A DNA stretch of 64,000 bases, taken from contig NZ_JARXLA010000008.1 of assembly GCF_029872155.1 (NCBI RefSeq), positions 126,501 through 190,500 of the forward strand. The letters are read 5' to 3'. The translations under genes and the position numbers were made by a program. Under the pieces are notes generated by a model. The model made no database searches. It was not told where the DNA came from and saw nothing but the letters and a program-made list of their open reading frames with translations. This document shows, piece by piece, positions 1 to 64,000 of this stretch. This DNA comes from Hyphomicrobium sp. D-2 (GTDB lineage Bacteria; Pseudomonadota; Alphaproteobacteria; Rhizobiales; Hyphomicrobiaceae). The number at the start of each line of letters is the position of its first letter. The first letter of the stretch is position 1.

Positions 1-594
1 TTGAAGTAATCGAACGCGAGCGACGTCAGCGCGGCAGGCGTGGTGCATTCAAGCGTGTACTTGGCGTGAAATTCGGTGTGGCCGCTGTCGTGCGCGTGGT
101 CATGCTTGTGGTCTGCATGGTCGTGGTCATCGTGCTTATGATCGGCGTGATCGTGTTTGCCGTGATCGTGACCGTCGTCGTGCTTGTGATCAGCGCCAGC
201 GTGATCATCGTCCCTTGCACCATGCAGGTGCACGTCGGTTTCAGCGACCGAACAACCGGCAGCGGCGGGCAGAGCGGAACAGCTCCAGCGGCTTCGCGAG
301 CGTAGCCTTGGCCTTCTCCACTGCAGCCTTCTGCGCATCGCTGGTCGGTGCGCTTTCGAAGCCGACGATATCCATGCCCGGCGCTTTCAGCTCCAGTGCC
401 ACGCGACTGCCCTCGATGGCGATGTTGAACGTGCCGCGGCCGTGCACGTGCGCTCCGAGTTCGCGGTGTTCGTGGCTGCTGTGGTCGTGGCCGTCGTGCT
501 TGTGATCCTTGTCGTGATCGTGGGCAGTAGCACGGTTACCGCGGAACGCTGCCACAGCAATGATCGCAATCGAGGAACGAAGAGACGTGCGCAT
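1..594 (-). pseudogene. ZrgA-like (DUF2796) His-rich periplasmic metal-binding protein, frameshifted and cut by the window edge
   Basis: The N-terminal part (594 down to about 275) has a signal-peptide-like start, a first His/Asp-rich stretch and the segment ELGAHVHGRGTFNIAIEG typical of DUF2796/ZrgA proteins, then reads into a stop at 241. A one-base shift near 268-278 restores the frame as LPAAAGCSVAETDVHLHG, followed by a second long His/Asp tract (many HDH and DHKHD repeats) and ECTTPAALTSLAFDYF at the edge. Family knowledge: ZrgA proteins are zinc-regulated periplasmic zinc-binding proteins. Both halves fit one gene, so this is either a recent frameshift or a sequencing error. The 3' end lies outside the window. 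Function as a zinc buffer or uptake aid is inferred. Confidence 0.75.
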
Positions 595-711
595 GTTGTT
601 TTCCTCACTTAGGCCCGCGCGGCTTCAGCCAGCGACATGGGCGGAATTCGGGTTGCAGGGAATGATAGCAGCGGCATGCAACGACTGTTGCGCGCATGCG
701 GAGCAACGGAG

Positions 712-1107
712 CTATGCCGACGGCGGTCCGCGCGCATCGAAATCAGCCGTATTGTGGATGACGGCAAGCGGCGTGGAAAGCGGCGCGGCGGCTATGACAA
801 CGCGATCGGCACGCGGTTGCAACACGCTGAGTGCGGGGACCATGCCGCCACTGGCGGTGGCCGTGGTCCAGCACAGCGAACAGTCATGCTGCTCGTCACG
901 CGCCGGAACGTCGTTACAGCTCTTGTGCTGCACGATGGCGCGGCACGCCAACGCCTGCGGCTTACGATGCCCGCTAGCATGTTCCGCCGCCGAATGATGG
1001 ATGTGCCCGGCGGCGTGCTGCTGCGCGTGAACAAGGGCATGGCTCTGCCCCAACACGAGCGCGGCCTGCGCCGCCGCGACAAGCGCGAGCAGGAGAACCG
1101 GACGCAT
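712..1107 (-). CDS. DUF2946 family protein (131 aa)
   Basis: Start chosen at ATG 1107 because it opens a hydrophobic signal-like segment (MRPVLLLALVAAAQAALVLG). His-rich middle, a conserved HDCSLCW motif (CxxC) and the C-terminal ending DARGPPSA are hallmarks of DUF2946, small exported proteins often found near copper or zinc genes. It lies 117 nt downstream of the ZrgA-like gene on the same strand, so the two may share a metal-responsive transcript. The reading frame is open further upstream, but that stretch has no protein-like character. Function unknown; a periplasmic metal role is inferred from His/Cys content and neighbour. Confidence 0.65.
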   Translation of the reverse strand: MRPVLLLALVAAAQAALVLGQSHALVHAQQHAAGHIHHSAAEHASGHRKPQALACRAIVQHKSCNDVPARDEQHDCSLCWTTATASGGMVPALSVLQPRADRVVIAAAPLSTPLAVIHNTADFDARGPPSA

Positions 1108-1344
1108 GAATTTGCGGAAAACGGCGCATGGAGTCTCCAGAAGGCGACAACAATACGCGTACAAATGCGGCGGCGGGAAGGTGCAGGATTGCCCCAAAGA
1201 ACCTGCTCCGCGCCGCAAGCCTGCGACCGGATGAACGCCAAAAAGGCCTAACAGAACCTTACCGCGCTGGAGCACTGACCGGATTGTGAACACGGGCACG
1301 CGGTCTAAGGCAACGCACGGCAGGCCGGGCCTGCACGGGAGCGG

Positions 1345-1650
1345 TTAGTCGGTTGCTTCGGGCGTGATGGGCGCGGGCGGCTTGCCGGTGCCGCCGTGCA
1401 GGAACGTCATGGTGACATAGGCGCCGATCCACGACCCGACAGCGGCGAAGACCACATAGACCCAGTTGTTGGTGTAGCTGATGACGGCGAACGAGGAGAG
1501 TGTGTACCAGAGCGCGCTCCAGTTGGCGGCGGCCACCCGTTTGCGCGCGATGACCGATGACGTGAACATAACATAGACGGCGTCGGTCGCCGCAGTCGCG
1601 ACCACGACACCCAACGCCAGCCACGGATCGATACCCGCCAGGAGTTCCAT
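1345..1650 (-). CDS. Small integral membrane protein (101 aa), unknown function
   Basis: Hydrophobic stretches at roughly residues 8-34 and 44-84 (two or three membrane spans) followed by a short Pro-rich polar tail (GGTGKPPAPITPEATD). Aromatic content is high in the second span region (WYTLSSFAVISYTNNWVYVV). The start at ATG 1650 has no strong ribosome-binding site. I do not recognise a named family. Codon use and the clean frame support a real gene. It stands alone between the metal-associated genes and dcd on the same strand. Confidence 0.6.
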   Translation of the reverse strand: MELLAGIDPWLALGVVVATAATDAVYVMFTSSVIARKRVAAANWSALWYTLSSFAVISYTNNWVYVVFAAVGSWIGAYVTMTFLHGGTGKPPAPITPEATD

Positions 1651-1707
1651 CGCATCAGCATAACTGACGGCGTTTAACGAACGGATGATGGGACGAGTTT
1701 TCTTTTT

Positions 1708-1795
1708 TCACCGGCGAATCCCCTCTGGGGAGCCGGCCGCCGGTGATGGTCCTTTCGCGCTGGCGGCCGGCTGCGCGGAGCGCAGTCGCCAGCGC
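1708..1795. repeat. Two adjacent inverted repeats downstream of dcd
   Basis: First repeat: TCACCGGCG (1708-1716) pairs with CGCCGGTGA (1738-1746). Second repeat: GCGCTGGCG (1757-1765) pairs with CGCCAGCGC (1787-1795), with an inner CTGCG/CGCAG stem. Both arms are perfect. Neither is followed by a T-run in the direction of dcd transcription, so a standard intrinsic terminator is not supported; a Rho-type 3' end, mRNA stabiliser or palindromic element are alternatives. Confidence 0.5.
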
Positions 1796-1824
1796 AAATT
1801 AAAATGCGCACCGCTGGTGCGGGT

Positions 1825-2892
1825 TTAGCGGAAGTGCTTCGACAGCTTCAGGCCCTGCGCCTGATAATGCGAGGCGAGGTCGCTGCCGTAGAGCCGTTCG
1901 GGCGTTTCGGTGAGCTGTTCGTAGATCAGGCGGCCGATGGTCTGCCCATGCTCCAGAATGAACGGCACCTTGTGCGAGCGCACTTCGAGCACCGCGCGCG
2001 ATCCCGCGCCACCCGCTTCCGCATGGCCGAAGCCGGGGTCGAAAAAGCCCGCATAGTGCACGCGGAATTCGCCCACCAGCGGATTGAACGGCACCATTTC
2101 AGCAGCCTGATCCGGCGGCACGTGTACGGCTTCCTTGGAGGCGAGAATATAGAACTGATCGGGATCGAGGATCAGCCGCTTGCTCTCGCGCACATGGATC
2201 GGCTCCCAGTAGTCGAGCATGGCGCGGGCGCCAACCGCATCGACATCGACAAGGCCGGTGTGGCGCTTGGCGCGATAGCCGATGAGACCGTTGGCATCGC
2301 CGGTAAGATCGACGGAGAGCGCGATGTCCTGCACCGGTTTTGCATCGGCGCCACCGGCACGGAAGCGGATCTGCGACAGGCGCGAGCCTTTGCGCACCAC
2401 GATCGGAAACGTCTGCGGACAGATTTCGGCGTAAAGCGGGCCGGTGTATCCGGCCGGGATCTGGTCGAACGCGGAGACACCATCGGCGATCACGCGGGTG
2501 AAAACGTCGAGGCGGCCGGTCGAGCTTTTAGGGTTGGTGGCGGCGCACAGCTCTGCGGGCAACGCCAGGCTTTCCAGCAGCGGCACCACGTAGACGCAGC
2601 CGGTTTCCAGCACGGCGCCCTGCGCAAGATTGATGGTGTGGAGATGCAGGTCGTCGAGCTTGGTTTGCACCTTCTCGCTGGCGCCGGGCAGGAAGCTGGC
2701 GCGCACGCGATAGGCGACATCGCCCAGCCGCAGGTCGAGGCTGGCCGGCTGCAGCTGATTGTCGAGCTGCGGTTCAGCCAGCTTAACCGCGCCGGATTCG
2801 ATCAGCGCGCGTATGGCCTGGGACGGCAGAATGCCATCCCGCGCCGCAGCGCCGCCTGCTCCGTTGCCCGACACGTTTTCGGCCCCCGCCAT
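1825..2892 (-). CDS. dcd: 2'-deoxycytidine 5'-triphosphate deaminase, long alphaproteobacterial form (355 aa)
   Basis: Deaminates dCTP to dUTP, supplying dUMP for thymidylate synthesis. The protein has the characteristic opening GILPSQAIRALIESGAV and LQPASLDLRLGDVAYRVRAS, then a second half-repeat with ILDPDQFYILASKEAVHVPP and FFDPGFGHAEAGG, matching the duplicated long Dcd form of alphaproteobacteria (about 360 aa) rather than the 190-aa enterobacterial form. Start taken at ATG 2892 (MAGAENVSG), which has GAGAG just upstream; a longer open frame upstream is not protein-like. It is divergent from metZ, with the SAM-II element and the promoters for both genes in the 258-nt gap. Confidence 0.9.
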   Translation of the reverse strand: MAGAENVSGNGAGGAAARDGILPSQAIRALIESGAVKLAEPQLDNQLQPASLDLRLGDVAYRVRASFLPGASEKVQTKLDDLHLHTINLAQGAVLETGCVYVVPLLESLALPAELCAATNPKSSTGRLDVFTRVIADGVSAFDQIPAGYTGPLYAEICPQTFPIVVRKGSRLSQIRFRAGGADAKPVQDIALSVDLTGDANGLIGYRAKRHTGLVDVDAVGARAMLDYWEPIHVRESKRLILDPDQFYILASKEAVHVPPDQAAEMVPFNPLVGEFRVHYAGFFDPGFGHAEAGGAGSRAVLEVRSHKVPFILEHGQTIGRLIYEQLTETPERLYGSDLASHYQAQGLKLSKHFR

Positions 2893-2985
2893 TTCTCTCA
2901 AGCCCCCACACCTGATACATGGCCTGTCTCTAAAGCAAGCGGGCCTTGACGCCAAGCTCACGCGGGCGCTAAGTGCCTGCCACGA

Positions 2986-3043
2986 AATTCGTGGTCATTT
3001 GGCCGGCCGGCTTGCAGCCACGTAAAACAACTCGCTAAAAGGG
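2986..3043 (+). promoter_or_regulatory. SAM-II riboswitch (metA motif) in the metZ leader
   Basis: The sequence carries the compact SAM-II signature: stem CGTGG (2990-2994) pairing with CCACG (3018-3022), the conserved loop CATTTGGCCGGCCGGCTTG, CAGCCACGTAAA, and the closing ACTCGCTAAAAGGG element that forms the pseudoknot. SAM-II aptamers are known mainly in alphaproteobacteria upstream of methionine genes such as metA, metC and metZ and switch them off when S-adenosylmethionine is abundant. It lies 107 nt upstream of the metZ start on the same strand. Identification is by motif recognition; a covariance-model search was not possible here. Confidence 0.85.
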
Positions 3044-3084
3044 CCGTGCGCATTCTCCCGGAGCATTGAGCGCGGCCGTCTTTT
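3042..3084 (+). terminator. Candidate intrinsic terminator between SAM-II aptamer and metZ
   Basis: GGCC-GT-GCGC (3042-3051) can pair with GCGC-GGCC (3070-3077), with a 2-nt bulge, followed by GTCTTTT. The 5' arm overlaps the last bases of the aptamer's GCTAAAAGGG segment, so aptamer folding and hairpin formation could be linked. The T-run is only four long. A second weaker hairpin, CAGC/GCTG, is followed by GGTTTTTT near 3108-3116. This suggests transcriptional rather than translational control, as inference. Confidence 0.45.
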
Positions 3085-3150
3085 GCGAGCAGCGCTTTGA
3101 GCTGGCCGGGTTTTTTCATGCCGGGCTGGGCAGCCCTGGAGGATATGCGC

Positions 3151-4368
3151 ATGGCGAGCGAGAAGAAACCGACAGCAGACCCGGCCAACTGGGCGCCGCA
3201 GACTCGGCTGGTGCACGGCGGCACGCTGCGCTCCGAATTCGGTGAGACCTCCGAGGCGATGTTCCTGACGCAGGGCTTCGTCTACGACAACGCCGAGCAG
3301 GCTGAAGCGCGCTTCAAGAACGAAGATCCGGGCTTCCAGTACAGCCGTTTCGGCAATCCGACCGTCGCCATGTTCGAGGAGCGCATCCGGCTGCTGGAAG
3401 GCGCCGAGGAAGCTCGCGCCACCGCCAGCGGTATGGCCGCGGTGAATGCCGCCGTGCTGTCGTGTCTCAAGGCTGGCGATCACATCGTTTCAGCGCGCGC
3501 GCTGTTCGGCGCCTGCCGCTACATCGTCGATACGCTGGCGCCGCGCTACGGCATCGGTTGCACACTGGTAGATGGCCGCGATCTGAACGCCTGGAAAAAG
3601 GCCATCCAGCCGAACACGAAGCTGTTCTTCTTCGAGACGCCGTCGAACCCGGCGCTGGAACTGGTGGACATCGCCGCCGTTTCCGAGATCGCACACAGCA
3701 TCGGTGCGATTGTTGTGGTCGACAACGTATTCGCGACACCGATGCTGCAGCGGCCGATGGCACTTGGCGCCGACGTCGTTGTCTATTCGGCAACGAAGCA
3801 CATCGACGGTCAGGGGCGCTGCCTTGGCGGCGCGGTGCTGTGCAGCTCCGACTACATGGCTGGCGGCCTGCAGGAATATCTGCGCCAGACCGGCCCGACG
3901 ATGAGTCCGTTCAATGCCTGGGTGATGCTGAAGGGCATGGAAACGATGCCGCTTCGCGTCAACGCACAGGTGCAAACCGCTGGACGCATCGCCGATCACC
4001 TGGCCAAGCAGCCGGGCGTGAAGAGCGTGCTGTATTGCGGCCGTGACGACCATCCGCAGGCGGAAATCGCCAAGCGCCAGATGAGCGGCGGCGGCCAGAT
4101 GATCGCGTTCGAAGTGGAAGGCGGCAAGGCGGCTGCGTTCGCGCTGCAGAACGCGCTCGGCCTGATCAAGATTTCCAACAATCTCGGCGATGCCAAATCG
4201 CTGATCACCCATCCGGCCACCACAACGCACTTCCGCATCGGACCGGAGGCACGGGCGGAGCTTGGCATCGGCGATGGCCTGATGCGGCTTTCGATCGGCC
4301 TTGAAGCATTCGAGGATCTTGCCGCCGATCTGGATGCCGGGCTTGCCGCCGCGCGCAAAGCTGCATAA
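3151..4368 (+). CDS. metZ: O-succinylhomoserine sulfhydrylase (405 aa)
   Basis: PLP-dependent Cys/Met-metabolism enzyme making homocysteine directly from O-succinylhomoserine and sulfide. Seen: QFSRFGNPT-type substrate loop (FQYSRFGNPTVAMFE), SGMAA phosphate-binding turn, ETPSNP, VVDNVFATP, and the PLP lysine in YSATKHIDGQGR (Lys216). The SLITHPATTTH segment near the C-terminus fits MetZ. Start at ATG 3151 is set by GGAGG at 3138-3142 with 8-nt spacing; an in-frame ATG at 3145 is too close to it. Controlled, by position, by the SAM-II riboswitch. apaG follows after 71 nt on the same strand. Confidence 0.93.
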   Translation: MASEKKPTADPANWAPQTRLVHGGTLRSEFGETSEAMFLTQGFVYDNAEQAEARFKNEDPGFQYSRFGNPTVAMFEERIRLLEGAEEARATASGMAAVNAAVLSCLKAGDHIVSARALFGACRYIVDTLAPRYGIGCTLVDGRDLNAWKKAIQPNTKLFFFETPSNPALELVDIAAVSEIAHSIGAIVVVDNVFATPMLQRPMALGADVVVYSATKHIDGQGRCLGGAVLCSSDYMAGGLQEYLRQTGPTMSPFNAWVMLKGMETMPLRVNAQVQTAGRIADHLAKQPGVKSVLYCGRDDHPQAEIAKRQMSGGGQMIAFEVEGGKAAAFALQNALGLIKISNNLGDAKSLITHPATTTHFRIGPEARAELGIGDGLMRLSIGLEAFEDLAADLDAGLAAARKAA

Positions 4369-4439
4369 GACCAGCGCCGCAACACGCCATACGGCCTGCG
4401 CCTCATTTCAAGGCTGAATTATCAGGAGCAATTGCCGCC

Positions 4440-4832
4440 ATGTACGAAGCCGTGACCCGCGGCATCCGCATCCGCGTCACCCCTCAATATCTTGAGGACC
4501 AGTCGCAGCCTGAGGACAGCGAGTTCTTCTGGGCCTACACCATCGACATCGCCAACGAAGGCGACGAGACGGTGCAGCTCCGCTCGCGCATGTGGCAGAT
4601 TACCGACGGCGTCGGCATGACGGAAGAAGTGCGCGGCCCCGGCGTTGTCGGCGAGACGCCAATGATCGAGCCGGGAACAACCTACACCTACACGTCAGGC
4701 TGTCCTTTGCGCACGCCGTCAGGCATCATGGTGGGCAGCTACCAGATGACGGACACGAAGGGCGAGTTGTTCGACGTTGCAATTCCGGCGTTCTCGCTCG
4801 ACTGTCCGTTCGCCCCCCGCAGCGTGAACTAG
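4440..4832 (+). CDS. apaG: ApaG domain protein (130 aa)
   Basis: Single ApaG/DUF525 immunoglobulin-like domain: VTRGIRIRVTPQYLEDQSQP at the N-terminus, FWAYTIDIANEGDETVQL, the RMWQITDGVG motif, and GVVGETPMIEPGTTYTYTSG with a final MVGSYQMTD strand. Length matches the usual 125-130 aa. ApaG is linked to cobalt/magnesium tolerance and Ap4A levels in enterobacteria; the molecular role is not settled. Preceded by AGGAG at 4422-4426. The TAG stop codon (4830-4832) is also the first base triplet of the downstream palindromic repeat. Confidence 0.92.
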   Translation: MYEAVTRGIRIRVTPQYLEDQSQPEDSEFFWAYTIDIANEGDETVQLRSRMWQITDGVGMTEEVRGPGVVGETPMIEPGTTYTYTSGCPLRTPSGIMVGSYQMTDTKGELFDVAIPAFSLDCPFAPRSVN

Positions 4833-4986
4833 AGCCGTTCAGCGTTTCGTTGAATCGCAAAATGGCTCTAGATGTTTGTTTTGTCGTGCTTCTTATCGGA
4901 AAACCGGTTCCCACTTTTCCGGAAGCACTGGTTCTCCCCCGTGCTTCTCTCGGAAAACCGGTTCCCACTTTTCCGGAAGCACTCTA
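4830..4986. repeat. Composite intergenic palindromic repeat between apaG and argE
   Basis: Part one: TAGAGCC (4830-4836) and GGCTCTA (4864-4870) bracket a core with GCGTTTCGTTGAATCG. Part two is a tandem pair (4886-4928 and 4941-4982); each unit runs from GTGCTTC to GAAGCAC and holds CGGAAAACCGGTTCCCAC and TTTTCCG, i.e. nested palindromes. It resembles the short palindromic intergenic repeats scattered through Rhizobiales genomes. Related copies occur at 20903-20943 and 37989-38067. The frame through it is open and joins argE, but that translation is of the repeat, not of a conserved protein. Confidence 0.85.
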
Positions 4987-5001
4987 GCGAGCGAGCAGAA
5001 C

Positions 5002-6177
5002 ATGAAGGGTCCGGAGTATTCGGTGATCGAGCTTCTGGACCGCCTCGTCAGCTTCGACACCACGAGCCATAAATCCAACGTGGCGCTGATCCGGTTTGTA
5101 GAGGACTACCTTCTGCAGCACGGCGTCGTCAGCCAGCTTGTGCCCAACGCGGACGGCAGCAAAGTCAGCCTGTACGCCACCATCGGGCCGGAGAATGTCG
5201 CGGGCGTTGCGCTGTCCGGGCATACCGACGTTGTGCCGGTGGTCGGGCAGCAGTGGACGTCGGACCCATTCATGCTGACTGAGCGGGACGGCAAACTTTA
5301 TGGCCGCGGCACAACCGACATGAAGGGCTTTCTTGCCTGCATGCTGGCCGCCGTGCCCGACTATGTGAACCGCAAGCTGCAGGTGCCAATCCATCTCGCG
5401 TTTTCCTATGACGAGGAGATCGGCTGCCTCGGCGTGCGGCCGATGATTGCCGAGTTCGGCAAACGGCTGACGATGCCGCGCATGGTTTTCGTCGGCGAGC
5501 CGACGTTGATGACGGTTGTCGATTGCCACAAGGGCCCGGTGCGCTGGCACGTGACCATCAAGGGCCGCGCCGCGCATTCGAGCATGGCGCCGCTGGGCGT
5601 TAACACCATCACCGTGGCGGGCAAACTACTGGGCGAGATTGCGCGCATCGAAGCGGAGCTGAAGGAAGCGCCGCAGGACGCGCGGTTCGATCCGCCCTAC
5701 GCGACGATGCAGGTGACGAAAATCACGGGCGGTACGGCGACGAACATTGTGCCGGTGCAATGCACGATGGACTTCGACATCCGCGCGCTGCCGGGGGTCG
5801 ACATTCCGGCCATCGACCGGCGCATCCGTGCCTTTGCAGCCGATGTTTGCCTGCCGGACATGAAGCGCGTGGCACCGGAGGCGGCGATCGACATTGCCAT
5901 TGCCAATCAGGTGCCGCCGTTCGCAGCGGGTGAACATTCTGAGGCGGTGGCGCTGGCACTGCGTCTGGCGGAGCAGAACGAGACGCACGCGGTTTCGTAC
6001 GCAACGGAAGCGGGCCTGTTCCAGACCGGCGGTTCACCATCGGTTGTGGTGGGGCCGGGCGACATCGCGCAGGCGCATACCGCCGACGAATGGATCGCAA
6101 TCGAGCAGCTTGAGAAGTGCAGCGCGTTCCTCACCCGGCTGGGCGAATGGGCCGAGCACGGCTCAGCGGTGCGCTGA
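5002..6177 (+). CDS. argE: Acetylornithine deacetylase, M20 metallopeptidase family (391 aa)
   Basis: Hydrolyses N-acetylornithine to ornithine in arginine synthesis. M20 metal-site motifs are visible: SGHTDVVPV (His74), GRGTTDMKG (Asp106) and SYDEEIGCLG (Glu138-Glu139); a dimerisation-domain stretch GRAAHSSMAPLGVN follows. Length is typical of the alphaproteobacterial ArgE (about 390). Start at ATG 5002 gives MKGPEYSVIELLDRLVSFDT, where family similarity begins; a longer in-frame reading from 4876 only translates the repeat. argD and argF lie 4 kb away on the other strand. Confidence 0.88.
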   Translation: MKGPEYSVIELLDRLVSFDTTSHKSNVALIRFVEDYLLQHGVVSQLVPNADGSKVSLYATIGPENVAGVALSGHTDVVPVVGQQWTSDPFMLTERDGKLYGRGTTDMKGFLACMLAAVPDYVNRKLQVPIHLAFSYDEEIGCLGVRPMIAEFGKRLTMPRMVFVGEPTLMTVVDCHKGPVRWHVTIKGRAAHSSMAPLGVNTITVAGKLLGEIARIEAELKEAPQDARFDPPYATMQVTKITGGTATNIVPVQCTMDFDIRALPGVDIPAIDRRIRAFAADVCLPDMKRVAPEAAIDIAIANQVPPFAAGEHSEAVALALRLAEQNETHAVSYATEAGLFQTGGSPSVVVGPGDIAQAHTADEWIAIEQLEKCSAFLTRLGEWAEHGSAVR

Positions 6178-6264
6178 CGCACAAGCCGCTCTAGCAACTT
6201 AAAGAGACTGAGCACCCTACAACCGCAAACTTGCTTGCAACCGCGGCTGCTCATGTAATTTGCG

Positions 6265-6367
6265 TGGATGCCGGCCTTCGCCGGCAAGACGGATTGCGGG
6301 CAGCCGGGCACGTTTTGGGTGAAACGTTTGCCTCCGCACACCGTCATCCCAACGCAGGTCGGGAACT
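6265..6367. repeat. Degenerate repeat fragments (GCCGGCCTTCGCCGGC type)
   Basis: TGGATGCCGGCCTTCGCCGG (from 6265) followed by CAAGACGG matches the widespread bacterial intergenic palindrome whose consensus reads roughly 'ggat(g/c)ccgg ccttcgccgg (a/c)atgacgg'. About 75 nt further, CCGTCATCCCAACGCAGG looks like an inverted, decayed partner. No gene is seen in 6178-6428. Probably the relic of a small non-autonomous element; similarity judged from memory of the consensus. Confidence 0.45.
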
Positions 6368-6428
6368 ACGCCAGCTTCCGCCTCTGCGCTTGGTGCGGTC
6401 GGGCACGTCCGCCTAGAGTCCGAAGCGA

Positions 6429-6800
6429 TCAGCGTTCATGCTGTAGCGACGTGCGCGCCAGTAGCGCGGTCGAGATATCCGTCAGCGCGAACGAAACTTT
6501 CTGCGAGCGCTGCTTACGATCGACGATGCGCAGCAAGCCTGTTTCCGCCAGCTCCGTCACCTCGCGCAGCACCAGCGCATGCTCGATACCCAGCAACCGC
6601 GAAAACGTGCGCGTGTCGTCGCTGATGCCCAGACGAAGCGCGACAAGCACCCCGCCACCGATCGGCGTCAGCGATGGCGTTGCAGCGCGCAGTTCGTCGA
6701 CCAGTGCGAGGAAGCGCTCTTCGGAGATGTCTTCCTCGCCGGCAGCTGCATCCGAGGCGTTGCTGTTGCCAGCAACGCCGCTGGTATCTGTCATGCTCAT
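6429..6800 (-). CDS. fdh4B: Small protein coupled to formate dehydrogenase-like gene, Fdh4B candidate (123 aa)
   Basis: Acidic, Ser/Ala-rich N-terminus (about 25 residues), then a helical region that reads like a winged-helix fold: SEERFLALVDELR, DDTRTFSRLLGIEHALVL and TELAETGLLRIVDRKQ. Its ATG (6798-6800) overlaps the TGA stop (6797-6799) of the oxidoreductase gene upstream, implying translational coupling. In Methylobacterium extorquens the fourth formate dehydrogenase is described as a two-gene unit, fdh4A plus a small fdh4B of unknown role; this gene occupies that place. The symbol is therefore tentative, and the winged-helix reading is by eye. Confidence 0.6.
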   Translation of the reverse strand: MSMTDTSGVAGNSNASDAAAGEEDISEERFLALVDELRAATPSLTPIGGGVLVALRLGISDDTRTFSRLLGIEHALVLREVTELAETGLLRIVDRKQRSQKVSFALTDISTALLARTSLQHER

Positions 6801-9105
6801 GCGGCGTTGAGCTGTCGTTCAACGGGCTTGAACGAAACCAGCACCGACTTCGACAGCGGCGTATCGCTCTGATCGCCCGCCGCCGAGAACGGCACCACCA
6901 CGTTCAGCTCGGGGTAATAGCCCGCCACCGAACCGCGCGGCAGATCGTAAGGCACGACGCGGAAATCCTCTGCGATGCGCGAAACGCCGTCACGGTGGCG
7001 GCCGACGATATCGACGCGGTCACCCGCCTCGACACCGATCTCGGCCAGATCCTTCGGATTGACGAACACAACGCGGCGCTCGCCGTAGATGCCGCGATAA
7101 CGGTCATCGAGACCATAGACGGTTGTGTTGTACTGGTCGTGCGAGCGGAACGTCTGCAGCACGAACAGGCCGTCTTCGCTCAACGCCTGCTGATGCTCAG
7201 TTGCTTCCGGCAGCGCGCAATCGGAGAACGTCGCCCGCTGCGTGTGCGTGTTCCAGACGCGATGATCCACGGCGTTATAAAGGCGGAAACCGCGCGGACG
7301 GCGCACGCGCTCGTTGTAGTTATGGAACCCGGGAATGGTGCGCGCGATGAGATCACGAATGAGGTTGTGATCCTGCGCCAGCTTGGCCCACTCGACCACT
7401 TCCGACCCGACCGTCGCGGCCGCAATGCCGGCGATAATGCCAACTTCGGAGCGTAGTTCCTTCGAGGCCGGTTTGTTGATGCCGCCGGAGCCGTGCACCA
7501 TGCACATGGAATCTTCGACGGTCACGATCTGGGCAATGCCACGCACGTTGCGGTCAATTTCGGTGCGGCCGAGACACGGCAGCACGTAGCTGACCTCACC
7601 CGGCAATAGGTGCGAATGGTTGAGCTTGGTTGCGATGTTGACGGTGAGCTTCTGCTGGCGCATCGCCTTGGCGATCAGGCTGCTATCCGGCGTCGCGCGG
7701 GCGAAGTTGCCACCAAGGCCGATGAAGGCCTGCGCCGTGCCATCCAGCATGGCGCCGATGGCGGCCAGAACGTTATGGCCGTTGTGGCGCGGCATCGGCA
7801 CGCCAAGTTCGGCTTCAAGCGCATTGAGGAACGCAACCGGCGGCTTTTCGTTGATGCCGACAGTGCGATCGCCCTGCACATTCGAATGACCGCGCACGGG
7901 GCACAGGCCAGCACCCGGACGGCCGACGTTGCCGCGCAGGAACATGAAGTTCGAAACTTCGCGCAGCGTTGCCACGGAATGGCGATGCTGCGTCAGGCCC
8001 ATGGCCCAAGTGCAGATGGTGCGCTCGGACTCGATGTAGATCTGCGCCAGATGCTCAAGCTGCGCGCGCTCAAGGCCCGACTGATGCTCGATGTGATCCC
8101 AGCTCGTCGCTTCAACCGCGGCGCGATATGCTTCGAAGCCCGCCGTATGCTGACGCAGGAAGCCGTGGTCGAGCACAGACGGGTGACCGGCAGCAAGCGC
8201 TGCATCGTCGGCCGCAAACACGGCCTTGGCCATGCCACGGATGGCAGCCATATCGCCGCCCAGACGCACCTGGAAGTATTCGCTGGCGATGGCGGTTGAA
8301 CCGCCGGTCAGCATCTCCAGCTTGTCCTGCGGATCGGCGAAGCGCTCAAGCCCTTTTCACGCACGGGATTGAACACGGCAACGCGCGCACCGCGCATGGC
8401 GGCGCGGCGCAGGTCGCCCAACATGCGCGGATGGTTGGTGCCGGGGTTCTGCCCGATCACGAAGATCGCGTCGGCCTTCTCGAAGTCTTCGAGCGTGACC
8501 GTGCCCTTGCCGATGCCGATGGCCTGCTCAAGCGCAACGCCGCTGGCCTCGTGGCGCATGTTCGAGCAGTCGGGGAAGTTGTTGGTGCCGTAAAGCCGCA
8601 CGAACAGCTGATAGATATAGGCGGCTTCGTTGGAGGCGCGGCCAGAGGTGTAGAACTCGGCGCGGTCCGGGCTGTCGAGGCTGTTGAGGATGCGGCCGAT
8701 ATCGGCGAATGCATCGTCCCACGACACTTCCACATAGCGGTCGGTGTCGGCGTCATAGCGCATCGGATGCGTAAGACGGCCCTGCTTCTCAAGCTCGTAG
8801 TCGGTCCATGAGCGCAGCTCCGAAACCGTGTGCTTGGCGAAGAACTTCGGCCCGACGCGCTTGTCCGTCGCCTCCCAGGCGACGGCCTTGACGCCGTTCT
8901 CGCAGAATTCGAACGAGGAACCGTGGGCTGGATCGCCCCATGCGCAGCCGGGGCAATCGAAACCGTCCGGCTGGTTGGCCTTCAGCATCGCCGCTGCGCC
9001 GGAAAGCGGCGCACCGCTGGCGAGCAATTTCTTGCCGCAGCTTTTCAGCGCTCCCCAGCCGCCTGCCGCTTTCGATTTTTTTCCGATGAATTCGGGCTTG
9101 CCCAT
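6797..9105 (-). pseudogene. fdh4A: FdhF/YdeP-family molybdopterin oxidoreductase, Fdh4A-like formate dehydrogenase, frameshifted as read
   Basis: Two overlapping frames encode one protein of about 769 aa. The N-terminal part (9105-8355) has the YdeP-family Cys motif DGFDCPGCAWGDP, WEATDKRVGPKFFAKHTVSE, and SWDDAFADIGRIL. The C-terminal part (from about 8355) continues ERFADPQDKLEMLTGGSTAI and has MFLRGNVGRPGAGLCPVRGH and the molydopterin-binding end domain (GLDDRYRGIYGERRVVFVNP). A single missing base near 8350-8358 (AAGGGCTTGAGCGC, expected one more C or G) joins them. Family role: formate oxidation to CO2, the last energy-yielding step of methylotrophy. Start ATG 9105 has GAGAG upstream. 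Probably functional with the base restored. Confidence 0.82.
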
Positions 9106-9354
9106 GCACACAGCTCTCAAAGGGATGGAGACTGATGTGCATCTGCGAAATCGGATCGATGGGCAACCGAGCCGAGGTTATGACAGTCATGCAGAATTAG
9201 CAGAGCAGACAGACAATCCGGCAATTTGCACTGTCACGAAGCAGCACTTGCCGCATCGCTCACCACTTGCGGTGGCAACCAGCTAGAGCTGTTCTTCTTC
9301 CAAACTGAAATTATTGGGTTTTGCGCCACATCAGCGCAGCGAAATGCAGTTCGC

Positions 9355-10356
9355 TCAAGCGAACTCGTCCGGTGCGAAGCGGTAGGTTGTGGTGCAGAAC
9401 TCGCACGTCACGCCGATTGAGCCATCCGGCTCGCGCATATCTGCCAGCTCGCTCGCGCCAAAGCTGGTGAGGAATGCTGCAACGCCCTCCCTCGAGCAAC
9501 GGCAGTGTGCCTCAATCTCGGCGGCAGGGAATACGCGGACGCCTTCCTCGTGGAACAACCGATACAGCAGCCGGTCGGGCGGCAGGGTTGGATCGAGCAA
9601 CTCGTGATCCTCAACCGTAGCGGCGAGAATACGGGTGCGCTCCCAGTCGTCGTTTTCGATGTCCTCGCCGTCGTACTCGGCATCATCAAAGAAAATGCCT
9701 TCGTTGTCGTCAGCGACAGCCGCGTCGTCGTCCGTACCGCCTTCCCGAGCAAGGTTCTGGATCATCAGACCGCCCGCGCGCCACTGCCAGCGACCCGGCT
9801 GTCCGTTCTCGCCGGCTGTATAGTGTCGGGCCACGGCCAGACGCAGGAACGTGGGGATCTGCTCCGACTGGCTGAAGTAGGTGAGAGCAGCGTCGGCGAT
9901 GCCTTCGCCGGTCAGCTCAACGATGCCCTGATAGCGCTCCATATCCTCGCCGGGATCGATGGTGATGGCCAGATGACCGCTGCCCAGCAGCTCGCTGGCG
10001 ACAAGGCCCTGCCCGTTACCTACGCGCGCCTTGTCATAACGGGCGTAGGCGCGGACCCGGCCTGGCACTTCAAAGCTGACGACAAGAAAATCGAGCAGGC
10101 CATCGCTTTTGGTCTGCAGTGTCAGGCGGCCGTCGATCTTGAGCGCAGAGCCCAGCATGGCGGTCAACGCCACCGCTTCGCCCAGCGCCTGCGATATTGG
10201 ATCGGGCATGTCATGCGGAGCCAGGACCGCGTCAATCGCCGGACCGAGACGGACAAGACGGCCAACCACGCCAGAGCGCACCGTGCGGAAGGGCAGCACG
10301 ATGTCATCGGCGGGAATTGTCACCGCCAGTTCTGCCGTCGCAACGTCGTCCGCCAT
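9355..10356 (-). CDS. hslO: Redox-regulated chaperone Hsp33 (333 aa)
   Basis: Holding chaperone activated by oxidative unfolding of a C-terminal zinc domain. The zinc ligands are present as CRC (EIEAHCRCSREGV) and CEFC (GVTCEFCTTTYRF), spaced as in the family. The body has FRTVRSGVVGRLVRLGPAID and ALGEAVALTAMLGSALKIDG. An acidic insert (DDDAAVADDNEGIFFDDAEYD) of about 30 residues sits mid-protein, seen in several alphaproteobacterial Hsp33s. It starts 3 nt after the argF stop, so it is the last gene of the argD-argF-hslO operon, a grouping common in Rhizobiales. Confidence 0.92.
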   Translation of the reverse strand: MADDVATAELAVTIPADDIVLPFRTVRSGVVGRLVRLGPAIDAVLAPHDMPDPISQALGEAVALTAMLGSALKIDGRLTLQTKSDGLLDFLVVSFEVPGRVRAYARYDKARVGNGQGLVASELLGSGHLAITIDPGEDMERYQGIVELTGEGIADAALTYFSQSEQIPTFLRLAVARHYTAGENGQPGRWQWRAGGLMIQNLAREGGTDDDAAVADDNEGIFFDDAEYDGEDIENDDWERTRILAATVEDHELLDPTLPPDRLLYRLFHEEGVRVFPAAEIEAHCRCSREGVAAFLTSFGASELADMREPDGSIGVTCEFCTTTYRFAPDEFA

Positions 10357-10359
10357 ATC

Positions 10360-11304
10360 TCAGGCCCCCAGACACCAGGCGAGGATGGCCTTCTGCGCAT
10401 GCAGGCGGTTCTCGGCCTCATCGAACACAACCGACTGCGGGCCTTCGAGCACTTCCTCGGTAACTTCATCGCCGAGATAGGCTGGCAGACAGTGCATGAA
10501 GATAGCGTTCTTGTCGGCCTTCGCCATCAGGCGTGCATCGACGCGATAGGGCTTCAGCATACGCTTGCGCCGCGCTGCATCGGTCTGCCCCATGGAAACC
10601 CAAGTGTCGGTGACGACGCAATCGGCGCCCTTCACCGCAACTTCCGCATCGCTGCCGTAGCTGACGGCGCCCTTCTCGCGCGCGACCCAGTCAACGATCG
10701 ACTGCTCGGGCCGCAGCTTGTCCGGGCACGCAATGCGCAGCTCAAAACCGAAGCGCACAGCGGCGTGCATCCAGGACACCGCAACATTGTTGCCGTCGCC
10801 AACCCAGGCCACAACGCTGCCCTTGATCGGCCCCTTGTGCTCCTCGTAGGTGAGGATGTCGGCCATCACCTGACAGGGATGGCTGCGGTCGGTGAGACCG
10901 TTGATGACCGGCACGCTGCCGAACTCGGCAAGACTGAGGAGCGTCTCGTGGGCATTGGCGCGGATCATGATGGCGTCGACATAACGCGACAGCACACGGG
11001 CGGTATCCTTGATGGATTCACCGCGCCCCAACTGCAGATCGGTGTTGTTGAGCGACAGCGTCTGGCCGCCGAGCTGGCGCATGGCAACGTCGAACGAAAC
11101 CCGCGTACGCGTCGAGGGCTTCTCGAAGATCATCGCCAGCGTCGATTCCTCAATCCCGGCCGGGCGGTATTTCGCCGGCGTTCGCTTGCCCGCTTTCTTC
11201 ATCGCGTGCGCCATGTCGATGATGCGACGCGAAGTAGGCGCATCGAGGACGTCGAGATCGAGGAAGTGTCTCGTCTGCGGGGTGCTTTTGGATTTTGAGG
11301 CCAT
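10360..11304 (-). CDS. argF: Ornithine carbamoyltransferase (314 aa)
   Basis: Forms citrulline from ornithine and carbamoyl phosphate. Carbamoyl-phosphate site [15 protein letters not shown], the HPCQVMADI segment, ornithine-side motif [11 protein letters not shown] and the catalytic HCLPA loop ([12 protein letters not shown]) are all present. Start placed at ATG 11304, giving [18 protein letters not shown] with a GGAG 5 nt upstream; the reading frame also opens at a TTG at 11343 next to the argD stop. Gap to argD is 35 nt; 3 nt to hslO. Confidence 0.93.
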
Positions 11305-11339
11305 GGCGCTCCGGCCGGCTGGTTTGGATCGGGGTTTCT

Positions 11340-12578
11340 TCAAGTTCTGGCTGCCGCCACGCGGTCGAGCGCGCGCGCAAGGCGCTGCATCGCCTCGGCG
11401 ATCTCCTCATCGGTGATGTTGAGTGGCGGCAAAAGTCGGACCACGTTATCGCTGGCAGCGACGAGCAGCAGATGCTCCTCACGCGCGGCAGCGACCAGAT
11501 CTGCGGGCGGCACATTGAGCTTCAGGCCGACGAGAAGCCCCTGACCGCGCACTTCCTGAACGATATCGGAGTGGCTGTCGCTGATGGCAGCAAGCGACTG
11601 CTTGAGGTGCAGCGACTTGCGGCGGACGAATTCCAAGAACCCATCCTCCAGCACCGCATTGAGCACCTCAAAGCCAACCGCCGTGGCAAGCGGGTTGCCG
11701 CCGAACGTAGAACCGTGCGTGCCGGGCACGAAGCCCCGAGCGGCACTCTCCGTTGCGAGCAACGCGCCGAGCGGGAAGCCGCCACCGATACCCTTGGCGA
11801 TAGCCATCAGGTCCGGCGTGATCCCGGCAAGCTCATGGGAGAAAAGCTGTCCCGAGCGGCCGATGCCCGATTGTACCTCATCGAGAATGAGCAGCAGTCC
11901 GTTGGCATCGCACAGTGCCCGCAAGCCCTGCATGAACTCGGCGCTGGCAACATTGACGCCGCCTTCGCCCTGCACCGGCTCGACCATGATGGCTGCGGTT
12001 TCGGGGCTGATCGCCTTTTCCGTCGTAGCGAGATCGCCAAACGGAACCTGATCGAACCCGGCAACCGGCGCACCGAAACCTTCCAGATAACGCGGATTGC
12101 CGCCGGCCGCGATCGTTGCCAGCGTGCGGCCATGGAAGGCGCCGCTGAAGGTGATGATGCGCCAGCGCTCGGGCTCACCGCCCGCGAAATGATAGCGGCG
12201 CGCGGCCTTGATCGCGGCCTCGCATGCTTCGGCGCCGGAATTACAGAAAAACACCTTATCGGCGAAGGTCTCGGCCACCAGCCGTTCGGCCAGCCGCTCC
12301 TGCCCCGCTACACGATAGAGGTTAGAGGTGTGCCACAGCTTGGCAGCCTGCTCATTCAGGGCCGCGACCAGACGCGGATGAGCATGCCCGAGAGCATTGA
12401 CTGCGACGCCGGAAGCCAGATCAAGGTAGCGCTCACCTTCAGCGGTGATCAGCCACACGCCCTCGCCGCGCTCAAAAACCAGGTTCTGGCGCGCGTAGGT
12501 GCCCATCACGGCCGTGGAGGGGCCCGTTGTAGCAGCGGCCTTGGTTGATGAAGCCGAGGTCGCCAAGGATGAGGACAT
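11340..12578 (-). CDS. argD: Acetylornithine aminotransferase (412 aa)
   Basis: Class III PLP aminotransferase converting N-acetylglutamate semialdehyde to N-acetylornithine. Motifs: [78 protein letters not shown] and the PLP lysine in [19 protein letters not shown] 12578 ([10 protein letters not shown]) is favoured: a GTG at 12629 would lie inside the leader hairpin. The N-terminus up to [14 protein letters not shown] is low-complexity Ser/Thr/Ala and unusually long, so a later start is possible. First gene of argD-argF-hslO. Confidence 0.9.
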
Positions 12579-12617
12579 TGGCCAGCCACCCTGCGCAGCG
12601 AAACAGCGCTGAAAATC

Positions 12618-12645
12618 AAAAAAGGCCACCTTCCGCGGCGGCCTT
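12618..12645 (-). terminator. Terminator-like hairpin in the argD leader
   Basis: On the minus strand AAGGCCGCC and GGTGGCCTT (plus coordinates 12637-12645 and 12622-12630) form a 9-bp stem with one mismatch, followed by six T residues (12623-12618). It lies between a strong promoter-like sequence and the argD start, beginning only a few bases from the predicted transcription start. It may be an attenuator, a 5'-end stabiliser or the end of a short RNA coming from further upstream. Confidence 0.6.
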
Positions 12646-12655
12646 GGAAGCGCAG

Positions 12656-12684
12656 TTGATACGCGTGAGCTGCTGATCTGTCAA
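12656..12684 (-). promoter_or_regulatory. Sigma-70-type promoter for argD operon
   Basis: Minus-strand TTGACA (12684-12679), 17-nt spacer, TATCAA (12661-12656). This is close to the housekeeping consensus. Predicted start near 12649, about 70 nt upstream of the argD ATG. Confidence 0.6.
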
Positions 12685-13282
12685 CGGAATGGGCGCCCGG
12701 CGGCACCATTTTCGCAACCGATGGGAAGCCTGCAGCAAGAGAGGTCCGGCCAGCACCGCGCAGACCTAAAAAAGCTCACGGCGACACTTAGGCTGGGCAT
12801 AAAGCCAGACACCTGGGGATGGAAAACGATCCACACGCCCATGCGGGCGGGCAGAGCCTGATTCCATCGGCAAATCCGCAACGGGGAGGACCGTTGCCTG
12901 TTGCGAATATGCCACCGGCGCATCTGGATGCCCCGAATCCCACGTCGTCCGATCTTGTAGGCCCAATTCTGGCTGTTGTAGTCTCCAGCCCATGACAGCA
13001 CGAGATTTCGCGCTTGTTTTGCGGATCTCGCTTGCTTGCCAGTATCCGGTTGCGTATGGGCGGAGCAGTTGCTCCGTGTGTCTAATGTACGCGCCGTGTC
13101 AAGCGTCTTTCAGTTCAGCGTCACCCAGTAAAGCGTCCCCGTAAACCGGGTCCGGCATCGGCTTGCCGCGTGCGTCGTAGCGTACTCGTACGCTCCGCGC
13201 TGCGTCCTGTGCCTGTCCCGAGAATGTCAATCGGTGTGCGCCTAGGCTAGCGCGCGCCCCTGGTGCTCAGGGGCGAATTTTT
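12685..13282. other. Gene-free stretch between argD promoter and gcrA
   Basis: About 600 nt without a convincing coding frame on either strand; open frames here lack conserved character. The left part has GC-rich inverted segments, the right part is probably the gcrA promoter region. Nothing else recognised. Confidence 0.4.
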
Positions 13283-13845
13283 ATGGCTTGGACGGATGAG
13301 CGTGTGGACCTGTTGAAGAAGCTGTGGGGCGAGGGCTTGAGTGCAAGCCAGATCGCCGGCCGGCTTGGCAGCGTCACCCGTAATGCCGTGATCGGCAAGG
13401 TTCATCGGCTTGGTCTTTCCGGCCGTGCAACCACCTCGCGCATGAAGAGCCATCGCCCGCGTCCGCGGCTGGCTGCCAATAACAAGCGCATCGCCAACAA
13501 CAAGCAGCGCTTTACGCCTGCTACCACTGGCAATCCGGCGCTGCAGGCCTCTATCAGGTCGAGCAGGAAGTCTATTCGCCGCCAGCCGAAGAGATGATCA
13601 TCCCCAAGGCGGAACGGAAGACCATTCAGACATTGACTGAATGCTCCTGCCGCTGGCCGATCGGTGACCCGCAGTCCGCAGAATTCCACTTCTGCGGCAA
13701 GAACAAGGTTCCCGGCCTGCCCTACTGCGAATTCCACGCCCGCCGCGCCTTCCAGCCGCCGCAGACCCGCCGCCGCGAGCGTGAGGTTGTCGAGCCGATG
13801 GTCGGTGGAGCTATCGAAAACCTGACCCGCAAGGAAACTGTGTAA
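13283..13845 (+). pseudogene. gcrA: Cell cycle regulator GcrA, frameshifted as read
   Basis: N-terminal DNA-binding part is intact: MAWTDERVDLLKKLWGEGLS, ASQIAGRLG and VTRNAVIGKVHRLGLSGRA, the signature of GcrA. The frame runs off at about 13550 and stops at 13597, while the next frame supplies YQVEQEVYSPPAEEM and the conserved GcrA C-terminal domain TECSCRWPIGDPQSAEFHFC and GLPYCEFHARRAFQP. One base missing near 13552 restores a 187-aa protein. GcrA acts with sigma-70 and CcrM GANTC methylation to drive S-phase genes in alphaproteobacteria, so loss would be surprising. Followed by a strong terminator. Confidence 0.88.
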
Positions 13846-13877
13846 GCACGCACCCGCACGTCGTGCCACACATACGG

Positions 13878-13911
13878 TAGCGCCGGGTCCGCCGCCCGGC
13901 GCTATTTTTTT
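13878..13911 (+). terminator. Rho-independent terminator of gcrA
   Basis: Perfect 10-bp stem TAGCGCCGGG (13878-13887) / CCCGGCGCTA (13895-13904), 7-nt loop, then seven T (13905-13911). Lies 33 nt past the gcrA stop. Confidence 0.92.
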
Positions 13912-13961
13912 GCCGCGTTTCTCCGGTTGCTTGCATCCGCAATGCGCTGTGCCGGTTGGCC

Positions 13962-14000
13962 CAAAAAACAAAAGAGCCGCGGCGCTTCCGGCACCGCGGC
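13962..14000 (-). terminator. Rho-independent terminator of phoB
   Basis: Minus-strand stem GCCGCGG / CCGCGGC (plus 13994-14000 and 13976-13982) followed by TCTTTTGTTTTTT. Sits about 175 nt after the phoB stop; with the gcrA terminator it closes two convergent units. No gene is seen in 14001-14174. Confidence 0.75.
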
Positions 14001-14174
14001 GAAGTTTTCGTAGGGAATTACAGTCTAGGAAAGTGCACGGCCGCGGTGATCAGGGATCACGGAGGCCGCTGCAGAACAGCCGGAGCTGCCCAACAGACCG
14101 GACGGCATCGACCACGCAAACAGGCGCGGACGACACGCGAATTCTGGATGGCGCGTTGGAAGGTGCGCGGCGCG

Positions 14175-14861
14175 CTACGCTTCACCGAACACATAGCCCG
14201 CCGAGCGGACTGTGCGGATCGGATCGCGTTCATTGCCGCGTATCAATGCCTTGCGCAGACGACCTATGTGCACATCCACTGTGCGCTCGTCAACGAAAGC
14301 GTCGCGTCCCCATACGCCGTCAAGAAGCTGGCCACGCGACAGCACACGGCCCGGGCTTTCCATCAGGAATTCAAGAAGACGAAATTCCGTCGGCCCGAGA
14401 CGAACCTGGCGCAACCCACGCATTACGCGATGGGCCGCCCGATCCAGCTCAATGTCGCCGATCTTCAGAACCTCAGCCACGCGCCCGGGTGAAGAGCGCC
14501 GCAGGATTGCCTTCACCCGCGCCATCAGCTCCGGCAGCGAGAACGGCTTGACGACATAGTCGTCAGCGCCGGTGGAAAGACCACGAATGCGGTCATTTTC
14601 CTCGCCACGCGCGGTGAGCATTAGGATGGAGACGTTGCGGGAATCCGACTTGGCGCGCAGACGGCGACATAGCTCGATGCCCGAAACGCCCGGCAGCATC
14701 CAGTCCAGTAGCACGAGGTCGGGGCACTCTTCCTCAAGGAGGATGAGTGCCTCTTCGCCCGTTTCCGCATGGGCCACGCGAAACCCTTCCGCTTCGAGAT
14801 TGTAACGCAGCATCTCGGCAAGCGGAGCTTCATCCTCAACGATGAGAACCTTAGCGGACAT
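14175..14861 (-). CDS. phoB: Phosphate regulon response regulator PhoB (228 aa)
   Basis: OmpR/PhoB-type regulator. Receiver domain (about 1-120) has the acidic pair Glu9-Asp10, phospho-acceptor Asp53 in LLDWMLPGVSG, Thr in MLTARGEE and Lys in YVVKPFS. C-terminal winged helix (about 128-226) ends RTVRSAGYVFGEA, with DERTVDVHIGRLRKAL as recognition region. Last gene of the phoR-pst-phoU-phoB block; it starts 24 nt after the phoU stop. Phosphorylated PhoB would bind Pho boxes such as the candidate in front of pstS. Confidence 0.94.
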   Translation of the reverse strand: MSAKVLIVEDEAPLAEMLRYNLEAEGFRVAHAETGEEALILLEEECPDLVLLDWMLPGVSGIELCRRLRAKSDSRNVSILMLTARGEENDRIRGLSTGADDYVVKPFSLPELMARVKAILRRSSPGRVAEVLKIGDIELDRAAHRVMRGLRQVRLGPTEFRLLEFLMESPGRVLSRGQLLDGVWGRDAFVDERTVDVHIGRLRKALIRGNERDPIRTVRSAGYVFGEA

Positions 14862-14885
14862 ACCTATGGTCCTACCTCCCGATCA

Positions 14886-15590
14886 TTACGAGATCAGTGT
14901 CGAACTCGTCTGATCGTCCTTCGGCCGATCGTCGGCAATGTTGAAACCGCGCACCAGGAAGTGCACCGTCTCGGCGATGTTGGTCGTGTGGTCACCCACG
15001 CGCTCGATGTTCTTGGCACCGAACAGCAGGTGCGTGGAAATGCCGATATTGCGCGGATCTTCCATCATGTAGGTCAGCAGTTCGCGGAACAGCGAATTGT
15101 ACATCGCATCGATTTCCGCATCGTGGCGCCAGACAGCAAGTGCCTTGTCGGCGTCGCGCTCGGCATACGCGTCCAGCACTTCCTTCAGCTGATGCAGTGC
15201 CAGCTCCACCATATGGCGGATGCCGGACATCAGCGGCTTGGGATGGGATTCATCGGCGATCGCAAGCGCGCGCTTGGCGATGTTTTTGGCCAGGTCGCCA
15301 ATGCGCTCAAGATCGGTGGTGATACGCAACGCGCCCATGATGTGACGCAGATCGTTAGCCATCGGCTGACGGCGCGCGATCATGGAGATGACCTGCTCTT
15401 CGATCTCGCGCTCAAGGTTGTCGATCGCCTTGTCCGAAACAACGACTTCTTCGGCGAGCTTGGGGTCGCGTCGTTCCAGAGCGACCAGCGACTGGCCCAG
15501 AAGCTGTTCGGCAAGGCCGCCCATCTGGGCGATCTTCTTATCGAGCAGCGCCAGCTCTTCCTCATACGACTTTACGATATGCTCGTTCAT
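14886..15590 (-). CDS. phoU: Phosphate signalling protein PhoU (234 aa)
   Basis: Two PhoU helical repeats with the metal-binding E/DxxxD motifs (VVVSDKAIDNLEREIEEQ; WRHDAEIDAMYNSLFREL). MARRQP and DLRHIMGALRITTDLERIGD are diagnostic. PhoU represses the PhoR/PhoB system through the Pst transporter when phosphate is plentiful. Start ATG 15590 has AGGAGGG 7 nt upstream; an upstream in-frame extension to 15671 is rejected for that reason. Confidence 0.94.
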   Translation of the reverse strand: MNEHIVKSYEEELALLDKKIAQMGGLAEQLLGQSLVALERRDPKLAEEVVVSDKAIDNLEREIEEQVISMIARRQPMANDLRHIMGALRITTDLERIGDLAKNIAKRALAIADESHPKPLMSGIRHMVELALHQLKEVLDAYAERDADKALAVWRHDAEIDAMYNSLFRELLTYMMEDPRNIGISTHLLFGAKNIERVGDHTTNIAETVHFLVRGFNIADDRPKDDQTSSTLIS

Positions 15591-15670
15591 TAAAAGCCCT
15601 CCTGCCGCAGTTTTCGGCTGTGCCGTTGCGGAGGTCGCAGAGCGACCGAATGGATTGAGATGGCGCAACA

Positions 15671-16477
15671 TTAGCCGAAGCGTCCGGTAATGTAGTCCTG
15701 CGTGCGCTGATCTTTCGGGTTTGTGAAGATATCGGTGGTGTTACCTTCCTCCACAAGCGTGCCGAGATGGAAGAACGCCGTACGCTGAGAAACGCGCGCC
15801 GCCTGCTGCATCGAGTGCGTAACGATGATGATGCAGTAGTTCTGGCGCAGTTCGTCGATCAGCTCTTCAATCTTCGCGGTCGCAATCGGATCCAGCGCCG
15901 AGCACGGCTCGTCCATCAGGATCACTTCCGGATTGACTGCGATAGCACGCGCAATGCAAAGCCGCTGCTGCTGACCACCGGAAAGGCCAGTACCCGGATC
16001 GTTGAGGCGATCCTTCACTTCTTTCCAGAGGCCGGCCTTTTCCAGGCTGGCGTTTACGATCTCGTCGAGATCCGCCTTCGAATGGCTGAGACCGTGAATG
16101 CGCGGTCCATAGGCCACGTTTTCATAGATCGACTTCGGGAACGGGTTCGGCTTCTGGAACACCATGCCGACGCGTGCACGAAGCTGAACGACATCAAGAC
16201 TGGGATCGTAGATGTCCTGATTGTCGATGATGATCTTGCCGGTGACCTTGGCGATCGGGATCGTGTCGTTCATGCGGTTGATACAGCGCAGGAACGTTGA
16301 CTTACCGCAGCCAGACGGGCCGATGAACGCCATCACCGAGCGATCGGGGATGTTCACCGACACATTCTGCAGGGCGTGCTTCTCGCCGTAGTAGACGTTT
16401 ACGTCCTGCGCAGACACTTTCGTGTCGTGCTTGACTGCGTCGGGCTGGTGGATTTCGAGGTTAGGCATCTTGAGCAT
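15671..16477 (-). CDS. pstB: Phosphate ABC transporter ATP-binding protein PstB (268 aa)
   Basis: ATPase of the high-affinity Pst transporter. Walker [11 protein letters not shown]-loop [16 protein letters not shown], signature LSGGQQQR, Walker [14 protein letters not shown] and switch His in [10 protein letters not shown]. Ends YITGRFG as PstB proteins usually do. AGGAG precedes ATG 16477. Located between pstA and phoU in transport-operon order. Confidence 0.96.
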
Positions 16478-16501
16478 CTTAAGCTCCTAAAGAACTTTGT
16501 T

Positions 16502-17836
16502 TTACCAGCGCCGTTCGTACTTGCGACGCAGAATGACGGCGAAAAGATTCATACAGATCAGCAACGCCAGCAGGATCAGGGTTGCACCCGCCGTACGCTC
16601 GACGAAGCCGCGCTCCGCTGAGGTTGCCCACATGTAGATCTGCACAGGCAGAGCCGTTGAAGGCGACATCGGCGAAGTCGGATACTCGACCACGAACGCG
16701 ACCATGCCGATCATCAGCAGCGGAGCGGTTTCACCCAGCGCCTTTGCCAGACCGATGATGGTGCCGGTGAGAATGCCCGGCATCGCCAGTGGCACGACGT
16801 GATGCGAGATGGCCTGCATCTTGGAAGCACCGACGCCGAGCGCAGCTTCGCGGATCGACGGCGGCACGGCACCGATGGCAGCGCGCGTTGCAATGATGAT
16901 CGTGGGCAGCGTCATCAACGTCAGCACCAGGCCGCCGACAATCGAAGCGGAGCGCGGTAGACCGGCAAAGTTGATGAAGATCGCAAGACCCAACAGACCG
17001 AACACGATGGAAGGCACCGCAGCGAGGTTGTTGATGTTCACCTCGATGAGATCGGTCCAGAAGTTCTTGGGCGCGAACTCTTCGAGGTAGACAGCAGCGG
17101 CAACACCCAGCGGAACCGCCAGCAGCAGCACCGTCATCATCATGAACAGCGAACCGACAAGCGCCACACCGATGCCAGCCGTTTCCGGATTACTGGAAGC
17201 GCCGTTGGTGAAAAGCCCGGTGTTGAAGCGCTTCTGCAGCACGCCTGCGGCTTCTGCCTTATCGATCCATGCAAGCTGCTGATCGGAGACCTTACGCACG
17301 GCAGCCGGAAGATCGCGGTCAAGCTGCCCCTTGAGCAGGTTGTCCACGCGGCCACTTGCAAGCACCCAGACCGGAATGGTCTTCCCGATTGAAGACGGGT
17401 TGGCGAGCACTTCATTGCGGATCTCGACGTCGACATCGCGCGACAGAAGCTGACCCACCTCACGCATATCGCGGCGGTTGGCGGTGTCTGCACCGAGCGC
17501 CGTGGCAAGGGCCTTGCGCGCCAGCAGCGTATAGTCGGCTGAGCGCAACGCGTTGGGGTCTTTCTGGCCGCTCGGATCGATCACCGAACGATCAAGGAAG
17601 ACATCCAGCTTGAATGATGACTGCACGAACGACGTGTAGCCGGTTGAAATGATGCTCCAGAACAGCACGGCCAGGAAGGCCAGACCGAACAGGATCGCAG
17701 CGACACCGTACATCTTGAAGCGGCGTTCGGCGGCGTAACGGCCACGGATCGACTTCTGGATCGCAGCGTTCGTCTTGTCTCGCGCATTGCCCGATGCCGG
17801 GCCGGGAAGCGAGCCGGGAATGGTATCGACAGCCAT
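16502..17836 (-). CDS. pstA: Phosphate ABC transporter permease PstA (444 aa)
   Basis: Inner-membrane permease with the BPD_transp_1 core (about 220-435: EEFAPKNFWTDLIEVNINNL, GAVPPSIREAALGVGASK, IIGLAKALGETAPLL). The first 200 residues form the alphaproteobacterial extension (DUF3333 type): a first membrane span (about 43-65) and a periplasmic loop. Start ATG 17836 overlaps the pstC stop as TAATG, giving tight coupling; longer in-frame starts inside pstC are not needed. Confidence 0.93.
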   Translation of the reverse strand: MAVDTIPGSLPGPASGNARDKTNAAIQKSIRGRYAAERRFKMYGVAAILFGLAFLAVLFWSIISTGYTSFVQSSFKLDVFLDRSVIDPSGQKDPNALRSADYTLLARKALATALGADTANRRDMREVGQLLSRDVDVEIRNEVLANPSSIGKTIPVWVLASGRVDNLLKGQLDRDLPAAVRKVSDQQLAWIDKAEAAGVLQKRFNTGLFTNGASSNPETAGIGVALVGSLFMMMTVLLLAVPLGVAAAVYLEEFAPKNFWTDLIEVNINNLAAVPSIVFGLLGLAIFINFAGLPRSASIVGGLVLTLMTLPTIIIATRAAIGAVPPSIREAALGVGASKMQAISHHVVPLAMPGILTGTIIGLAKALGETAPLLMIGMVAFVVEYPTSPMSPSTALPVQIYMWATSAERGFVERTAGATLILLALLICMNLFAVILRRKYERRW

Positions 17837-19317
17837 TATTCGTATTGCTCCCGGTATTTGCGCACGATGTAGAGCGCGTAGATGTTGAGACACAGCGTGA
17901 AGACGAACAGGGTCAGGCCCAGTGCGAATGCGACGAGCGTCTGCGGCGAGTTGAACTCAAGGTCGCCCGTGAGCTGGCTGACGATCTTGACTGTGATCGT
18001 GGTGACCGGCTCGAAGGGATTGAGCGTGAGATTGGCGGCGATACCGGCTGCCATCACCACGATCATCGTTTCGCCGATGGCACGGGACGCCGCCAGCAGG
18101 ATTGCGCCGACAATGCCCGGCAAGGCAGCCGGCAACACAACACGGCGGATGGTTTCCGACTGCGTTGCGCCGAGCCCGTATGAGCCTTCGCGCAGCGACT
18201 GCGGCACCGCGTTGATGATGTCATCGGAGAGTGACGAAACGAACGGGATCAGCATCACGCCCATGATGAGACCGGCGGTGAGCACGCTCGTTGCCGAAAT
18301 CTCGAACCCGATGTGGGCACCCATATCGCGCAGGAACGGACCGAAGGTGATGAGCGCAAACAGGCCGTAGACGATGGTGGGGATACCCGCCAGAATTTCC
18401 AGCAGCGGCTTGGCAACGGTGCGAATGCTGCGGCTGGCATATTCCGACATGTAGATGGCGCTGAACAACCCGACCGGAACTGCAACCAGCAGCGCGACGA
18501 TCGAGATATAGAGCGTGCCCCACAGCAGCGGGATAAGGCCGAACTGACCCGAGGTATTGCTTCCACCACCAGCGGCCGAGAAGCGCGGATCCCAGGTGGT
18601 GCCGAAGAAGAAGCTGAGCGGCGAGACCGACTGGAAGAAGTGGATGGCTTCGAACAGCATCGAGAAGACGATGCCGACCGTGGTGAGAATAGCGACGGTG
18701 GAGGCAAGAAACAGCCCGGTGAGGACAATCGCTTCGACCGTGTTGCGGGCTCTCAGCGTCGGGCTCATGCGCCAGTTGGCGTAGGCAAACCCGCCAAGGG
18801 CAAGCGCTGCAATCAGCGCAGTCAGCATCGTACGGCTGCGTTGCTGCAGCTCGACCTGATCATACGCTGCCGCGATGACATAGGGCTCAGGCGCGGAGCC
18901 AAGCACAGTGCCGCGCTCCTGCAGCACCCGCTGAGCTTCAGCTGGAGTCGTGAAGCCGTACCGCACCTTGCGGACGGTCTCGAATTCCTCCGGCGTCAGC
19001 CTGGGCAGACCACGCGCAACGGAATTGATGCGGCCGACGATCAGCGACTGTTCCGCTGGCGTCAGAGCTTTGACATTCTCAGGCAAGCCGGCGGAAACGA
19101 CGCCACGGATGATCGGCGCTTCAGCGGCCGACCAGATGCCAAGAACGATCAAAGCAGGCAGCAAGGTCCACAGCGCCAGATAGGTTCCATAATAACCGGC
19201 GCGGGAATGGAGATGAGCATCGCCCTTCTTTGCAAGGGCATTGGCGCGCGAAAGGCCGAGGCCAAACGCTAAAAGCGCCGCAACAAGTAATCCTAAGAGT
19301 AAGACGGACGTCGACAA
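17836..19317 (-). CDS. pstC: Phosphate ABC transporter permease PstC (493 aa)
   Basis: Partner permease of PstA. Membrane-spanning core near the C-terminus: SIYMSEYA-type segment (FSAIYMSEYASRSIRTVAKP), EILAGIPTIVYGLFALITFG, VPQSLREGSYGLGATQSETI, and ASRAIGETMIVVMAAG. Like PstA it is longer than the enterobacterial form (about 320 aa) because of an N-terminal span plus soluble loop. It opens with a TTG codon (MSTSVLLLGL); GAGGA lies 8 nt upstream. Gap to pstS is 149 nt. Confidence 0.92.
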   Translation of the reverse strand: MSTSVLLLGLLVAALLAFGLGLSRANALAKKGDAHLHSRAGYYGTYLALWTLLPALIVLGIWSAAEAPIIRGVVSAGLPENVKALTPAEQSLIVGRINSVARGLPRLTPEEFETVRKVRYGFTTPAEAQRVLQERGTVLGSAPEPYVIAAAYDQVELQQRSRTMLTALIAALALGGFAYANWRMSPTLRARNTVEAIVLTGLFLASTVAILTTVGIVFSMLFEAIHFFQSVSPLSFFFGTTWDPRFSAAGGGSNTSGQFGLIPLLWGTLYISIVALLVAVPVGLFSAIYMSEYASRSIRTVAKPLLEILAGIPTIVYGLFALITFGPFLRDMGAHIGFEISATSVLTAGLIMGVMLIPFVSSLSDDIINAVPQSLREGSYGLGATQSETIRRVVLPAALPGIVGAILLAASRAIGETMIVVMAAGIAANLTLNPFEPVTTITVKIVSQLTGDLEFNSPQTLVAFALGLTLFVFTLCLNIYALYIVRKYREQYE

Positions 19318-19466
19318 CTTCGCGGTCCTCGTTTGCAGCGCGCGTCGCGAAGACGCCGCTCCTCAGGCAAACGGCCCGATGCCGAACGCATTCGGGTCGC
19401 CGCTTGGCGGTCCAGCCATGATTGAATGACTGAACCGCCTCGCGATGCACTTAGTCAGCCGTCAAA

Positions 19467-20525
19467 TTACATTGACTTGGCGGCCTTGACGTCTTCCTGT
19501 AGCTTCGTGCGCTCGGCATCCGGCGAAGGAACGAGGCCATACTCGGCCAGCGGGCCGTCGGCACCGATCATGCGGTCAGAAGCGAAGAATTCGACGAATT
19601 CCTTGAGGCCCGGGATAACACCGATGTGCGCCTTCTTCACGTAGAACTGAAGCGGACGGGAAACCGGATATTCACCCGAAGAGATCGTCTCGACCGACGG
19701 AGCAATGCCGCTGATCGTGGCAACCTTCAGCTTGTCGGTGTTGTTCTCGAAGAACGACAGACCGAACACGCCAACGCCCTTGGGGTTGGAGGTGATGCGA
19801 GCCAGCGTCTCGGTGTAGTCGCCGTCGATGTCGACAGCAGCGCCGTCCTTACGAACCTGCACGCAAGCCTTGTCGCCAGCCTTCTTCTTGGCAGCGTCGT
19901 CGCCTTCAGCCTTGGCAGCGAAAAGCTTGTCAGCGCCAACAGCCTTGCAGCCGCCGTGCATTACCTTCTCTTCGAACACTTCGCGCGTGCCGTGCTTCTC
20001 GCCAGGGATGTAAGCGGCGATCGGCCAGTCCGGAAGCTTGTCGTTTACTTCCTTCCAGGTCTTGTAGGGGTTGGCGACGAGAGCGCCATCCTTCGGCACT
20101 TCAGCGGCGAGAGCCAGGTAGATGTCCTTCGGCTCGATAGCCCAATCGTCCGACTTGGAGTCAACGGCGAACACGATGCCGTCATAGCCGAACTGAACTT
20201 CGACGATTTCCTTCACGCCGTTCTTGGCGCACTCGGCGATCTCGCCTTCCTTGATCTTGCGCGAGGCGTTGGCGATGTCGATCGTGCCTTCGCCAAGACC
20301 CTGGCAGAACTGCTTCAGACCGGCCGAGGAGCCACCCGACTCAACGATCGGCGTCTTGAAATTGTTGAACGTCTTGCCGAACTGCTCGGCAACAATGTTG
20401 GCGTAAGGCAGAACCGTAGAGGAACCGGCAATCTGGATCTGGTCGCGCGCGACGGCCGGGGCTGCGAACGCCAACGAGCCAAGGACGGCCACGGCGGCCG
20501 TGCTCGCGAGAATCTTATTGCTCAC
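19467..20525 (-). CDS. pstS: Phosphate-binding protein PstS family (352 aa)
   Basis: Periplasmic phosphate receptor. A signal peptide (first ~26 residues, SLAFAAPAVA then RDQ) precedes the PBP fold: IQIAGSSTVLPYANIVAEQF, ESGGSSAGLKQFCQGLGEG, NASRKIKEGE and the phosphate-loop residues. It is the longer subtype with an internal Cys pair (GGCKAVGADKLF, KACVQVRKDG). Start is GTG 20525, set by AGGAG with a 6-nt spacing; the longer upstream frame has no signal peptide. A Pho-box-like promoter lies about 95-125 nt upstream. Confidence 0.92.
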   Translation of the reverse strand: MSNKILASTAAVAVLGSLAFAAPAVARDQIQIAGSSTVLPYANIVAEQFGKTFNNFKTPIVESGGSSAGLKQFCQGLGEGTIDIANASRKIKEGEIAECAKNGVKEIVEVQFGYDGIVFAVDSKSDDWAIEPKDIYLALAAEVPKDGALVANPYKTWKEVNDKLPDWPIAAYIPGEKHGTREVFEEKVMHGGCKAVGADKLFAAKAEGDDAAKKKAGDKACVQVRKDGAAVDIDGDYTETLARITSNPKGVGVFGLSFFENNTDKLKVATISGIAPSVETISSGEYPVSRPLQFYVKKAHIGVIPGLKEFVEFFASDRMIGADGPLAEYGLVPSPDAERTKLQEDVKAAKSM

Positions 20526-20618
20526 ACTGATCTCCTGGTCTTGGAGGTGATAACGGGGCCCATAAATCCCATACATATTTGAACCTGTCCCCCGTCCGAC
20601 GCCTTGCGCCGTGAGGGT

Positions 20619-20652
20619 TATGTAAACCAGCGCAACAATACTTTCATGACAG
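20619..20652 (-). promoter_or_regulatory. Candidate Pho box and -10 for pstS
   Basis: Minus-strand CTGTCAT (20652-20646) is a perfect Pho half-site; after 4 nt (GAAA) comes a poor second half GTATTGT. Ten nt further is TACATA (20624-20619), the spacing expected for a PhoB-dependent promoter whose Pho box replaces -35. Only one half-site is good, so confidence is limited. Apart from this and the repeat at 20903 no feature is seen in 20526-20940. Confidence 0.5.
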
Positions 20653-20902
20653 ACCAACAAATTGATTCACATGAATTTTATGGATGTGTCGCAGGCGCAA
20701 GGGACCGTCGTTAGCCCGGATTTTGCCCCGCTGGCGCTCCCGGGACGCCACAAAGTTGCATGGGCCATCATCCAGTGACCGACCGCAGCCTGCGCAGTTC
20801 GAGATGGGACAGGAAACGCCCGCTCGAGCGAGCATCTGCAGGAACCAGGAGAGGCACCGCGCCTCTCCCAGAGCTCCGACAAGAAGCACGACAACACCCA
20901 CC

Positions 20903-20943
20903 TAGAGCCGTTCCCCGATTCAACGAAACGCGGAAAGGCTCTA
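20903..20943. repeat. Single palindromic repeat flush with the phoR stop
   Basis: TAGAGCC (20903-20909) and GGCTCTA (20937-20943) enclose the inverted core CGATTCAACGAAACGC, identical over 16 nt to the reverse complement of the core after apaG. The phoR TAG stop (20943-20941) is formed by the repeat end. Confidence 0.85.
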
Positions 20944-22299
20944 GCCGGCTGCGCCCAGCTCCTCGAAGCTGGCGGTGAAGGTCGACCCGACGCCGATCTT
21001 GGAACTGATACGCAGCTCCGCCCGGTGGCGATTGAGGATGTGCTTGACGATGGCAAGCCCCAGCCCCGTGCCGCCCTTTTCCCGGCTGGAGATGGCGCTG
21101 ACCCGATAGAACCGTTCGGTCAGGCGCGGCAGATGCTCGGCCGCAATGCCATGCCCTTCATCAGTAACGCTGACCCAAACGCGAGCACCGGCCGAGTCCG
21201 GTGGTGCTGTCCGTCCGATCCGCACCTCGATCGTGCCTCCAGAGCGGCCATACTTGATTGCGTTCTGGATGAGGTTCTGCAGCACCTGCACGATCTCTTC
21301 GCGGTCGCCGCGGACGCGCGCGGTTTCGACATCGCTTACCAGCACAACCTTCGCCCGCTGCGCCTCGGCAATCGGCTCGAGCGACTGACAGACATATGAG
21401 GCGGTTTCATTCAATTCCGCGATGCCACGCGGCGGCAGATGCGCGCGCATCTCAACGCGGCTCAGCGAAAGCAGATCATCGATCAACCGCGTCATGCGCT
21501 CGGCCTGATCGGCCATAAGCTTCAAAAACCGCTCACGTGCATTTGCGTCGTCGCGAGCCGGACCCTGCAACGTTTCCACAAAGCCGCGCAAAGACGCCAG
21601 CGGCGTACGCAGCTCGTGACTTGCGTTGGCAATGAAATCCGAACGCATCTGGCCGAGCCGGTCTTCTTCCGTCATGTCGTGGAATGTAACCAGCACGTGC
21701 GGCGGCGAAGCCCGATCTATCGGCGCAAGCCGTGAAACCGTGGCTTCGAGGCGCCGTTCAACCGGCACCCTGTCGACCAGCTCCACATCGATGCGTTCCT
21801 CAGTGCCAGCAAGAAGCCGATCGATTGCGGCCAGCAGATCGGGACTGCGCGATATCTTGCTCATCGGAGCGCCATCGCGAATTTTAGGAAACATCTCCGC
21901 TGCAAGCCGGTTGTGATGCAGCAGATCGCCGTTAGCGTCGAGGGCGAGCGCCGCTGTGGGAATTGCGTCGACTACGGCACGCCAGCCCGAACGCTGACCA
22001 TCACCAATGCGGCGACCTGCGACCGCAGGAACTTCAACTCCGGGAACATCCCCGCCGGTCCAGTCCAGCGGCCAAAAGGCAGCCGCCAGCAACATTCCGG
22101 AGAGCCCTCCAATCGCGGCCAGCCCGCTGAGCGATCCGGTCAGCATCAACATTATGAAGATGATAGCCGCGGCGGCGACCGGCATCGTGCGATGCGCAAG
22201 CCGAAGCTTCGCCGTCGCCCATCTTTCTCGCAGCCACGCTTCCGCCTCGACGCGGCGCTCTGACCACCGAATGCTTGTGAAGGCTGATCCTATCGACAT
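20941..22299 (-). CDS. phoR: Phosphate regulon sensor histidine kinase PhoR (452 aa)
   Basis: Two N-terminal hydrophobic segments (about 38-60 and 62-78), a PAS-like region (WRAVVDAIPTAALALDANGD), then HisKA with the phospho-acceptor His in IANASHELRTPLASLRGFVE and HATPase with NLIQNAIKYG, DEGHGIAAEHLPRLTERFYR and GGTGLGLAIVKHIL. These are PhoR features. Start is uncertain: ATG 22299 (MSIGSAFTSIR) is used; ATG 22377 is in frame. It is upstream of pstS on the same strand, and divergent from ppk2. Stop codon lies inside a repeat. Confidence 0.88.
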   Translation of the reverse strand: MSIGSAFTSIRWSERRVEAEAWLRERWATAKLRLAHRTMPVAAAAIIFIMLMLTGSLSGLAAIGGLSGMLLAAAFWPLDWTGGDVPGVEVPAVAGRRIGDGQRSGWRAVVDAIPTAALALDANGDLLHHNRLAAEMFPKIRDGAPMSKISRSPDLLAAIDRLLAGTEERIDVELVDRVPVERRLEATVSRLAPIDRASPPHVLVTFHDMTEEDRLGQMRSDFIANASHELRTPLASLRGFVETLQGPARDDANARERFLKLMADQAERMTRLIDDLLSLSRVEMRAHLPPRGIAELNETASYVCQSLEPIAEAQRAKVVLVSDVETARVRGDREEIVQVLQNLIQNAIKYGRSGGTIEVRIGRTAPPDSAGARVWVSVTDEGHGIAAEHLPRLTERFYRVSAISSREKGGTGLGLAIVKHILNRHRAELRISSKIGVGSTFTASFEELGAAG

Positions 22300-22444
22300 C
22301 GCTTTTATCTTCAGTCCAGAGGTGTTTGTTGATGCCAACAAAACGCTATCGATAGCATCATAACACCTCTTGATCATGACAGGCGCCGCTTCGTGCAAAA
22401 TCGCTTACCATGGCGGCCAACAGGGATTTGAAACGGAGGGCGCC

Positions 22445-23344
22445 ATGGCTAAGACCGGCAACAAGGGCAAGAACAAAGGTTCGGACGAAGCAAATAGCCA
22501 GCCTTCCGGCGCCGACGCTGAATTGGCCCGCAGCTTCGATATCAACAATCCGGTGTTACCGCCCGCGATCGCCGATCACGCCCTGACATCGGGCGGCTTT
22601 CCCTACGACAGCGAACTGAAGAAGAAGCCTTACGGCGACGAACTGACCGAGCTGCAGCTTGAGCTGCTGAAACTGCAGTCTCACATCCAGCAGCAGGGGC
22701 AGCGGTTCATTGCGCTGTTTGAGGGCCGCGATGCTTCCGGCAAGGGAAGTTGCATCCGCCGCTTCATGGAGCGGCTGAATTCTCGCCATGCTCGCTCCGT
22801 CGCATTGTCGAAGCCGAACGAGGAAGAGCGCGGACAATGGTACTTCCAGCGCTATGTCCGGCATTTTCCGACGGCGGGCGACATGGTTCTGTTCGACCGC
22901 TCCTGGTACAATCGCGCCGGTGTGGAAAGGGTGATGAACTTCTGCACGCCGGAGCAGACCGAAAAGTTTCTGCGCGACGTGCCGGACTTTGAGGCGCTGA
23001 TCGTGCGCGACGGCTTCGCGTTCTTCAAGTTTTACCTGATCATCGGGCGCGAGATGCAGCTGGTGCGCTTCCATGAGCGCCGCCACAATCCTTTCAAGCG
23101 CTGGAAGATCACCGACGTCGATCTGGCCGCCATCGACAAGTGGGACGATTACACCCGCGCTCAGAATGAAATCTTTGCGCGCACCAGCAGCGAAGTGGCG
23201 CCATGGATTATCGTGCGCGCCAACGATCAGCGTCGCGCGCGGCTGGAAACGATCCGCTGGGTGTTGTTCCACTCCGACTATCCTGACAAGGACGCGAAAG
23301 CCGTGGGCACCCCCGATCCCAAAATCATAAGCGTCCGGGCCTAA
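22445..23344 (+). CDS. ppk2: Polyphosphate kinase 2 family protein (299 aa)
   Basis: PPK2 uses polyphosphate to phosphorylate nucleotides (class I: NDP). Walker A FEGRDASGKGSCIRRFMERL, the Walker B/lid region VLFDRSWYNRAGVERVMNFC and FHERRHNPFKRWKITDVDL match the family; length about 300 as for single-domain PPK2. A polar Lys/Asn-rich N-terminus of about 50 residues precedes. Start ATG 22445 has GGAGG 7 nt upstream. Divergent from phoR: by context it belongs with phosphate storage and could be PhoB-controlled, which is inference. Confidence 0.9.
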   Translation: MAKTGNKGKNKGSDEANSQPSGADAELARSFDINNPVLPPAIADHALTSGGFPYDSELKKKPYGDELTELQLELLKLQSHIQQQGQRFIALFEGRDASGKGSCIRRFMERLNSRHARSVALSKPNEEERGQWYFQRYVRHFPTAGDMVLFDRSWYNRAGVERVMNFCTPEQTEKFLRDVPDFEALIVRDGFAFFKFYLIIGREMQLVRFHERRHNPFKRWKITDVDLAAIDKWDDYTRAQNEIFARTSSEVAPWIIVRANDQRRARLETIRWVLFHSDYPDKDAKAVGTPDPKIISVRA

Positions 23345-23901
23345 CTGTTATTGTCAGCCCTGACATAACCGCAGCCAACAGCCCCTGAGGCCCGCAGAGA
23401 AATCAAAGCAGGCCTCATGTGGGGAAACCCGCGTAATCGGAAGCATGTGTTTCAACGTGGCGCAGGGCCTGCTAGTCTAGGCGTGATGCGGTCGCGCCGT
23501 CCCTTGTGGAGGTCCAACGTTGCTGCGCAGAAATTCTGACTTTGCGAGCCACCACTGGCGGCAACGCTTTCATTCGTTTGCATTTTTACGCAGGAAATTG
23601 CTGGCGCGCGCACCCGATGCAGCAGCCGCATGCAAACCTTTGCGCCGGGCAGAAAGCGGCCCAACTGATTCCCCGGCCGTCCAGACAAGCAAGCCGTTGG
23701 GCCGGTTCAGCGACGTGTTGCCGGTAGAATCTTCGCCCATCTTATGCAGGCAATCGGTGCGATCGCATCGAAACAAGGTCTATTTGACCGTGCGACGGCA
23801 AGGTTTACTGCACCTTAGTTGTGATCGGAGTAGGTTGGCCGGAGATGCGCGGCATCTGCATCATTCAGCAAAATTTTGTTAACGGGGGCTAGGGCCTGAC
23901 A
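23345..23901. other. Gene-free stretch between ppk2 and the PBP gene
   Basis: About 557 nt. Short open frames exist but none reads like a conserved protein, and none has a good ribosome-binding site. The 3' part, AT-richer and with GTTAAC near 23880, is likely the PBP promoter and leader. Confidence 0.4.
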
Positions 23902-25905
23902 ATGGGCCTTTTTTCGTCATCGGCTAAACCGAAAGCAAAGCGCTCCTCGATGAAGCGCGTGCTGCTGGTTGCGCCGCTCTATGGTCTGGCTTTCGCAATC
24001 GCCTCCATCGCTGGCTTGATGATCTACTATTCGGTCATCTATCCCGATCCGCTGACGCTGCGCCCCAAGAAGAACACACCCTACGTGCGCGTGCTGGCTG
24101 CCGATGGCACAGTCATCAGTGAGCGCGGCGGTGGCGATGACTACGTTCCGCTGGATCTGCTTCCGCGCTACGTCAGTGATGCGGTGGTCGCGACCGAAGA
24201 TCAGCGCTTTTACGATCATCACGGCGTTGACCCCATTGGCATGGCGCGCGCCGTTGTCATCAATCTGCGCAAGGGGCGCACGGTGCAGGGCGGCTCAACG
24301 CTTACCCAGCAGTTGGCAAAGAACCTTTACCTCAGCCACGATCGTACGTTCTCCCGCAAGCTTGAAGAGTTCACGCTGGCGCTCTGGCTGGAATCCCGGC
24401 TGTCGAAGCAAGACATCATGGAGCTCTACCTCAACCGGGTTTACCTCGGCGCGGGTGCCTATGGCGTCGATGCTGCCGCTCGCCGTTATTTCCGAAAATC
24501 CGCACGCGATCTGACGCTCGCTGAATCAGCGATGCTGGCCGGACTGCTAAAAGCTCCGTCGCGATATTCACCGCTGTCCAATCCCGGCATCGCGCGCGCC
24601 CGCGCGCGGCTGGTACTGTCGCAGATGGAGGAAGTTGGCTTCATCACCGAGGAGCAGGAGCGGCAGGCGCTTGAAGAGGTTGCCGAAGCATTCAAGCGCT
24701 CACAGCATGCAGCCCCGATGGGCGCTGACTACGCCGTAGATTATGTGATGGAGCGGCTGGCACCTGCATTCGTGATGGGGCTGGCGTCGGAAGCATCGGG
24801 CCTTGTCGTTGAAACCACGCTTGATCCGGTGTTGCAGGCCAATGCCTCAAACGTCGTCGAAGAGCATCTGGCCGTGCGCGGACAGGAGTTGCAGGCCAGC
24901 GAAGCCGCCGTTGTCGTGCTTGATCGCGATGGCGCCGTACGCGCTCTTGTCGGTGGCCGTTCCTACAGCGACACGCAGTTCAATCGCGCCGTGAACGCGA
25001 TGCGTCAGCCGGGCTCTGCGTTCAAGCCGTTCGTGTATCTTGCAGCTCTGGAAGCTGGCTACACCCCGGATACGATCGTCAACGACATCCCGATCACGAT
25101 TGGCAGCTGGTCGCCGCGCAACGAAAACGGCGAATACCTTGGCCAGATGCCATTGCGCACCGCGCTGGCCAAATCGATCAATTCCGTTTCCGCGCGGCTG
25201 ACCGCAGAGGTTGGCCCCGCGCGCGTCATAAGACTGGCGAAGCGGCTTGGCATTTCTTCGCCGCTGGCGCGCGATGCAACGATCTCTCTCGGCACATCGG
25301 AAGTGTCGCTGCTTGAGTTGACCAATGCTTACAACCCGTTTGCAAATGGCGGTCACGTCACCGAACCTTATGTCATCCGCCGCGTCAGCAGCCTGAAGGG
25401 CAAGGTGCTGTTCTCGCACCAGCCGCAGCCGCGTCAGCCGGTGATCGCGCCTGCACATACGCGCTACATGGACGACATGCTGACGACGGCATTGAACGAA
25501 GGCACCGGGCGGCGCGCAACGCTTCCCAATGGATCGGCGGCGGGCAAGACGGGCACGTCGCAGGGTTTCCGTGACGCCTGGTTCATCGGCTACAGCAATC
25601 GCCTCATCGCGGGCGTGTGGACCGGCAACGATGACGGCAGCACGATGAATCGCGTTGTTGGCGGCAGCCTTCCCGCAGAGATCTGGCGCCACATCATGAT
25701 GGGGCCGACAGCTCCTATTCAAGTGCCGCTCGCACAGCAGCCGGTGGCGCAGGCAACGCCGTCAGCATTGCCGCAAACTTCAGCGCTGCCCGACAGCGAC
25801 GACTATCCATCCGAACGCATCGCGGAAGATTTTATCGCGCGCGCACTGGATACAGACGGCGTCACGACGCCGGATACAGCTTCCATTGGTGATGGAGCGC
25901 GCTAA
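23902..25905 (+). CDS. Class A penicillin-binding protein, PBP1A family (667 aa)
   Basis: Bifunctional peptidoglycan synthase. Short cytoplasmic N-terminus, one membrane span (about 20-45), then GT51 glycosyltransferase with VATEDQRFYDHHGVDP (catalytic Glu99) and QGGSTLTQQLAKNLYLSHDR. Transpeptidase domain has SxxK as Ser372 (PGSAFKPFVYLAAL), SxN as SINSVSARL, and KTGTSQGFRDAWF. The C-terminal tail is Pro/Gln/Ala rich. No outer domain insert as in long PBP1A, so it is the compact form common in alphaproteobacteria. Stands alone on the plus strand. Confidence 0.92.
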   Translation: MGLFSSSAKPKAKRSSMKRVLLVAPLYGLAFAIASIAGLMIYYSVIYPDPLTLRPKKNTPYVRVLAADGTVISERGGGDDYVPLDLLPRYVSDAVVATEDQRFYDHHGVDPIGMARAVVINLRKGRTVQGGSTLTQQLAKNLYLSHDRTFSRKLEEFTLALWLESRLSKQDIMELYLNRVYLGAGAYGVDAAARRYFRKSARDLTLAESAMLAGLLKAPSRYSPLSNPGIARARARLVLSQMEEVGFITEEQERQALEEVAEAFKRSQHAAPMGADYAVDYVMERLAPAFVMGLASEASGLVVETTLDPVLQANASNVVEEHLAVRGQELQASEAAVVVLDRDGAVRALVGGRSYSDTQFNRAVNAMRQPGSAFKPFVYLAALEAGYTPDTIVNDIPITIGSWSPRNENGEYLGQMPLRTALAKSINSVSARLTAEVGPARVIRLAKRLGISSPLARDATISLGTSEVSLLELTNAYNPFANGGHVTEPYVIRRVSSLKGKVLFSHQPQPRQPVIAPAHTRYMDDMLTTALNEGTGRRATLPNGSAAGKTGTSQGFRDAWFIGYSNRLIAGVWTGNDDGSTMNRVVGGSLPAEIWRHIMMGPTAPIQVPLAQQPVAQATPSALPQTSALPDSDDYPSERIAEDFIARALDTDGVTTPDTASIGDGAR

Positions 25906-26012
25906 GCGCACGCTGACAAGCGGAGCATGCGCTGCGGTGCTTTGCACTTTGCACCTGAAGGGGGATGCGTGAAAGGCGGTGTGCCTGAGAGCGGCGCGCG
26001 GCGCCGCTGCGA

Positions 26013-26759
26013 TCAGTCGGTCTCGCTGGTGCCGTAGCGATGCAGATCGAGGCCATAGACCTGCAGCCAACGCTTGTCTTCCTTCATCGCCGGAATGAGC
26101 TGCTCAACCAGCGCCCAGAACTTCGGCCCGTGATTCATCTCAGCCAGATGCGCAACCTCGTGGGCGGCGACATAGTCGAGCACACGCGCCGGAGCGAGAA
26201 TGAGACGCCAGGAAAACGACAGCACACCGGTTGTCGAGCATGATCCCCAGCGCGTGGCCTGATCGCGAATGGCAATGCGTTTCGCCACCAGACCAAGCGA
26301 ACGCGTATGCACCTGCACACGCTCATCGAGATCGCGACGCGCTTCGCCGGAGAGCCAGTCGCGCAGACGCCGCGGCGCGTGCTCAACCTGACCTGCAACA
26401 TGTAGCTCCGGCATTGTCGGGCCTTGCACAACCTGAACGACACCGCCCGCTGCGCGCTGACCTGTGAAGACGAGTGAATGATATTCGCCACGCAACGGCA
26501 CAAGCGCGCCGTGTGCGAATGGAACAGGCTGCGGAATAGAGCTTAAACGCTCGCGCACCCATTCAATGTTGCGATTGAGAAACGTGCCGGCTTCACCGAG
26601 ATCGCATTGAACCGGCATGGTCACGATGACGGCGCGACGTGTGCGACTGACACGCAAGGTCAAACGGCGCGCACCGGGGTGTCGCCTGACTTCAACCGGG
26701 CAATCGAGTTCTTCGATGCGCGGACGATTCAACGAATCCCCCTTGACGAAATTCCGCAC
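26013..26759 (-). CDS. YgjP-like (DUF45) zinc metallopeptidase (248 aa)
   Basis: C-terminal metal site HEVAHLAEMNHGPKFWALVE holds the HExxH motif with the downstream His of YgjP/WSS1-SprT-like peptidases; the preceding AIRDQATRWGSCSTTGVLSF is also diagnostic (RWGSCS). N-terminal beta-rich part: VRRHPGARRLTLRVS. Start GTG 26759 has AGGGGG 6 nt upstream; a TTG at 26732 has an equally good site and would shorten it by nine residues. Physiological substrate unknown. Confidence 0.85.
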   Translation of the reverse strand: MRNFVKGDSLNRPRIEELDCPVEVRRHPGARRLTLRVSRTRRAVIVTMPVQCDLGEAGTFLNRNIEWVRERLSSIPQPVPFAHGALVPLRGEYHSLVFTGQRAAGGVVQVVQGPTMPELHVAGQVEHAPRRLRDWLSGEARRDLDERVQVHTRSLGLVAKRIAIRDQATRWGSCSTTGVLSFSWRLILAPARVLDYVAAHEVAHLAEMNHGPKFWALVEQLIPAMKEDKRWLQVYGLDLHRYGTSETD

Positions 26760-26941
26760 CGACTTCCCCCTAGTGCAACGTAACGGCTGGTCGGAACACC
26801 TGCCGAGAACCGCCGAATGTTAGCAGCTCGCTGCAGACTGAATCTGACCTAATCGAAATTTGAGTGTCCCGCCAGCAGCAAAACCAGATCGCGCCGATGA
26901 TGTGGTGATTGTGTGGCCTCGACGACGCTTGAAGCTGGCCG

Positions 26942-27541
26942 TTATCCGAGCCGCTTGTCAAGCTTCTCGACCATCGCATCAATGCCGGTCATCGGCGTGA
27001 AGTGGTCGACGTACTTTCCGTCAGGCCCCATGAGATAGATAATCGACGTGTGATTAATACCGTATTCGTGCGGCGCGGATGCATTCGGAGTCTTTTCGAA
27101 GAACACGCGGTAGGCTTTCGCGATGGCGTCGATCTGCTCCGGCGTGCCGGTCAATCCCACAACGCGGTTATCAAAATTCTTCACGTAAATAGCCAGTTTC
27201 TGCAGCGTATCGCGTTCTGGATCGACGCTCACGAAAATCGGCACAACCTTGTCTGCCTTGTCGCCAAGCTTATCGAGAGCTGCACCGATGAGCTGCAAAC
27301 CTGCCGGGCAGATATCCGGACAATTGGTGAAGCCAAAGAACACCAGCATGTAGCGGCCGCGAAAATCTTCGTCCGTAACAACCTTGCCCGTTGTGTCGGA
27401 AAGCTGGAACGGGCCGCCGATCAATGCCGCTCCGCTCTGGGTCGTGCCTGCCTTGTCGCCGGCATTGTTGAAGATCGCCAATGCACCCAGACCGCCCAAC
27501 AACAGGCCGACTGCGATACTGCCGATAAGCTTTGCACGCAT
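26942..27541 (-). CDS. SCO1/SenC/PrrC copper chaperone for cytochrome oxidase (199 aa)
   Basis: Membrane-anchored (span about 5-25) thioredoxin-fold protein. The copper site is complete: FGFTNCPDICPAGLQ (CxxxC) and the distal His in HEYGINHTSIIYLMGPDG. IFVSVDPERDTL is also diagnostic. SCO proteins insert copper into the CuA site of cytochrome c oxidase and act as redox sensors. Start ATG 27541 with GGGAG 8 nt upstream; longer frame rejected. Its closeness to regB/regA parallels the regB-senC-regA (prrBCA) cluster of Rhodobacter. Confidence 0.92.
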   Translation of the reverse strand: MRAKLIGSIAVGLLLGGLGALAIFNNAGDKAGTTQSGAALIGGPFQLSDTTGKVVTDEDFRGRYMLVFFGFTNCPDICPAGLQLIGAALDKLGDKADKVVPIFVSVDPERDTLQKLAIYVKNFDNRVVGLTGTPEQIDAIAKAYRVFFEKTPNASAPHEYGINHTSIIYLMGPDGKYVDHFTPMTGIDAMVEKLDKRLG

Positions 27542-27624
27542 TCCGAGAGCTCCCATCTGCACCATGGCACTTAAGCCGTAAGCGAACGCTGCGCAACGTA
27601 TTGCCAATGGAGCGGCGCGTCACG

Positions 27625-28179
27625 TTACACGCTCGGCCCAGGACTGCTGGTGCAATGGCTCAGCCATCGGGGCCAGATAGCATCGACAGCAATGCGCCGC
27701 GCCGCCACGAACTGCGGCAACGCCGTATCACCTGTTCCGGCCCTGTAGCGGGGGTCATCTTGCGGCGTGACGATTACATCGTCAGCGCCAAACTGATCCG
27801 CGGTGATATCGACAATCAAGCCACCGCACGTCGCCCAGGCGTGAGCCTGCCAGCGCGAACCATCAAAGAAGCCGAACGGGCCAAGCTCTGGCCCGGCTTC
27901 GTCGAGGCGCGGTGTGCCCGATATCCACGTAGCGGGCAGCCCCCGATGACGCAACACCTCGACCATAAAAAGGCTGGTCCGCCCGCACGTGTGCCGCGAA
28001 GCGACCGTTGGCAGCTGGCCTCCCCGGGCCCGATGCCACTCCTGCCAAACCGGGGCGATGAAGCTGCGGGCATGGCCGGCGATTGATAAAAGTTGGCGCT
28101 CCATTAAGGCCATCGGTATATCGGGAGGATCTGGGCGACCATTCCGCAGCCTCAGCAGCGCGGGAAAGCGCCAATCCAT
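27625..28179 (-). CDS. Transglutaminase-like cysteine protease-fold protein, unknown function (184 aa)
   Basis: No named family recognised. The pattern of a Cys in SRHTCGRTSLFMVEVLRHRG, a His in WQAHAWATCGG and an Asp in LIVDITADQFG has the order and spacing of a papain/transglutaminase-type Cys-His-Asp triad. No signal peptide or membrane span; likely cytosolic. It lies between the SCO gene (84 nt downstream) and the divergent regB, so co-expression with SCO is possible. An in-frame ATG at 28113 is an alternative start. Triad assignment is by eye. Confidence 0.6.
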   Translation of the reverse strand: MDWRFPALLRLRNGRPDPPDIPMALMERQLLSIAGHARSFIAPVWQEWHRARGGQLPTVASRHTCGRTSLFMVEVLRHRGLPATWISGTPRLDEAGPELGPFGFFDGSRWQAHAWATCGGLIVDITADQFGADDVIVTPQDDPRYRAGTGDTALPQFVAARRIAVDAIWPRWLSHCTSSPGPSV

Positions 28180-28233
28180 GCTAGCTTAGCGCCCCCGAAC
28201 GCAGCCAGTGTTCCGCGCATACGAGGCCATCCG

Positions 28234-29595
28234 GTGATCGTGAACCTTCTCGACCGTCCCAAAAAACGGAAAAACCAACGCGTTCTCGCGGACCCGGTCA
28301 ACAATCGTCTGCGCCTGCAAACCATCATAAGGTTGCGCTGGATCGCCGTGCTTGGCCAGTTCGCCGCGCTTTCGTTCGTAGCATTTGGGCTGGGTTTTTA
28401 TGTTCCGATCGGTGCCTGCCTCACGGTTATCGCGCTTTCGGCGTGGCTCAACGTGTTTCTCGCGGTGTGGTATCCGACACGCCACCGCCTCAGCATTCGC
28501 TACGCAACCGCGCTGCTCGCGTATGACATCCTGCAGCTTGCCGCGTTGCTGTTTTTGACCGGCGGCATGGACAATCCGTTCACCATGCTGATGGTTGCTC
28601 CGGTTACCGTTTCGGCGGCCACCTTGCCGCTGCGGAATACCATCGCGCTTGGCATTATGGCGCTTTTGTCGGCGGCGTTTCTTGTCGTCGCGCATGAGCC
28701 GCTGCCCTGGTATCCGGGCATCGAGCTTGAGCTGCCGCTCATTTACAAGCTGGGTTCATTCGCAGCGCTGTGCGTTTCAACCACCTTCATCGCGTTCTAT
28801 GCGTGGCGGCTGACCAAAGAGGGCCGACAGATGTCAGCGGCACTCACCGCGACAGACATCGTGCTGGCGCGCGAGCAGAAGCTGCACGCGCTCGATGGTC
28901 TGGCCGCAGCGGCGGCGCATGAGCTTGGCACTCCACTATCCACCATCGTGCTTGTGACAAAGGAGCTGGAGCGTTCGTTCAAGCCGGACGATCCGATGAT
29001 CGAGGACATCGCTCTTCTGAAGCAGCAGGCTCTGCGTTGCCGCGAGATCCTGCAGAAGCTGACGCGTCACCCCGGCGAAGAAGATCCGATGTATGCGCGC
29101 GTGGGTGTGCGGGTCATGCTGGAGGAAGCGGCCGAGCCCTATTTTTCCGATGCCATCGCCATCAATCTGCAGGCCGGGCCAGCCGATGGAAGTACGCCGC
29201 TGAGCCACCGTCTGGCTGAGATTGAGCGCCGCCCCGGCGTCATCTACGGACTGGGCAACATCATAGAAAACGCTACAGAATTCGCGAAATCCAAGGTGGA
29301 TGTCACGGCCAAATGGAGCAATTCCGGGCTGATTGTCACCATCGCCGATGACGGGCCGGGTTTCCGCGCCGAGATCATGGACAGCATCGGCGAGCCATAC
29401 GTGACGACACGGCCTGCGGAAATGTCCGATGGGCTACTGGATGAGGATTCAACCGGCTTGGGTCTGGGCTTCTTCATCGCCAAGACGCTGCTGGAGCGCT
29501 CCGGCGCTACCGTCAGCCTCGCGAACCGCTCCGGCGGTGAGACCGGCGCGGTTGTCACCGTGAGTTGGCCGCGCTCGTTTATCCTCAACCAATAG
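28234..29595 (+). CDS. regB: Redox-sensing histidine kinase RegB/ActS/PrrB (453 aa)
   Basis: Six hydrophobic N-terminal segments contain the ubiquinone-binding motif LFLTGGMDNPFTMLM (GGxxNPF). The dimerisation/phosphoacceptor region AAAAAHELGTPLSTIVLVTK has His229, and QALRCREILQKLTRH holds Cys269, which matches the redox-active cysteine of RegB. HATPase motifs: NIIENATEFA, DDGPGFR and TGLGLGFFIAKTLLERSG. GTG start at 28234. RegB/RegA controls respiratory, carbon and nitrogen genes in response to redox state. regA follows on the same strand after 196 nt. Confidence 0.93.
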   Translation: MIVNLLDRPKKRKNQRVLADPVNNRLRLQTIIRLRWIAVLGQFAALSFVAFGLGFYVPIGACLTVIALSAWLNVFLAVWYPTRHRLSIRYATALLAYDILQLAALLFLTGGMDNPFTMLMVAPVTVSAATLPLRNTIALGIMALLSAAFLVVAHEPLPWYPGIELELPLIYKLGSFAALCVSTTFIAFYAWRLTKEGRQMSAALTATDIVLAREQKLHALDGLAAAAAHELGTPLSTIVLVTKELERSFKPDDPMIEDIALLKQQALRCREILQKLTRHPGEEDPMYARVGVRVMLEEAAEPYFSDAIAINLQAGPADGSTPLSHRLAEIERRPGVIYGLGNIIENATEFAKSKVDVTAKWSNSGLIVTIADDGPGFRAEIMDSIGEPYVTTRPAEMSDGLLDEDSTGLGLGFFIAKTLLERSGATVSLANRSGGETGAVVTVSWPRSFILNQ

Positions 29596-29791
29596 GAAAT
29601 GCGCGCACCCGAAACCGGAAAAAAAGTGTCGCAGATAATGCTGCGTTGACGAAAAAGCTATCTTCCGGCTGACAGACCTGCGACAAGGTGCGACTTTACA
29701 AGCTATAGTTGGAGTAACACTCCCCGTGGGCCGTCCAAATCGCCAAGGCGGCCCGATCGAATCTGCCTAGAGTTATGCGTAGGAGGCGTTC

Positions 29792-30409
29792 GTGGAGGCG
29801 AAACACGCTGCATCCGATTCCGGATTGGCCGGAGGAAAAATGGACGAATCAGAAGATCTCTCCTTCCGACAGGACGAACTGCCCGAAGATCGCTCGCTTA
29901 TCGTTGTCGATGACGACCGCGCATTTGCGCAGCGTCTCGTGCGTGCGATGGAGCTGCGCGGCTTTGAAGTGCGCGGTGCCCATTCGATAACGGAAGGCAT
30001 CGATCTCATACGCGAACGTGCGCCGGCCTTCGCGGTCGTCGACATGCGTCTTGAGGATGGCAACGGCCTTGACGTCATCGCCGAGCTTGCCCGGGCCCGC
30101 CCGGATGCGCGCGCGATCGTGCTCACCGGCTATGGCAACATCGCAACCGCCGTCACCGCCGTTAAGCTGGGCGCGGTCGATTATCTCGCCAAGCCGGCCG
30201 ACGCCGACGATGTGACCGACGCGCTGCTGGCTCCGTCCGACGACAAGGCGCCGCCGCCGGAGAACCCGATGTCGGCCGACCGCGTCCGTTGGGAGCATAT
30301 TCAGCGCGTTTATGAGCTGTGCAACCGCAACGTGTCCGAAACGGCTCGCCGTTTGAACATGCATCGGCGTACGCTGCAGCGCATCCTCGCCAAGCGCGCT
30401 CCGAAGTAA
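29792..30409 (+). CDS. regA: Response regulator RegA/ActR/PrrA (205 aa)
   Basis: Receiver domain with acidic pair in LIVVDDDRAFAQRL, phospho-acceptor Asp84 (FAVVDMRLEDGNG), IVLTGYGNIATAV and DYLAKPADADDV. A Pro-rich linker (DKAPPPENPMSADRVRWEH) leads to a FIS-type helix-turn-helix NVSETARRLNMHRRTLQRIL, all typical of RegA. GTG 29792 has AGGAGG 5 nt upstream; ATG 29840 also has GGAGG but only 4 nt away. Paired with regB. Confidence 0.93.
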   Translation: MEAKHAASDSGLAGGKMDESEDLSFRQDELPEDRSLIVVDDDRAFAQRLVRAMELRGFEVRGAHSITEGIDLIRERAPAFAVVDMRLEDGNGLDVIAELARARPDARAIVLTGYGNIATAVTAVKLGAVDYLAKPADADDVTDALLAPSDDKAPPPENPMSADRVRWEHIQRVYELCNRNVSETARRLNMHRRTLQRILAKRAPK

Positions 30410-30421
30410 TTCGACAGACTG

Positions 30422-30464
30422 GAGCGCGATCGCTGTTTGCGAATGGTACGCGCGCTCTGGTTTT
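30422..30464 (+). terminator. Candidate terminator after regA
   Basis: GAGCGCG (30422-30428) pairs with CGCGCTC (30451-30457); TGG then TTTT follow. The loop is long (22 nt), so strength is doubtful. Confidence 0.45.
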
Positions 30465-30476
30465 CTCGGTGCCATG

Positions 30477-31121
30477 CTAGGCGCGCTCGATATCCGGGTC
30501 CGCCAGCATCTGCAGGCTAAAGGTTGCTGCGCGCGCAAAGCGCAGTGTCATTGCCTTGCGGCGGGCAGCAGCGAGGCGTTCTTCCGGCGCCTCGCGCACA
30601 ATCTCTCCGCCATATCGATCCGCCAGCATGAGCCCGGTTTCAACCGGCAATAACTCCTGCGGAAATTGCGGCGACACCGCGAAGAACAGCGCGTCGGCAA
30701 ACTCCATATATTCGGGCCATTTCTGATCGACGCGAAAATCGTCAACGCACGATTTCACTTCGACGATCCAGATGGCGCCGGACGGGGAAAGGCCGACAAC
30801 ATCCGCGCGCCTTCCATTTGGCAGCACCAGCTCGCGAACAACCGCGAATGACATCGAACGCAGCAACCGGCCAACGCCGCGGCATACGTCGCGCGTAGTT
30901 GCGTCTCGGGAAAACGCGTCGGCGCCAGCACAGGCGGCGGCAACGTTTGCAACGACATCCGCATCACCGCTTATGGCATCCGGCGGCACAACTTCATGAT
31001 GCAAAGAGGTATCCGCTACGCCGCCCATGGTGTCCGCGCGATCACAATTTTGGCCATCCGCGCCATGCTCTGCCGCGACATTGTCGCCGGTTTCCCCGGA
31101 ATTTTCCGCCGTTGCCGTCAT
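30477..31121 (-). CDS. mmcB: MmcB family DNA repair protein (214 aa)
   Basis: PD-(D/E)xK-fold protein of the MmcB group, an SOS-linked DNA repair factor described in Caulobacter (mitomycin C sensitivity). Recognised by VCRGVGRLLRSMSFAVVREL, NGRRADVVGLSPSGAIWIVE with the catalytic-like D...ExK (VEVKSCVDDFRVD) and FFAVSPQFPQELLP. An unconserved acidic N-terminus of about 75 residues precedes. Start ATG 31121 (MTATAENSG) is a choice among several. No clear LexA box was found in the 161-nt gap to the divergent AAA gene. Confidence 0.82.
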   Translation of the reverse strand: MTATAENSGETGDNVAAEHGADGQNCDRADTMGGVADTSLHHEVVPPDAISGDADVVANVAAACAGADAFSRDATTRDVCRGVGRLLRSMSFAVVRELVLPNGRRADVVGLSPSGAIWIVEVKSCVDDFRVDQKWPEYMEFADALFFAVSPQFPQELLPVETGLMLADRYGGEIVREAPEERLAAARRKAMTLRFARAATFSLQMLADPDIERA

Positions 31122-31282
31122 TTGACCACCATGCGTCGCTGCAATCAGGCATGACATCGGGGGTGAAGCCAACATCGCGAGTCGGTGGCGGGTGCGCAGC
31201 ACCCATCGGCCTCGTCGATATTGTTTTCGCGTGTCGTGCTCTACGAATTTCGGCAACTCATCGAGGGACGGGCGCCGGCTGC

Positions 31283-33181
31283 ATGTTCTTCAAACGCTTC
31301 ATGCCAGGCAAGGGCAAGGCTGTCGCGCAGGCGACCGAAACGGACGCTGATGCGCAGAGCGGCGACGCGTCGGCATCGGCCGTGACGGATTCGCCGGCAG
31401 TCTCCAGCTCGTCAGCAACGCCCGCCAATCGCGCAAGCACAACTGAATCTGCCGCCGCAACAAAATCCAGCACGAAGCTGTGGGCCAGAAAGACCACCAA
31501 GGTCAGCAGCATGCCGATCCGGGCAATCGATGCCGCAGAGTTGGGCTTCAATACCACCGCTGAACTGACGCCATCGCCTGCTCCGGTCGGGCAGGAAAAA
31601 GCGCTTGAAGCGCTGACCTTCGCCGCCAGCATGAAGGGCTCCGGCTACCACATCCTTGTCACCGGTGAGGAAGGCAGCGGCCGCCGCACCGCAACGCGCA
31701 CCATCCTGCGCAGCGTGGCCGCCGATCTGGAGCGACCGGCTGACTGGGCCTACGTCAACGCTTTCGATTCCGAAGGTGGTTTTCGCGCGCTGAAGCTGCC
31801 AACTGGCACAGCCAAGCTGCTCGCACAGAAGATGGCGCTGGCGGTTGATCAACTTGCCGAGGCGCTGCCGGCCGCGTTTGCCGCCGATGATTATGATCTC
31901 AAGCGCCGCATGATCGAGGAAGAGCACCGCTTCCGCCGCGAGGATGCACTGCAAGCCCTGCAGCAGGAAGCCGAAGCACAGAACATCGCTTTGTTGCGCA
32001 CGCCAGCAGGCATTGCCGTCGCACCGATCCTCGAAGGCAAGGTTGTGAAGACGGACGTCTTCAACGCCATACCGGAGGCGATGCAGCGCGAAGTCGAGAC
32101 CAAGATCGCCACCGTTGAAGCAGAACTGGCAAAAATCGTCGGCGAGCAGCCTGAAGCGGAGGAAGAACGTAGCGCACAGATCGATGCATTAACGGCCGAG
32201 ATCGCCGGACGACATGTGCAAGCCGCGCTCGAAAAAGTGCACGCCGACTTCGCCGAGATCGATGCTGTTACGGATTATCTCGAAGCTGCGGGCCGCGACA
32301 TGATTAGCAATGCCGGTCTGTTCGTCGCGCACGCGGAAGCAAGTGATGCCGGCAGCGCAGGCCTGACATCGCAGCGCGAAAATGGAAGCGTTCGGCTGGT
32401 GCAATCGGCAGCGGCACATCCGCGTTTTGCGCGTTATGGCGTGCATGTCATGGCTGCGCCCCTGCGCAACGGTGGCGCCCCGATCGCTGAAGAGACAAAC
32501 CCAAGCTATTCGAACCTGTTTGGACGCGTTGAGCTTGCCCATGACAGCGATGGCCAGCAGCGCATCGTGCGTATTCGGCCCGGTGCGCTGCATAAAGCCA
32601 ATGGCGGCTTTCTTTTGCTTGAGGCCGATGCTCTGCTGAGCGCAGGCGCTGCGGTGGCCTCGTTGCTGCGCGCGCTTGAAACATCGGAAATCCGCTTCGA
32701 TCCACCAACCGATCCTGTCGGCATCGTCGGCGACGAAATCCCGGCGCTGGAACCTGTGCCGCTCAATGTGAAGCTGGTGCTGATTGCCAGCGATGCCGCT
32801 TTAAAACAGCTGAAGGCCAGCTATCCGGCCCTGATGCGCGCGTTCAAATCACGGGCGCCGTTTGCAGCCACCGTTGCAAAGTCGACTGAAAGCATCGCGA
32901 AGTTTGCGGGCCTCGTGGCGTACATCGTGGAGAAACACGATCTGCGGCCGTTCAACGCCGAAGCTGTCGCCATGCTGATAAACGAGGCGGTGCAACGGGC
33001 GGCCGATCCCGGTTTGCTTGCGCTGCCGGTCTCCGACCTGGTTGATTTGTGTCGCGCCGCTGACCATTGGGCAGACAACGAAGATCGCAAAACTGTGTCA
33101 GCGGATGATGTGGCGCACGCTTTGCAGCACTTCTACGGTGACGACGCCACTGAACACGAAACGCGCCGGGCAATGCCATGA
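31283..33181 (+). CDS. Lon-related (YcbZ/LonB-like) AAA ATPase lacking the Lon protease domain (632 aa)
   Basis: After a Ser/Thr/Ala-rich N-terminus (about 1-70) comes the Lon-related AAA module: LGFNTTAELTPSPAPVGQEK, ATP-loop ILVTGEEGSGRRTATRTIL (the Arg-for-Lys form), helical insert RRMIEEEHRFRREDALQALQ, LHKANGGFLLLEADALLSAG as Walker B region, and lid LINEAVQRAADPG. Normal family members of about 800 aa end with a Ser-Lys Lon protease domain; here the protein stops at ETRRAMP right after the lid and no protease motif follows in any frame. The stop TGA overlaps the next start (ATGA). A chaperone-like or regulatory role is inferred. Confidence 0.7.
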   Translation: MFFKRFMPGKGKAVAQATETDADAQSGDASASAVTDSPAVSSSSATPANRASTTESAAATKSSTKLWARKTTKVSSMPIRAIDAAELGFNTTAELTPSPAPVGQEKALEALTFAASMKGSGYHILVTGEEGSGRRTATRTILRSVAADLERPADWAYVNAFDSEGGFRALKLPTGTAKLLAQKMALAVDQLAEALPAAFAADDYDLKRRMIEEEHRFRREDALQALQQEAEAQNIALLRTPAGIAVAPILEGKVVKTDVFNAIPEAMQREVETKIATVEAELAKIVGEQPEAEEERSAQIDALTAEIAGRHVQAALEKVHADFAEIDAVTDYLEAAGRDMISNAGLFVAHAEASDAGSAGLTSQRENGSVRLVQSAAAHPRFARYGVHVMAAPLRNGGAPIAEETNPSYSNLFGRVELAHDSDGQQRIVRIRPGALHKANGGFLLLEADALLSAGAAVASLLRALETSEIRFDPPTDPVGIVGDEIPALEPVPLNVKLVLIASDAALKQLKASYPALMRAFKSRAPFAATVAKSTESIAKFAGLVAYIVEKHDLRPFNAEAVAMLINEAVQRAADPGLLALPVSDLVDLCRAADHWADNEDRKTVSADDVAHALQHFYGDDATEHETRRAMP

Positions 33182-34053
33182 TTGCGCATGTTGCCGCCGC
33201 TGGAGAACGCAGCGGACGCGTTGTGCTTTGGCATGGCGGATCACCCACGGTCAGCCGCTTCGCCATTGATGCGGCCATGGTGCTGGGCAAGACGTTTCAG
33301 GCCGAAGTTGAAAGCCTCTATGTCGAGGATCAGCAGCTTTTCGACCTCGCGGAATTTCCATTCGCGCGCACGATCAGCATGTCTGGAGGCGATTGGGAAC
33401 CGCTGCCGGTGGAAACGCTTGAGCGCAAGATGCGTGCACTCGCGGCAGCACTGCATCAACAGGTGGCGGAAGCCGCCGGCACCGCCGGTCTGCCGTGTCA
33501 GTCGCGCGTGATGCGCGATGATCCGTTGCGCGCGCTTTCGCTTGCGTGCGCGATGAACGGCCCCTGGAATGTCATTGCTGTGTGCGAGCCATTAACTGCC
33601 GGCGACAACACGCGGCTGGCAAATCTCTTCGAGCAGGTGCGCGACACCACCGGCGTCATCGTTGCCGGACCGCTGGTACGCCGTTCGGAAGGGCCCGTGG
33701 TTGCCGTGGTCGAAGAGTTCTATCGGCTAGGCCCAATGCTAAAAACCGCACTTCGCATCTCGGAAACGAATGACAATGAGGTGCGGCTTTGCGTTGTCGG
33801 CAGCGTTGCAGATGAACTTGGATGGATGGAAGCGGAAGCGCGCATACTTTGCGGCGATCCAGAGTTTGAAAGCCGCGTGAGCGTTGAAAGCGTGCTTGCC
33901 GCCAACGACGATCCTGCGCCGCTTCTAAACATGCTGCGGGTGTACAAGCCCGGGCTGGCGCTGGCGCAGTACGGCGGCCGACTGATTGCACCGGAAGCCA
34001 GCTTACGCCCTCTCACGCGCCAGTTGGAATGCCCGCTGCTATTGGTGCGATAA
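33178..34053 (+). CDS. Usp-like alpha/beta protein coupled to the AAA ATPase (291 aa)
   Basis: The opening half resembles a universal-stress-protein Rossmann fold: IDAAMVLGKTFQAEVESLYV, then a variable segment with helix ERKMRALAAALHQQVAEAAG, and CAMNGPWNVIAVCEP and VIVAGPLVRRSEGPVVAVVE strands. The second half may be a degenerate repeat of the same fold (LECPLLLVR at the end, as in Usp tandem proteins). No clear ATP loop GxxG-S/T seen. Its ATG shares ATGA with the stop of the truncated Lon-like gene, indicating fixed stoichiometry. No named family recognised. Confidence 0.55.
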   Translation: MIAHVAAAGERSGRVVLWHGGSPTVSRFAIDAAMVLGKTFQAEVESLYVEDQQLFDLAEFPFARTISMSGGDWEPLPVETLERKMRALAAALHQQVAEAAGTAGLPCQSRVMRDDPLRALSLACAMNGPWNVIAVCEPLTAGDNTRLANLFEQVRDTTGVIVAGPLVRRSEGPVVAVVEEFYRLGPMLKTALRISETNDNEVRLCVVGSVADELGWMEAEARILCGDPEFESRVSVESVLAANDDPAPLLNMLRVYKPGLALAQYGGRLIAPEASLRPLTRQLECPLLLVR

Positions 34054-34179
34054 GCGCAATGGCGTCACGCTAGTAAAGCGTGCGGCGCGCACAACTGAAG
34101 TCAGCCGAAATTGCTAATGCCGCGCTACCTTCCGCCGTGAATGCCACGACGGAAGCAGGCGACACGTAGCCTCGCAATA

Positions 34180-36657
<2,478 letters not shown>

Positions 36658-36729
36658 CTATAGCACAAGGCCCCACAGAAAGCACCCTCGCAGGCGCCCT
36701 ATACATAACAAAAATAGGTATTATTTCAG

Positions 36730-37917
36730 CTAGTTAGAAGGTGATGCGGCACCTTGCTCATACCGTGGCGCAAAAGTCTCCAAAACGCCATCGCTCACAC
36801 GGCGGAATCGGGCCCTCTCGGTCAACCATGAAAACGCCTGCTCGTCGGTGCCGGTCATCCATGCCTGAACGCCAAGACGCAGTATTTCAGCGAACAATGC
36901 GGCCCTCCGATCGGCATCCAGATGGGCTGTAACCTCGTCGAGCAACAGGATGGGCGCCGCATCGCGCCGACGCGCCACAAGCTCCGCGTGGGCCAGCACA
37001 AGGCCGATCAGCAAGGCCTTCTGCTCACCCGTAGAACATAGGCGAGCGGGCATGCTTTTCGGCGCATGCGACACGATGAGATCGGAGCGGTGCGGGCCAT
37101 CCAGCGTCCGCCCGGCCGCCCGGTCGCGCTCGCGCCCGGCCCGCAGCCGCTGCATGTAAACATCTTCCACCTCAACCGCCGCCATGCGCTCCAGATCCGC
37201 CTCCAGCACGCCCTCCAGAGCGAGGCTAGCAGGTGGAAACGGCGACGACGGATCGCGCGCCGCGCGCTCGGCCATAATTGCAGCCAGCCCCGTCACCGCT
37301 TCAGCACGGGCAGCCGCAATCGCAACGCCCGTCTCCGCCATCAGCAGCTCAAGGCCTTCAAAGCGGGAAGGATCGCGCACGCCGTCGGCCAACAGCCGGT
37401 TGCGCTGCTGCATCGCCCGCTCAAACCGCGCGGCGCCCGTGCGGTAATGTGGATCGAAACACAGGATCAGCCGATCGAGAAACCGGCGCCGCTCCGAGCC
37501 CGCCCCGGTGAACAGGCCGTCCATTGCCGGCGTCACCCACATCACCTCGACGAGATCGGCCAGCGCACCCGCTCCGGCGCTTTCCCCGTTGATGCGGACG
37601 ATGCGGCCAGCCCGCTCGCTGCCGGCATTTTCAGCCAGCAACCCGGTGCCGATATCAACCGCGCCAACATGCGTATGCGTATGCGCTGCAACGGCCCAGC
37701 CGCCATCGCCACTGCCGCGCGCCAGATCAGGATAGGACACGCGACGCATCCCCTGCCCCGGCGTCAGCAGCGAAATCGCTTCCAGCAGATTAGTCTTGCC
37801 AGCACCGTTCGCGCCGATAAGCACCTGCGGCTCCGGACCGGCTTCAATCGTCGCGTGCGCATAATTGCGAGAGTTGGAGAGCGTGAGCCGCTCGACCCAA
37901 AGTTTTTCTGCGGACAT
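36730..37917 (-). CDS. recF: DNA replication and repair protein RecF (395 aa)
   Basis: SMC-like ATPase that loads RecA at gaps. LTLSNSRNYAHATIEAGPEP, Walker A VLIGANGAGKTNLLEAISLL, VTPAMDGLFTGAGSERRRFL, signature-like STGEQKALLIGLVLAHAEL and Walker B PILLLDEVTAHLDADRRAAL. Length near the usual 370-400. It lies between dnaN (225-nt gap with a repeat) and gyrB (111 nt). Confidence 0.95.
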   Translation of the reverse strand: MSAEKLWVERLTLSNSRNYAHATIEAGPEPQVLIGANGAGKTNLLEAISLLTPGQGMRRVSYPDLARGSGDGGWAVAAHTHTHVGAVDIGTGLLAENAGSERAGRIVRINGESAGAGALADLVEVMWVTPAMDGLFTGAGSERRRFLDRLILCFDPHYRTGAARFERAMQQRNRLLADGVRDPSRFEGLELLMAETGVAIAAARAEAVTGLAAIMAERAARDPSSPFPPASLALEGVLEADLERMAAVEVEDVYMQRLRAGRERDRAAGRTLDGPHRSDLIVSHAPKSMPARLCSTGEQKALLIGLVLAHAELVARRRDAAPILLLDEVTAHLDADRRAALFAEILRLGVQAWMTGTDEQAFSWLTERARFRRVSDGVLETFAPRYEQGAASPSN

Positions 37918-37988
37918 TCAGGTTCGCTTCGCGGGTGCCGCCGGTTGCTTCTGGACCCGTCCGGCCGGGCCGAAGGGTACTCGCACTC

Positions 37989-38067
37989 TAGAGCCTTTCA
38001 GCACTTCGTTGAATCGCGGACAGACTCTGGCCGTTTTTCAGCGCTTCTTGCCCGAAGCACTCTACTG
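37989..38067. repeat. Degenerate composite repeat between recF and dnaN
   Basis: TAGAGCC (37989-37995), then CACTTCGTTGAATCGCGG, close to the core of the apaG and phoR copies, but the right arm has decayed (ACTCTGG). It is followed by CAGCGCTTCTTGCCCGAAGC and ACTCTACT, a shortened version of the GTGCTTC/GAAGCAC unit. So it shows the same two-part order as the copy before argE. Confidence 0.75.
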
Positions 38068-38142
38068 AGCCTCAACCCGTTGTCCAATCCACGCGCCATT
38101 ACCCAGCGTGCAGGCCGGATGACGGGCCAGGAAACGGCTGAT

Positions 38143-39261
38143 TTAAACCCGCATCGGCATCAGAACATACAGCGCGGCTTCATCGCTCGGGTCGTTCACC
38201 ATCGTCGGCGAGCCCGGATCGGCCAGCTTGAAACAGGCGCGCTCACCCTCAAGCTGGCTGGCGATATCGAGCAGATACTTGGCGTTGAAGCCGATTTCCA
38301 GCGGCTGCGCGTCGTATTCGACGCCAATCTCTTCCGTGGCGCTGCCGCCTTCCGGATTGTTCACCGAAAGCACCAGCTTGTCGGGCTGGATGTTCAGCTT
38401 CACCGCCTTGCCGCGCTCCGAAGCGATGGTCGAGACGCGGTCAACAGCCGAGATGAACTCGGCGTTGGAGACCGTCATTTCCTTGTCGTTGCCCTGCGGA
38501 ATGACGCGGCCATAGTCCGGGAACGTGCCGTCGATCAGCTTCGAGGTGAGCGTGACGGAACCGATCTCGAACCGCACCTTCGCGGGGCTGACTGCAACCT
38601 TCACACCGGCAGCGCTGTCTTCGATAAGACGGTTCAGCTCGTGCACGGTCTTGCGCGGGATGATGACGCCCGGCATGCCTTCGGCGCCGCCCGGCAGCGG
38701 CAGCTCAACCTGCGCCAGACGGTGACCATCGGTTGCCACCGCACGCAGGCGCGTTTCGCCTTCGCTTTGCGCGGTGTGCAAATAAATGCCGTTGAGATAG
38801 TAGCGGGTTTCTTCGGTCGAGATCGCAAAGCGCGTCTTGTCGATCAGGCGCTTCAGATCATGGGCCGCGAGCTCAAACTCCTGGCCCATCTCACCGATGC
38901 CGATGTCCGGGAAGTCTTCCGCTGGCAACGTCTGCAGAGCGAAGCGCGCCTGCCCGGCGGTGAGCGTCAGACGCTCCTTCTCGGCGTCGCGACGGATGTC
39001 GACCTGACTGCCATCCGGCAGCTTGCGGACGATGTCATGCAGCATGTGCGCTGGCACAGTGACCGCGCCGGGCTGCTGAACGTCGGAAGCGACGCTCTCG
39101 ATAACTTCGCGCTCAAGGTCAGTGGCCTTGAATTCAAGCGTTCCCTCACGCGCCACCAGCAGCACGTTGGAAAGGATCGGGATCGTGGTTCTGCGTTCGA
39201 CCACGCTCGTTACATGGCCGAGCGCCCGCAACAGTTCACCACGTTCAATCACAAGCCGCAT
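38143..39261 (-). CDS. dnaN: DNA polymerase III subunit beta, sliding clamp (372 aa)
   Basis: Three clamp domains: MRLVIERGELLRALGHVTSV at the start with RRTTIPILSNVLL, middle GIYLHTAQSEGETRLRAVAT and DGHRLA, last EIGFNAKYLLDIASQLEGE and the C-terminal MPMRV clamp end. Start ATG 39261 has GAGGA 7 nt upstream; the open frame upstream is ignored. Second gene after dnaA. Confidence 0.96.
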   Translation of the reverse strand: MRLVIERGELLRALGHVTSVVERRTTIPILSNVLLVAREGTLEFKATDLEREVIESVASDVQQPGAVTVPAHMLHDIVRKLPDGSQVDIRRDAEKERLTLTAGQARFALQTLPAEDFPDIGIGEMGQEFELAAHDLKRLIDKTRFAISTEETRYYLNGIYLHTAQSEGETRLRAVATDGHRLAQVELPLPGGAEGMPGVIIPRKTVHELNRLIEDSAAGVKVAVSPAKVRFEIGSVTLTSKLIDGTFPDYGRVIPQGNDKEMTVSNAEFISAVDRVSTIASERGKAVKLNIQPDKLVLSVNNPEGGSATEEIGVEYDAQPLEIGFNAKYLLDIASQLEGERACFKLADPGSPTMVNDPSDEAALYVLMPMRV

Positions 39262-39610
39262 GGATCGATCCTCGGCGGGTTCACATGGAACCGACTGTCC
39301 CGTTCCGCACACCCTCGGCGGAGGTCGCCCCCCGTTCGAGGTCGCAGGACGGCCAATTGGCGAGGGGAAGCTTGGCAGGACCAGAAATTGGCGGTCTTCG
39401 GTAGGATTCGCCCCAGGGCAGCATGCCCCGATGCGGCTGTCGTTTTCAAGAGCCGGCTGGGGTGCCTGCTCGCCGCATCGATAACGAAAGGTGGCCGTTT
39501 GCGGCCCTTGAGCAACAAAGGAGCGGCGCCAGACCGACGCCGCCCCTCCCCGCTAGGCCTGACCGCACCCCTCGGGGCACGGTCCTCCCGTTCCGGACGG
39601 GCCTTAGCCA
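39262..39610. other. dnaA-dnaN intergenic region
   Basis: 349 nt without a credible gene. Just after the dnaA stop, the minus strand has GACCGTGCCCC...GGGGTGCGGTC, an imperfect hairpin without a T-run, which may mark the dnaA 3' end. The remainder presumably holds the dnaN promoter. Confidence 0.4.
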
Positions 39611-41197
39611 TCAATGGCTGAGCAGACGCTTCAGTTCCTCCAGCTCTTCCTTGAGCCGGGGGTTGCCTGAAAGCTCGCCTTCAATCTTACGGATTGCATG
39701 CAAAACCGTAGTGTGGTCGCGATTGCCGAAGCGGCGACCGATTTCCGGCAACGACCGGGCCGTGAGCTGCTTGGCCAGATACATACCGATCTGACGCGGC
39801 CACACGACCGAGCGATGACGGCGCTGCGAAAGCAGATCGCCCTTCGACACGCCGAAGTGACGCGACACGATACGCAGGATGTCCTCGATTTTGATACGAC
39901 GCGGCTCAAGGCCCTGCACCAGATCGCGGATGACCGTCTCGGCAACGTCCGGCGTAATCGCCGTGCGCATGTACTGCCACGTTGCATAAAGGCGTGTGAT
40001 GGCGCCCTCAAGCTCGCGGCCGCTTTCGGTCAGGCGCTCTGCCAGCAGCGAGATGATCTCGCGGCCGAGCGTGAACGATGGATCGAGCGCGCGCTTCTCG
40101 GCCAGACGCGTCTCAAGCACCTTGAGACGCAGCTCATAGTCGAGCGTTGCAATCTCGGTGACGAGACCGCGCTGCAGACGCGAACGCATACGCTCGTTGA
40201 GACGTTCAACGTGGTTGGGTGCGCGTGCCGACGCAACAACGACCTGACGGCCGCCATCCAGCAGCGAGTTGATGATGTGATCGAACTCCTGCTCGGTGCG
40301 CTCACCGTGCATGAACTCGAGATCGTCGATCAGCAGCACGTTGATGTCGCGGAACTTCTCTTTGAACGCGAGCGGATCCTGACTGCGCAGTGCCTCGACG
40401 AACTGATAACGGAAACGCTCGGCCGTGAGATACAGCACCTGTGCATTCGGCGAACGGCGCTTCACTTCCCAGGCGATGGCGTGGAGAAGATGCGTTTTGC
40501 CAAGGCCAACTGCCGAATGGAGATACAGCGGGTTGAAGCCCGGAACGCCACCCAGCGCCGTTTCGGCTACCTGTGTCGCGCCAGCGTGGGCCATGCGGTT
40601 GGAGGGCCCAACCACAAAGCTTTCGAACGTATAGCGCGGATCAAGTGGCGAGCCTTCAAAGCCACCTACACTGGTGCGGCCTGCTGGAGCCGGGGCAACA
40701 AACGTCGTGTTACGCTGAGCAGCATCGGGCTGTGCATTGTTACGCAGAGCAGCAGCCTGCTCGCTCGGAGCGGGCGCAGCCTCAACACGGGCAGCCGCCT
40801 GATTGCCCGGCTGACGCAGCGCCACCTCAACCTTTTCCGCACCCTTGAACTCAGCGCGACAGCAGTCGAGCAGATCTTCGGAATAGTGCGACTGAATCCA
40901 CGTCCGCAGGAACTTCACCGGCACCGAGAAACGCACCGTGCCGCCGTCGAAGCTTTCAAACTCAAGCGCATTGAACCAGCTGGTGAAGATGTCGTCACCC
41001 AGACGGGCGCGCAGCATCGCACGCACCTTTTGACCGCGCGGCTCGTCGGTGCCGGTTGTGGTCAAAGCGGTTGTTGTCGTCGTCGAAAGAGAACCGGCTG
41101 AAATAGGTTCAGCAACAGAGCGCTCTTCCATTCCGCCCTGAGCAGCGCCCGCATAGCTGCCCGTTACGGAATGATCCGCTTTATGAATCGTATGCAT
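39611..41197 (-). CDS. dnaA: Chromosomal replication initiator DnaA (528 aa)
   Basis: Domain I (MLRARLGDDIFTSWFNALEF), a Gln/Ala-rich linker, domain III AAA+ with LYLHSAVGLGKTHLLHAIAW, INVLLIDDLEFMHGERTEQE and box VII RMRSRLQRGLVTEI, and domain IV with the DnaA signature RRFGNRDHTTVLHAIRKIEG. Start is ambiguous: ATG 41197 (MHTIHKADHS, GGGGG 9 nt upstream) is chosen; ATG 41131 (MEERSVAEP) also has an AGGG site. It is the first gene of the dnaA-dnaN-recF-gyrB series. Confidence 0.96.
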   Translation of the reverse strand: MHTIHKADHSVTGSYAGAAQGGMEERSVAEPISAGSLSTTTTTALTTTGTDEPRGQKVRAMLRARLGDDIFTSWFNALEFESFDGGTVRFSVPVKFLRTWIQSHYSEDLLDCCRAEFKGAEKVEVALRQPGNQAAARVEAAPAPSEQAAALRNNAQPDAAQRNTTFVAPAPAGRTSVGGFEGSPLDPRYTFESFVVGPSNRMAHAGATQVAETALGGVPGFNPLYLHSAVGLGKTHLLHAIAWEVKRRSPNAQVLYLTAERFRYQFVEALRSQDPLAFKEKFRDINVLLIDDLEFMHGERTEQEFDHIINSLLDGGRQVVVASARAPNHVERLNERMRSRLQRGLVTEIATLDYELRLKVLETRLAEKRALDPSFTLGREIISLLAERLTESGRELEGAITRLYATWQYMRTAITPDVAETVIRDLVQGLEPRRIKIEDILRIVSRHFGVSKGDLLSQRRHRSVVWPRQIGMYLAKQLTARSLPEIGRRFGNRDHTTVLHAIRKIEGELSGNPRLKEELEELKRLLSH

Positions 41198-41331
41198 GTT
41201 GTAACCCCCGCACTTGTGTAATCGAACTGTGTCGACTTGCGCCTCAAGCCTCCCAGACAAAGATCTACCGTCGCCCTCCGCCGCCGCGGGTGCGCAATGG
41301 ATCTGAATCTGGGTCTTCCGTATCGGGTGCG

Positions 41332-41775
41332 CTAACCTTGCACCCAAGCAAGACCGGCAGCCTTCCAGCCGGCTACTTGCCCTCTATGGCGGTCAGCATC
41401 GAGAGGCCCCTCAAAGCCGTCCGCCACGTTTCTGCACTGTCGAAAGCCGGCACGCGTCATGGCTTCCGCTGCCATGCGAGAGCGTGCGCCGGATCGACAA
41501 ATGAAGAGCAACTCTGTGTCTTTGGTGGCGCCCGCCGCATCGAGCGCCTGTGTCAAACGTTCCGCAAAGCCCGCATTGACGTCGCTTTCGGGATACGTCT
41601 GCCATTCAACCGTGAGAACCCGCTTCCCGATCCCCGAAAGGTCGGGCAGGCCCACGAACGTCCACTCAGCACGTGTCCGCACGTCGATCAGTACTGCGCT
41701 CTCGTCCTTACTGAGGCGTGCCCAAGCCTCTTCCACAGGCACATCCTCAATGTGGACATTTTCGAACGACTGCAC
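41332..41775 (-). CDS. Rhodanese-like domain protein (147 aa)
   Basis: Single rhodanese domain: VEEAWARLSKDESAVLIDVR, TRAEWTFVGLPDLSGIGKRV and the active-site loop LLFICRSGARSRMAAEAM with the catalytic Cys. Likely a sulfurtransferase with unknown acceptor. Start GTG 41775 (VQSFENVHIED) is set by GGAGG at 41786-41782, 6 nt away; a GTG at 41793 lies before that site. It sits between oriC and dnaA on the same strand, 134 nt before dnaA, so it may be co-transcribed with dnaA. Confidence 0.85.
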   Translation of the reverse strand: MQSFENVHIEDVPVEEAWARLSKDESAVLIDVRTRAEWTFVGLPDLSGIGKRVLTVEWQTYPESDVNAGFAERLTQALDAAGATKDTELLFICRSGARSRMAAEAMTRAGFRQCRNVADGFEGPLDADRHRGQVAGWKAAGLAWVQG

Positions 41776-42010
41776 TTTCGTCCTCCAACTCACAGACCGC
41801 GCTTGAACAGCGCCCCCAGTATAGTCTGCTCACACAACTAGCGTGACTAGAAAACGGCTCCCTCACCTTCCAGACGAAAGTCTGAAAAGCGACGCAAGCA
41901 ACGCTACTAAGCTTCGGTAAAACCAGGACGCGGCACTATACAAACCTGGCGGCGACTGGCTCATGAACTACTGGATAAGTTCCGCCCGTCGACCTTCAGA
42001 ACCGTAGCCC

Positions 42011-42025
42011 TTAACTGTGCGTTAA
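42011..42025. promoter_or_regulatory. CtrA-binding motif in the putative origin
   Basis: TTAA-N7-TTAA with spacer CTGTGCG, an exact match to the CtrA consensus. In Caulobacter, CtrA binds such sites in the origin and blocks initiation. Confidence 0.65.
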
Positions 42026-42114
42026 GCAAGCGCATCGGGTGCGCAAATGGCCGGTTGCAGCAGCGTGCAACGAAGTGTGAAGCGGTGGATATCCTGTGCA
42101 TCTACTGCAGCTTC

Positions 42115-42123
42115 TGTGGATAG
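42115..42123 (+). promoter_or_regulatory. DnaA box candidate
   Basis: TGTGGATAG differs from the consensus TGTGGATAA by one base; the best match found in the gap. Confidence 0.55.
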
Positions 42124-42668
42124 TCATTTGAGCAAGTTGCTGATTTGCAAAGCACTCGAACACGTGTCCAGACGCAGACAAAACTTCTCCTCCGCTACAT
42201 GCACGAAACATCATTTTTAGATTGAGCAGATGACGCGCTTTTCAAGGCGCGATGTGCAGCGTCACATGAGTGCGCGACGATCAACTGCTGTGGAATCCGT
42301 CACTTATGGCTGTTCGCGACTCGTGTGTGAGAAGTGGATGGCGTGTAATCGCTGTTGCGCAGTTACCGCACCACAGCCGACGCGCGGATCTTCTCGCAGC
42401 GCTGCGCGATCCGGTCATTGCGAGTAGATTGTACGGAGATCGACGACTAGCGCGATGCAAGCTGATCGATGCGGCACAGACCGACGATGATCGCACACCT
42501 TGGGCATGGTGCGGATCGGAACACTCCGCTGGTGCTCTCTACGAGTCCGCTAAAACGTCGACACGCGCCGGGGGATCATGGCGCAGATATCGGGAGTCTG
42601 GCGACCGGTAGCGCGGAGCATTTTGCGACGCAGTGACACCAAGTCCGTCGCAAGAAAATGCGGCCAAT

Positions 42669-42713
42669 CAAAAAAACTAAAGCGCGCGATCCGATGCCGC
42701 CGGATCGCGCGCT
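42669..42713 (-). terminator. Strong rho-independent terminator downstream of rpsT
   Basis: Perfect 13-bp stem AGCGCGCGATCCG / CGGATCGCGCGCT (42681-42693 and 42701-42713) with a 7-nt loop; on the minus strand it is followed by TTAGTTTTTTT. Confidence 0.92.
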
Positions 42714-42722
42714 CTGGAAATG

Positions 42723-42744
42723 AAAAGGCCCTCTTTCGGGGGCC
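42723..42744 (-). terminator. First, shorter terminator hairpin right after rpsT
   Basis: Minus-strand GGCCC (42744-42740) and GGGCC (42731-42727) followed by TTTT (42726-42723), six nt after the rpsT stop. Tandem with the stronger hairpin downstream; together they would shield oriC from transcription. Confidence 0.7.
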
Positions 42745-42750
42745 GATTTC

Positions 42751-43017
42751 TTAGTTCGCCATTGCCTTCACGCGGGCAGCGAGACGAGAGATTTTCCGGC
42801 TCGCCGTCTTCTTGTTCAGAACGCCCTTCTGAGCAGAGCGTGCCAGCACGGACGAAGTGCTGCGCAGTGCGGCAGCGGCGTCAGCCTGATTACCGGAAGC
42901 GATAGCTTCTTCCATCGAGCGCACAGCGGTGCGCGCACGCGAGGTGCGGGATTTGTTCACTGCCGTGCGGCGGAGCGTCTGACGTGCCGCCTTCTGTGCC
43001 GACTTCGTATTGGCCAT
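42751..43017 (-). CDS. rpsT: 30S ribosomal protein S20 (88 aa)
   Basis: Small basic protein [20 protein letters not shown] with the S20 pattern [19 protein letters not shown] and [20 protein letters not shown]. Start ATG 43017 is followed directly by the conserved N-terminus; the open frame upstream is not conserved. Gene order rpsT-oriC-dnaA is common in alphaproteobacteria. Confidence 0.97.
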
Positions 43018-43290
43018 AGTCCTTCGTTCCTCTAGATCACCCTGCCATCTCCTGACGGCGGGCGTTGTTAGCCGGGCCGCTCGCCCCCAAAGGCGGCTCG
43101 GCCCAAACGCGCTGGCCGCCCGGAGCACGGAGCTACGAGCGGCATCATGAGCGTTCGTATAGACGCGACAAAGTGTAGGGTCAACGGCGCTCGCACACTG
43201 ACAAGTATCTTATGGGACTTGCCAGAACGCTTAACCCAAGGCTCTCCTAGCCACGGTTACTGAATACTTAACAACCCAGCAGGAGGCACG

Positions 43291-43869
43291 ATGTCGGCTT
43301 GGCTTTGGATCTTAACTCTTTTGGTAGGCACCGCCGCCGTCACGTGGAGCACCCTCCAGGGCCAGGAAGCCCATATGCTTGTAACCGCCTTGACCTGCCT
43401 CGTTTTCGCGCTTCTGGGCATCTGGCAGCGCCGCCGTCTGGTGGCCGCGGGCGCGGGCGAGGCCGCTCTGGCCGGCAGCACCTCCAGCTCGATGGGACTG
43501 GTCTGGGCCTGGGCCGGCCTGTGCATGCTGTTCACCTATCAGCTCGTCCTGAGCTGGCATGAATGGTGGCAATACGTGCTGGCTGGCCTTGGTGTTGCGG
43601 CGCTGTGCCTCGGCTTTGCAGCCATGATGGGCAAGGATGCTGCGGCAGGCCGCACCGATGAGCCGATGCTGAAGATCGCCCGCTACCTCACCATCGGCCA
43701 GTTCGCCGGCATGATCATCGCCATGGTCGGGATGTATATCGACAACAAGATGCCGCGCGATCCGAGCGAGCCGGACTGGGCCGCCAACGCCGTCTTCTTT
43801 TTTGGCGCTGCGGCCCTCGCCGTACTGAGCGGCTATGCGCTGTGGGGACCGCAGGCGCGCCGCGCCTGA
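43291..43869 (+). CDS. Multi-span membrane protein, paralogue 1 (192 aa)
   Basis: Five or six hydrophobic segments (about 3-20, 27-45, 66-88, 93-112, 130-150, 164-184). AGGAGG is 5 nt before ATG 43291. It shares with the next gene a WAWAGLCMLFTYQL-like segment, the HEWWQYVLAGLGV motif and the PDWAANAVFFFGAAALAVLS motif, so the two are diverged tandem copies. I do not recognise a named family; a channel or transporter role would be guesswork. Confidence 0.7.
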   Translation: MSAWLWILTLLVGTAAVTWSTLQGQEAHMLVTALTCLVFALLGIWQRRRLVAAGAGEAALAGSTSSSMGLVWAWAGLCMLFTYQLVLSWHEWWQYVLAGLGVAALCLGFAAMMGKDAAAGRTDEPMLKIARYLTIGQFAGMIIAMVGMYIDNKMPRDPSEPDWAANAVFFFGAAALAVLSGYALWGPQARRA

Positions 43870-43934
43870 CGCGTCACGTCATCATTCGCTGACCATCACC
43901 GCTCCAACCACAGACGCAAAAACGGAAGCAACAG

Positions 43935-44555
43935 ATGCCCACCGGACCACGCCAGCGGCTTCTGTTGCCCGCCGTGCTACTTGCCTTCGTCGTCAGCATC
44001 CTCATCTGCGTGTCGGCGGCCAATCGGCACTCATCCGTTGTGATGGGGCTCGCTGTCGCACTGTTCTCGGCGCAGGTGCTGATGTCGGCGCTGCGCGTCA
44101 ACCTGCCGTTATGGAACGGCGCAACGCTCTCCTCCGCCGGACGCACCTGGGGCTGGAACAACTCGCTACTCGCCATCACAGCTTACAGCTGGGGCGCGGC
44201 GGCGATGTTCAGCATCTACGGGTTGTCGGATCTCAACTGGCGCCACTGGTGGCAGTATGGTGCAGCGATGGCGCTGCTGGCGGTGATCGCATACGGATGC
44301 GCGCATGTTCTGCTGGGCCGCGATGACAAACAACCGACACTACCTGCCCTGCAAACTCTTGCCGGCATGACGCTGATGCAAGGAATCGCCGCGATCGCGG
44401 GGCTGGCATATCTCGTCGGCACCGGTGCGCTCGACACCATCAAAGACGACTGGGCCGCCAATCATGTATTTCTGGCCGGCGGCATCACGATTGCGCTGCT
44501 ATCGCTGTTTTCCTGGCTGACGTATCGACGCCTGCTCCGGCAAGCGGCAGCGTAA
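43935..44555 (+). CDS. Multi-span membrane protein, paralogue 2 (206 aa)
   Basis: Same architecture as its upstream neighbour: hydrophobic segments at about 9-27, 35-55, 78-97, 106-125, 143-162 and 175-193, with WGWNNSLLAITAYSWGAAAM, LNWRHWWQYGAAMALLAV and DDWAANHVFLAGGITIALLS matching the paralogue's WWQY and DWAANxVF motifs. Gap to the first copy is 65 nt, so they form a two-gene unit. Function unknown. Confidence 0.7.
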   Translation: MPTGPRQRLLLPAVLLAFVVSILICVSAANRHSSVVMGLAVALFSAQVLMSALRVNLPLWNGATLSSAGRTWGWNNSLLAITAYSWGAAAMFSIYGLSDLNWRHWWQYGAAMALLAVIAYGCAHVLLGRDDKQPTLPALQTLAGMTLMQGIAAIAGLAYLVGTGALDTIKDDWAANHVFLAGGITIALLSLFSWLTYRRLLRQAAA

Positions 44556-44569
44556 CGCGCCGCAATCAA

Positions 44570-45463
44570 TCAGCGCTGGCAACGCGGGCAGTAGAACGTC
44601 GAACGACCGCTCTGCACCAGACGCTCAATCGTTCCGCCGCAACCCTCGCGCGGACATTTTTTGCCAGCCCGATTGTAGACGGCAAACCGGTGCTGGAAGT
44701 AGCCCAGCTTGCCATCGGTATGGCGGTAATCGCGCAGTGACGATCCGCCCGCGCCAATGGCATCATTCAGCACATCGCGGATCGCCGTAACCAGCGCCTC
44801 GGCCTTAGCGGTTGGCTTACCCGTCGCCGTCGCAATTGAAGCGGCGCCACGCGTTGGCAACAGATGCGCGCGATACAGCGCCTCGCACACATAGATATTG
44901 CCGAGCCCGGCGATGATGCGCTGATCGAGCAAAAACGCCTTCAGGTCGGTGCGCTTGCCATGCGCCTTGGCGGCAAGATGCGCCGCGGTCAGTTCCTCGC
45001 CCAGCGGTTCGATGCCGAGTTGACGCAACATCGGATGGGTGTCGCGCTCCTCCGGCTCAACCAGAAGCATAAAGCCGAAGCGCCGTGGATCGTTGTAGGT
45101 GACGGTCGCCCCATCGCTCATATGGAACACGACGTGGTCGTGCGTCCCCCGGCTGGTGGGCACCACCAGCTTGCCGCTGCGGCTGATTTTCTTGCCGCGC
45201 GCCTTCTCACTTTGGCTGATGAGGAAGCTGCCGGTCATGCCGAGATGCATCAGCAGCAGCGCGCCATCGGAAAGGTGCGCCAGCAGATACTTGCCGCGCC
45301 GCTCCAGGCTTTCGATGGTCCGCCCTTCCAGCCGCCCGGCGAAGTTCTCCGGCAACGGAAAGCGCAGGTCCGGCCGCCGCTGCTCCACATGCTTGATGGC
45401 GTGCCCCACCATCGCAGGCACCAGACCACGGCGTACGGTTTCGACTTCGGGCAATTCCGGCAT
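44570..45463 (-). CDS. mutM: Formamidopyrimidine-DNA glycosylase Fpg/MutM (297 aa)
   Basis: Removes 8-oxoguanine and opens the abasic site. Catalytic N-terminus [18 protein letters not shown] (Pro2, Glu3), [20 protein letters not shown] with the catalytic Lys, H2TH region [20 protein letters not shown], and C-terminal zinc finger [14 protein letters not shown] ... FYCPRCQR. Start ATG 45463 is forced because the mature Pro2 is catalytic; the open frame continues upstream. Divergent from ubiE by 84 nt, an arrangement common in alphaproteobacteria. Confidence 0.96.
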
Positions 45464-45547
45464 GGATAAGCGACTTGTTAGGGCTGGTTTGAGGCTGAGG
45501 CAGCACGGAGCATAGCGCGGCCTCGCGGGCTTAGCTATGGTGCCGCC

Positions 45548-46318
45548 ATGAGCAACGCATCTCCGAACGACACATCCACCACCTTTGGCTTCCGCGACGT
45601 TGAGGCAGAGCAGCGTCAGGGTCTCGTCAACGGCGTATTTGCCGCCGTGGCGGATCGCTATGACGTGATGAACGACCTGATGTCGGGCGGGCTGCACCGG
45701 CTCTGGAAAAGCCACTTCATCAATGAGCTGAACCCGCCGCGCGGCGCAACGCCATTCCGGCTGCTGGATGTAGCTGGCGGCACGGGCGACATCAGCCTGC
45801 GCTACGCAGCCAAAGGCGGCCCTAACGCCACCGCGGTGCTGTGCGACATCAGCCCGGAGATGCTGGCTGTCGGCCAACGGCGCGTCACCGAAGCGGGCAT
45901 GCAGAACCGCATCGAGCTGGTGGAAGGCAACGCTGAGGTGCTGCCGTTCGAAAGCGGCGCGTTCGACGCCTACACGATCGCGTTCGGCATCCGCAACGTC
46001 ACGCACATCGACAATGCACTGGCCGAAGCTTATCGCGTGCTCAAGTTCGGCGGACGCTTTCTGTGTCTCGAATTTTCAGAGGTGCAGACGCCGATCCTCG
46101 ATCGCCTCTATGACTTCCATTCGTTTGAGGTCATTCCGCGTCTGGGGCAGGCGGTTGCGGGCGACGGAGATTCCTATCGCTATCTGGTGGAGAGCATCCG
46201 CAAGTTCCCCAATCAGGAACGCTTCGCCGGCATGATCCGCGATGCGGGTTTTGCGCGCGTCAGCTATCGCAATCTGACCGGTGGCGTTGCTGCCATCCAC
46301 TCAGGCTGGAAGATTTGA
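45548..46318 (+). CDS. ubiE: Ubiquinone/menaquinone C-methyltransferase UbiE (256 aa)
   Basis: SAM-dependent methyltransferase of quinone synthesis. Signatures: [58 protein letters not shown] (SAM loop), [20 protein letters not shown] and [17 protein letters not shown] at the C-terminus. Often followed by ubiB in relatives; here rpe on the other strand follows instead. Confidence 0.96.
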
Positions 46319-46394
46319 GCCGCGCAGCGAGCGCGGCGGGACGTCGATCCTGCATCTCCCGCCGTAAAAAATCCGCAACGCTCAATGGCGCGCA

Positions 46395-47072
46395 TCACTT
46401 GATGGCGGCATCGCCCGCAGCACGAATGGCATCGATGTTAGCGGCGTAGGATTCACGCGTGCCGCCCTTGAACACCGCTGAGCCGGCCACCAGCACATTG
46501 GCGCCCGCCGCCGTAACCAGACCTGCGGTTTCAGGCGTCACGCCGCCGTCGATCTCGATGTCGATCGGGCGATCGCCAATCATTGCCTTCACGCGACGGA
46601 TCTTCTCGACCACCGCCGGAATGAAGCTCTGGCCGCCGAAGCCTGGGTTCACCGTCATCAGCAGAACGAGATCGAGACGGTCCAGCACGTAGGAAATGAC
46701 ATCCTCCGGCGTCGCCGGATTGAGCGACACGCCCGCCTTTTTGCCCAGCGCGCGGATGGTCTGCAGCGAGCGGTCGAGATGCGGCCCTGCTTCAGCGTGA
46801 ACGGTGATGATGTCCGCGCCAGCATCGGCGAATGCCGCCAGATATGGATCAGCGGGCGCAATCATCAGGTGGACGTCGAACACCTTCTGCGAATGCGGGC
46901 GCAATGCCTTGATGACGGGCGGCCCAAACGTGATGTTGGGCACGAAATGGCCATCCATCACATCAAGGTGAATCCAGTCCGCACCGGCCGCCTCGACGGT
47001 TTCAACCTCTTCCTTGAGGCGGCTGAAATCGGCCGAGAGGATAGACGGAGCAATCGTCACCGAACGGGCCAT
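46395..47072 (-). CDS. rpe: Ribulose-phosphate 3-epimerase (225 aa)
   Basis: TIM-barrel enzyme interconverting ribulose 5-phosphate and xylulose 5-phosphate. [40 protein letters not shown] with metal ligands, [24 protein letters not shown], and [11 protein letters not shown] with VAGSAVFKG. Downstream of prk (159-nt gap) and fbp on the same strand; the three may form a sugar-phosphate unit. Confidence 0.95.
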
Positions 47073-47230
47073 GTGCGCATTCCTTCAGAAGCGATAAGCA
47101 AAATCCTGCTGCGCACCTTTTAGCGGCGTCGAACGGCTTCGTCTCGCCACCAAGGCCCGCTGCGCGGAAAAACCGTTAGCGACGGATCGCCCCAATCCGC
47201 ACCCCCAGAGCCCCCACCGGGCGCCTCTCA

Positions 47231-48106
47231 CTAGGAGGCCCGGCGCCGCCGTTCCACCAGCTTAAGGATATGCGGCGTCAGAATGAGCTGCATGCCGAGA
47301 TCCAGTTTCGCGCCGGGAATGACGATGGAGTTGGCGCGCGACATGAAACTGCCTGGGATCATCGACAGCAGATATTGAAAATCGATACCGCGCGGATCGC
47401 GGAAGCGGATCACCACCATCGATTCATCGGCCGTGGGAATCCAGCGGGCGACAAACGGGTTTGATGTATCGACCGTCGGCACGCGCTGGAAGTTGATGTC
47501 GGTATCGGAGAACTGCGGGCAGATATAATTCACATAGTCGGGAATGCGCGTCAGGATCGCCTCGACCGACTCTTCGTGAGAATGCCCGCGAATGGATTTG
47601 TCGCGAATGAGCTTCTGTATCCACTCCAGATTGATGACCGGCACAACGCCGATCTTCAAATCCGCATGCTGCGCGATATTGACGTTGGGCGTCACTGCGG
47701 CACCGTGCAGCCCTTCATAAAACAGCAGATCAGTGCCGCGCGGAAAATCCACCCATTCGGTGAAAGCTCCAACGGGCGCGTTGTGGATCGCCGCATCGTG
47801 CTCATCGTGGATGTAATGCCGGGTGCGGCCGCGCCCGTTCTCAGCGTAGTTGCGGAACACATCTTCCAGTTCGGCCAGCAGATTGGCTTCCTCGCCGAAG
47901 TGGCTGAAATGCAGATTGCCCTGCGCTCTCGCCTCGACGCTTTTCTGCTCCATCTCCGCACGGCCATAGCGATGGAACGCATCGCCTTCGATGAAGGCGG
48001 CGCTGATGTGTTCCCGGCGAAAAATGTTTTCGAACGTCTGGCGGACAGAAGTTGTGCCTGCGCCCGACGAGCCTGTGACCGAGATTATGGGATGCTTGGC
48101 TGACAT
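47231..48106 (-). CDS. prkA: Phosphoribulokinase (291 aa)
   Basis: Converts ribulose 5-phosphate to ribulose 1,5-bisphosphate. Class I (proteobacterial) form of about 290 aa: P-loop ISVTGSSGAGTTSVRQTFEN, GDAFHRYGRAEM, DLLFYEGLHGA, PDYVNYICPQFSDTDINFQR, and RGIDFQYLLSMIPGSFMSRA. Downstream of fbp by 39 nt. No RuBisCO gene is in the window. In Methylobacterium extorquens PRK product acts as a co-effector for the serine-cycle regulator QscR, which would fit the serine-cycle genes at the right end; for this organism that is inference. Confidence 0.94.
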   Translation of the reverse strand: MSAKHPIISVTGSSGAGTTSVRQTFENIFRREHISAAFIEGDAFHRYGRAEMEQKSVEARAQGNLHFSHFGEEANLLAELEDVFRNYAENGRGRTRHYIHDEHDAAIHNAPVGAFTEWVDFPRGTDLLFYEGLHGAAVTPNVNIAQHADLKIGVVPVINLEWIQKLIRDKSIRGHSHEESVEAILTRIPDYVNYICPQFSDTDINFQRVPTVDTSNPFVARWIPTADESMVVIRFRDPRGIDFQYLLSMIPGSFMSRANSIVIPGAKLDLGMQLILTPHILKLVERRRRAS

Positions 48107-48145
48107 AGCGGTGGCAACACTGCCTTATATTTATTGATTAACTTG

Positions 48146-49186
48146 TTAAAACCGCAGAAGCCCCCTGCGACTGAACAATGGCGAGCGCTCTCCACGGATC
48201 TGCAAACCGTCATGCAACCGTGCCGCATGCTCTACCTCTTTGCGCGATCCCGCAATCAGGGGAATGCGCTGATGCAGAGATTTCGGCGATACCTCCAGCA
48301 AGCGCTCCTTGCCGGTCGAAGCGGCACCACCCGCCTGCTCGACCACCCACGCCAGCGGACTGGCTTCATAGATGAGCCGTAGACGGCCGTTGCGGAACTC
48401 ACGGCGTTTGTCGCCCGGATAGAGATAGATGCCGCCGCGCGAAAGGATGCGATAGAAATCCGCCACCGGCGAACCGGTCCAGCGCATGTTGAAGTCGCGC
48501 CCACGCGGGCCTTCCTTGCCGCGCCGACAGTCATCAATGTAGGTGCGGACAGGATCATCCCAATGGCGCGTATTGGAATCGTTGACCGCGTATTCGCTCG
48601 TCCGCAGCGGTAATTCCACTTTCGGATGCGTCAGCAGAAACGTGCCGGAGCGGCGATCGAGAGTGAAGATCTGCGTGCCCGCGCCAGCCGTGGAAACCAG
48701 CACCGTCTGCGGCCCATACAGAAAGAATCCGCCCGCCAGCTGATTTACGCCGCGCTGCAAAAACGCCGACGGATCATCGTTGTGCTCCAACGCGGGCAGT
48801 ACGGTGAAAATGGTGCCGATGGAGGCGTTGGCGTCGATGTTGGATGAACCGTCCAGCGGATCAACCGCCACCAGCAAGGGCGCCTTGGCATCCAGCAGCA
48901 ACGGCGCTTCCATCTCTTCAGAAGCCAGCGCAGCAACCGGCGCCTTGCGCAGCACGTCGATCAGCAGGTTGTTGGCGACGAGATCGATCTCTTTCTGCTC
49001 GTCGACGTCGCCTTTCAGGCCGGTGAGCCTGCCCATGGGGCCCGCCAAAGCGCCGAGCGCCAGCAGATCCGACAGCTCCACAGCCGCTGACGCCAGGGCC
49101 TCCATGGTTGCGGCAATCGCCAGCCGCGCCGGCCGGTTACCAGCCCAGCCGCTAAAATAAGCCGCAAGCGTTAGTGGCTGCTCCAT
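48146..49186 (-). CDS. fbp: Fructose-1,6-bisphosphatase class I (346 aa)
   Basis: Hydrolyses fructose 1,6-bisphosphate (and possibly sedoheptulose bisphosphate). Motifs: GDVDEQKEIDLVANNLLID, ASEEMEAP, VAVDPLDGSSNIDANASIGT (metal site), GTQIFTLDRRSGTFLLTHP and LYPGDKRREFRNGRLRLIYE. Start ATG 49186 gives MEQPLTLAAYFSGWAG; the open frame upstream is Arg/Pro-rich and unconserved. First gene of fbp-prk. Confidence 0.93.
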   Translation of the reverse strand: MEQPLTLAAYFSGWAGNRPARLAIAATMEALASAAVELSDLLALGALAGPMGRLTGLKGDVDEQKEIDLVANNLLIDVLRKAPVAALASEEMEAPLLLDAKAPLLVAVDPLDGSSNIDANASIGTIFTVLPALEHNDDPSAFLQRGVNQLAGGFFLYGPQTVLVSTAGAGTQIFTLDRRSGTFLLTHPKVELPLRTSEYAVNDSNTRHWDDPVRTYIDDCRRGKEGPRGRDFNMRWTGSPVADFYRILSRGGIYLYPGDKRREFRNGRLRLIYEASPLAWVVEQAGGAASTGKERLLEVSPKSLHQRIPLIAGSRKEVEHAARLHDGLQIRGERSPLFSRRGLLRF

Positions 49187-49511
49187 CCCTTTGCCGCCCC
49201 TCCCAGCTCCGCGCCGCAACGCAAAACGCGTTGGGGGACGAATATCAGGCACGGGTTCTATGCCACGCCACAGCTGCAGGGGCGAGGACCGATGAGCGAA
49301 CAGGGATGCATTTTCAGCCGTTGCAGATGGGCGCGATCAGGACACAGTGGGCCAGAAACAGGCCGCCAGCCGGCACGCCCAGGCACTATACAGTTGACCT
49401 GCGCGCCACAACCTATGATTGAATTTAGTTGCGAAGCTCCATCCCGACGGCACCCTCTTTTCCGGACTGCGCAACCCACCAATCCATTTTCAGCCACTCA
49501 ATTCCACCCGC
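49187..49511. other. Divergent intergenic region fbp / ABC membrane protein
   Basis: 325 nt without a credible gene. Should hold the fbp promoter on the minus strand; a LysR-type CbbR site would be expected for a CO2-fixation operon, but I saw no convincing T-N11-A palindrome. Confidence 0.35.
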
Positions 49512-50516
49512 GTGAACATCCGGTCCATTCTGCTGCTGAGACTGCTAACCCCCTTGGATCAGGTGGCCATCTGGGGCCTCACCCTGGCCGTGGGCGTGCT
49601 CAGCTTCACCGGCCCCGCCTATATGCTGCTGCTGTACAGCCACGCGCTGCCGGGCGGCGATCCAATTCTGTTGCTTCAGCTCACGGCTGCCATGCTGGCG
49701 CTCTACGCCGTCACGGGTTGCATCGACGCCGTACGCCAGCTTGTGCTCCTGCGCCGTGCGCGCGCCATCGATGACCGCGTGATGGCCATGCCCGCAACCC
49801 AGCTTCCGCCATTACACGAGCTGGACCGCCTGCACATCTTCCTGAGCGGACCGGCGCCAGCAGCGATGTGTGATCTTCCGTTCCTTCCGCTATACCTCGC
49901 AGCACTCTGTTGGCTGCATCCGTGGCTCGGTGCATTCGGCACCGTTGCTGCGATGGTCATCGCGCTGTGCTGGCTTGCCGGTAATCGCAAGCACGCAAGT
50001 GGCGCCGCAAACGCGCTCGAATTGATGCAGCAAAGGGCAACTCTGGCCGCCCAACTTGCGGACACGTCGCCAAGAACCGCGCAATCGCGCATGGCAGCAA
50101 GCCGCGCATTGAAAATCGTGCATCACAGATTACGCATCCATCAGGATACGCAGCCGGGACCATGGTGGAGGGTGACACTGCGATCACTGCGTCCAGCGCT
50201 GCAATCGACCATGCTCGGCTTGGCAGTCTGGCTTGCGGCGACCGGCGCATGTCATCCGATGGCTGTTCTCGTCGCCGCAATGCTGCTGCCACGTATTGTC
50301 GGACCGCTGGAAACAACGCTGGCACAGCGCGACGCGCTTGGCGCCGTGCGCGCAATTGCAAAGCACATCGAGGCGACGTGCGGTCAGCCTCCGTCCGGCG
50401 TGACGAAACCGATTGTCATTCCGATGAACAGCAAAATGGCATCATCGGCGGAGGGTAAAATCGCTGTCAGGTCGTCGCGAGGCGATGCATCGGCCCAGGC
50501 TGAGATCAGACGTTGA
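49512..50516 (+). CDS. PrtD-like type I secretion ABC membrane domain without an ATPase domain (334 aa)
   Basis: Follows the transmembrane part of PrtD/AprD-type exporters: VGVLSFTGPAYMLLLYSHAL, TGCIDAVRQLVLLRRARAID, LDRLHIFLSGPAPAAMCDLP, FLPLYLAALCWLHPWLGAFG, and a late helix DALGAVRAIAKHIEATCGQP. In complete proteins the nucleotide-binding domain starts shortly after this point; here the frame ends about 50 residues later (ASAQAEIRR) with no Walker A or LSGGQ. GTG 49512 is chosen because similarity starts there. It overlaps the end of the convergent anbu gene by 11 nt. Either a relic or an adapted membrane protein. Confidence 0.65.
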   Translation: MNIRSILLLRLLTPLDQVAIWGLTLAVGVLSFTGPAYMLLLYSHALPGGDPILLLQLTAAMLALYAVTGCIDAVRQLVLLRRARAIDDRVMAMPATQLPPLHELDRLHIFLSGPAPAAMCDLPFLPLYLAALCWLHPWLGAFGTVAAMVIALCWLAGNRKHASGAANALELMQQRATLAAQLADTSPRTAQSRMAASRALKIVHHRLRIHQDTQPGPWWRVTLRSLRPALQSTMLGLAVWLAATGACHPMAVLVAAMLLPRIVGPLETTLAQRDALGAVRAIAKHIEATCGQPPSGVTKPIVIPMNSKMASSAEGKIAVRSSRGDASAQAEIRR

Positions 50517-51243
50517 ACTCGTCAATCGTCGTGAACGCCATCCGCAATGCCTCCGACCACGAAGCCGAAAGATTGCGGAAATATTCGTCATCCTGATGGA
50601 TGCGCTTCTCCCTGCGGATCTCAAGACTGTCGCGCTCGTACAGCAGAATGTCGATCGGCATGCCGACCGACAGGTTCGAGCGCAGTGTGGAATCAAAGCT
50701 CAGCAGCATCAGCTTTGCCGCCTGCCCCAGACGCATGCCCGGCTGCGCTACGCGATCCAGTATCGGCTTGCCATACTTGTGCTCACCAATCTGCAGGTAT
50801 GGCGTCTCCTCGCTGGCTTCGATGAAGTTACCTTCCGAGTAGATCTGAAACAGCCGCGGCTTCTCCGTACCGATCTGACCGCCCAGAATGATCGACGCAG
50901 AGAAGCCTGCGCGCGTCGCTTCCAGCGATGGTCCGTCGATCGTGCGCACGCTGCGCACAGCATCCCCGACCAGCCTCGCGGCCCGATACATCGACGGCAC
51001 CGTGTAGAGCGATTGATGATCCGGGTTGCCATCGCCTGACGATATCTGCTCGTTCAGCAAGCTGATGACCGACTGAGTAATCGAAAGATTACCCGCCGTC
51101 AGCATGACGATGACCCGGTCGTCCTGCTTGCACCAGTAATGCAGTTTGCGGAACTGGCTGATGTTATCGACACCGGCATTCGTGCGGGTATCGGACGCAA
51201 AAACGAGGCCCCGGTCGAGGCACATTGCGACGCAGTAAGTCAT
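50506..51243 (-). CDS. Anbu, proteasome beta-subunit-like peptidase (245 aa)
   Basis: Ntn-hydrolase of the Anbu ('ancestral beta subunit') family. After Met removal Thr2 would be the nucleophile (MTYCVAMCLDRGLVFASDTR); Asp in ASDTRTNAGVD and the Lys in FRKLHYWCKQ complete the usual catalytic set. Other family segments: VIVMLTAGNLSITQSVISLL and FSASIILGGQIGTEKPRLFQ. Length matches Anbu (about 245). Last gene of a four-gene unit with transglutaminase, alpha-E and ATP-grasp proteins, a neighbourhood known for this family. Biological substrate is not known. Confidence 0.9.
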   Translation of the reverse strand: MTYCVAMCLDRGLVFASDTRTNAGVDNISQFRKLHYWCKQDDRVIVMLTAGNLSITQSVISLLNEQISSGDGNPDHQSLYTVPSMYRAARLVGDAVRSVRTIDGPSLEATRAGFSASIILGGQIGTEKPRLFQIYSEGNFIEASEETPYLQIGEHKYGKPILDRVAQPGMRLGQAAKLMLLSFDSTLRSNLSVGMPIDILLYERDSLEIRREKRIHQDDEYFRNLSASWSEALRMAFTTIDEFNV

Positions 51244-51296
51244 CAGTCAGTTCCCATCATCAGGCCGCCGCGGCGACCCGTTGAGATTATTCTCGG

Positions 51297-52112
51297 TCAC
51301 TGCTGTTGCGCACTGCTTTGCTGCTGGACTTCTACGAAGACGTCAAGGTTCTCGTTACCGCCCCCGGTACGATTGCCGGTTATCGGCGCCGCCGAGAGCG
51401 AGTCCAGTCCGCAACCCAGCCGGATATAGCTTTCCGTCGGGCAGATCTGGTTGGCCGGATCGAAGCCCAGCCAGCCGAGGCCATTGATATAAACCTCGGC
51501 CCAGGCGTGCTGCGCCTCCGAGCCCAGCACGTCGCCGGTCAGGAAGTAGCCGCTGACATAGCGCGCCGGAAACCCCATCAACCGCGCGGCAGAAATGAAG
51601 ACGTGCGCATGATCCTGGCAGACACCACGGCCAACGCGCAACGCCTCCGCGGCGCTGGTCGAAGCCGTTGTAGTGCCCACGGCATATTCCACCCGCTCGC
51701 CCACAAGGCGCATCAGATCATGCATCCGGTCGATTGGATCGGCCTGCGCGACATCGGCCACCAGCGCGCGAATGTTGCTATCCGGTGCAGTCTTTGGCGT
51801 TTCGCGCAGGAATATGCGGACCGGTGCCGCCTCCATCAGCCCGCGTACCAGCCCGGACTTGTCCTTCGTCTCAACCACACCGCGCGCGATGATGGAGATC
51901 TCATCATAGGAACGCGGAATTGAAACGAGGTGCGATACATTTCCGAACGCATCGCGATACTGCACCGCGCCAGCGATTTCCGGCATCTCGACACGCCAGC
52001 TCAGCACCTTCTGACCTTCGAACGAAGGCGGAGTAAGCCGCAGCGTGTGCACGCTGCAGGAAGCGGGAAGGCCATACGTGTAACGGGTGACGTGACCGAT
52101 GGATATAAGCAT
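51297..52112 (-). CDS. Transglutaminase-like protease-fold protein of the Anbu cluster (271 aa)
   Basis: N-terminal beta domain (SIGHVTRYTYGLPASCSVHT, LRLTPPSFEGQKVLSWRVEM) then the catalytic core: Cys in GRGVCQDHAHVFISAARLMG, His in AQHAWAEVYINGLGWLGFDP and Asp in the same strand. This is the COG1305 form that accompanies alpha-E and ATP-grasp genes. Starts 18 nt after the alpha-E stop; gap to anbu is 53 nt. Predicted peptidase or transamidase acting on a product of the ATP-grasp enzyme (inference from the conserved neighbourhood). Confidence 0.9.
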   Translation of the reverse strand: MLISIGHVTRYTYGLPASCSVHTLRLTPPSFEGQKVLSWRVEMPEIAGAVQYRDAFGNVSHLVSIPRSYDEISIIARGVVETKDKSGLVRGLMEAAPVRIFLRETPKTAPDSNIRALVADVAQADPIDRMHDLMRLVGERVEYAVGTTTASTSAAEALRVGRGVCQDHAHVFISAARLMGFPARYVSGYFLTGDVLGSEAQHAWAEVYINGLGWLGFDPANQICPTESYIRLGCGLDSLSAAPITGNRTGGGNENLDVFVEVQQQSSAQQQ

Positions 52113-52130
52113 GCGCCGGCGCCCTTTCCT

Positions 52131-53078
52131 TCAGCCGTTGAAATGATAGGCATCGGCCACTTCATTGCCGAGCCGATTGTTACGTGAGATGAAATCTTCG
52201 ATGAACTCGTGCAGGCCGGACTGGAAGATGTTGTCGATGTTGCCCTTCGCCAGCCGCTGGCGCGTGCCCGTTGCCGTGCCGTGACACGCATGCTGATCGC
52301 CGTAGTACTCGGCGAGATCATCCAGCGTCACGCCGATCTGCTCGTAGCACGAGCGCAACGAACGCGGCATCGCCTGGTTGAGAATGAGGTACTCGGCGAT
52401 GCGCCAGGGCTTGTAGTTTTCCTTGTAAACCCAGCGGTAACTGCGGTGCGCCGAGACAGAGCGCAATATCGCCGCCCACTGCACCGCATCGATGCCGCTG
52501 CCTACCATTTCCACATGCGGCAGCAGCACGTAGTACTTCACGTCAAGAATGCGCGATGTGTTGTCGGCCCGCTCCAGAAACGTGCCGAGCTGCATGAAGA
52601 AGAATGTGTCGTTGCGCAGGATAGTGTTCAGCATCGCACCACGATACAGCGCCGAACGTGAGCGCACCCAATCCAGAATACGCGGCAACTCGCCGGCGGT
52701 TACGCTCTCCGGCTTGATAGCGGAAAACTCGATCCACGCCGCGTTGAGACTCTCCCACATGTCGCGCGTAAGCGATGTGCGCTGCGCGCGTCCATTGCGC
52801 CGCGCCGCAGCCAGACACGACTTCACGCTGGATGGATTGGAACAATCGAACAGCAGGTAATTTATGACATCGCGCGTTGAGAGAGTTTCGTGCTTGTCGA
52901 AGAAACCCTGCGCGCAGCCCGCACTGGCCAACGTCGAACGCCACTCTTCGTGCGCGCCCTCGCCATCGCGCGGCAGCAGCACAATGCGGTAGCCCACCTC
53001 GATCAAGCGAGCCATGTTCTCAGCCCGCTCCACATAACGGGCGAGCCAGTAAAGATCGTTGGCCGTTCGTCCTAGCAT
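52131..53078 (-). CDS. Alpha-E domain protein, DUF403 (315 aa)
   Basis: All-helical family recognised by its start MLGRTANDLYWLARYVERAE, NMARLIEVGYRIVL, the segment FFFMQLGTFLERADNTSRIL and DVKYYVLLP, then FLILNQAMPRSLRSC-type region (EYLILNQAMPRSLRSCYEQI). No enzyme motif known. Almost always found next to a circularly permuted ATP-grasp gene, as here (61-nt gap), and sometimes fused to it, which suggests the two proteins act together. Confidence 0.92.
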   Translation of the reverse strand: MLGRTANDLYWLARYVERAENMARLIEVGYRIVLLPRDGEGAHEEWRSTLASAGCAQGFFDKHETLSTRDVINYLLFDCSNPSSVKSCLAAARRNGRAQRTSLTRDMWESLNAAWIEFSAIKPESVTAGELPRILDWVRSRSALYRGAMLNTILRNDTFFFMQLGTFLERADNTSRILDVKYYVLLPHVEMVGSGIDAVQWAAILRSVSAHRSYRWVYKENYKPWRIAEYLILNQAMPRSLRSCYEQIGVTLDDLAEYYGDQHACHGTATGTRQRLAKGNIDNIFQSGLHEFIEDFISRNNRLGNEVADAYHFNG

Positions 53079-53139
53079 TTATACGCGCGCCTCAATGTTG
53101 CTTCGCGTTGTCATTTTGGTATTTGCGCAACGTGTTTGC

Positions 53140-54603
53140 TCAGTCCTGCAATACCCAGGTGTCCTTGGTGCCTCCGCCCTGACTTGAGTTCACAACCAGC
53201 GATCCGGCGCGCATCGCCACGCGCGTCAGCCCGCCGGCAGTCATGCGCACTTCATCGCCCACCAGCACGAACGGACGCAGATCGAGATGTCGCGGCGCGA
53301 CGCCCGTCTCTACCATGGTGGGGCTTGTAGAAAGCGCCAGCGTTGGCTGCGCGATGTAGTTTGAGGGGTTTGCCGTCAGCTTGGCGCGAAACGCTTCGAT
53401 CTCGCTGCTCGACGCGGTCGGGCCCACAAGCATGCCGTAGCCACCCGAGCCATGCACTTCTTTCACCACCAGTTCCGGCAGGTGCTCAAGCACATACTTG
53501 AGATCGTCGGCCTTGCGGCAGTTATAGGTCGGCACGTTCTGCAGGATCGGCGCCCGGCCGGTGTAGAACTTGATGATCTTCGGGATGTAGCTGTAGATCG
53601 CCTTGTCATCCGCGATGCCACCGCCGGGTGCGTTCACAATCGTAACGCGACCTGCACGATAGAGATCGAAAAGTCCCGGCACGCCCAGCACCGAATCCGA
53701 CCGAAACACCAGCGGATCGAGGAAGTCGTCGTCGATCCGCCGATACAGCACATCAATGCGGCGCGGACCCTGCGTGGTCTTCATTTGCAGATAGCCATCG
53801 ATCACCGCGAGATCACGTCCCTCGACCAGCTCGACGCCCATCTGATCGGCCAGGAACGAATGCTCATAGTACGCACTGTTGAACTGACCGGGCGTCAACA
53901 GCGCAATCGTCGGCTCGCCCTTCAGACCGGTTGGCGCGACGCTTTCCAGCGTTTTAAGCAGGTTTTCCGGGTAATTCTCGACCGGCGCCACGCGGTTGCG
54001 CGCAAACAGATCCGGAAACATGTGCATCATCGTTTCGCGGTTTTCGAGCATGTAGGAGACGCCAGAAGGCGTGCGCGTGTTGTCCTCCAGCACGAAGAAA
54101 TCGCTCTCGCCCGTGCGCACGATGTCGATGCCGATGATGTGGCTGTAGATGCCGAGCGGAACTGACACGCCCATCATCTCCGGCACGAACGCCGAGTTCG
54201 AAACGATCAGCTCTTCCGGCACCTTGCCTGCGCGGATGATCTCCTGCCGGTGATAGATATCGAACATGAAGGCGTTGAGCGCGCGCACGCGCTGCTCGAT
54301 GCCCGCCGCCAGCTTGCGCCACTCGGCAGCGGAGATGATGCGGGGAATGATGTCGAACGGGATGAGCCGCTCCGATGTGTCCTCGCTGCCGTAAACAGCG
54401 AAGGTGATGCCAGTTCGGCGGAACATCGTTTCTGCGTCGGCGAGCTTCTGCCGGAGATCGCCGAGCGCCTGCGTGCCCAGCCATTCTGCAACCGCGTGAT
54501 AGGGCGGCCGTACGCCCTCGCCGCTACCGTACATTTCGTCAAAAGCCTTGCGCTTTGGCTGGGCCCTGACCTGTGTCTGCTCTTGATGCAACGTTCGCCC
54601 CAT
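53140..54603 (-). CDS. Circularly permuted type 2 ATP-grasp protein (487 aa)
   Basis: DUF404/DUF407 protein: FDEMYGSGEGVRPPYHAVAE, RTGITFAVYGSEDTSERLIP, DIIPRIISAAEWRKLAAGIE, RALNAFMFDIYHRQEIIRAG, FFVLEDNTRTPSGVSYMLEN (metal/ATP site) and a C-terminal PRHLDLRPFVLVGDEVRMTA. Predicted to ligate an amino acid or amine to a carboxylate, as ATP-grasp enzymes do; product unknown. Start ATG 54603 (MGRTLHQEQ) chosen; GTG/ATG codons up to 54630 are in frame but lie in the fhs terminator. First gene of the cluster. Confidence 0.92.
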   Translation of the reverse strand: MGRTLHQEQTQVRAQPKRKAFDEMYGSGEGVRPPYHAVAEWLGTQALGDLRQKLADAETMFRRTGITFAVYGSEDTSERLIPFDIIPRIISAAEWRKLAAGIEQRVRALNAFMFDIYHRQEIIRAGKVPEELIVSNSAFVPEMMGVSVPLGIYSHIIGIDIVRTGESDFFVLEDNTRTPSGVSYMLENRETMMHMFPDLFARNRVAPVENYPENLLKTLESVAPTGLKGEPTIALLTPGQFNSAYYEHSFLADQMGVELVEGRDLAVIDGYLQMKTTQGPRRIDVLYRRIDDDFLDPLVFRSDSVLGVPGLFDLYRAGRVTIVNAPGGGIADDKAIYSYIPKIIKFYTGRAPILQNVPTYNCRKADDLKYVLEHLPELVVKEVHGSGGYGMLVGPTASSSEIEAFRAKLTANPSNYIAQPTLALSTSPTMVETGVAPRHLDLRPFVLVGDEVRMTAGGLTRVAMRAGSLVVNSSQGGGTKDTWVLQD

Positions 54604-54631
54604 TGCTAAGCAACGTCGCATCATGCCCACG

Positions 54632-54677
54632 AAAAACGCAAAATGGGCAGCAAATCACACCGGATTTGCTGCCCATT
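54632..54677 (-). terminator. Rho-independent terminator of fhs
   Basis: Perfect 14-bp stem AATGGGCAGCAAAT (54642-54655) / ATTTGCTGCCCATT (54664-54677), 8-nt loop; on the minus strand the T-rich TTTGCGTTTTTC follows. It lies 90 nt past the fhs stop and 28 nt before the ATP-grasp start codon. Confidence 0.85.
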
Positions 54678-54766
54678 AGCTGATCGTCTGCCTATCGGCT
54701 CAGCAAACTGAACGTGCTTTGCCCCTTTTACTGCAAGCGCGCTGCTTCGCCGCGCTGCGCCTCAGC

Positions 54767-56443
54767 TTAGAAGAGACCTTCGATCTCGCCGTCAGCATTG
54801 AGACGGATGTTTTCAGCCGAAGGCACGCGCGGCAGACCAGGCATAGTCATGATCTCGCCAGTGATGACGACGACGAACTCGGCGCCAGCAGAAAGACGCA
54901 GCTCGCGGATGCCCACGACGTGATCGGTCGGCGCACCGCGCTTGTTCGGATCGGTCGAGAACGAGTACTGCGTCTTGGCCATGCAGACCGGCAGGTTGCC
55001 GAAGCCACCAGCTTCCAGGTCCTTGAACGCGGTCTCAACCGAAGCATCGCAGGCGATGTCGGATGCGCGATAGATCTGCTGCGCAATCGTCTTCACCTTC
55101 TCACGCAGCGGCATGTCTTCCGGATACAGCGGACGGAACGCAGCCTTGCCTTCGTCGGTCAGCGCAACGATGTGACGGGCAAGATCTTCCGTGCCAGCGC
55201 CGCCATCGGCCCAGTGGGTGCAAACGAACGCGCGGGCGCCCAGTGCTTCGGCGGCCTTCACAACTTCCTGCACCTCGGCATCGGTGTCGGTGATGAAGCG
55301 GTTGATGGCAACTGCGACCGGCACGCCGAACTTGGCCATGTTCTCAAGGTGACGCTTGAGGTTCTCGCAGCCCTTGGCAACAGCGGCCGGATTTTCTTCC
55401 TTCAGGCCATCCTTGCCGACGCCGCCGTGCATCTTCAGCGCACGAACAGTTGCAACCACGACGGCAGCATCCGGCTTCAGGCCAGCCTTGCGACACTTGA
55501 TGTCGAAGAACTTCTCAGCGCCGAGGTCGGCACCGAAGCCTGCTTCGGTCACAACGAAGTCAGCCAACTTCAGCGCGGTCTTGGTGGCGAGCACCGAGTT
55601 ACAGCCGTGCGCGATGTTGGCGAACGGACCGCCATGGATGAACGCCGGGTTGTTCTCCAGCGTCTGCACCAGGTTCGGCATCAGCGCGTCCTTGAGCAGA
55701 ACAGTCATCGCGCCGTCAGCCTTCAGCTCACGGGCGCGGATCGGCGTCTTGTCGCGCGTATAGCCGACGATGATGTTGCCGAGGCGGCGCTCAAGATCCC
55801 TGAGGTCGAGCGCAAGGCACAGGATCGCCATCACTTCGGAAGCGACGGTGATGTCGAAACCATCGGTGCGCGGGAAGCCGTTGGCAACGCCGCCCAGCGA
55901 GTTGGTGATCTGGCGCAGGGCGCGGTCGTTCATATCCAGCACACGACGCCACGCAACGCGGCGCGTGTCGAAGCCAAGGCTGTTGCCCCAGTAGATATGG
56001 TTGTCGATCATCGCCGACAGCAGGTTGTGCGCCGACGTGATGGCATGGAAGTCGCCGGTGAAGTGGAGGTTGATGTCCTCCATCGGCACGACCTGCGCAT
56101 AACCGCCGCCTGCAGCGCCGCCCTTCATGCCGAACGACGGCCCGAGCGAAGGCTCGCGCAGACACATGATCGCCTTCTTGCCGATGCGGTTCAGGCCATC
56201 ACCGAGACCGACAGTGGTCGTGGTTTTGCCCTCACCTGCCGGAGTCGGACTGATCGCCGTCACCAGGATGAGCTTGCCGTCCTTGGCATCCTTCTGCGCG
56301 TCGATGTAATCGAAGCTGACCTTCGCCTTGGTGGTGCCATAGGGAATGAGCGCTTCCGCAGGAATCCCCACTTTCGCGGCCACTTCACCGATTGGCTTCA
56401 TTTTCGCCGCGCGGGCAATTTCAATGTCGGACTTAACGGTCAC
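54767..56443 (-). CDS. fhs: Formate-tetrahydrofolate ligase (558 aa)
   Basis: Also called ftfL: makes 10-formyl-H4F from formate, ATP and H4F, the entry of formate into the serine cycle of methylotrophs. P-loop [80 protein letters not shown] and ending [23 protein letters not shown] start with GGAGG 9 nt upstream. Monocistronic: terminator downstream, 208-nt gap upstream. Codon choice is strongly biased, as expected for a highly expressed C1 enzyme. Confidence 0.96.
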
Positions 56444-56651
56444 GGTATCGCTCCTCCCAAAACCACTGCTTTTGGCCCGCCAAGACTGTCAGCCTACGGC
56501 GGGCGTCAATTTCCCGGCGCCGATATTGTCTGTTAAAGAGCCGGACGCAAGTGGGCACTGCCCCTCGCCCCCAATGCCGCACCACGGAAGCAACATTGTT
56601 AATGTTGGCGAAGTTTCGCTCGCCAGATTTGCTGAATGCGTTTCGGCGCAC

Positions 56652-57623
56652 TTATCCGTCATAGCCGGACGCCTTGAGTTGCAGCGCCGAAGCCCGCCGC
56701 GCCTTCATGGCCTCACGGTGGGTGATGTAGACCGCGGCGGCGAAAATCACCGTCGCGCCGACCCAGGTCCAGCCATCGATGACTTCGCCGAAAAAGATGT
56801 ATCCGACCATCGCCGCGAACGGTAAGCGGCTGAAATTAAAGCTCATCGCCAACGATGCATCTGCGACGGCGAAGCCACGCACCAGCGCGACGTGGCCGAG
56901 CAGCGCGAACAGGCCCATCAGCATGAGCAGCAGCCACATTTCGAACGACGGCCAGACCCAGACGAACAGTGCAGGCACCAGCGAAATCGGCGTCGAAACC
57001 AGGTTGGTGATGAAAACAATCCGGTCGGCATCGTCCGCCGCAGTTAACTGCTTGATGAGCGGGCCGATGAATCCCAGTGTGAGAGCCGATACGAGCGCGA
57101 CGATCTGACCGTAGCCAAAGGCGCTTCCGCCCGGCCGCAGCATGATCATCGCCCCGGCAAAGCCGACCAAGATCGCAGCCCAGCGATGAATGCCGACCCG
57201 CTCGCCCAGCAGAAAAATCGCGCACAGCGCGCCGAAAATCGGCGCCAGAAAGCCAATTGCAGTCACCTCGGCCACCGGCAAAACCGCCAGCGCCTGAAAA
57301 TAGGTGAGCATCGAGATAAAGCTGAGCGCGACGCGAAAGCCGTAAAGGCCGGGCTGGCTTGTCCTAACGAGCGACAAACCGCGCCAGGCAAGCAGCGGCA
57401 GCATCCACACAACACAGAAAAAGTTGCGAAAAAACATGATCTGCAGCGGGTCCATGCCCGCCATGGTCGCGCCACGCACCACGGCCGCGATGCCGACCAG
57501 CATGGCCATGGAAGCCGTGATGAGGATCAGCGCTGCCAGCGGATGGTCACCACCGCCGGCCTTGCCGCTCGTCCTCAATGCATCTGCTAAAACGCGGAGC
57601 TTGCCGCGCGAATTGGGGGACAC
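56652..57623 (-). CDS. EamA/DMT-family membrane transporter (323 aa)
   Basis: Ten predicted spans in two EamA halves (about 33-165 and 175-305): MFFRNFFCVVWMLPLLAWRG, LAVLPVAEVTAIGFLAPIFG, FLLGERVGIHRWAAILVGFA, GAMIMLRPGGSAFGYG, MLMGLFALLGHVALVRGFAV, and FFGEVIDGWTWVGATVIFAA. Substrate cannot be told from sequence (metabolite exporter family). GTG start 57623 with GGGAG 5 nt upstream. Confidence 0.88.
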   Translation of the reverse strand: MSPNSRGKLRVLADALRTSGKAGGGDHPLAALILITASMAMLVGIAAVVRGATMAGMDPLQIMFFRNFFCVVWMLPLLAWRGLSLVRTSQPGLYGFRVALSFISMLTYFQALAVLPVAEVTAIGFLAPIFGALCAIFLLGERVGIHRWAAILVGFAGAMIMLRPGGSAFGYGQIVALVSALTLGFIGPLIKQLTAADDADRIVFITNLVSTPISLVPALFVWVWPSFEMWLLLMLMGLFALLGHVALVRGFAVADASLAMSFNFSRLPFAAMVGYIFFGEVIDGWTWVGATVIFAAAVYITHREAMKARRASALQLKASGYDG

Positions 57624-57786
57624 CTGCGCTCCCGATCAAAAACGGCACTGGTGGGAATTTCGGCCGCGCATCGCCTGCGCCTGTTGCGCCACAGCGCAGA
57701 CATGCACCAGCTAACACCCTATCGCATCCTGACAAATTGCCCCGTGCGAAGCATGTTATTAGAGTGCGGTGAACAGGAGTGAAGCC

Positions 57787-58743
57787 ATGGGTAAGCATCA
57801 CGGGCACTCGCACGGCCACGCTGGCGAGCACGGCCACAACCACGACCTTGCGCCGGAAGATGGCTCCCGCAACGAGCGCCGGCTGCTGTTCGCGGCTGCG
57901 CTGACAACGTGCACCATGCTCGCCGAAGTCATCGGCGGCGTTATTTCAGGCTCGCTCGCGCTGCTGGCTGACGCAGGTCATATGCTGACCGATTCAGCGG
58001 CGCTTATTCTGGCGTGGATGGCCATGCGCTTTGCGCGCCGACCCGCCGACTGGAAGCGCACCTTCGGATTCGGGCGCTTTGAAGTGCTGGCCGCGTTCAG
58101 CAACGGGCTGGCGCTGTTCTTCATTTCGGCGATGATTTTTTACGAAGCGCTGCACCGCATGTATGAGCCGGTGGAGGTGCTTGGCATGCCGATGCTGATC
58201 ATCGCCGGCATCGGACTCGCGGTTAACGCCATCACGTTTCTGGTGCTGCACCAAGGCGGCGGAGCCAACCTGAACGTGCGGGCAGCGCTGTTGCACGTCA
58301 TTTCGGACCTGCTGGGCTCGGTCGCCGCGATCCTGGCCGCCATCATCATTCTCTATACGGGCTGGACGCCGATCGATCCCATTCTGTCGGTGGTCATCAC
58401 GCTGCTCATTGTCCGCAGCGCGTGGCTGATTACCAAGGAATCCGGCCACATTCTGCTGCAAGGCGCCCCGGACAGCATCGACGTGCGCGAAGTCAGCCAG
58501 GATCTTGTCGCCAACGTCCCGAACGTGCAGTCCGTTCACCATGTTCACGCATGGTCGCTGAGCGAAAACCGCCATGTGATGACGCTGCATGCGCTGACCT
58601 GTGCTAGCGTACCACCAGAGCAGATTTCAGCGGCAATCCGTGAGCGCCTCAAACAGGCCTTCGGGGTTGTTCATGCTACCATCGAGATTGAGCACAGCGA
58701 TTGCGCCGATGTCGTCGGAGCCAAAAGCTGCGCCAAAGTGTAG
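57787..58743 (+). CDS. Cation diffusion facilitator, zinc/cobalt exporter (318 aa)
   Basis: CzcD/ZitB-like CDF protein. His-rich cytoplasmic N-terminus (eight His in the first 20 residues), six spans, with metal site SLALLADAGHMLTDSAALIL (HxxxD) in span 2 and RAALLHVISDLLGSVAAILA in span 5. The C-terminal cytoplasmic domain has QSVHHVHAWSLSENRHVMTL. Exports divalent zinc/cobalt/cadmium in exchange for protons. Start ATG 57787 has AGGAG 8 nt upstream. Confidence 0.93.
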   Translation: MGKHHGHSHGHAGEHGHNHDLAPEDGSRNERRLLFAAALTTCTMLAEVIGGVISGSLALLADAGHMLTDSAALILAWMAMRFARRPADWKRTFGFGRFEVLAAFSNGLALFFISAMIFYEALHRMYEPVEVLGMPMLIIAGIGLAVNAITFLVLHQGGGANLNVRAALLHVISDLLGSVAAILAAIIILYTGWTPIDPILSVVITLLIVRSAWLITKESGHILLQGAPDSIDVREVSQDLVANVPNVQSVHHVHAWSLSENRHVMTLHALTCASVPPEQISAAIRERLKQAFGVVHATIEIEHSDCADVVGAKSCAKV

Positions 58744-58832
58744 TTGCAATGAGTGTGGCGACGACAAGCGGCATAAGAGCGCCGCGCTCTGACGTTGACG
58801 CTTTTATTTATGTTCCCTGCTAACAAGGCCCC

Positions 58833-59483
58833 ATGCCTAACTCGGTTGCGCAATCAAAAAAGGGACCGCCGCGTCCCACGGTCATGATCGCCGACAAAAG
58901 TCCGGTCGTGCGCTCGGGGCTGCGCGATTTTATTGCGCGCGACGGGCGCTTCGAGGTGTTGGGCGTGCACCCCAATGGCGGCGATTTCATCGAAGCCGTT
59001 GAAGCGCAGCCGGCGGACATTGGCGTCATCGGTTGGTCGCTTACCGATATGACCGGCGGCGAAGTGCTGTCGGCTTTGAAGCGGCGCCACATCACCACCC
59101 GGCTCATCATCTACACCGGCGAACCCGGCAAGGATGTTCTGCGTCAGGCGGTGCGCCTGGGCGCCTGGGGTTTCATCTCCAAAAGCGACGAACCGGAAAT
59201 GGTTGTTGATACGATCACTGCGGTTTCGCGCGGTCGCATGTCGTTGCCGTATGTCGATTTGCAGGCGCTAACAAGTGATCCGTTCGGAGAACTTACCTCG
59301 CGCGAACGCGAGCTTTTGACGGCGCTCGCCAACGGCTGGACCAATCTGCAGATTGCATCGCGCATCGGCATTTCGCGCAATACCGTCAAATATCACTTGA
59401 AGAATTTGTACGACAAACTCGGCGTTTCAAATCGCGCCATGGCGGTTGCGCTGTACATGCAGACAACGCTGGATCAGCGCTAA
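58833..59483 (+). CDS. LuxR/NarL-type response regulator with a degenerate receiver (216 aa)
   Basis: Receiver-like domain (about 16-135) followed by a LuxR helix-turn-helix (about 154-205: LTSRERELLTALANGWTNLQ, IASRIGISRNTVKYHLKNLY). The receiver keeps the Thr (IYTGEPGKD) and Lys (WGFISKSDEP) positions but the phospho-acceptor region reads ADIGVIGWSLTDMTGG, with Gly67/Trp68 where Asp is expected, and the acidic pair is Asp21-Lys22. It is thus probably not controlled by ordinary phosphorylation. It is the nearest regulator upstream of mcl-mtkAB-ppc, on the same strand. No partner kinase gene is adjacent. Confidence 0.85.
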   Translation: MPNSVAQSKKGPPRPTVMIADKSPVVRSGLRDFIARDGRFEVLGVHPNGGDFIEAVEAQPADIGVIGWSLTDMTGGEVLSALKRRHITTRLIIYTGEPGKDVLRQAVRLGAWGFISKSDEPEMVVDTITAVSRGRMSLPYVDLQALTSDPFGELTSRERELLTALANGWTNLQIASRIGISRNTVKYHLKNLYDKLGVSNRAMAVALYMQTTLDQR

Positions 59484-60319
59484 ATCACCCTTATTTTTCA
59501 CTCGAAATGACGCACTGCACAATGTCTGCGTGCGTATTTGCGCATTGCGCGCCGTAAACTCTTCGATAAGGTTTTGCTCCGTTGGGCACGCAAACGGACG
59601 GCGCACGTCGCAAGCATCAGCTTTGCAAATTGCGCTCTGTGCATCGGGTAGTAACGCCTACCCTCATGCACGATACGTTAGCTACCCGACAGCGCATTGC
59701 AGCTGCCCGATAGGGTGTTGCGCGCGCTTGTGGGCAACGGGATGCTTTCGGTCAATCGCCAATTAGATGGCTATCGGCCTCGTTCTTTTGCAAACAGCAA
59801 CGGGCCATGCTTGGCGCACGAGGGGCTTTGTAACGGCAGTTGGGGGCAGCGCTTCGGCGCGACTTTCAAATTCAGCAGCCGTCGCATTGCACTGGAAGGC
59901 GCACGGTTATGACCTGCAAGATCGGCAACGATCATAAGAAACGGCACGCCCCGGGGAAACGTTGATGCGCGCAACGACGATTTCGCATTCTTTGGCTTTG
60001 ACGCGTGTGCATTCAGCACACCGCGCAGCTCGCGGATTCGTTTCTGCAGACGCCAATTTCCTGCGCGAGTTTTCTATTGCTGTTTCGGCGCGCGCGACCG
60101 CGCATGCGCTTCACCGAATTCCATCAATCTCATCGTCGACGACGCGCAGCATGCGCCGACCGACGCCGAGGTTGGCCAGTTGAGTTTCACCCGGAGCAGC
60201 GGTCGTTTTTTTCGCTGTTCCAGCACTTTCCCGCAGCGCGGTTTGCCCAAAGCAAGAAAGCCAAAGTCAAACCGCACATCATCAACCGAAAAGCCATCAC
60301 ACAGGAGGATAACCCTAAG
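59484..60319. other. Long non-coding region upstream of mcl
   Basis: 836 nt without a credible gene; a frame that is open into mcl from 60005 has no conserved content. Contains the GGGTAG/CTACCC repeat cluster at 59644-59716 and a good ribosome-binding site AGGAGG (60303-60308) before mcl. Its length is notable for the leader of a highly expressed operon. Confidence 0.5.
59644..59716. promoter_or_regulatory. Cluster of GGGTAG/CTACCC inverted repeats, possible operator
   Basis: GGGTAG (59646-59651), six nt, CTACCC (59658-59663) form a perfect inverted repeat. TCGGGTAG (59644-59651) also matches CTACCCGA (59682-59689) exactly. A further GCCCGATAGGGTG lies at 59705-59717. Three to four related half-sites in 75 nt suggest binding of a regulator; which one is unknown. 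Confidence 0.45.
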
Positions 60320-61273
60320 ATGAGCTTCACTCTCTATCCGCTTCGCAAGTCCCGTCTGCAGCGCTCGGAGCTCGCAGTTCCCGGCTCCAACCCGACGATG
60401 ATCGAAAAGGCCCTCACCAGCGCCGCCGACTACGTCTTCCTTGACTGCGAAGATGCCGTTGCACCGCCGGACAAGGAGCAGGCCCGCAAGAACATCATTC
60501 AGGCCCTGAACGACCTTGACTGGCGCGGCGCCGGCAAGACGGTTTCGGTCCGCATCAACGGTCTCGACACGCACTATTGCTATCGCGACGTCGTCGACAT
60601 CGTCGAGCAGGCCGGTTCGAAGCTCGACACCATCCTCATTCCGAAGGTTGGCGTTCCTGCGGTCGTCTATGCCATCGAGTCATTCGTCAGCCAGATCGAA
60701 GAAGCCAAGGGCCTCACCAACAAGATCGGCACCGAAGCGCTCATCGAGACCCCGCTCGGCATGGCCAACGTTGAAGCCATCGCCGCTGCTCCGAGCCGCC
60801 TTGAAGCGATGCACTTCGGCGTTGCCGACTATGCAGCCTTCAACAAGGCCCGCACAGTTGTCATCGGCGGTCTGAACCCTGACTATCCGGGTGACCAGTG
60901 GCACTTCGCCCTGTCGCGCATGACGGTTGCCTGCCGCGCCTATGGCCTGCGTCCGATCGATGGTCCGTTCGGTGATTTCTCCGATCCGGCCGGTTACACT
61001 GCCGGTGCAAAGCGCGCCGCAGCTCTCGGTATCGAAGGCAAGTGGGCAATCCATCCTTCGCAGATCGAGCTGGCCAACGAAGTGTTCTCGCCGACGGCTC
61101 AGGAAGTTTCGCGCGCCGAGCGTATCATTGAAGCCCTCAAGGAAGCCGAGGCCCAGGGTAAGGGCGCTGCTTCTCTCGATGGCAAGATGATCGACGCTGC
61201 GTCGGAGAAGATGGCTCGCAACCTGATCGCCACCGCAGCTGCCATCAAGGCCGGTGCGGCAGCTCGCAGCTGA
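60320..61273 (+). CDS. mcl: L-malyl-CoA / beta-methylmalyl-CoA lyase (317 aa)
   Basis: Cleaves malyl-CoA to acetyl-CoA and glyoxylate in the serine cycle. CitE-like TIM barrel: RKSRLQRSELAVPGSNPTMI, YVFLDCEDAVAPPDKEQARK (metal-binding acidic residues), ILIPKVGVPAVVYAIESF, EALIETPLGMANVEAIAAAP and AIHPSQIELANEVFSPTAQE. Start ATG 60320 with AGGAGG 11 nt upstream. First gene of mcl-mtkA-mtkB-ppc; in Methylobacterium extorquens mcl is instead last (mtkA-mtkB-ppc-mcl). Confidence 0.95.
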   Translation: MSFTLYPLRKSRLQRSELAVPGSNPTMIEKALTSAADYVFLDCEDAVAPPDKEQARKNIIQALNDLDWRGAGKTVSVRINGLDTHYCYRDVVDIVEQAGSKLDTILIPKVGVPAVVYAIESFVSQIEEAKGLTNKIGTEALIETPLGMANVEAIAAAPSRLEAMHFGVADYAAFNKARTVVIGGLNPDYPGDQWHFALSRMTVACRAYGLRPIDGPFGDFSDPAGYTAGAKRAAALGIEGKWAIHPSQIELANEVFSPTAQEVSRAERIIEALKEAEAQGKGAASLDGKMIDAASEKMARNLIATAAAIKAGAAARS

Positions 61274-61310
61274 CGCTATAAACCTCTCTATTTGACCTAG
61301 GGAAAATCAG

Positions 61311-62487
61311 ATGGATATCCACGAGTATCAGGCCAAGGAACTTCTCTCGAAGTTCGGCGTGCCGATCCCTCGGGGCGGCCTCGCGTATAGCCCTGAACAG
61401 GCGACCTACCGCGCTACTGGAAATCGGTGGAAGCAAGTGGGTAGTGAAGGCGCAGATCCACTCTGGTGCCCGCGGCAAAGCCGGCGGCATCAAGGTCTGC
61501 TCGAACGATACTGAAATCGAACGGGCAGCCGAAGCGTTGCCCGGCAAGAAACTCGCGACACACCAGACAGGCCCTGCGGGCAAGCTGGTGTCTCGCCTCT
61601 ACATTGAAGAAGCCACTGACATCGCCGAGGAGATTTACCTGGCGTTTGTCCTGGACCGCTCGATCGAGCGCATCATGGTGGTTGCTTCGGCTGCCGGCGG
61701 CATGGAGATCGAAGAGATCTCCGCCAAGCAGCCGGACACCATCATCCGCGTCTCGGTTGATCCGGCCGTCGGCATGCAGCAGTTCCAGGCGCGCGAAGTC
61801 GCGTACGGGCTGGGCGTCGACCCTGAGATCATCAACAAGCTGGTGCCGACCATCATGGCCTGCTACCGCGCTTGCCGTGATCTCGACGCCACGATGGTTG
61901 AAATCAACCCGCTGGTTGTCACCAAGGACAAGCAGCTGCTGGCGCTCGATGCCAAGATGAGCTTCGACGACAACGCTCTTTCCCGCCGTCCGCACATCGC
62001 GGAGCTGCGCGACAAGAGCCAGGAAGATCCGCGCGAGACCTACGCATCCGACCGCGGTCTGGCCTACGTCGGTCTCGACGGCGACATCGGCTGCGTTGTC
62101 AACGGCGCTGGCCTCGCAATGGCCACGCTGGACATGATCAAGCTGGCTGGCGGCGAGCCCGCAAACTTCCTCGACATCGGCGGCGGTGCTTCTCCGGAGC
62201 GCGTGGCCAAGTCGTTCAAGGCGGTGCTGAAGGACAAGAACGTCAAAGCCCTGCTGCTGAACGTGTTCGCCGGCATCAACCGCTGCGACTGGGTTGCGAA
62301 GGGTGTCGTTGACGCCGTCAACGACCTCGACATCAAGCTGCCCGTGGTTGTCCGTCTTGCCGGCACCAACGTCGAGGAAGGCCGTCGCATCCTTGACGAG
62401 AGCGGACTGACAGTCATTACCGCCGAGACGCTGGCAGAGGCGGCCCAGAAGGCTGTCGCCGCTGCCAAGCCCGGCGCGACCCAGTGA
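61311..62487 (+). pseudogene. mtkA: Malate-CoA ligase subunit beta (malate thiokinase), frameshifted as read
   Basis: SucC-like ATP-grasp subunit that with MtkB activates malate to malyl-CoA. The start [20 protein letters not shown] (ATG 61311) reads to [11 protein letters not shown], then one extra base near 61405-61415 (ACTGGAAATC) shifts the frame; the body continues [20 protein letters not shown] through [40 protein letters not shown] and [19 protein letters not shown]. The span is 1,177 nt, one more than 392 codons, close to the usual 390 aa. An internal ATG-like restart would lose the N-terminus. Most likely a sequencing error, since MtkA is required for the serine cycle. Confidence 0.9.
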
Positions 62488-62500
62488 GGAGGATCAGCTA

Positions 62501-63400
62501 ATGGCTATTTTCATTAATGAGAATACCCCGGTCCTCATCCAGGGTTTCACCGGGCGCATCGGAACCTTTCACGCGCAGGAAATGATCGACTACGGCACAA
62601 ATGTCGTAGGCGGCGTTACGCCCGGCAAAGGTGGCTCCACGCACCTTGGCCGCCCCGTGTTCAACACCGTTAAAGGCGCGGTGCAGGAAACCGGCGCGGA
62701 AGCATCCATCGTGTTCGTGCCGCCGCCATTCGCTGCCGACGCGATCATGGAAGCGGCCGATGCAGGCATCAAATACTGCGTCTGCATCACCGATGGCATC
62801 CCGGCTCAGGACATGATCCGGGTGAAGCGCTACATGCGCCGCTACAAGAAAGAGGGCCGCATGGTTCTCACTGGCCCCAACTGCGCCGGCACCATCTCGC
62901 CGGGCAAGGCCATGCTGGGCATCATGCCAGGGCACATCTATCTGCACGGCCGCGTTGGCATCATCGGACGCTCGGGCACGCTCGGTTATGAAGCTGCTGC
63001 CCAGCTCAAGGCTCTTGGCATCGGCGTCTCCACTTCCGTCGGCATCGGCGGCGACCCGATCAACGGTTCCTCGTTCCGCGATATTCTTGAGCATTTCGAG
63101 AGTGACCCGGAAACCGACGCCGTGCTGATGATCGGTGAGATCGGTGGTCCGCAGGAAGCTGAAGGCGGCCAGTACGCGCGCGACCACATGACGAAGCCGG
63201 TCATCGCCTACATCGCCGGCCTTTCCGCGCCCAAGGGACGCAAGATGGGCCACGCCGGTGCAATTATCTCGGCATTTGGCGAGTCTGCGCCGGAGAAGGT
63301 TGAGATCCTGAAGGGCTGCGGCGTCACCATTGCTCCAACTCCTTCGGAGATGGGGGCAACCGTCGCCAAAGTTCTAAACTCTTTCAATAAAGTAGCGTAA
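62501..63400 (+). CDS. mtkB: Malate-CoA ligase subunit alpha (299 aa)
   Basis: SucD-like subunit binding CoA and carrying the phosphohistidine. MAIFINENTPVLIQGFTGRI, GGVTPGKGGSTHLGRPVFNT, GPNCAGTISPGKAMLGIMPG, GRSGTLGYEAAAQLKALGIG, and active-site His in KMGHAGAIISAFGESAPEK. Starts 13 nt after the mtkA stop, with GAGGA upstream. Works with MtkA to feed malyl-CoA to Mcl. Confidence 0.95.
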   Translation: MAIFINENTPVLIQGFTGRIGTFHAQEMIDYGTNVVGGVTPGKGGSTHLGRPVFNTVKGAVQETGAEASIVFVPPPFAADAIMEAADAGIKYCVCITDGIPAQDMIRVKRYMRRYKKEGRMVLTGPNCAGTISPGKAMLGIMPGHIYLHGRVGIIGRSGTLGYEAAAQLKALGIGVSTSVGIGGDPINGSSFRDILEHFESDPETDAVLMIGEIGGPQEAEGGQYARDHMTKPVIAYIAGLSAPKGRKMGHAGAIISAFGESAPEKVEILKGCGVTIAPTPSEMGATVAKVLNSFNKVA

Positions 63401-63407
63401 GAGCTTC

Positions 63408-63435
63408 GGGCTCGTCTCCTGCAAGGGACGAGCCC
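63408..63435 (+). repeat. Hairpin between mtkB and ppc
   Basis: GGGCTCGTC (63408-63416) pairs perfectly with GACGAGCCC (63427-63435), 10-nt loop. No T-run follows (AATCATCCCC), so it is unlikely to be a full terminator; it may stabilise the mcl-mtkAB message or reduce ppc expression. Confidence 0.6.
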
Positions 63436-63520
63436 AATCATCCCCTCCGGCGACCCCGAATTCTTCACGGACGGGCGTTCCGCCGCGTTGGCGGCCTTGC
63501 GCGATAACGTGGAGAACAGA

Positions 63521-64000
63521 ATGCAAGACGAAGTGTTGCCGACTGCCGGCTCCGGCAAGCTCGACGAATTCAAGCTGCGTGACGAGTTGCGCGCACTGCG
63601 CAAGCGCATTCCCGATACGCCGGCGCTCAACCCCATCGTCAATCTTGCATTTGATCTGTCACGACAGCTCGAAAACAACGACATCAGCTTCGACGATCTG
63701 AAGGCGATTGCTACGCGCCTCATGGATCGCGCCTGCGTGCAGCGTGCACGCCATCTGCGCGAGCGCGTGGGCTTCGTTGATCGCAGCACCACCTATCAGG
63801 AATTCGCCGACTTCGTCGAAGGCGCCGCAGCCGCAGCCGACTTCGATACCTTCAAACAACGCTGGGAACGCGCGCGCACGGGCATCGTGCTGACGGCGCA
63901 TCCCACGTTTGGCCTTTCCGACGAGCTCTCAAAGCGCATCGTTGAGATCGCCGTTGCCGATGAGTTCGATCCCAACACGCCTATTGGCGTGCCGCATCGG
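63521..64000 (+). CDS. ppc: Phosphoenolpyruvate carboxylase, N-terminal part, cut by window edge
   Basis: First 160 residues of a PEP carboxylase of the methylotroph type: FKLRDELRALRKRIPDTPAL, DDLKAIATRLMDRACVQRAR, YQEFADFVEGAAAAADFDTF, and GIVLTAHPTFGLSDELSKR, which carries the TAHPT motif with the catalytic His but FGLS instead of the EVAR-like continuation of the common form. Carboxylates PEP to oxaloacetate in the serine cycle. Start ATG 63521 with GGAG 7 nt upstream. The gene continues beyond 64000. Confidence 0.93.
   Translation, partial: MQDEVLPTAGSGKLDEFKLRDELRALRKRIPDTPALNPIVNLAFDLSRQLENNDISFDDLKAIATRLMDRACVQRARHLRERVGFVDRSTTYQEFADFVEGAAAAADFDTFKQRWERARTGIVLTAHPTFGLSDELSKRIVEIAVADEFDPNTPIGVPHR

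Follow-up and report, generated by a model that had tools for sequence, protein, structure and literature searches.

A Lon-type AAA gene that stops directly after its AAA lid and overlaps a gene for a Usp-like protein raises the question of what a Lon body does when it carries no protease, and whether its partner has replaced the protease or accompanied it. We addressed this question for one such pair in the window (the whole 64,000-nucleotide stretch analysed here, from contig NZ_JARXLA010000008.1 of Hyphomicrobium sp. D-2). An initial annotation had placed the pair correctly, at 31283-34053; its two genes lie at 31283-33181 and 33178-34053, and the locus contains the following features.

31283..33181, + strand: protease-less LonC-type protein (pseudo-LonC), 632 aa (Pfam; sequence and fold matches to MtaLonC)
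31283..31513, + strand: MFFKR start and low-confidence linker, residues 1-77 (pLDDT <50)
31664..31690, + strand: degenerate Walker A GEEGSGRRT, residues 128-136, with Lys replaced by Arg (sequence, alignment)
31808..32353, + strand: helical insertion, residues 176-357, comprising helices and one beta hairpin (235-250; model secondary structure)
32588..32629, + strand: Walker-B-like stretch LHKANGGFLLLEAD, residues 436-449, at the position of GYLILDA in MtaLonC
32948..33127, + strand: AAA lid, residues 556-615 (Pfam LonB_AAA-LID)
33178..33181, + strand: ATGA stop/start overlap (sequence; a 4-base overlap in 30/30 protease-less loci)
33178..34053, + strand: divergent tandem universal stress protein, 291 aa (AlphaFold2 model, fold match)
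33178..33222, + strand: Usp N-terminal signature MIAHVAAAGERSGRV, with H4, A6, E10, G13 and R14 invariant in the family (77/77 sequences)
33547..33570, + strand: Usp CxxxGPWN signature, residues 124-131 (76/76 sequences with letters there)
33841..33843, + strand: Usp invariant Arg222 (76/76 sequences with letters there)

The open frame of the AAA gene extends further 5', and the MFFKR start at 31283 fits the starts of many relatives. Above the Pfam cut-offs the protein matched AAA_32 (residues 398-527), LonB_AAA-LID (556-615) and LonC_helical (154-185); in an NCBIfam scan neither it nor its Usp partner passed the cut-off. A sequence search of the PDB placed MtaLonC chains nearest (E 1.2e-19), followed by LonB of Thermococcus onnurineus, and Foldseek matched the structure model (50 sequences, from an alignment that took in 49 of 79 loci; mean pLDDT 78, with residues 1-77 low) to LonC 8k8v (E 2.5e-27). 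Among the best 80 of 234 relatives, the nearest named record was Hyphomicrobium sulfonivorans S1 (L032; 88% identity), and no second AAA_32 match was found in the window's genome. The initial annotation had read the module as Lon-type with a helical insert, which holds, and as belonging to the YcbZ/LonB type, which gives way to LonC because MtaLonC is the nearest structure.

We then compared the protein with known Lon-like systems. It shares the AAA fold and lid of LonB (T. onnurineus 3k1j), a membrane-bound ATP-dependent protease (PMC9569914), but lacks the protease domain, and its Walker A is degenerate. BrxL of BREX, compared by description only, is a Lon-like AAA+ protein that the accessible text of PMC10164562 presents as an ATP-dependent factor binding DNA in a system for defence against phages and does not describe as a protease; the window protein differs in its degenerate Walker A. 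With LonC (Meiothermus taiwanensis MtaLonC and Thermus TTC1975; MEROPS S16.007), of which MtaLonC is its best match in both sequence and fold, it shares the pseudo-AAA core, helical insertion and lid. Unlike LonC, however, it ends 17 residues past the lid without the C-terminal Ser-Lys protease domain, and the insertion CX3GLX(G/E), specific to the LonC protease domain (PMC3391209), is absent along with the whole domain. It also lacks the Walker A lysine, GEEGSGRRT departing from the GxxxxGK[ST] of AAA+ ATPases, and is paired with a tandem Usp, MtaLonC and TTC1975 having been compared as proteins and not as gene neighbourhoods. Judged by its sequence, the AAA module is thus LonC-type with a degenerate Walker A. 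Since the protein descends from LonC and has no protease domain, the fitting name for it is LonC-derived pseudoenzyme and not LonC protease.

The missing protease domain had been annotated correctly, as the partner gene begins inside the AAA stop codon and leaves no room for it. Two Lon_C matches occur elsewhere in the window's genome, and both lie in genes that we take to be LonA-type from their motifs PKDGPSAG and GPPGVGKT; no LonC-type protease domain was found elsewhere in this genome. A split gene with its protease domain encoded elsewhere is therefore ruled out for the window's genome. A frameshift or an assembly error, the former already discounted by the annotation, is ruled out by the same architecture in 8/8 genomes of the genus. 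The LonA-type genes would serve a reading in which pseudo-LonC and Usp form an adaptor for LonA or another protease acting in trans, gathering its substrates or withholding them; in full-length LonC, this body is joined directly to a protease domain. We consider this improbable, however, given that the genome offers no LonC-type protease domain elsewhere and that we know of no docking element for LonA. As a separate observation, one of the lonA-type genes (L191; C2 near 372607) runs across three frames with two apparent frameshifts, reflecting either assembly errors or a decaying lonA-type copy; the second (L192) occupies one long frame.

The partner had been described as Usp-like, and its fold bears this out. 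Its AlphaFold2 model (11 sequences, pLDDT 77, pTM 0.71; residues 1-11 below 50 in pLDDT) has two alpha/beta halves, and Foldseek against the PDB returned tandem Usps on top, with TTHA0350 first (E 1.8e-12, TM 0.62/0.68) and YdaA/UspE and Rv2623 among the others; cation-chloride cotransporters also appeared further down the list. A PDB sequence search gave no match, and the Pfam scan of the window's partner gave nothing above cut-off, PF00582 remaining unmatched. Among eight other partners scanned, one passed the PF00582 cut-off of 24 bits (the distant L060, 28.8 bits), three scored below it (L049, 22.0; L033, 14.9; L082, 11.4 bits) and four had no match. The Usp ATP-binding motif is GxxGx9G[ST], which is not universal among Usps. 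It was found in 0/77 partner sequences of the family, which differ from the tandem Usps in this respect, in adjoining LonC and in carrying a signature of their own (HVA...GRV, CxxxGPWN and R222). Synonymous codons vary at nine of the invariant residues in a codon tally, indicating that selection acts on the protein, and the signature is invariant in protease-bearing and domain-less loci alike. The full signature was found neither in partners from other families (L021, L024, L027, L035 and L039, of which L024 retains GRV) nor in those of a further alignment. On its modelled fold, the partner belongs to the tandem universal stress proteins, as a divergent member that lacks the usual ATP motif.

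To place the locus among its relatives, we used 103 genomes of the family, in which the AAA protein was matched in 87, the partner in 84, both in 83 and neither in 15. The four genomes with the AAA protein only end at contig ends (G033, G079) or hold partial matches (G103, G111), and in the single genome with Usp only (G024) the contig opens with a LonC protease domain lying just ahead of usp. Neither gene was matched in g23 (6/6), g15, g2, g16, g24, G014, G061, G063 and G122 (g numbers are internal genus codes), and several of these 15 genomes are nearly complete. From the 87 genomes with a match, 80 loci were read, with partner matches in 77; G071, G076, G094, G099, G103, G111 and G124 were unread, being partial, cut or split by contigs, or of low completeness.

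The 80 loci comprised 43 LonC proteases with motifs, 30 domain-less forms, four with a domain lacking the dyad, and three cut or broken. Counted by length, 48 loci had at least 100 residues past the lid, 30 had no protease domain and two were cut by contig ends before the domain (L138, L146); L136 enters a broken frame at a contig end. GDSAS and the catalytic-lysine motif occurred together in 43 of the 48, and the LonC insertion CX3GLX[GE] was exact in 34 of these 43 full-length relatives, which thus have LonC-type protease motifs and mostly the LonC insertion. In G027, G067 and the two g5 genomes (G011, G034) the domain is present and the alignment shows both Ser and Lys replaced, G067 having GESAS a few residues off the dyad position. 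The 30 domain-less loci are those of all eight genomes of the window's genus (g1), 20 of g10 (22 genomes matched; G094 and G099 unread), G028 (g22) and G023 (g17).

Both kinds occupy the same locus, since an mmcB-like gene lies divergently upstream in 70/80 (29/30 domain-less, 41/50 others). Six of the ten loci without it have <700 bases upstream and four (three of g20, and G081) have >2 kb; regA was upstream in 50 loci, on the usp side in five (g25) and not seen in 25. The annotated ATGA overlap was confirmed, a 4-base overlap (ATGA or GTGA) being kept in 30/30 protease-less loci, compared with 37/47 others with a partner read. The sequences show that relatives carry at this locus a full LonC protease gene overlapping the tandem Usp gene; the window's genus has retained the two proteins and the 4-base overlap but neither the protease domain nor the Walker A lysine. 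The initial annotation had held that a full protease domain at this locus in close relatives would count against its proposal; such domains exist in other genera of the family and in none of the genomes of the genus, which makes the protease-less form a derived one, not a separate ancient kind.

The Walker A lysine followed the protease domain closely, occurring in 0/30 domain-less loci and in 43 of the 47 scorable domain-bearing loci (the 48th, L166, has no Walker A region). The four exceptions were G123 (dyad intact), G067 and both g5 genomes; G107 and G108 kept the lysine with the adjacent glycine altered. This pattern suggests that nucleotide binding serves proteolysis. In G027 the lysine persists although the protease is dead, which means that the losses did not always follow one order. 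Partly dead sites in full-length LonCs (L154, L164, L165, L174, L176) fall into three types, namely Walker A only (G123), protease only (G027) and both (G067 and g5), and are possible intermediate stages of the same decay.

These counts also bear on the annotated identity of a substrate-remodelling ATPase, which is unlikely. An ATP-driven remodelling chaperone with a Usp cofactor would fit the retained AAA-like fold and the recurrence of the pair. Against it, the Walker A lysine is gone in all 30 domain-less loci and, according to PMC3391209, MtaLonC lacks the Walker B catalytic Glu, the stretch reading GYLILDA, and neither MtaLonC nor TTC1975 had ATPase activity, so that we regard this chaperone as very improbable. 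By analogy with MtaLonC, which bound ATP-gamma-S without hydrolysing it (PMC3391209), nucleotide binding by pseudo-LonC may remain compatible with these losses.

We next asked how often proteolysis was lost. In G027 (g21), G067 (g25) and G028 (g22) it was lost in single genomes whose genera also hold intact copies. The Usp tree placed the three with their own genera (SH-aLRT 100, 95 and 99, respectively) and needed four changes, of which starred branches force at least two. A tree of rpoB (48 rows, with eight g10 genomes; g5 absent, and G028 omitted because its rpoB is a 144-aa fragment) agreed for G027 (100/100) and G067 (99/91) and needed three changes for g1, g10 and g17. The AAA tree has long branches, needs two changes (one forced) and puts neither G028 with g22 nor G067 with g25; our conclusions are not based on it. 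The initial annotation had asked whether protease-less forms make up a clade. The form holds throughout the genus (8/8); beyond it, g10 fell beside the protease-bearing g13 in the rpoB tree (98/95), and an AU test on rpoB did not reject a single domain-less clade (p 0.239). G028 argues against a single domain loss overall, but one loss may suffice for g1, g10 and g17. Together, the gene phylogenies point to proteolysis having been lost in separate events in G027, G067 and G028.

The pair itself extends well beyond the family. Of 385 evenly drawn alphaproteobacterial genomes, 136 had an AAA_32 match and 63 a partner match; of the 66 partner matches, 56 followed an AAA_32 match in the same orientation at a distance of up to 2 kb, confirming the conservation that the annotation had anticipated. 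Of these 56 partners, 55 start 1047-1170 bases past the AAA_32 match, a distance that could hold a protease domain; the sole exception is the partner in the window, at 315 bases. The pair was present in 56/136 AAA_32 genomes, the majority being without it, and seven genomes had a partner match with none adjoining AAA_32. Among 79 best loci (234 relatives, 80 kept), the partner lay directly behind LonC in ten (L032-L036, L039, L044, L049, L060 and L082). Pairs outside Alphaproteobacteria (L060, L044, L049 and L082, from a Balneolaceae MAG and gammaproteobacterial records) reflect either an old pairing or transfer. The LonC-Usp pairing is old, and with full-length pairs this widespread, the Usp is unlikely to have come in place of a protease, as had been proposed; to judge from these loci, the partner most likely preceded protease loss. 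Listings from searches of the open-access literature showed no report of LonC or LonB genes accompanied by a Usp, and we found no description there of a tandem Usp coupled in this way, of nucleotide and protease residues being lost jointly, or of their recurrence.

Both genes appear to remain constrained where the protease is gone. Across seven protease-less pairs, dN/dS (NG86) was 0.135, 0.116, 0.397, 0.138, 0.113, 0.036 and 0.078 for the AAA gene and 0.072, 0.132, 0.247, 0.119, 0.096, 0.070 and 0.071 for usp, the first values being those of the window's own pair. Six of the seven fall within 0.04-0.14 and 0.07-0.13, respectively; in the outlier (G004/G007), dS is about 0.1. With YN00, the AAA pair of the window came out at 0.163, and several others had no estimate. 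Three protease-bearing pairs had values of 0.059, 0.117 and 0.064 for lonC and 0.080, 0.185 and 0.127 for usp. By these ratios, both genes look to be under purifying selection in protease-less loci.

Identity was also compared in 20-residue blocks (eight rows for g1, 20 for g10 and 45 for protease-bearing loci), where only the pattern along the protein counts because the groups differ in depth. Block 240-259 was the most conserved in g1 and g10 (mean pairwise identity 0.93 and 0.84); it was also among the top two up to residue 619 in protease-bearing loci (0.78), so its conservation is not special to domain-less forms. Within g1 and g10, identity exceeded that of the protease-bearing loci in blocks 200-279 (e.g., 260-279: 0.76 and 0.77 vs 0.53) and fell below it in blocks 420-439 and 520-539 (520-539: 0.48 and 0.44 vs 0.71).

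These data also bear on a reading in which the AAA gene is a relic leader, kept only so that usp is translated through it, while Usp works and the LonC body decays. LonC has decayed in several lineages while usp persists, the overlap is found in 30/30 domain-less loci, and nothing aligns to the lid in four g10 loci, all of which agree with such a leader. A mere leader, however, sits poorly with frames that stay open for 505-767 codons in each of the 30 domain-less loci and with a dN/dS of the AAA gene about equal to that of usp, and we consider it unlikely. The strong divergence of the AAA sequences of g10, g17, G028 and g5, together with the lid-less g10 loci, fits erosion as well as a scaffold.

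We give about an even chance to the reading that this locus is a LonC-tandem-Usp operon whose LonC has turned pseudoenzyme, a non-proteolytic and probably non-ATPase body holding the Usp partner. The full-length LonC-Usp form would be ancestral, and removing the protease domain from a non-motor LonC body would leave a chamber or scaffold whose pseudo-AAA core and helical insertion may still oligomerise. Such a scaffold, neither proteolytic nor ATP-driven, would bind the Usp partner and perhaps also client proteins, the gene overlap would let the two be made in step, and the unit would act as a sequestering or signalling platform instead of a degradation or unfolding machine. The likeliest docking surface would be the helical insertion, and the likeliest working site the Usp's invariant N-terminal tail with the CxxxGPWN/R222 residues. 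Overlapping genes can also mean expression coupling alone, without contact between the LonC body and Usp. A partner with an invariant site that stays coupled through several losses of proteolysis suggests that the unit's role needs no proteolysis and, as far as the sequences go, that the pair has a job other than protein degradation.

Going beyond this pseudoenzyme reading, we tentatively propose that tandem Usps of a new class, caged or scaffolded by the LonC body, read a ligand or redox signal, with the protease as an optional, droppable output module. Sensing might then, equally tentatively, involve the invariant site formed by H4, E10, R14, C124, W130, N131 and R222. It is conceivable in this case, at a similarly modest probability, that LonC pseudoenzymes arise repeatedly in this family because the operon's true function lies elsewhere than in proteolysis.

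The LonC members studied so far are ATP-independent proteases, and a Usp partner that recurs with overlapping genes suggests that a regulator or effector has gone unrecognised. The domain-less forms are natural separation-of-function alleles, and setting them against the full-length operons of related bacteria asks directly which functions the LonC body and Usp have besides proteolysis. The locus also illustrates, at the level of sequence, how pseudoenzymes have evolved repeatedly among Lon proteins.

Finally, most LonCs of the family, with and without the protease domain, open with an aromatic-basic N-terminal motif (MFFKR, MIFGLGKK, MAFWKS or MVFWR) followed by a disordered linker. A loose version of this pattern, which may in part arise by chance, occurs in the first 260 residues of 71/80 open frames, and the aromatic-basic start is possibly a membrane or partner anchor.
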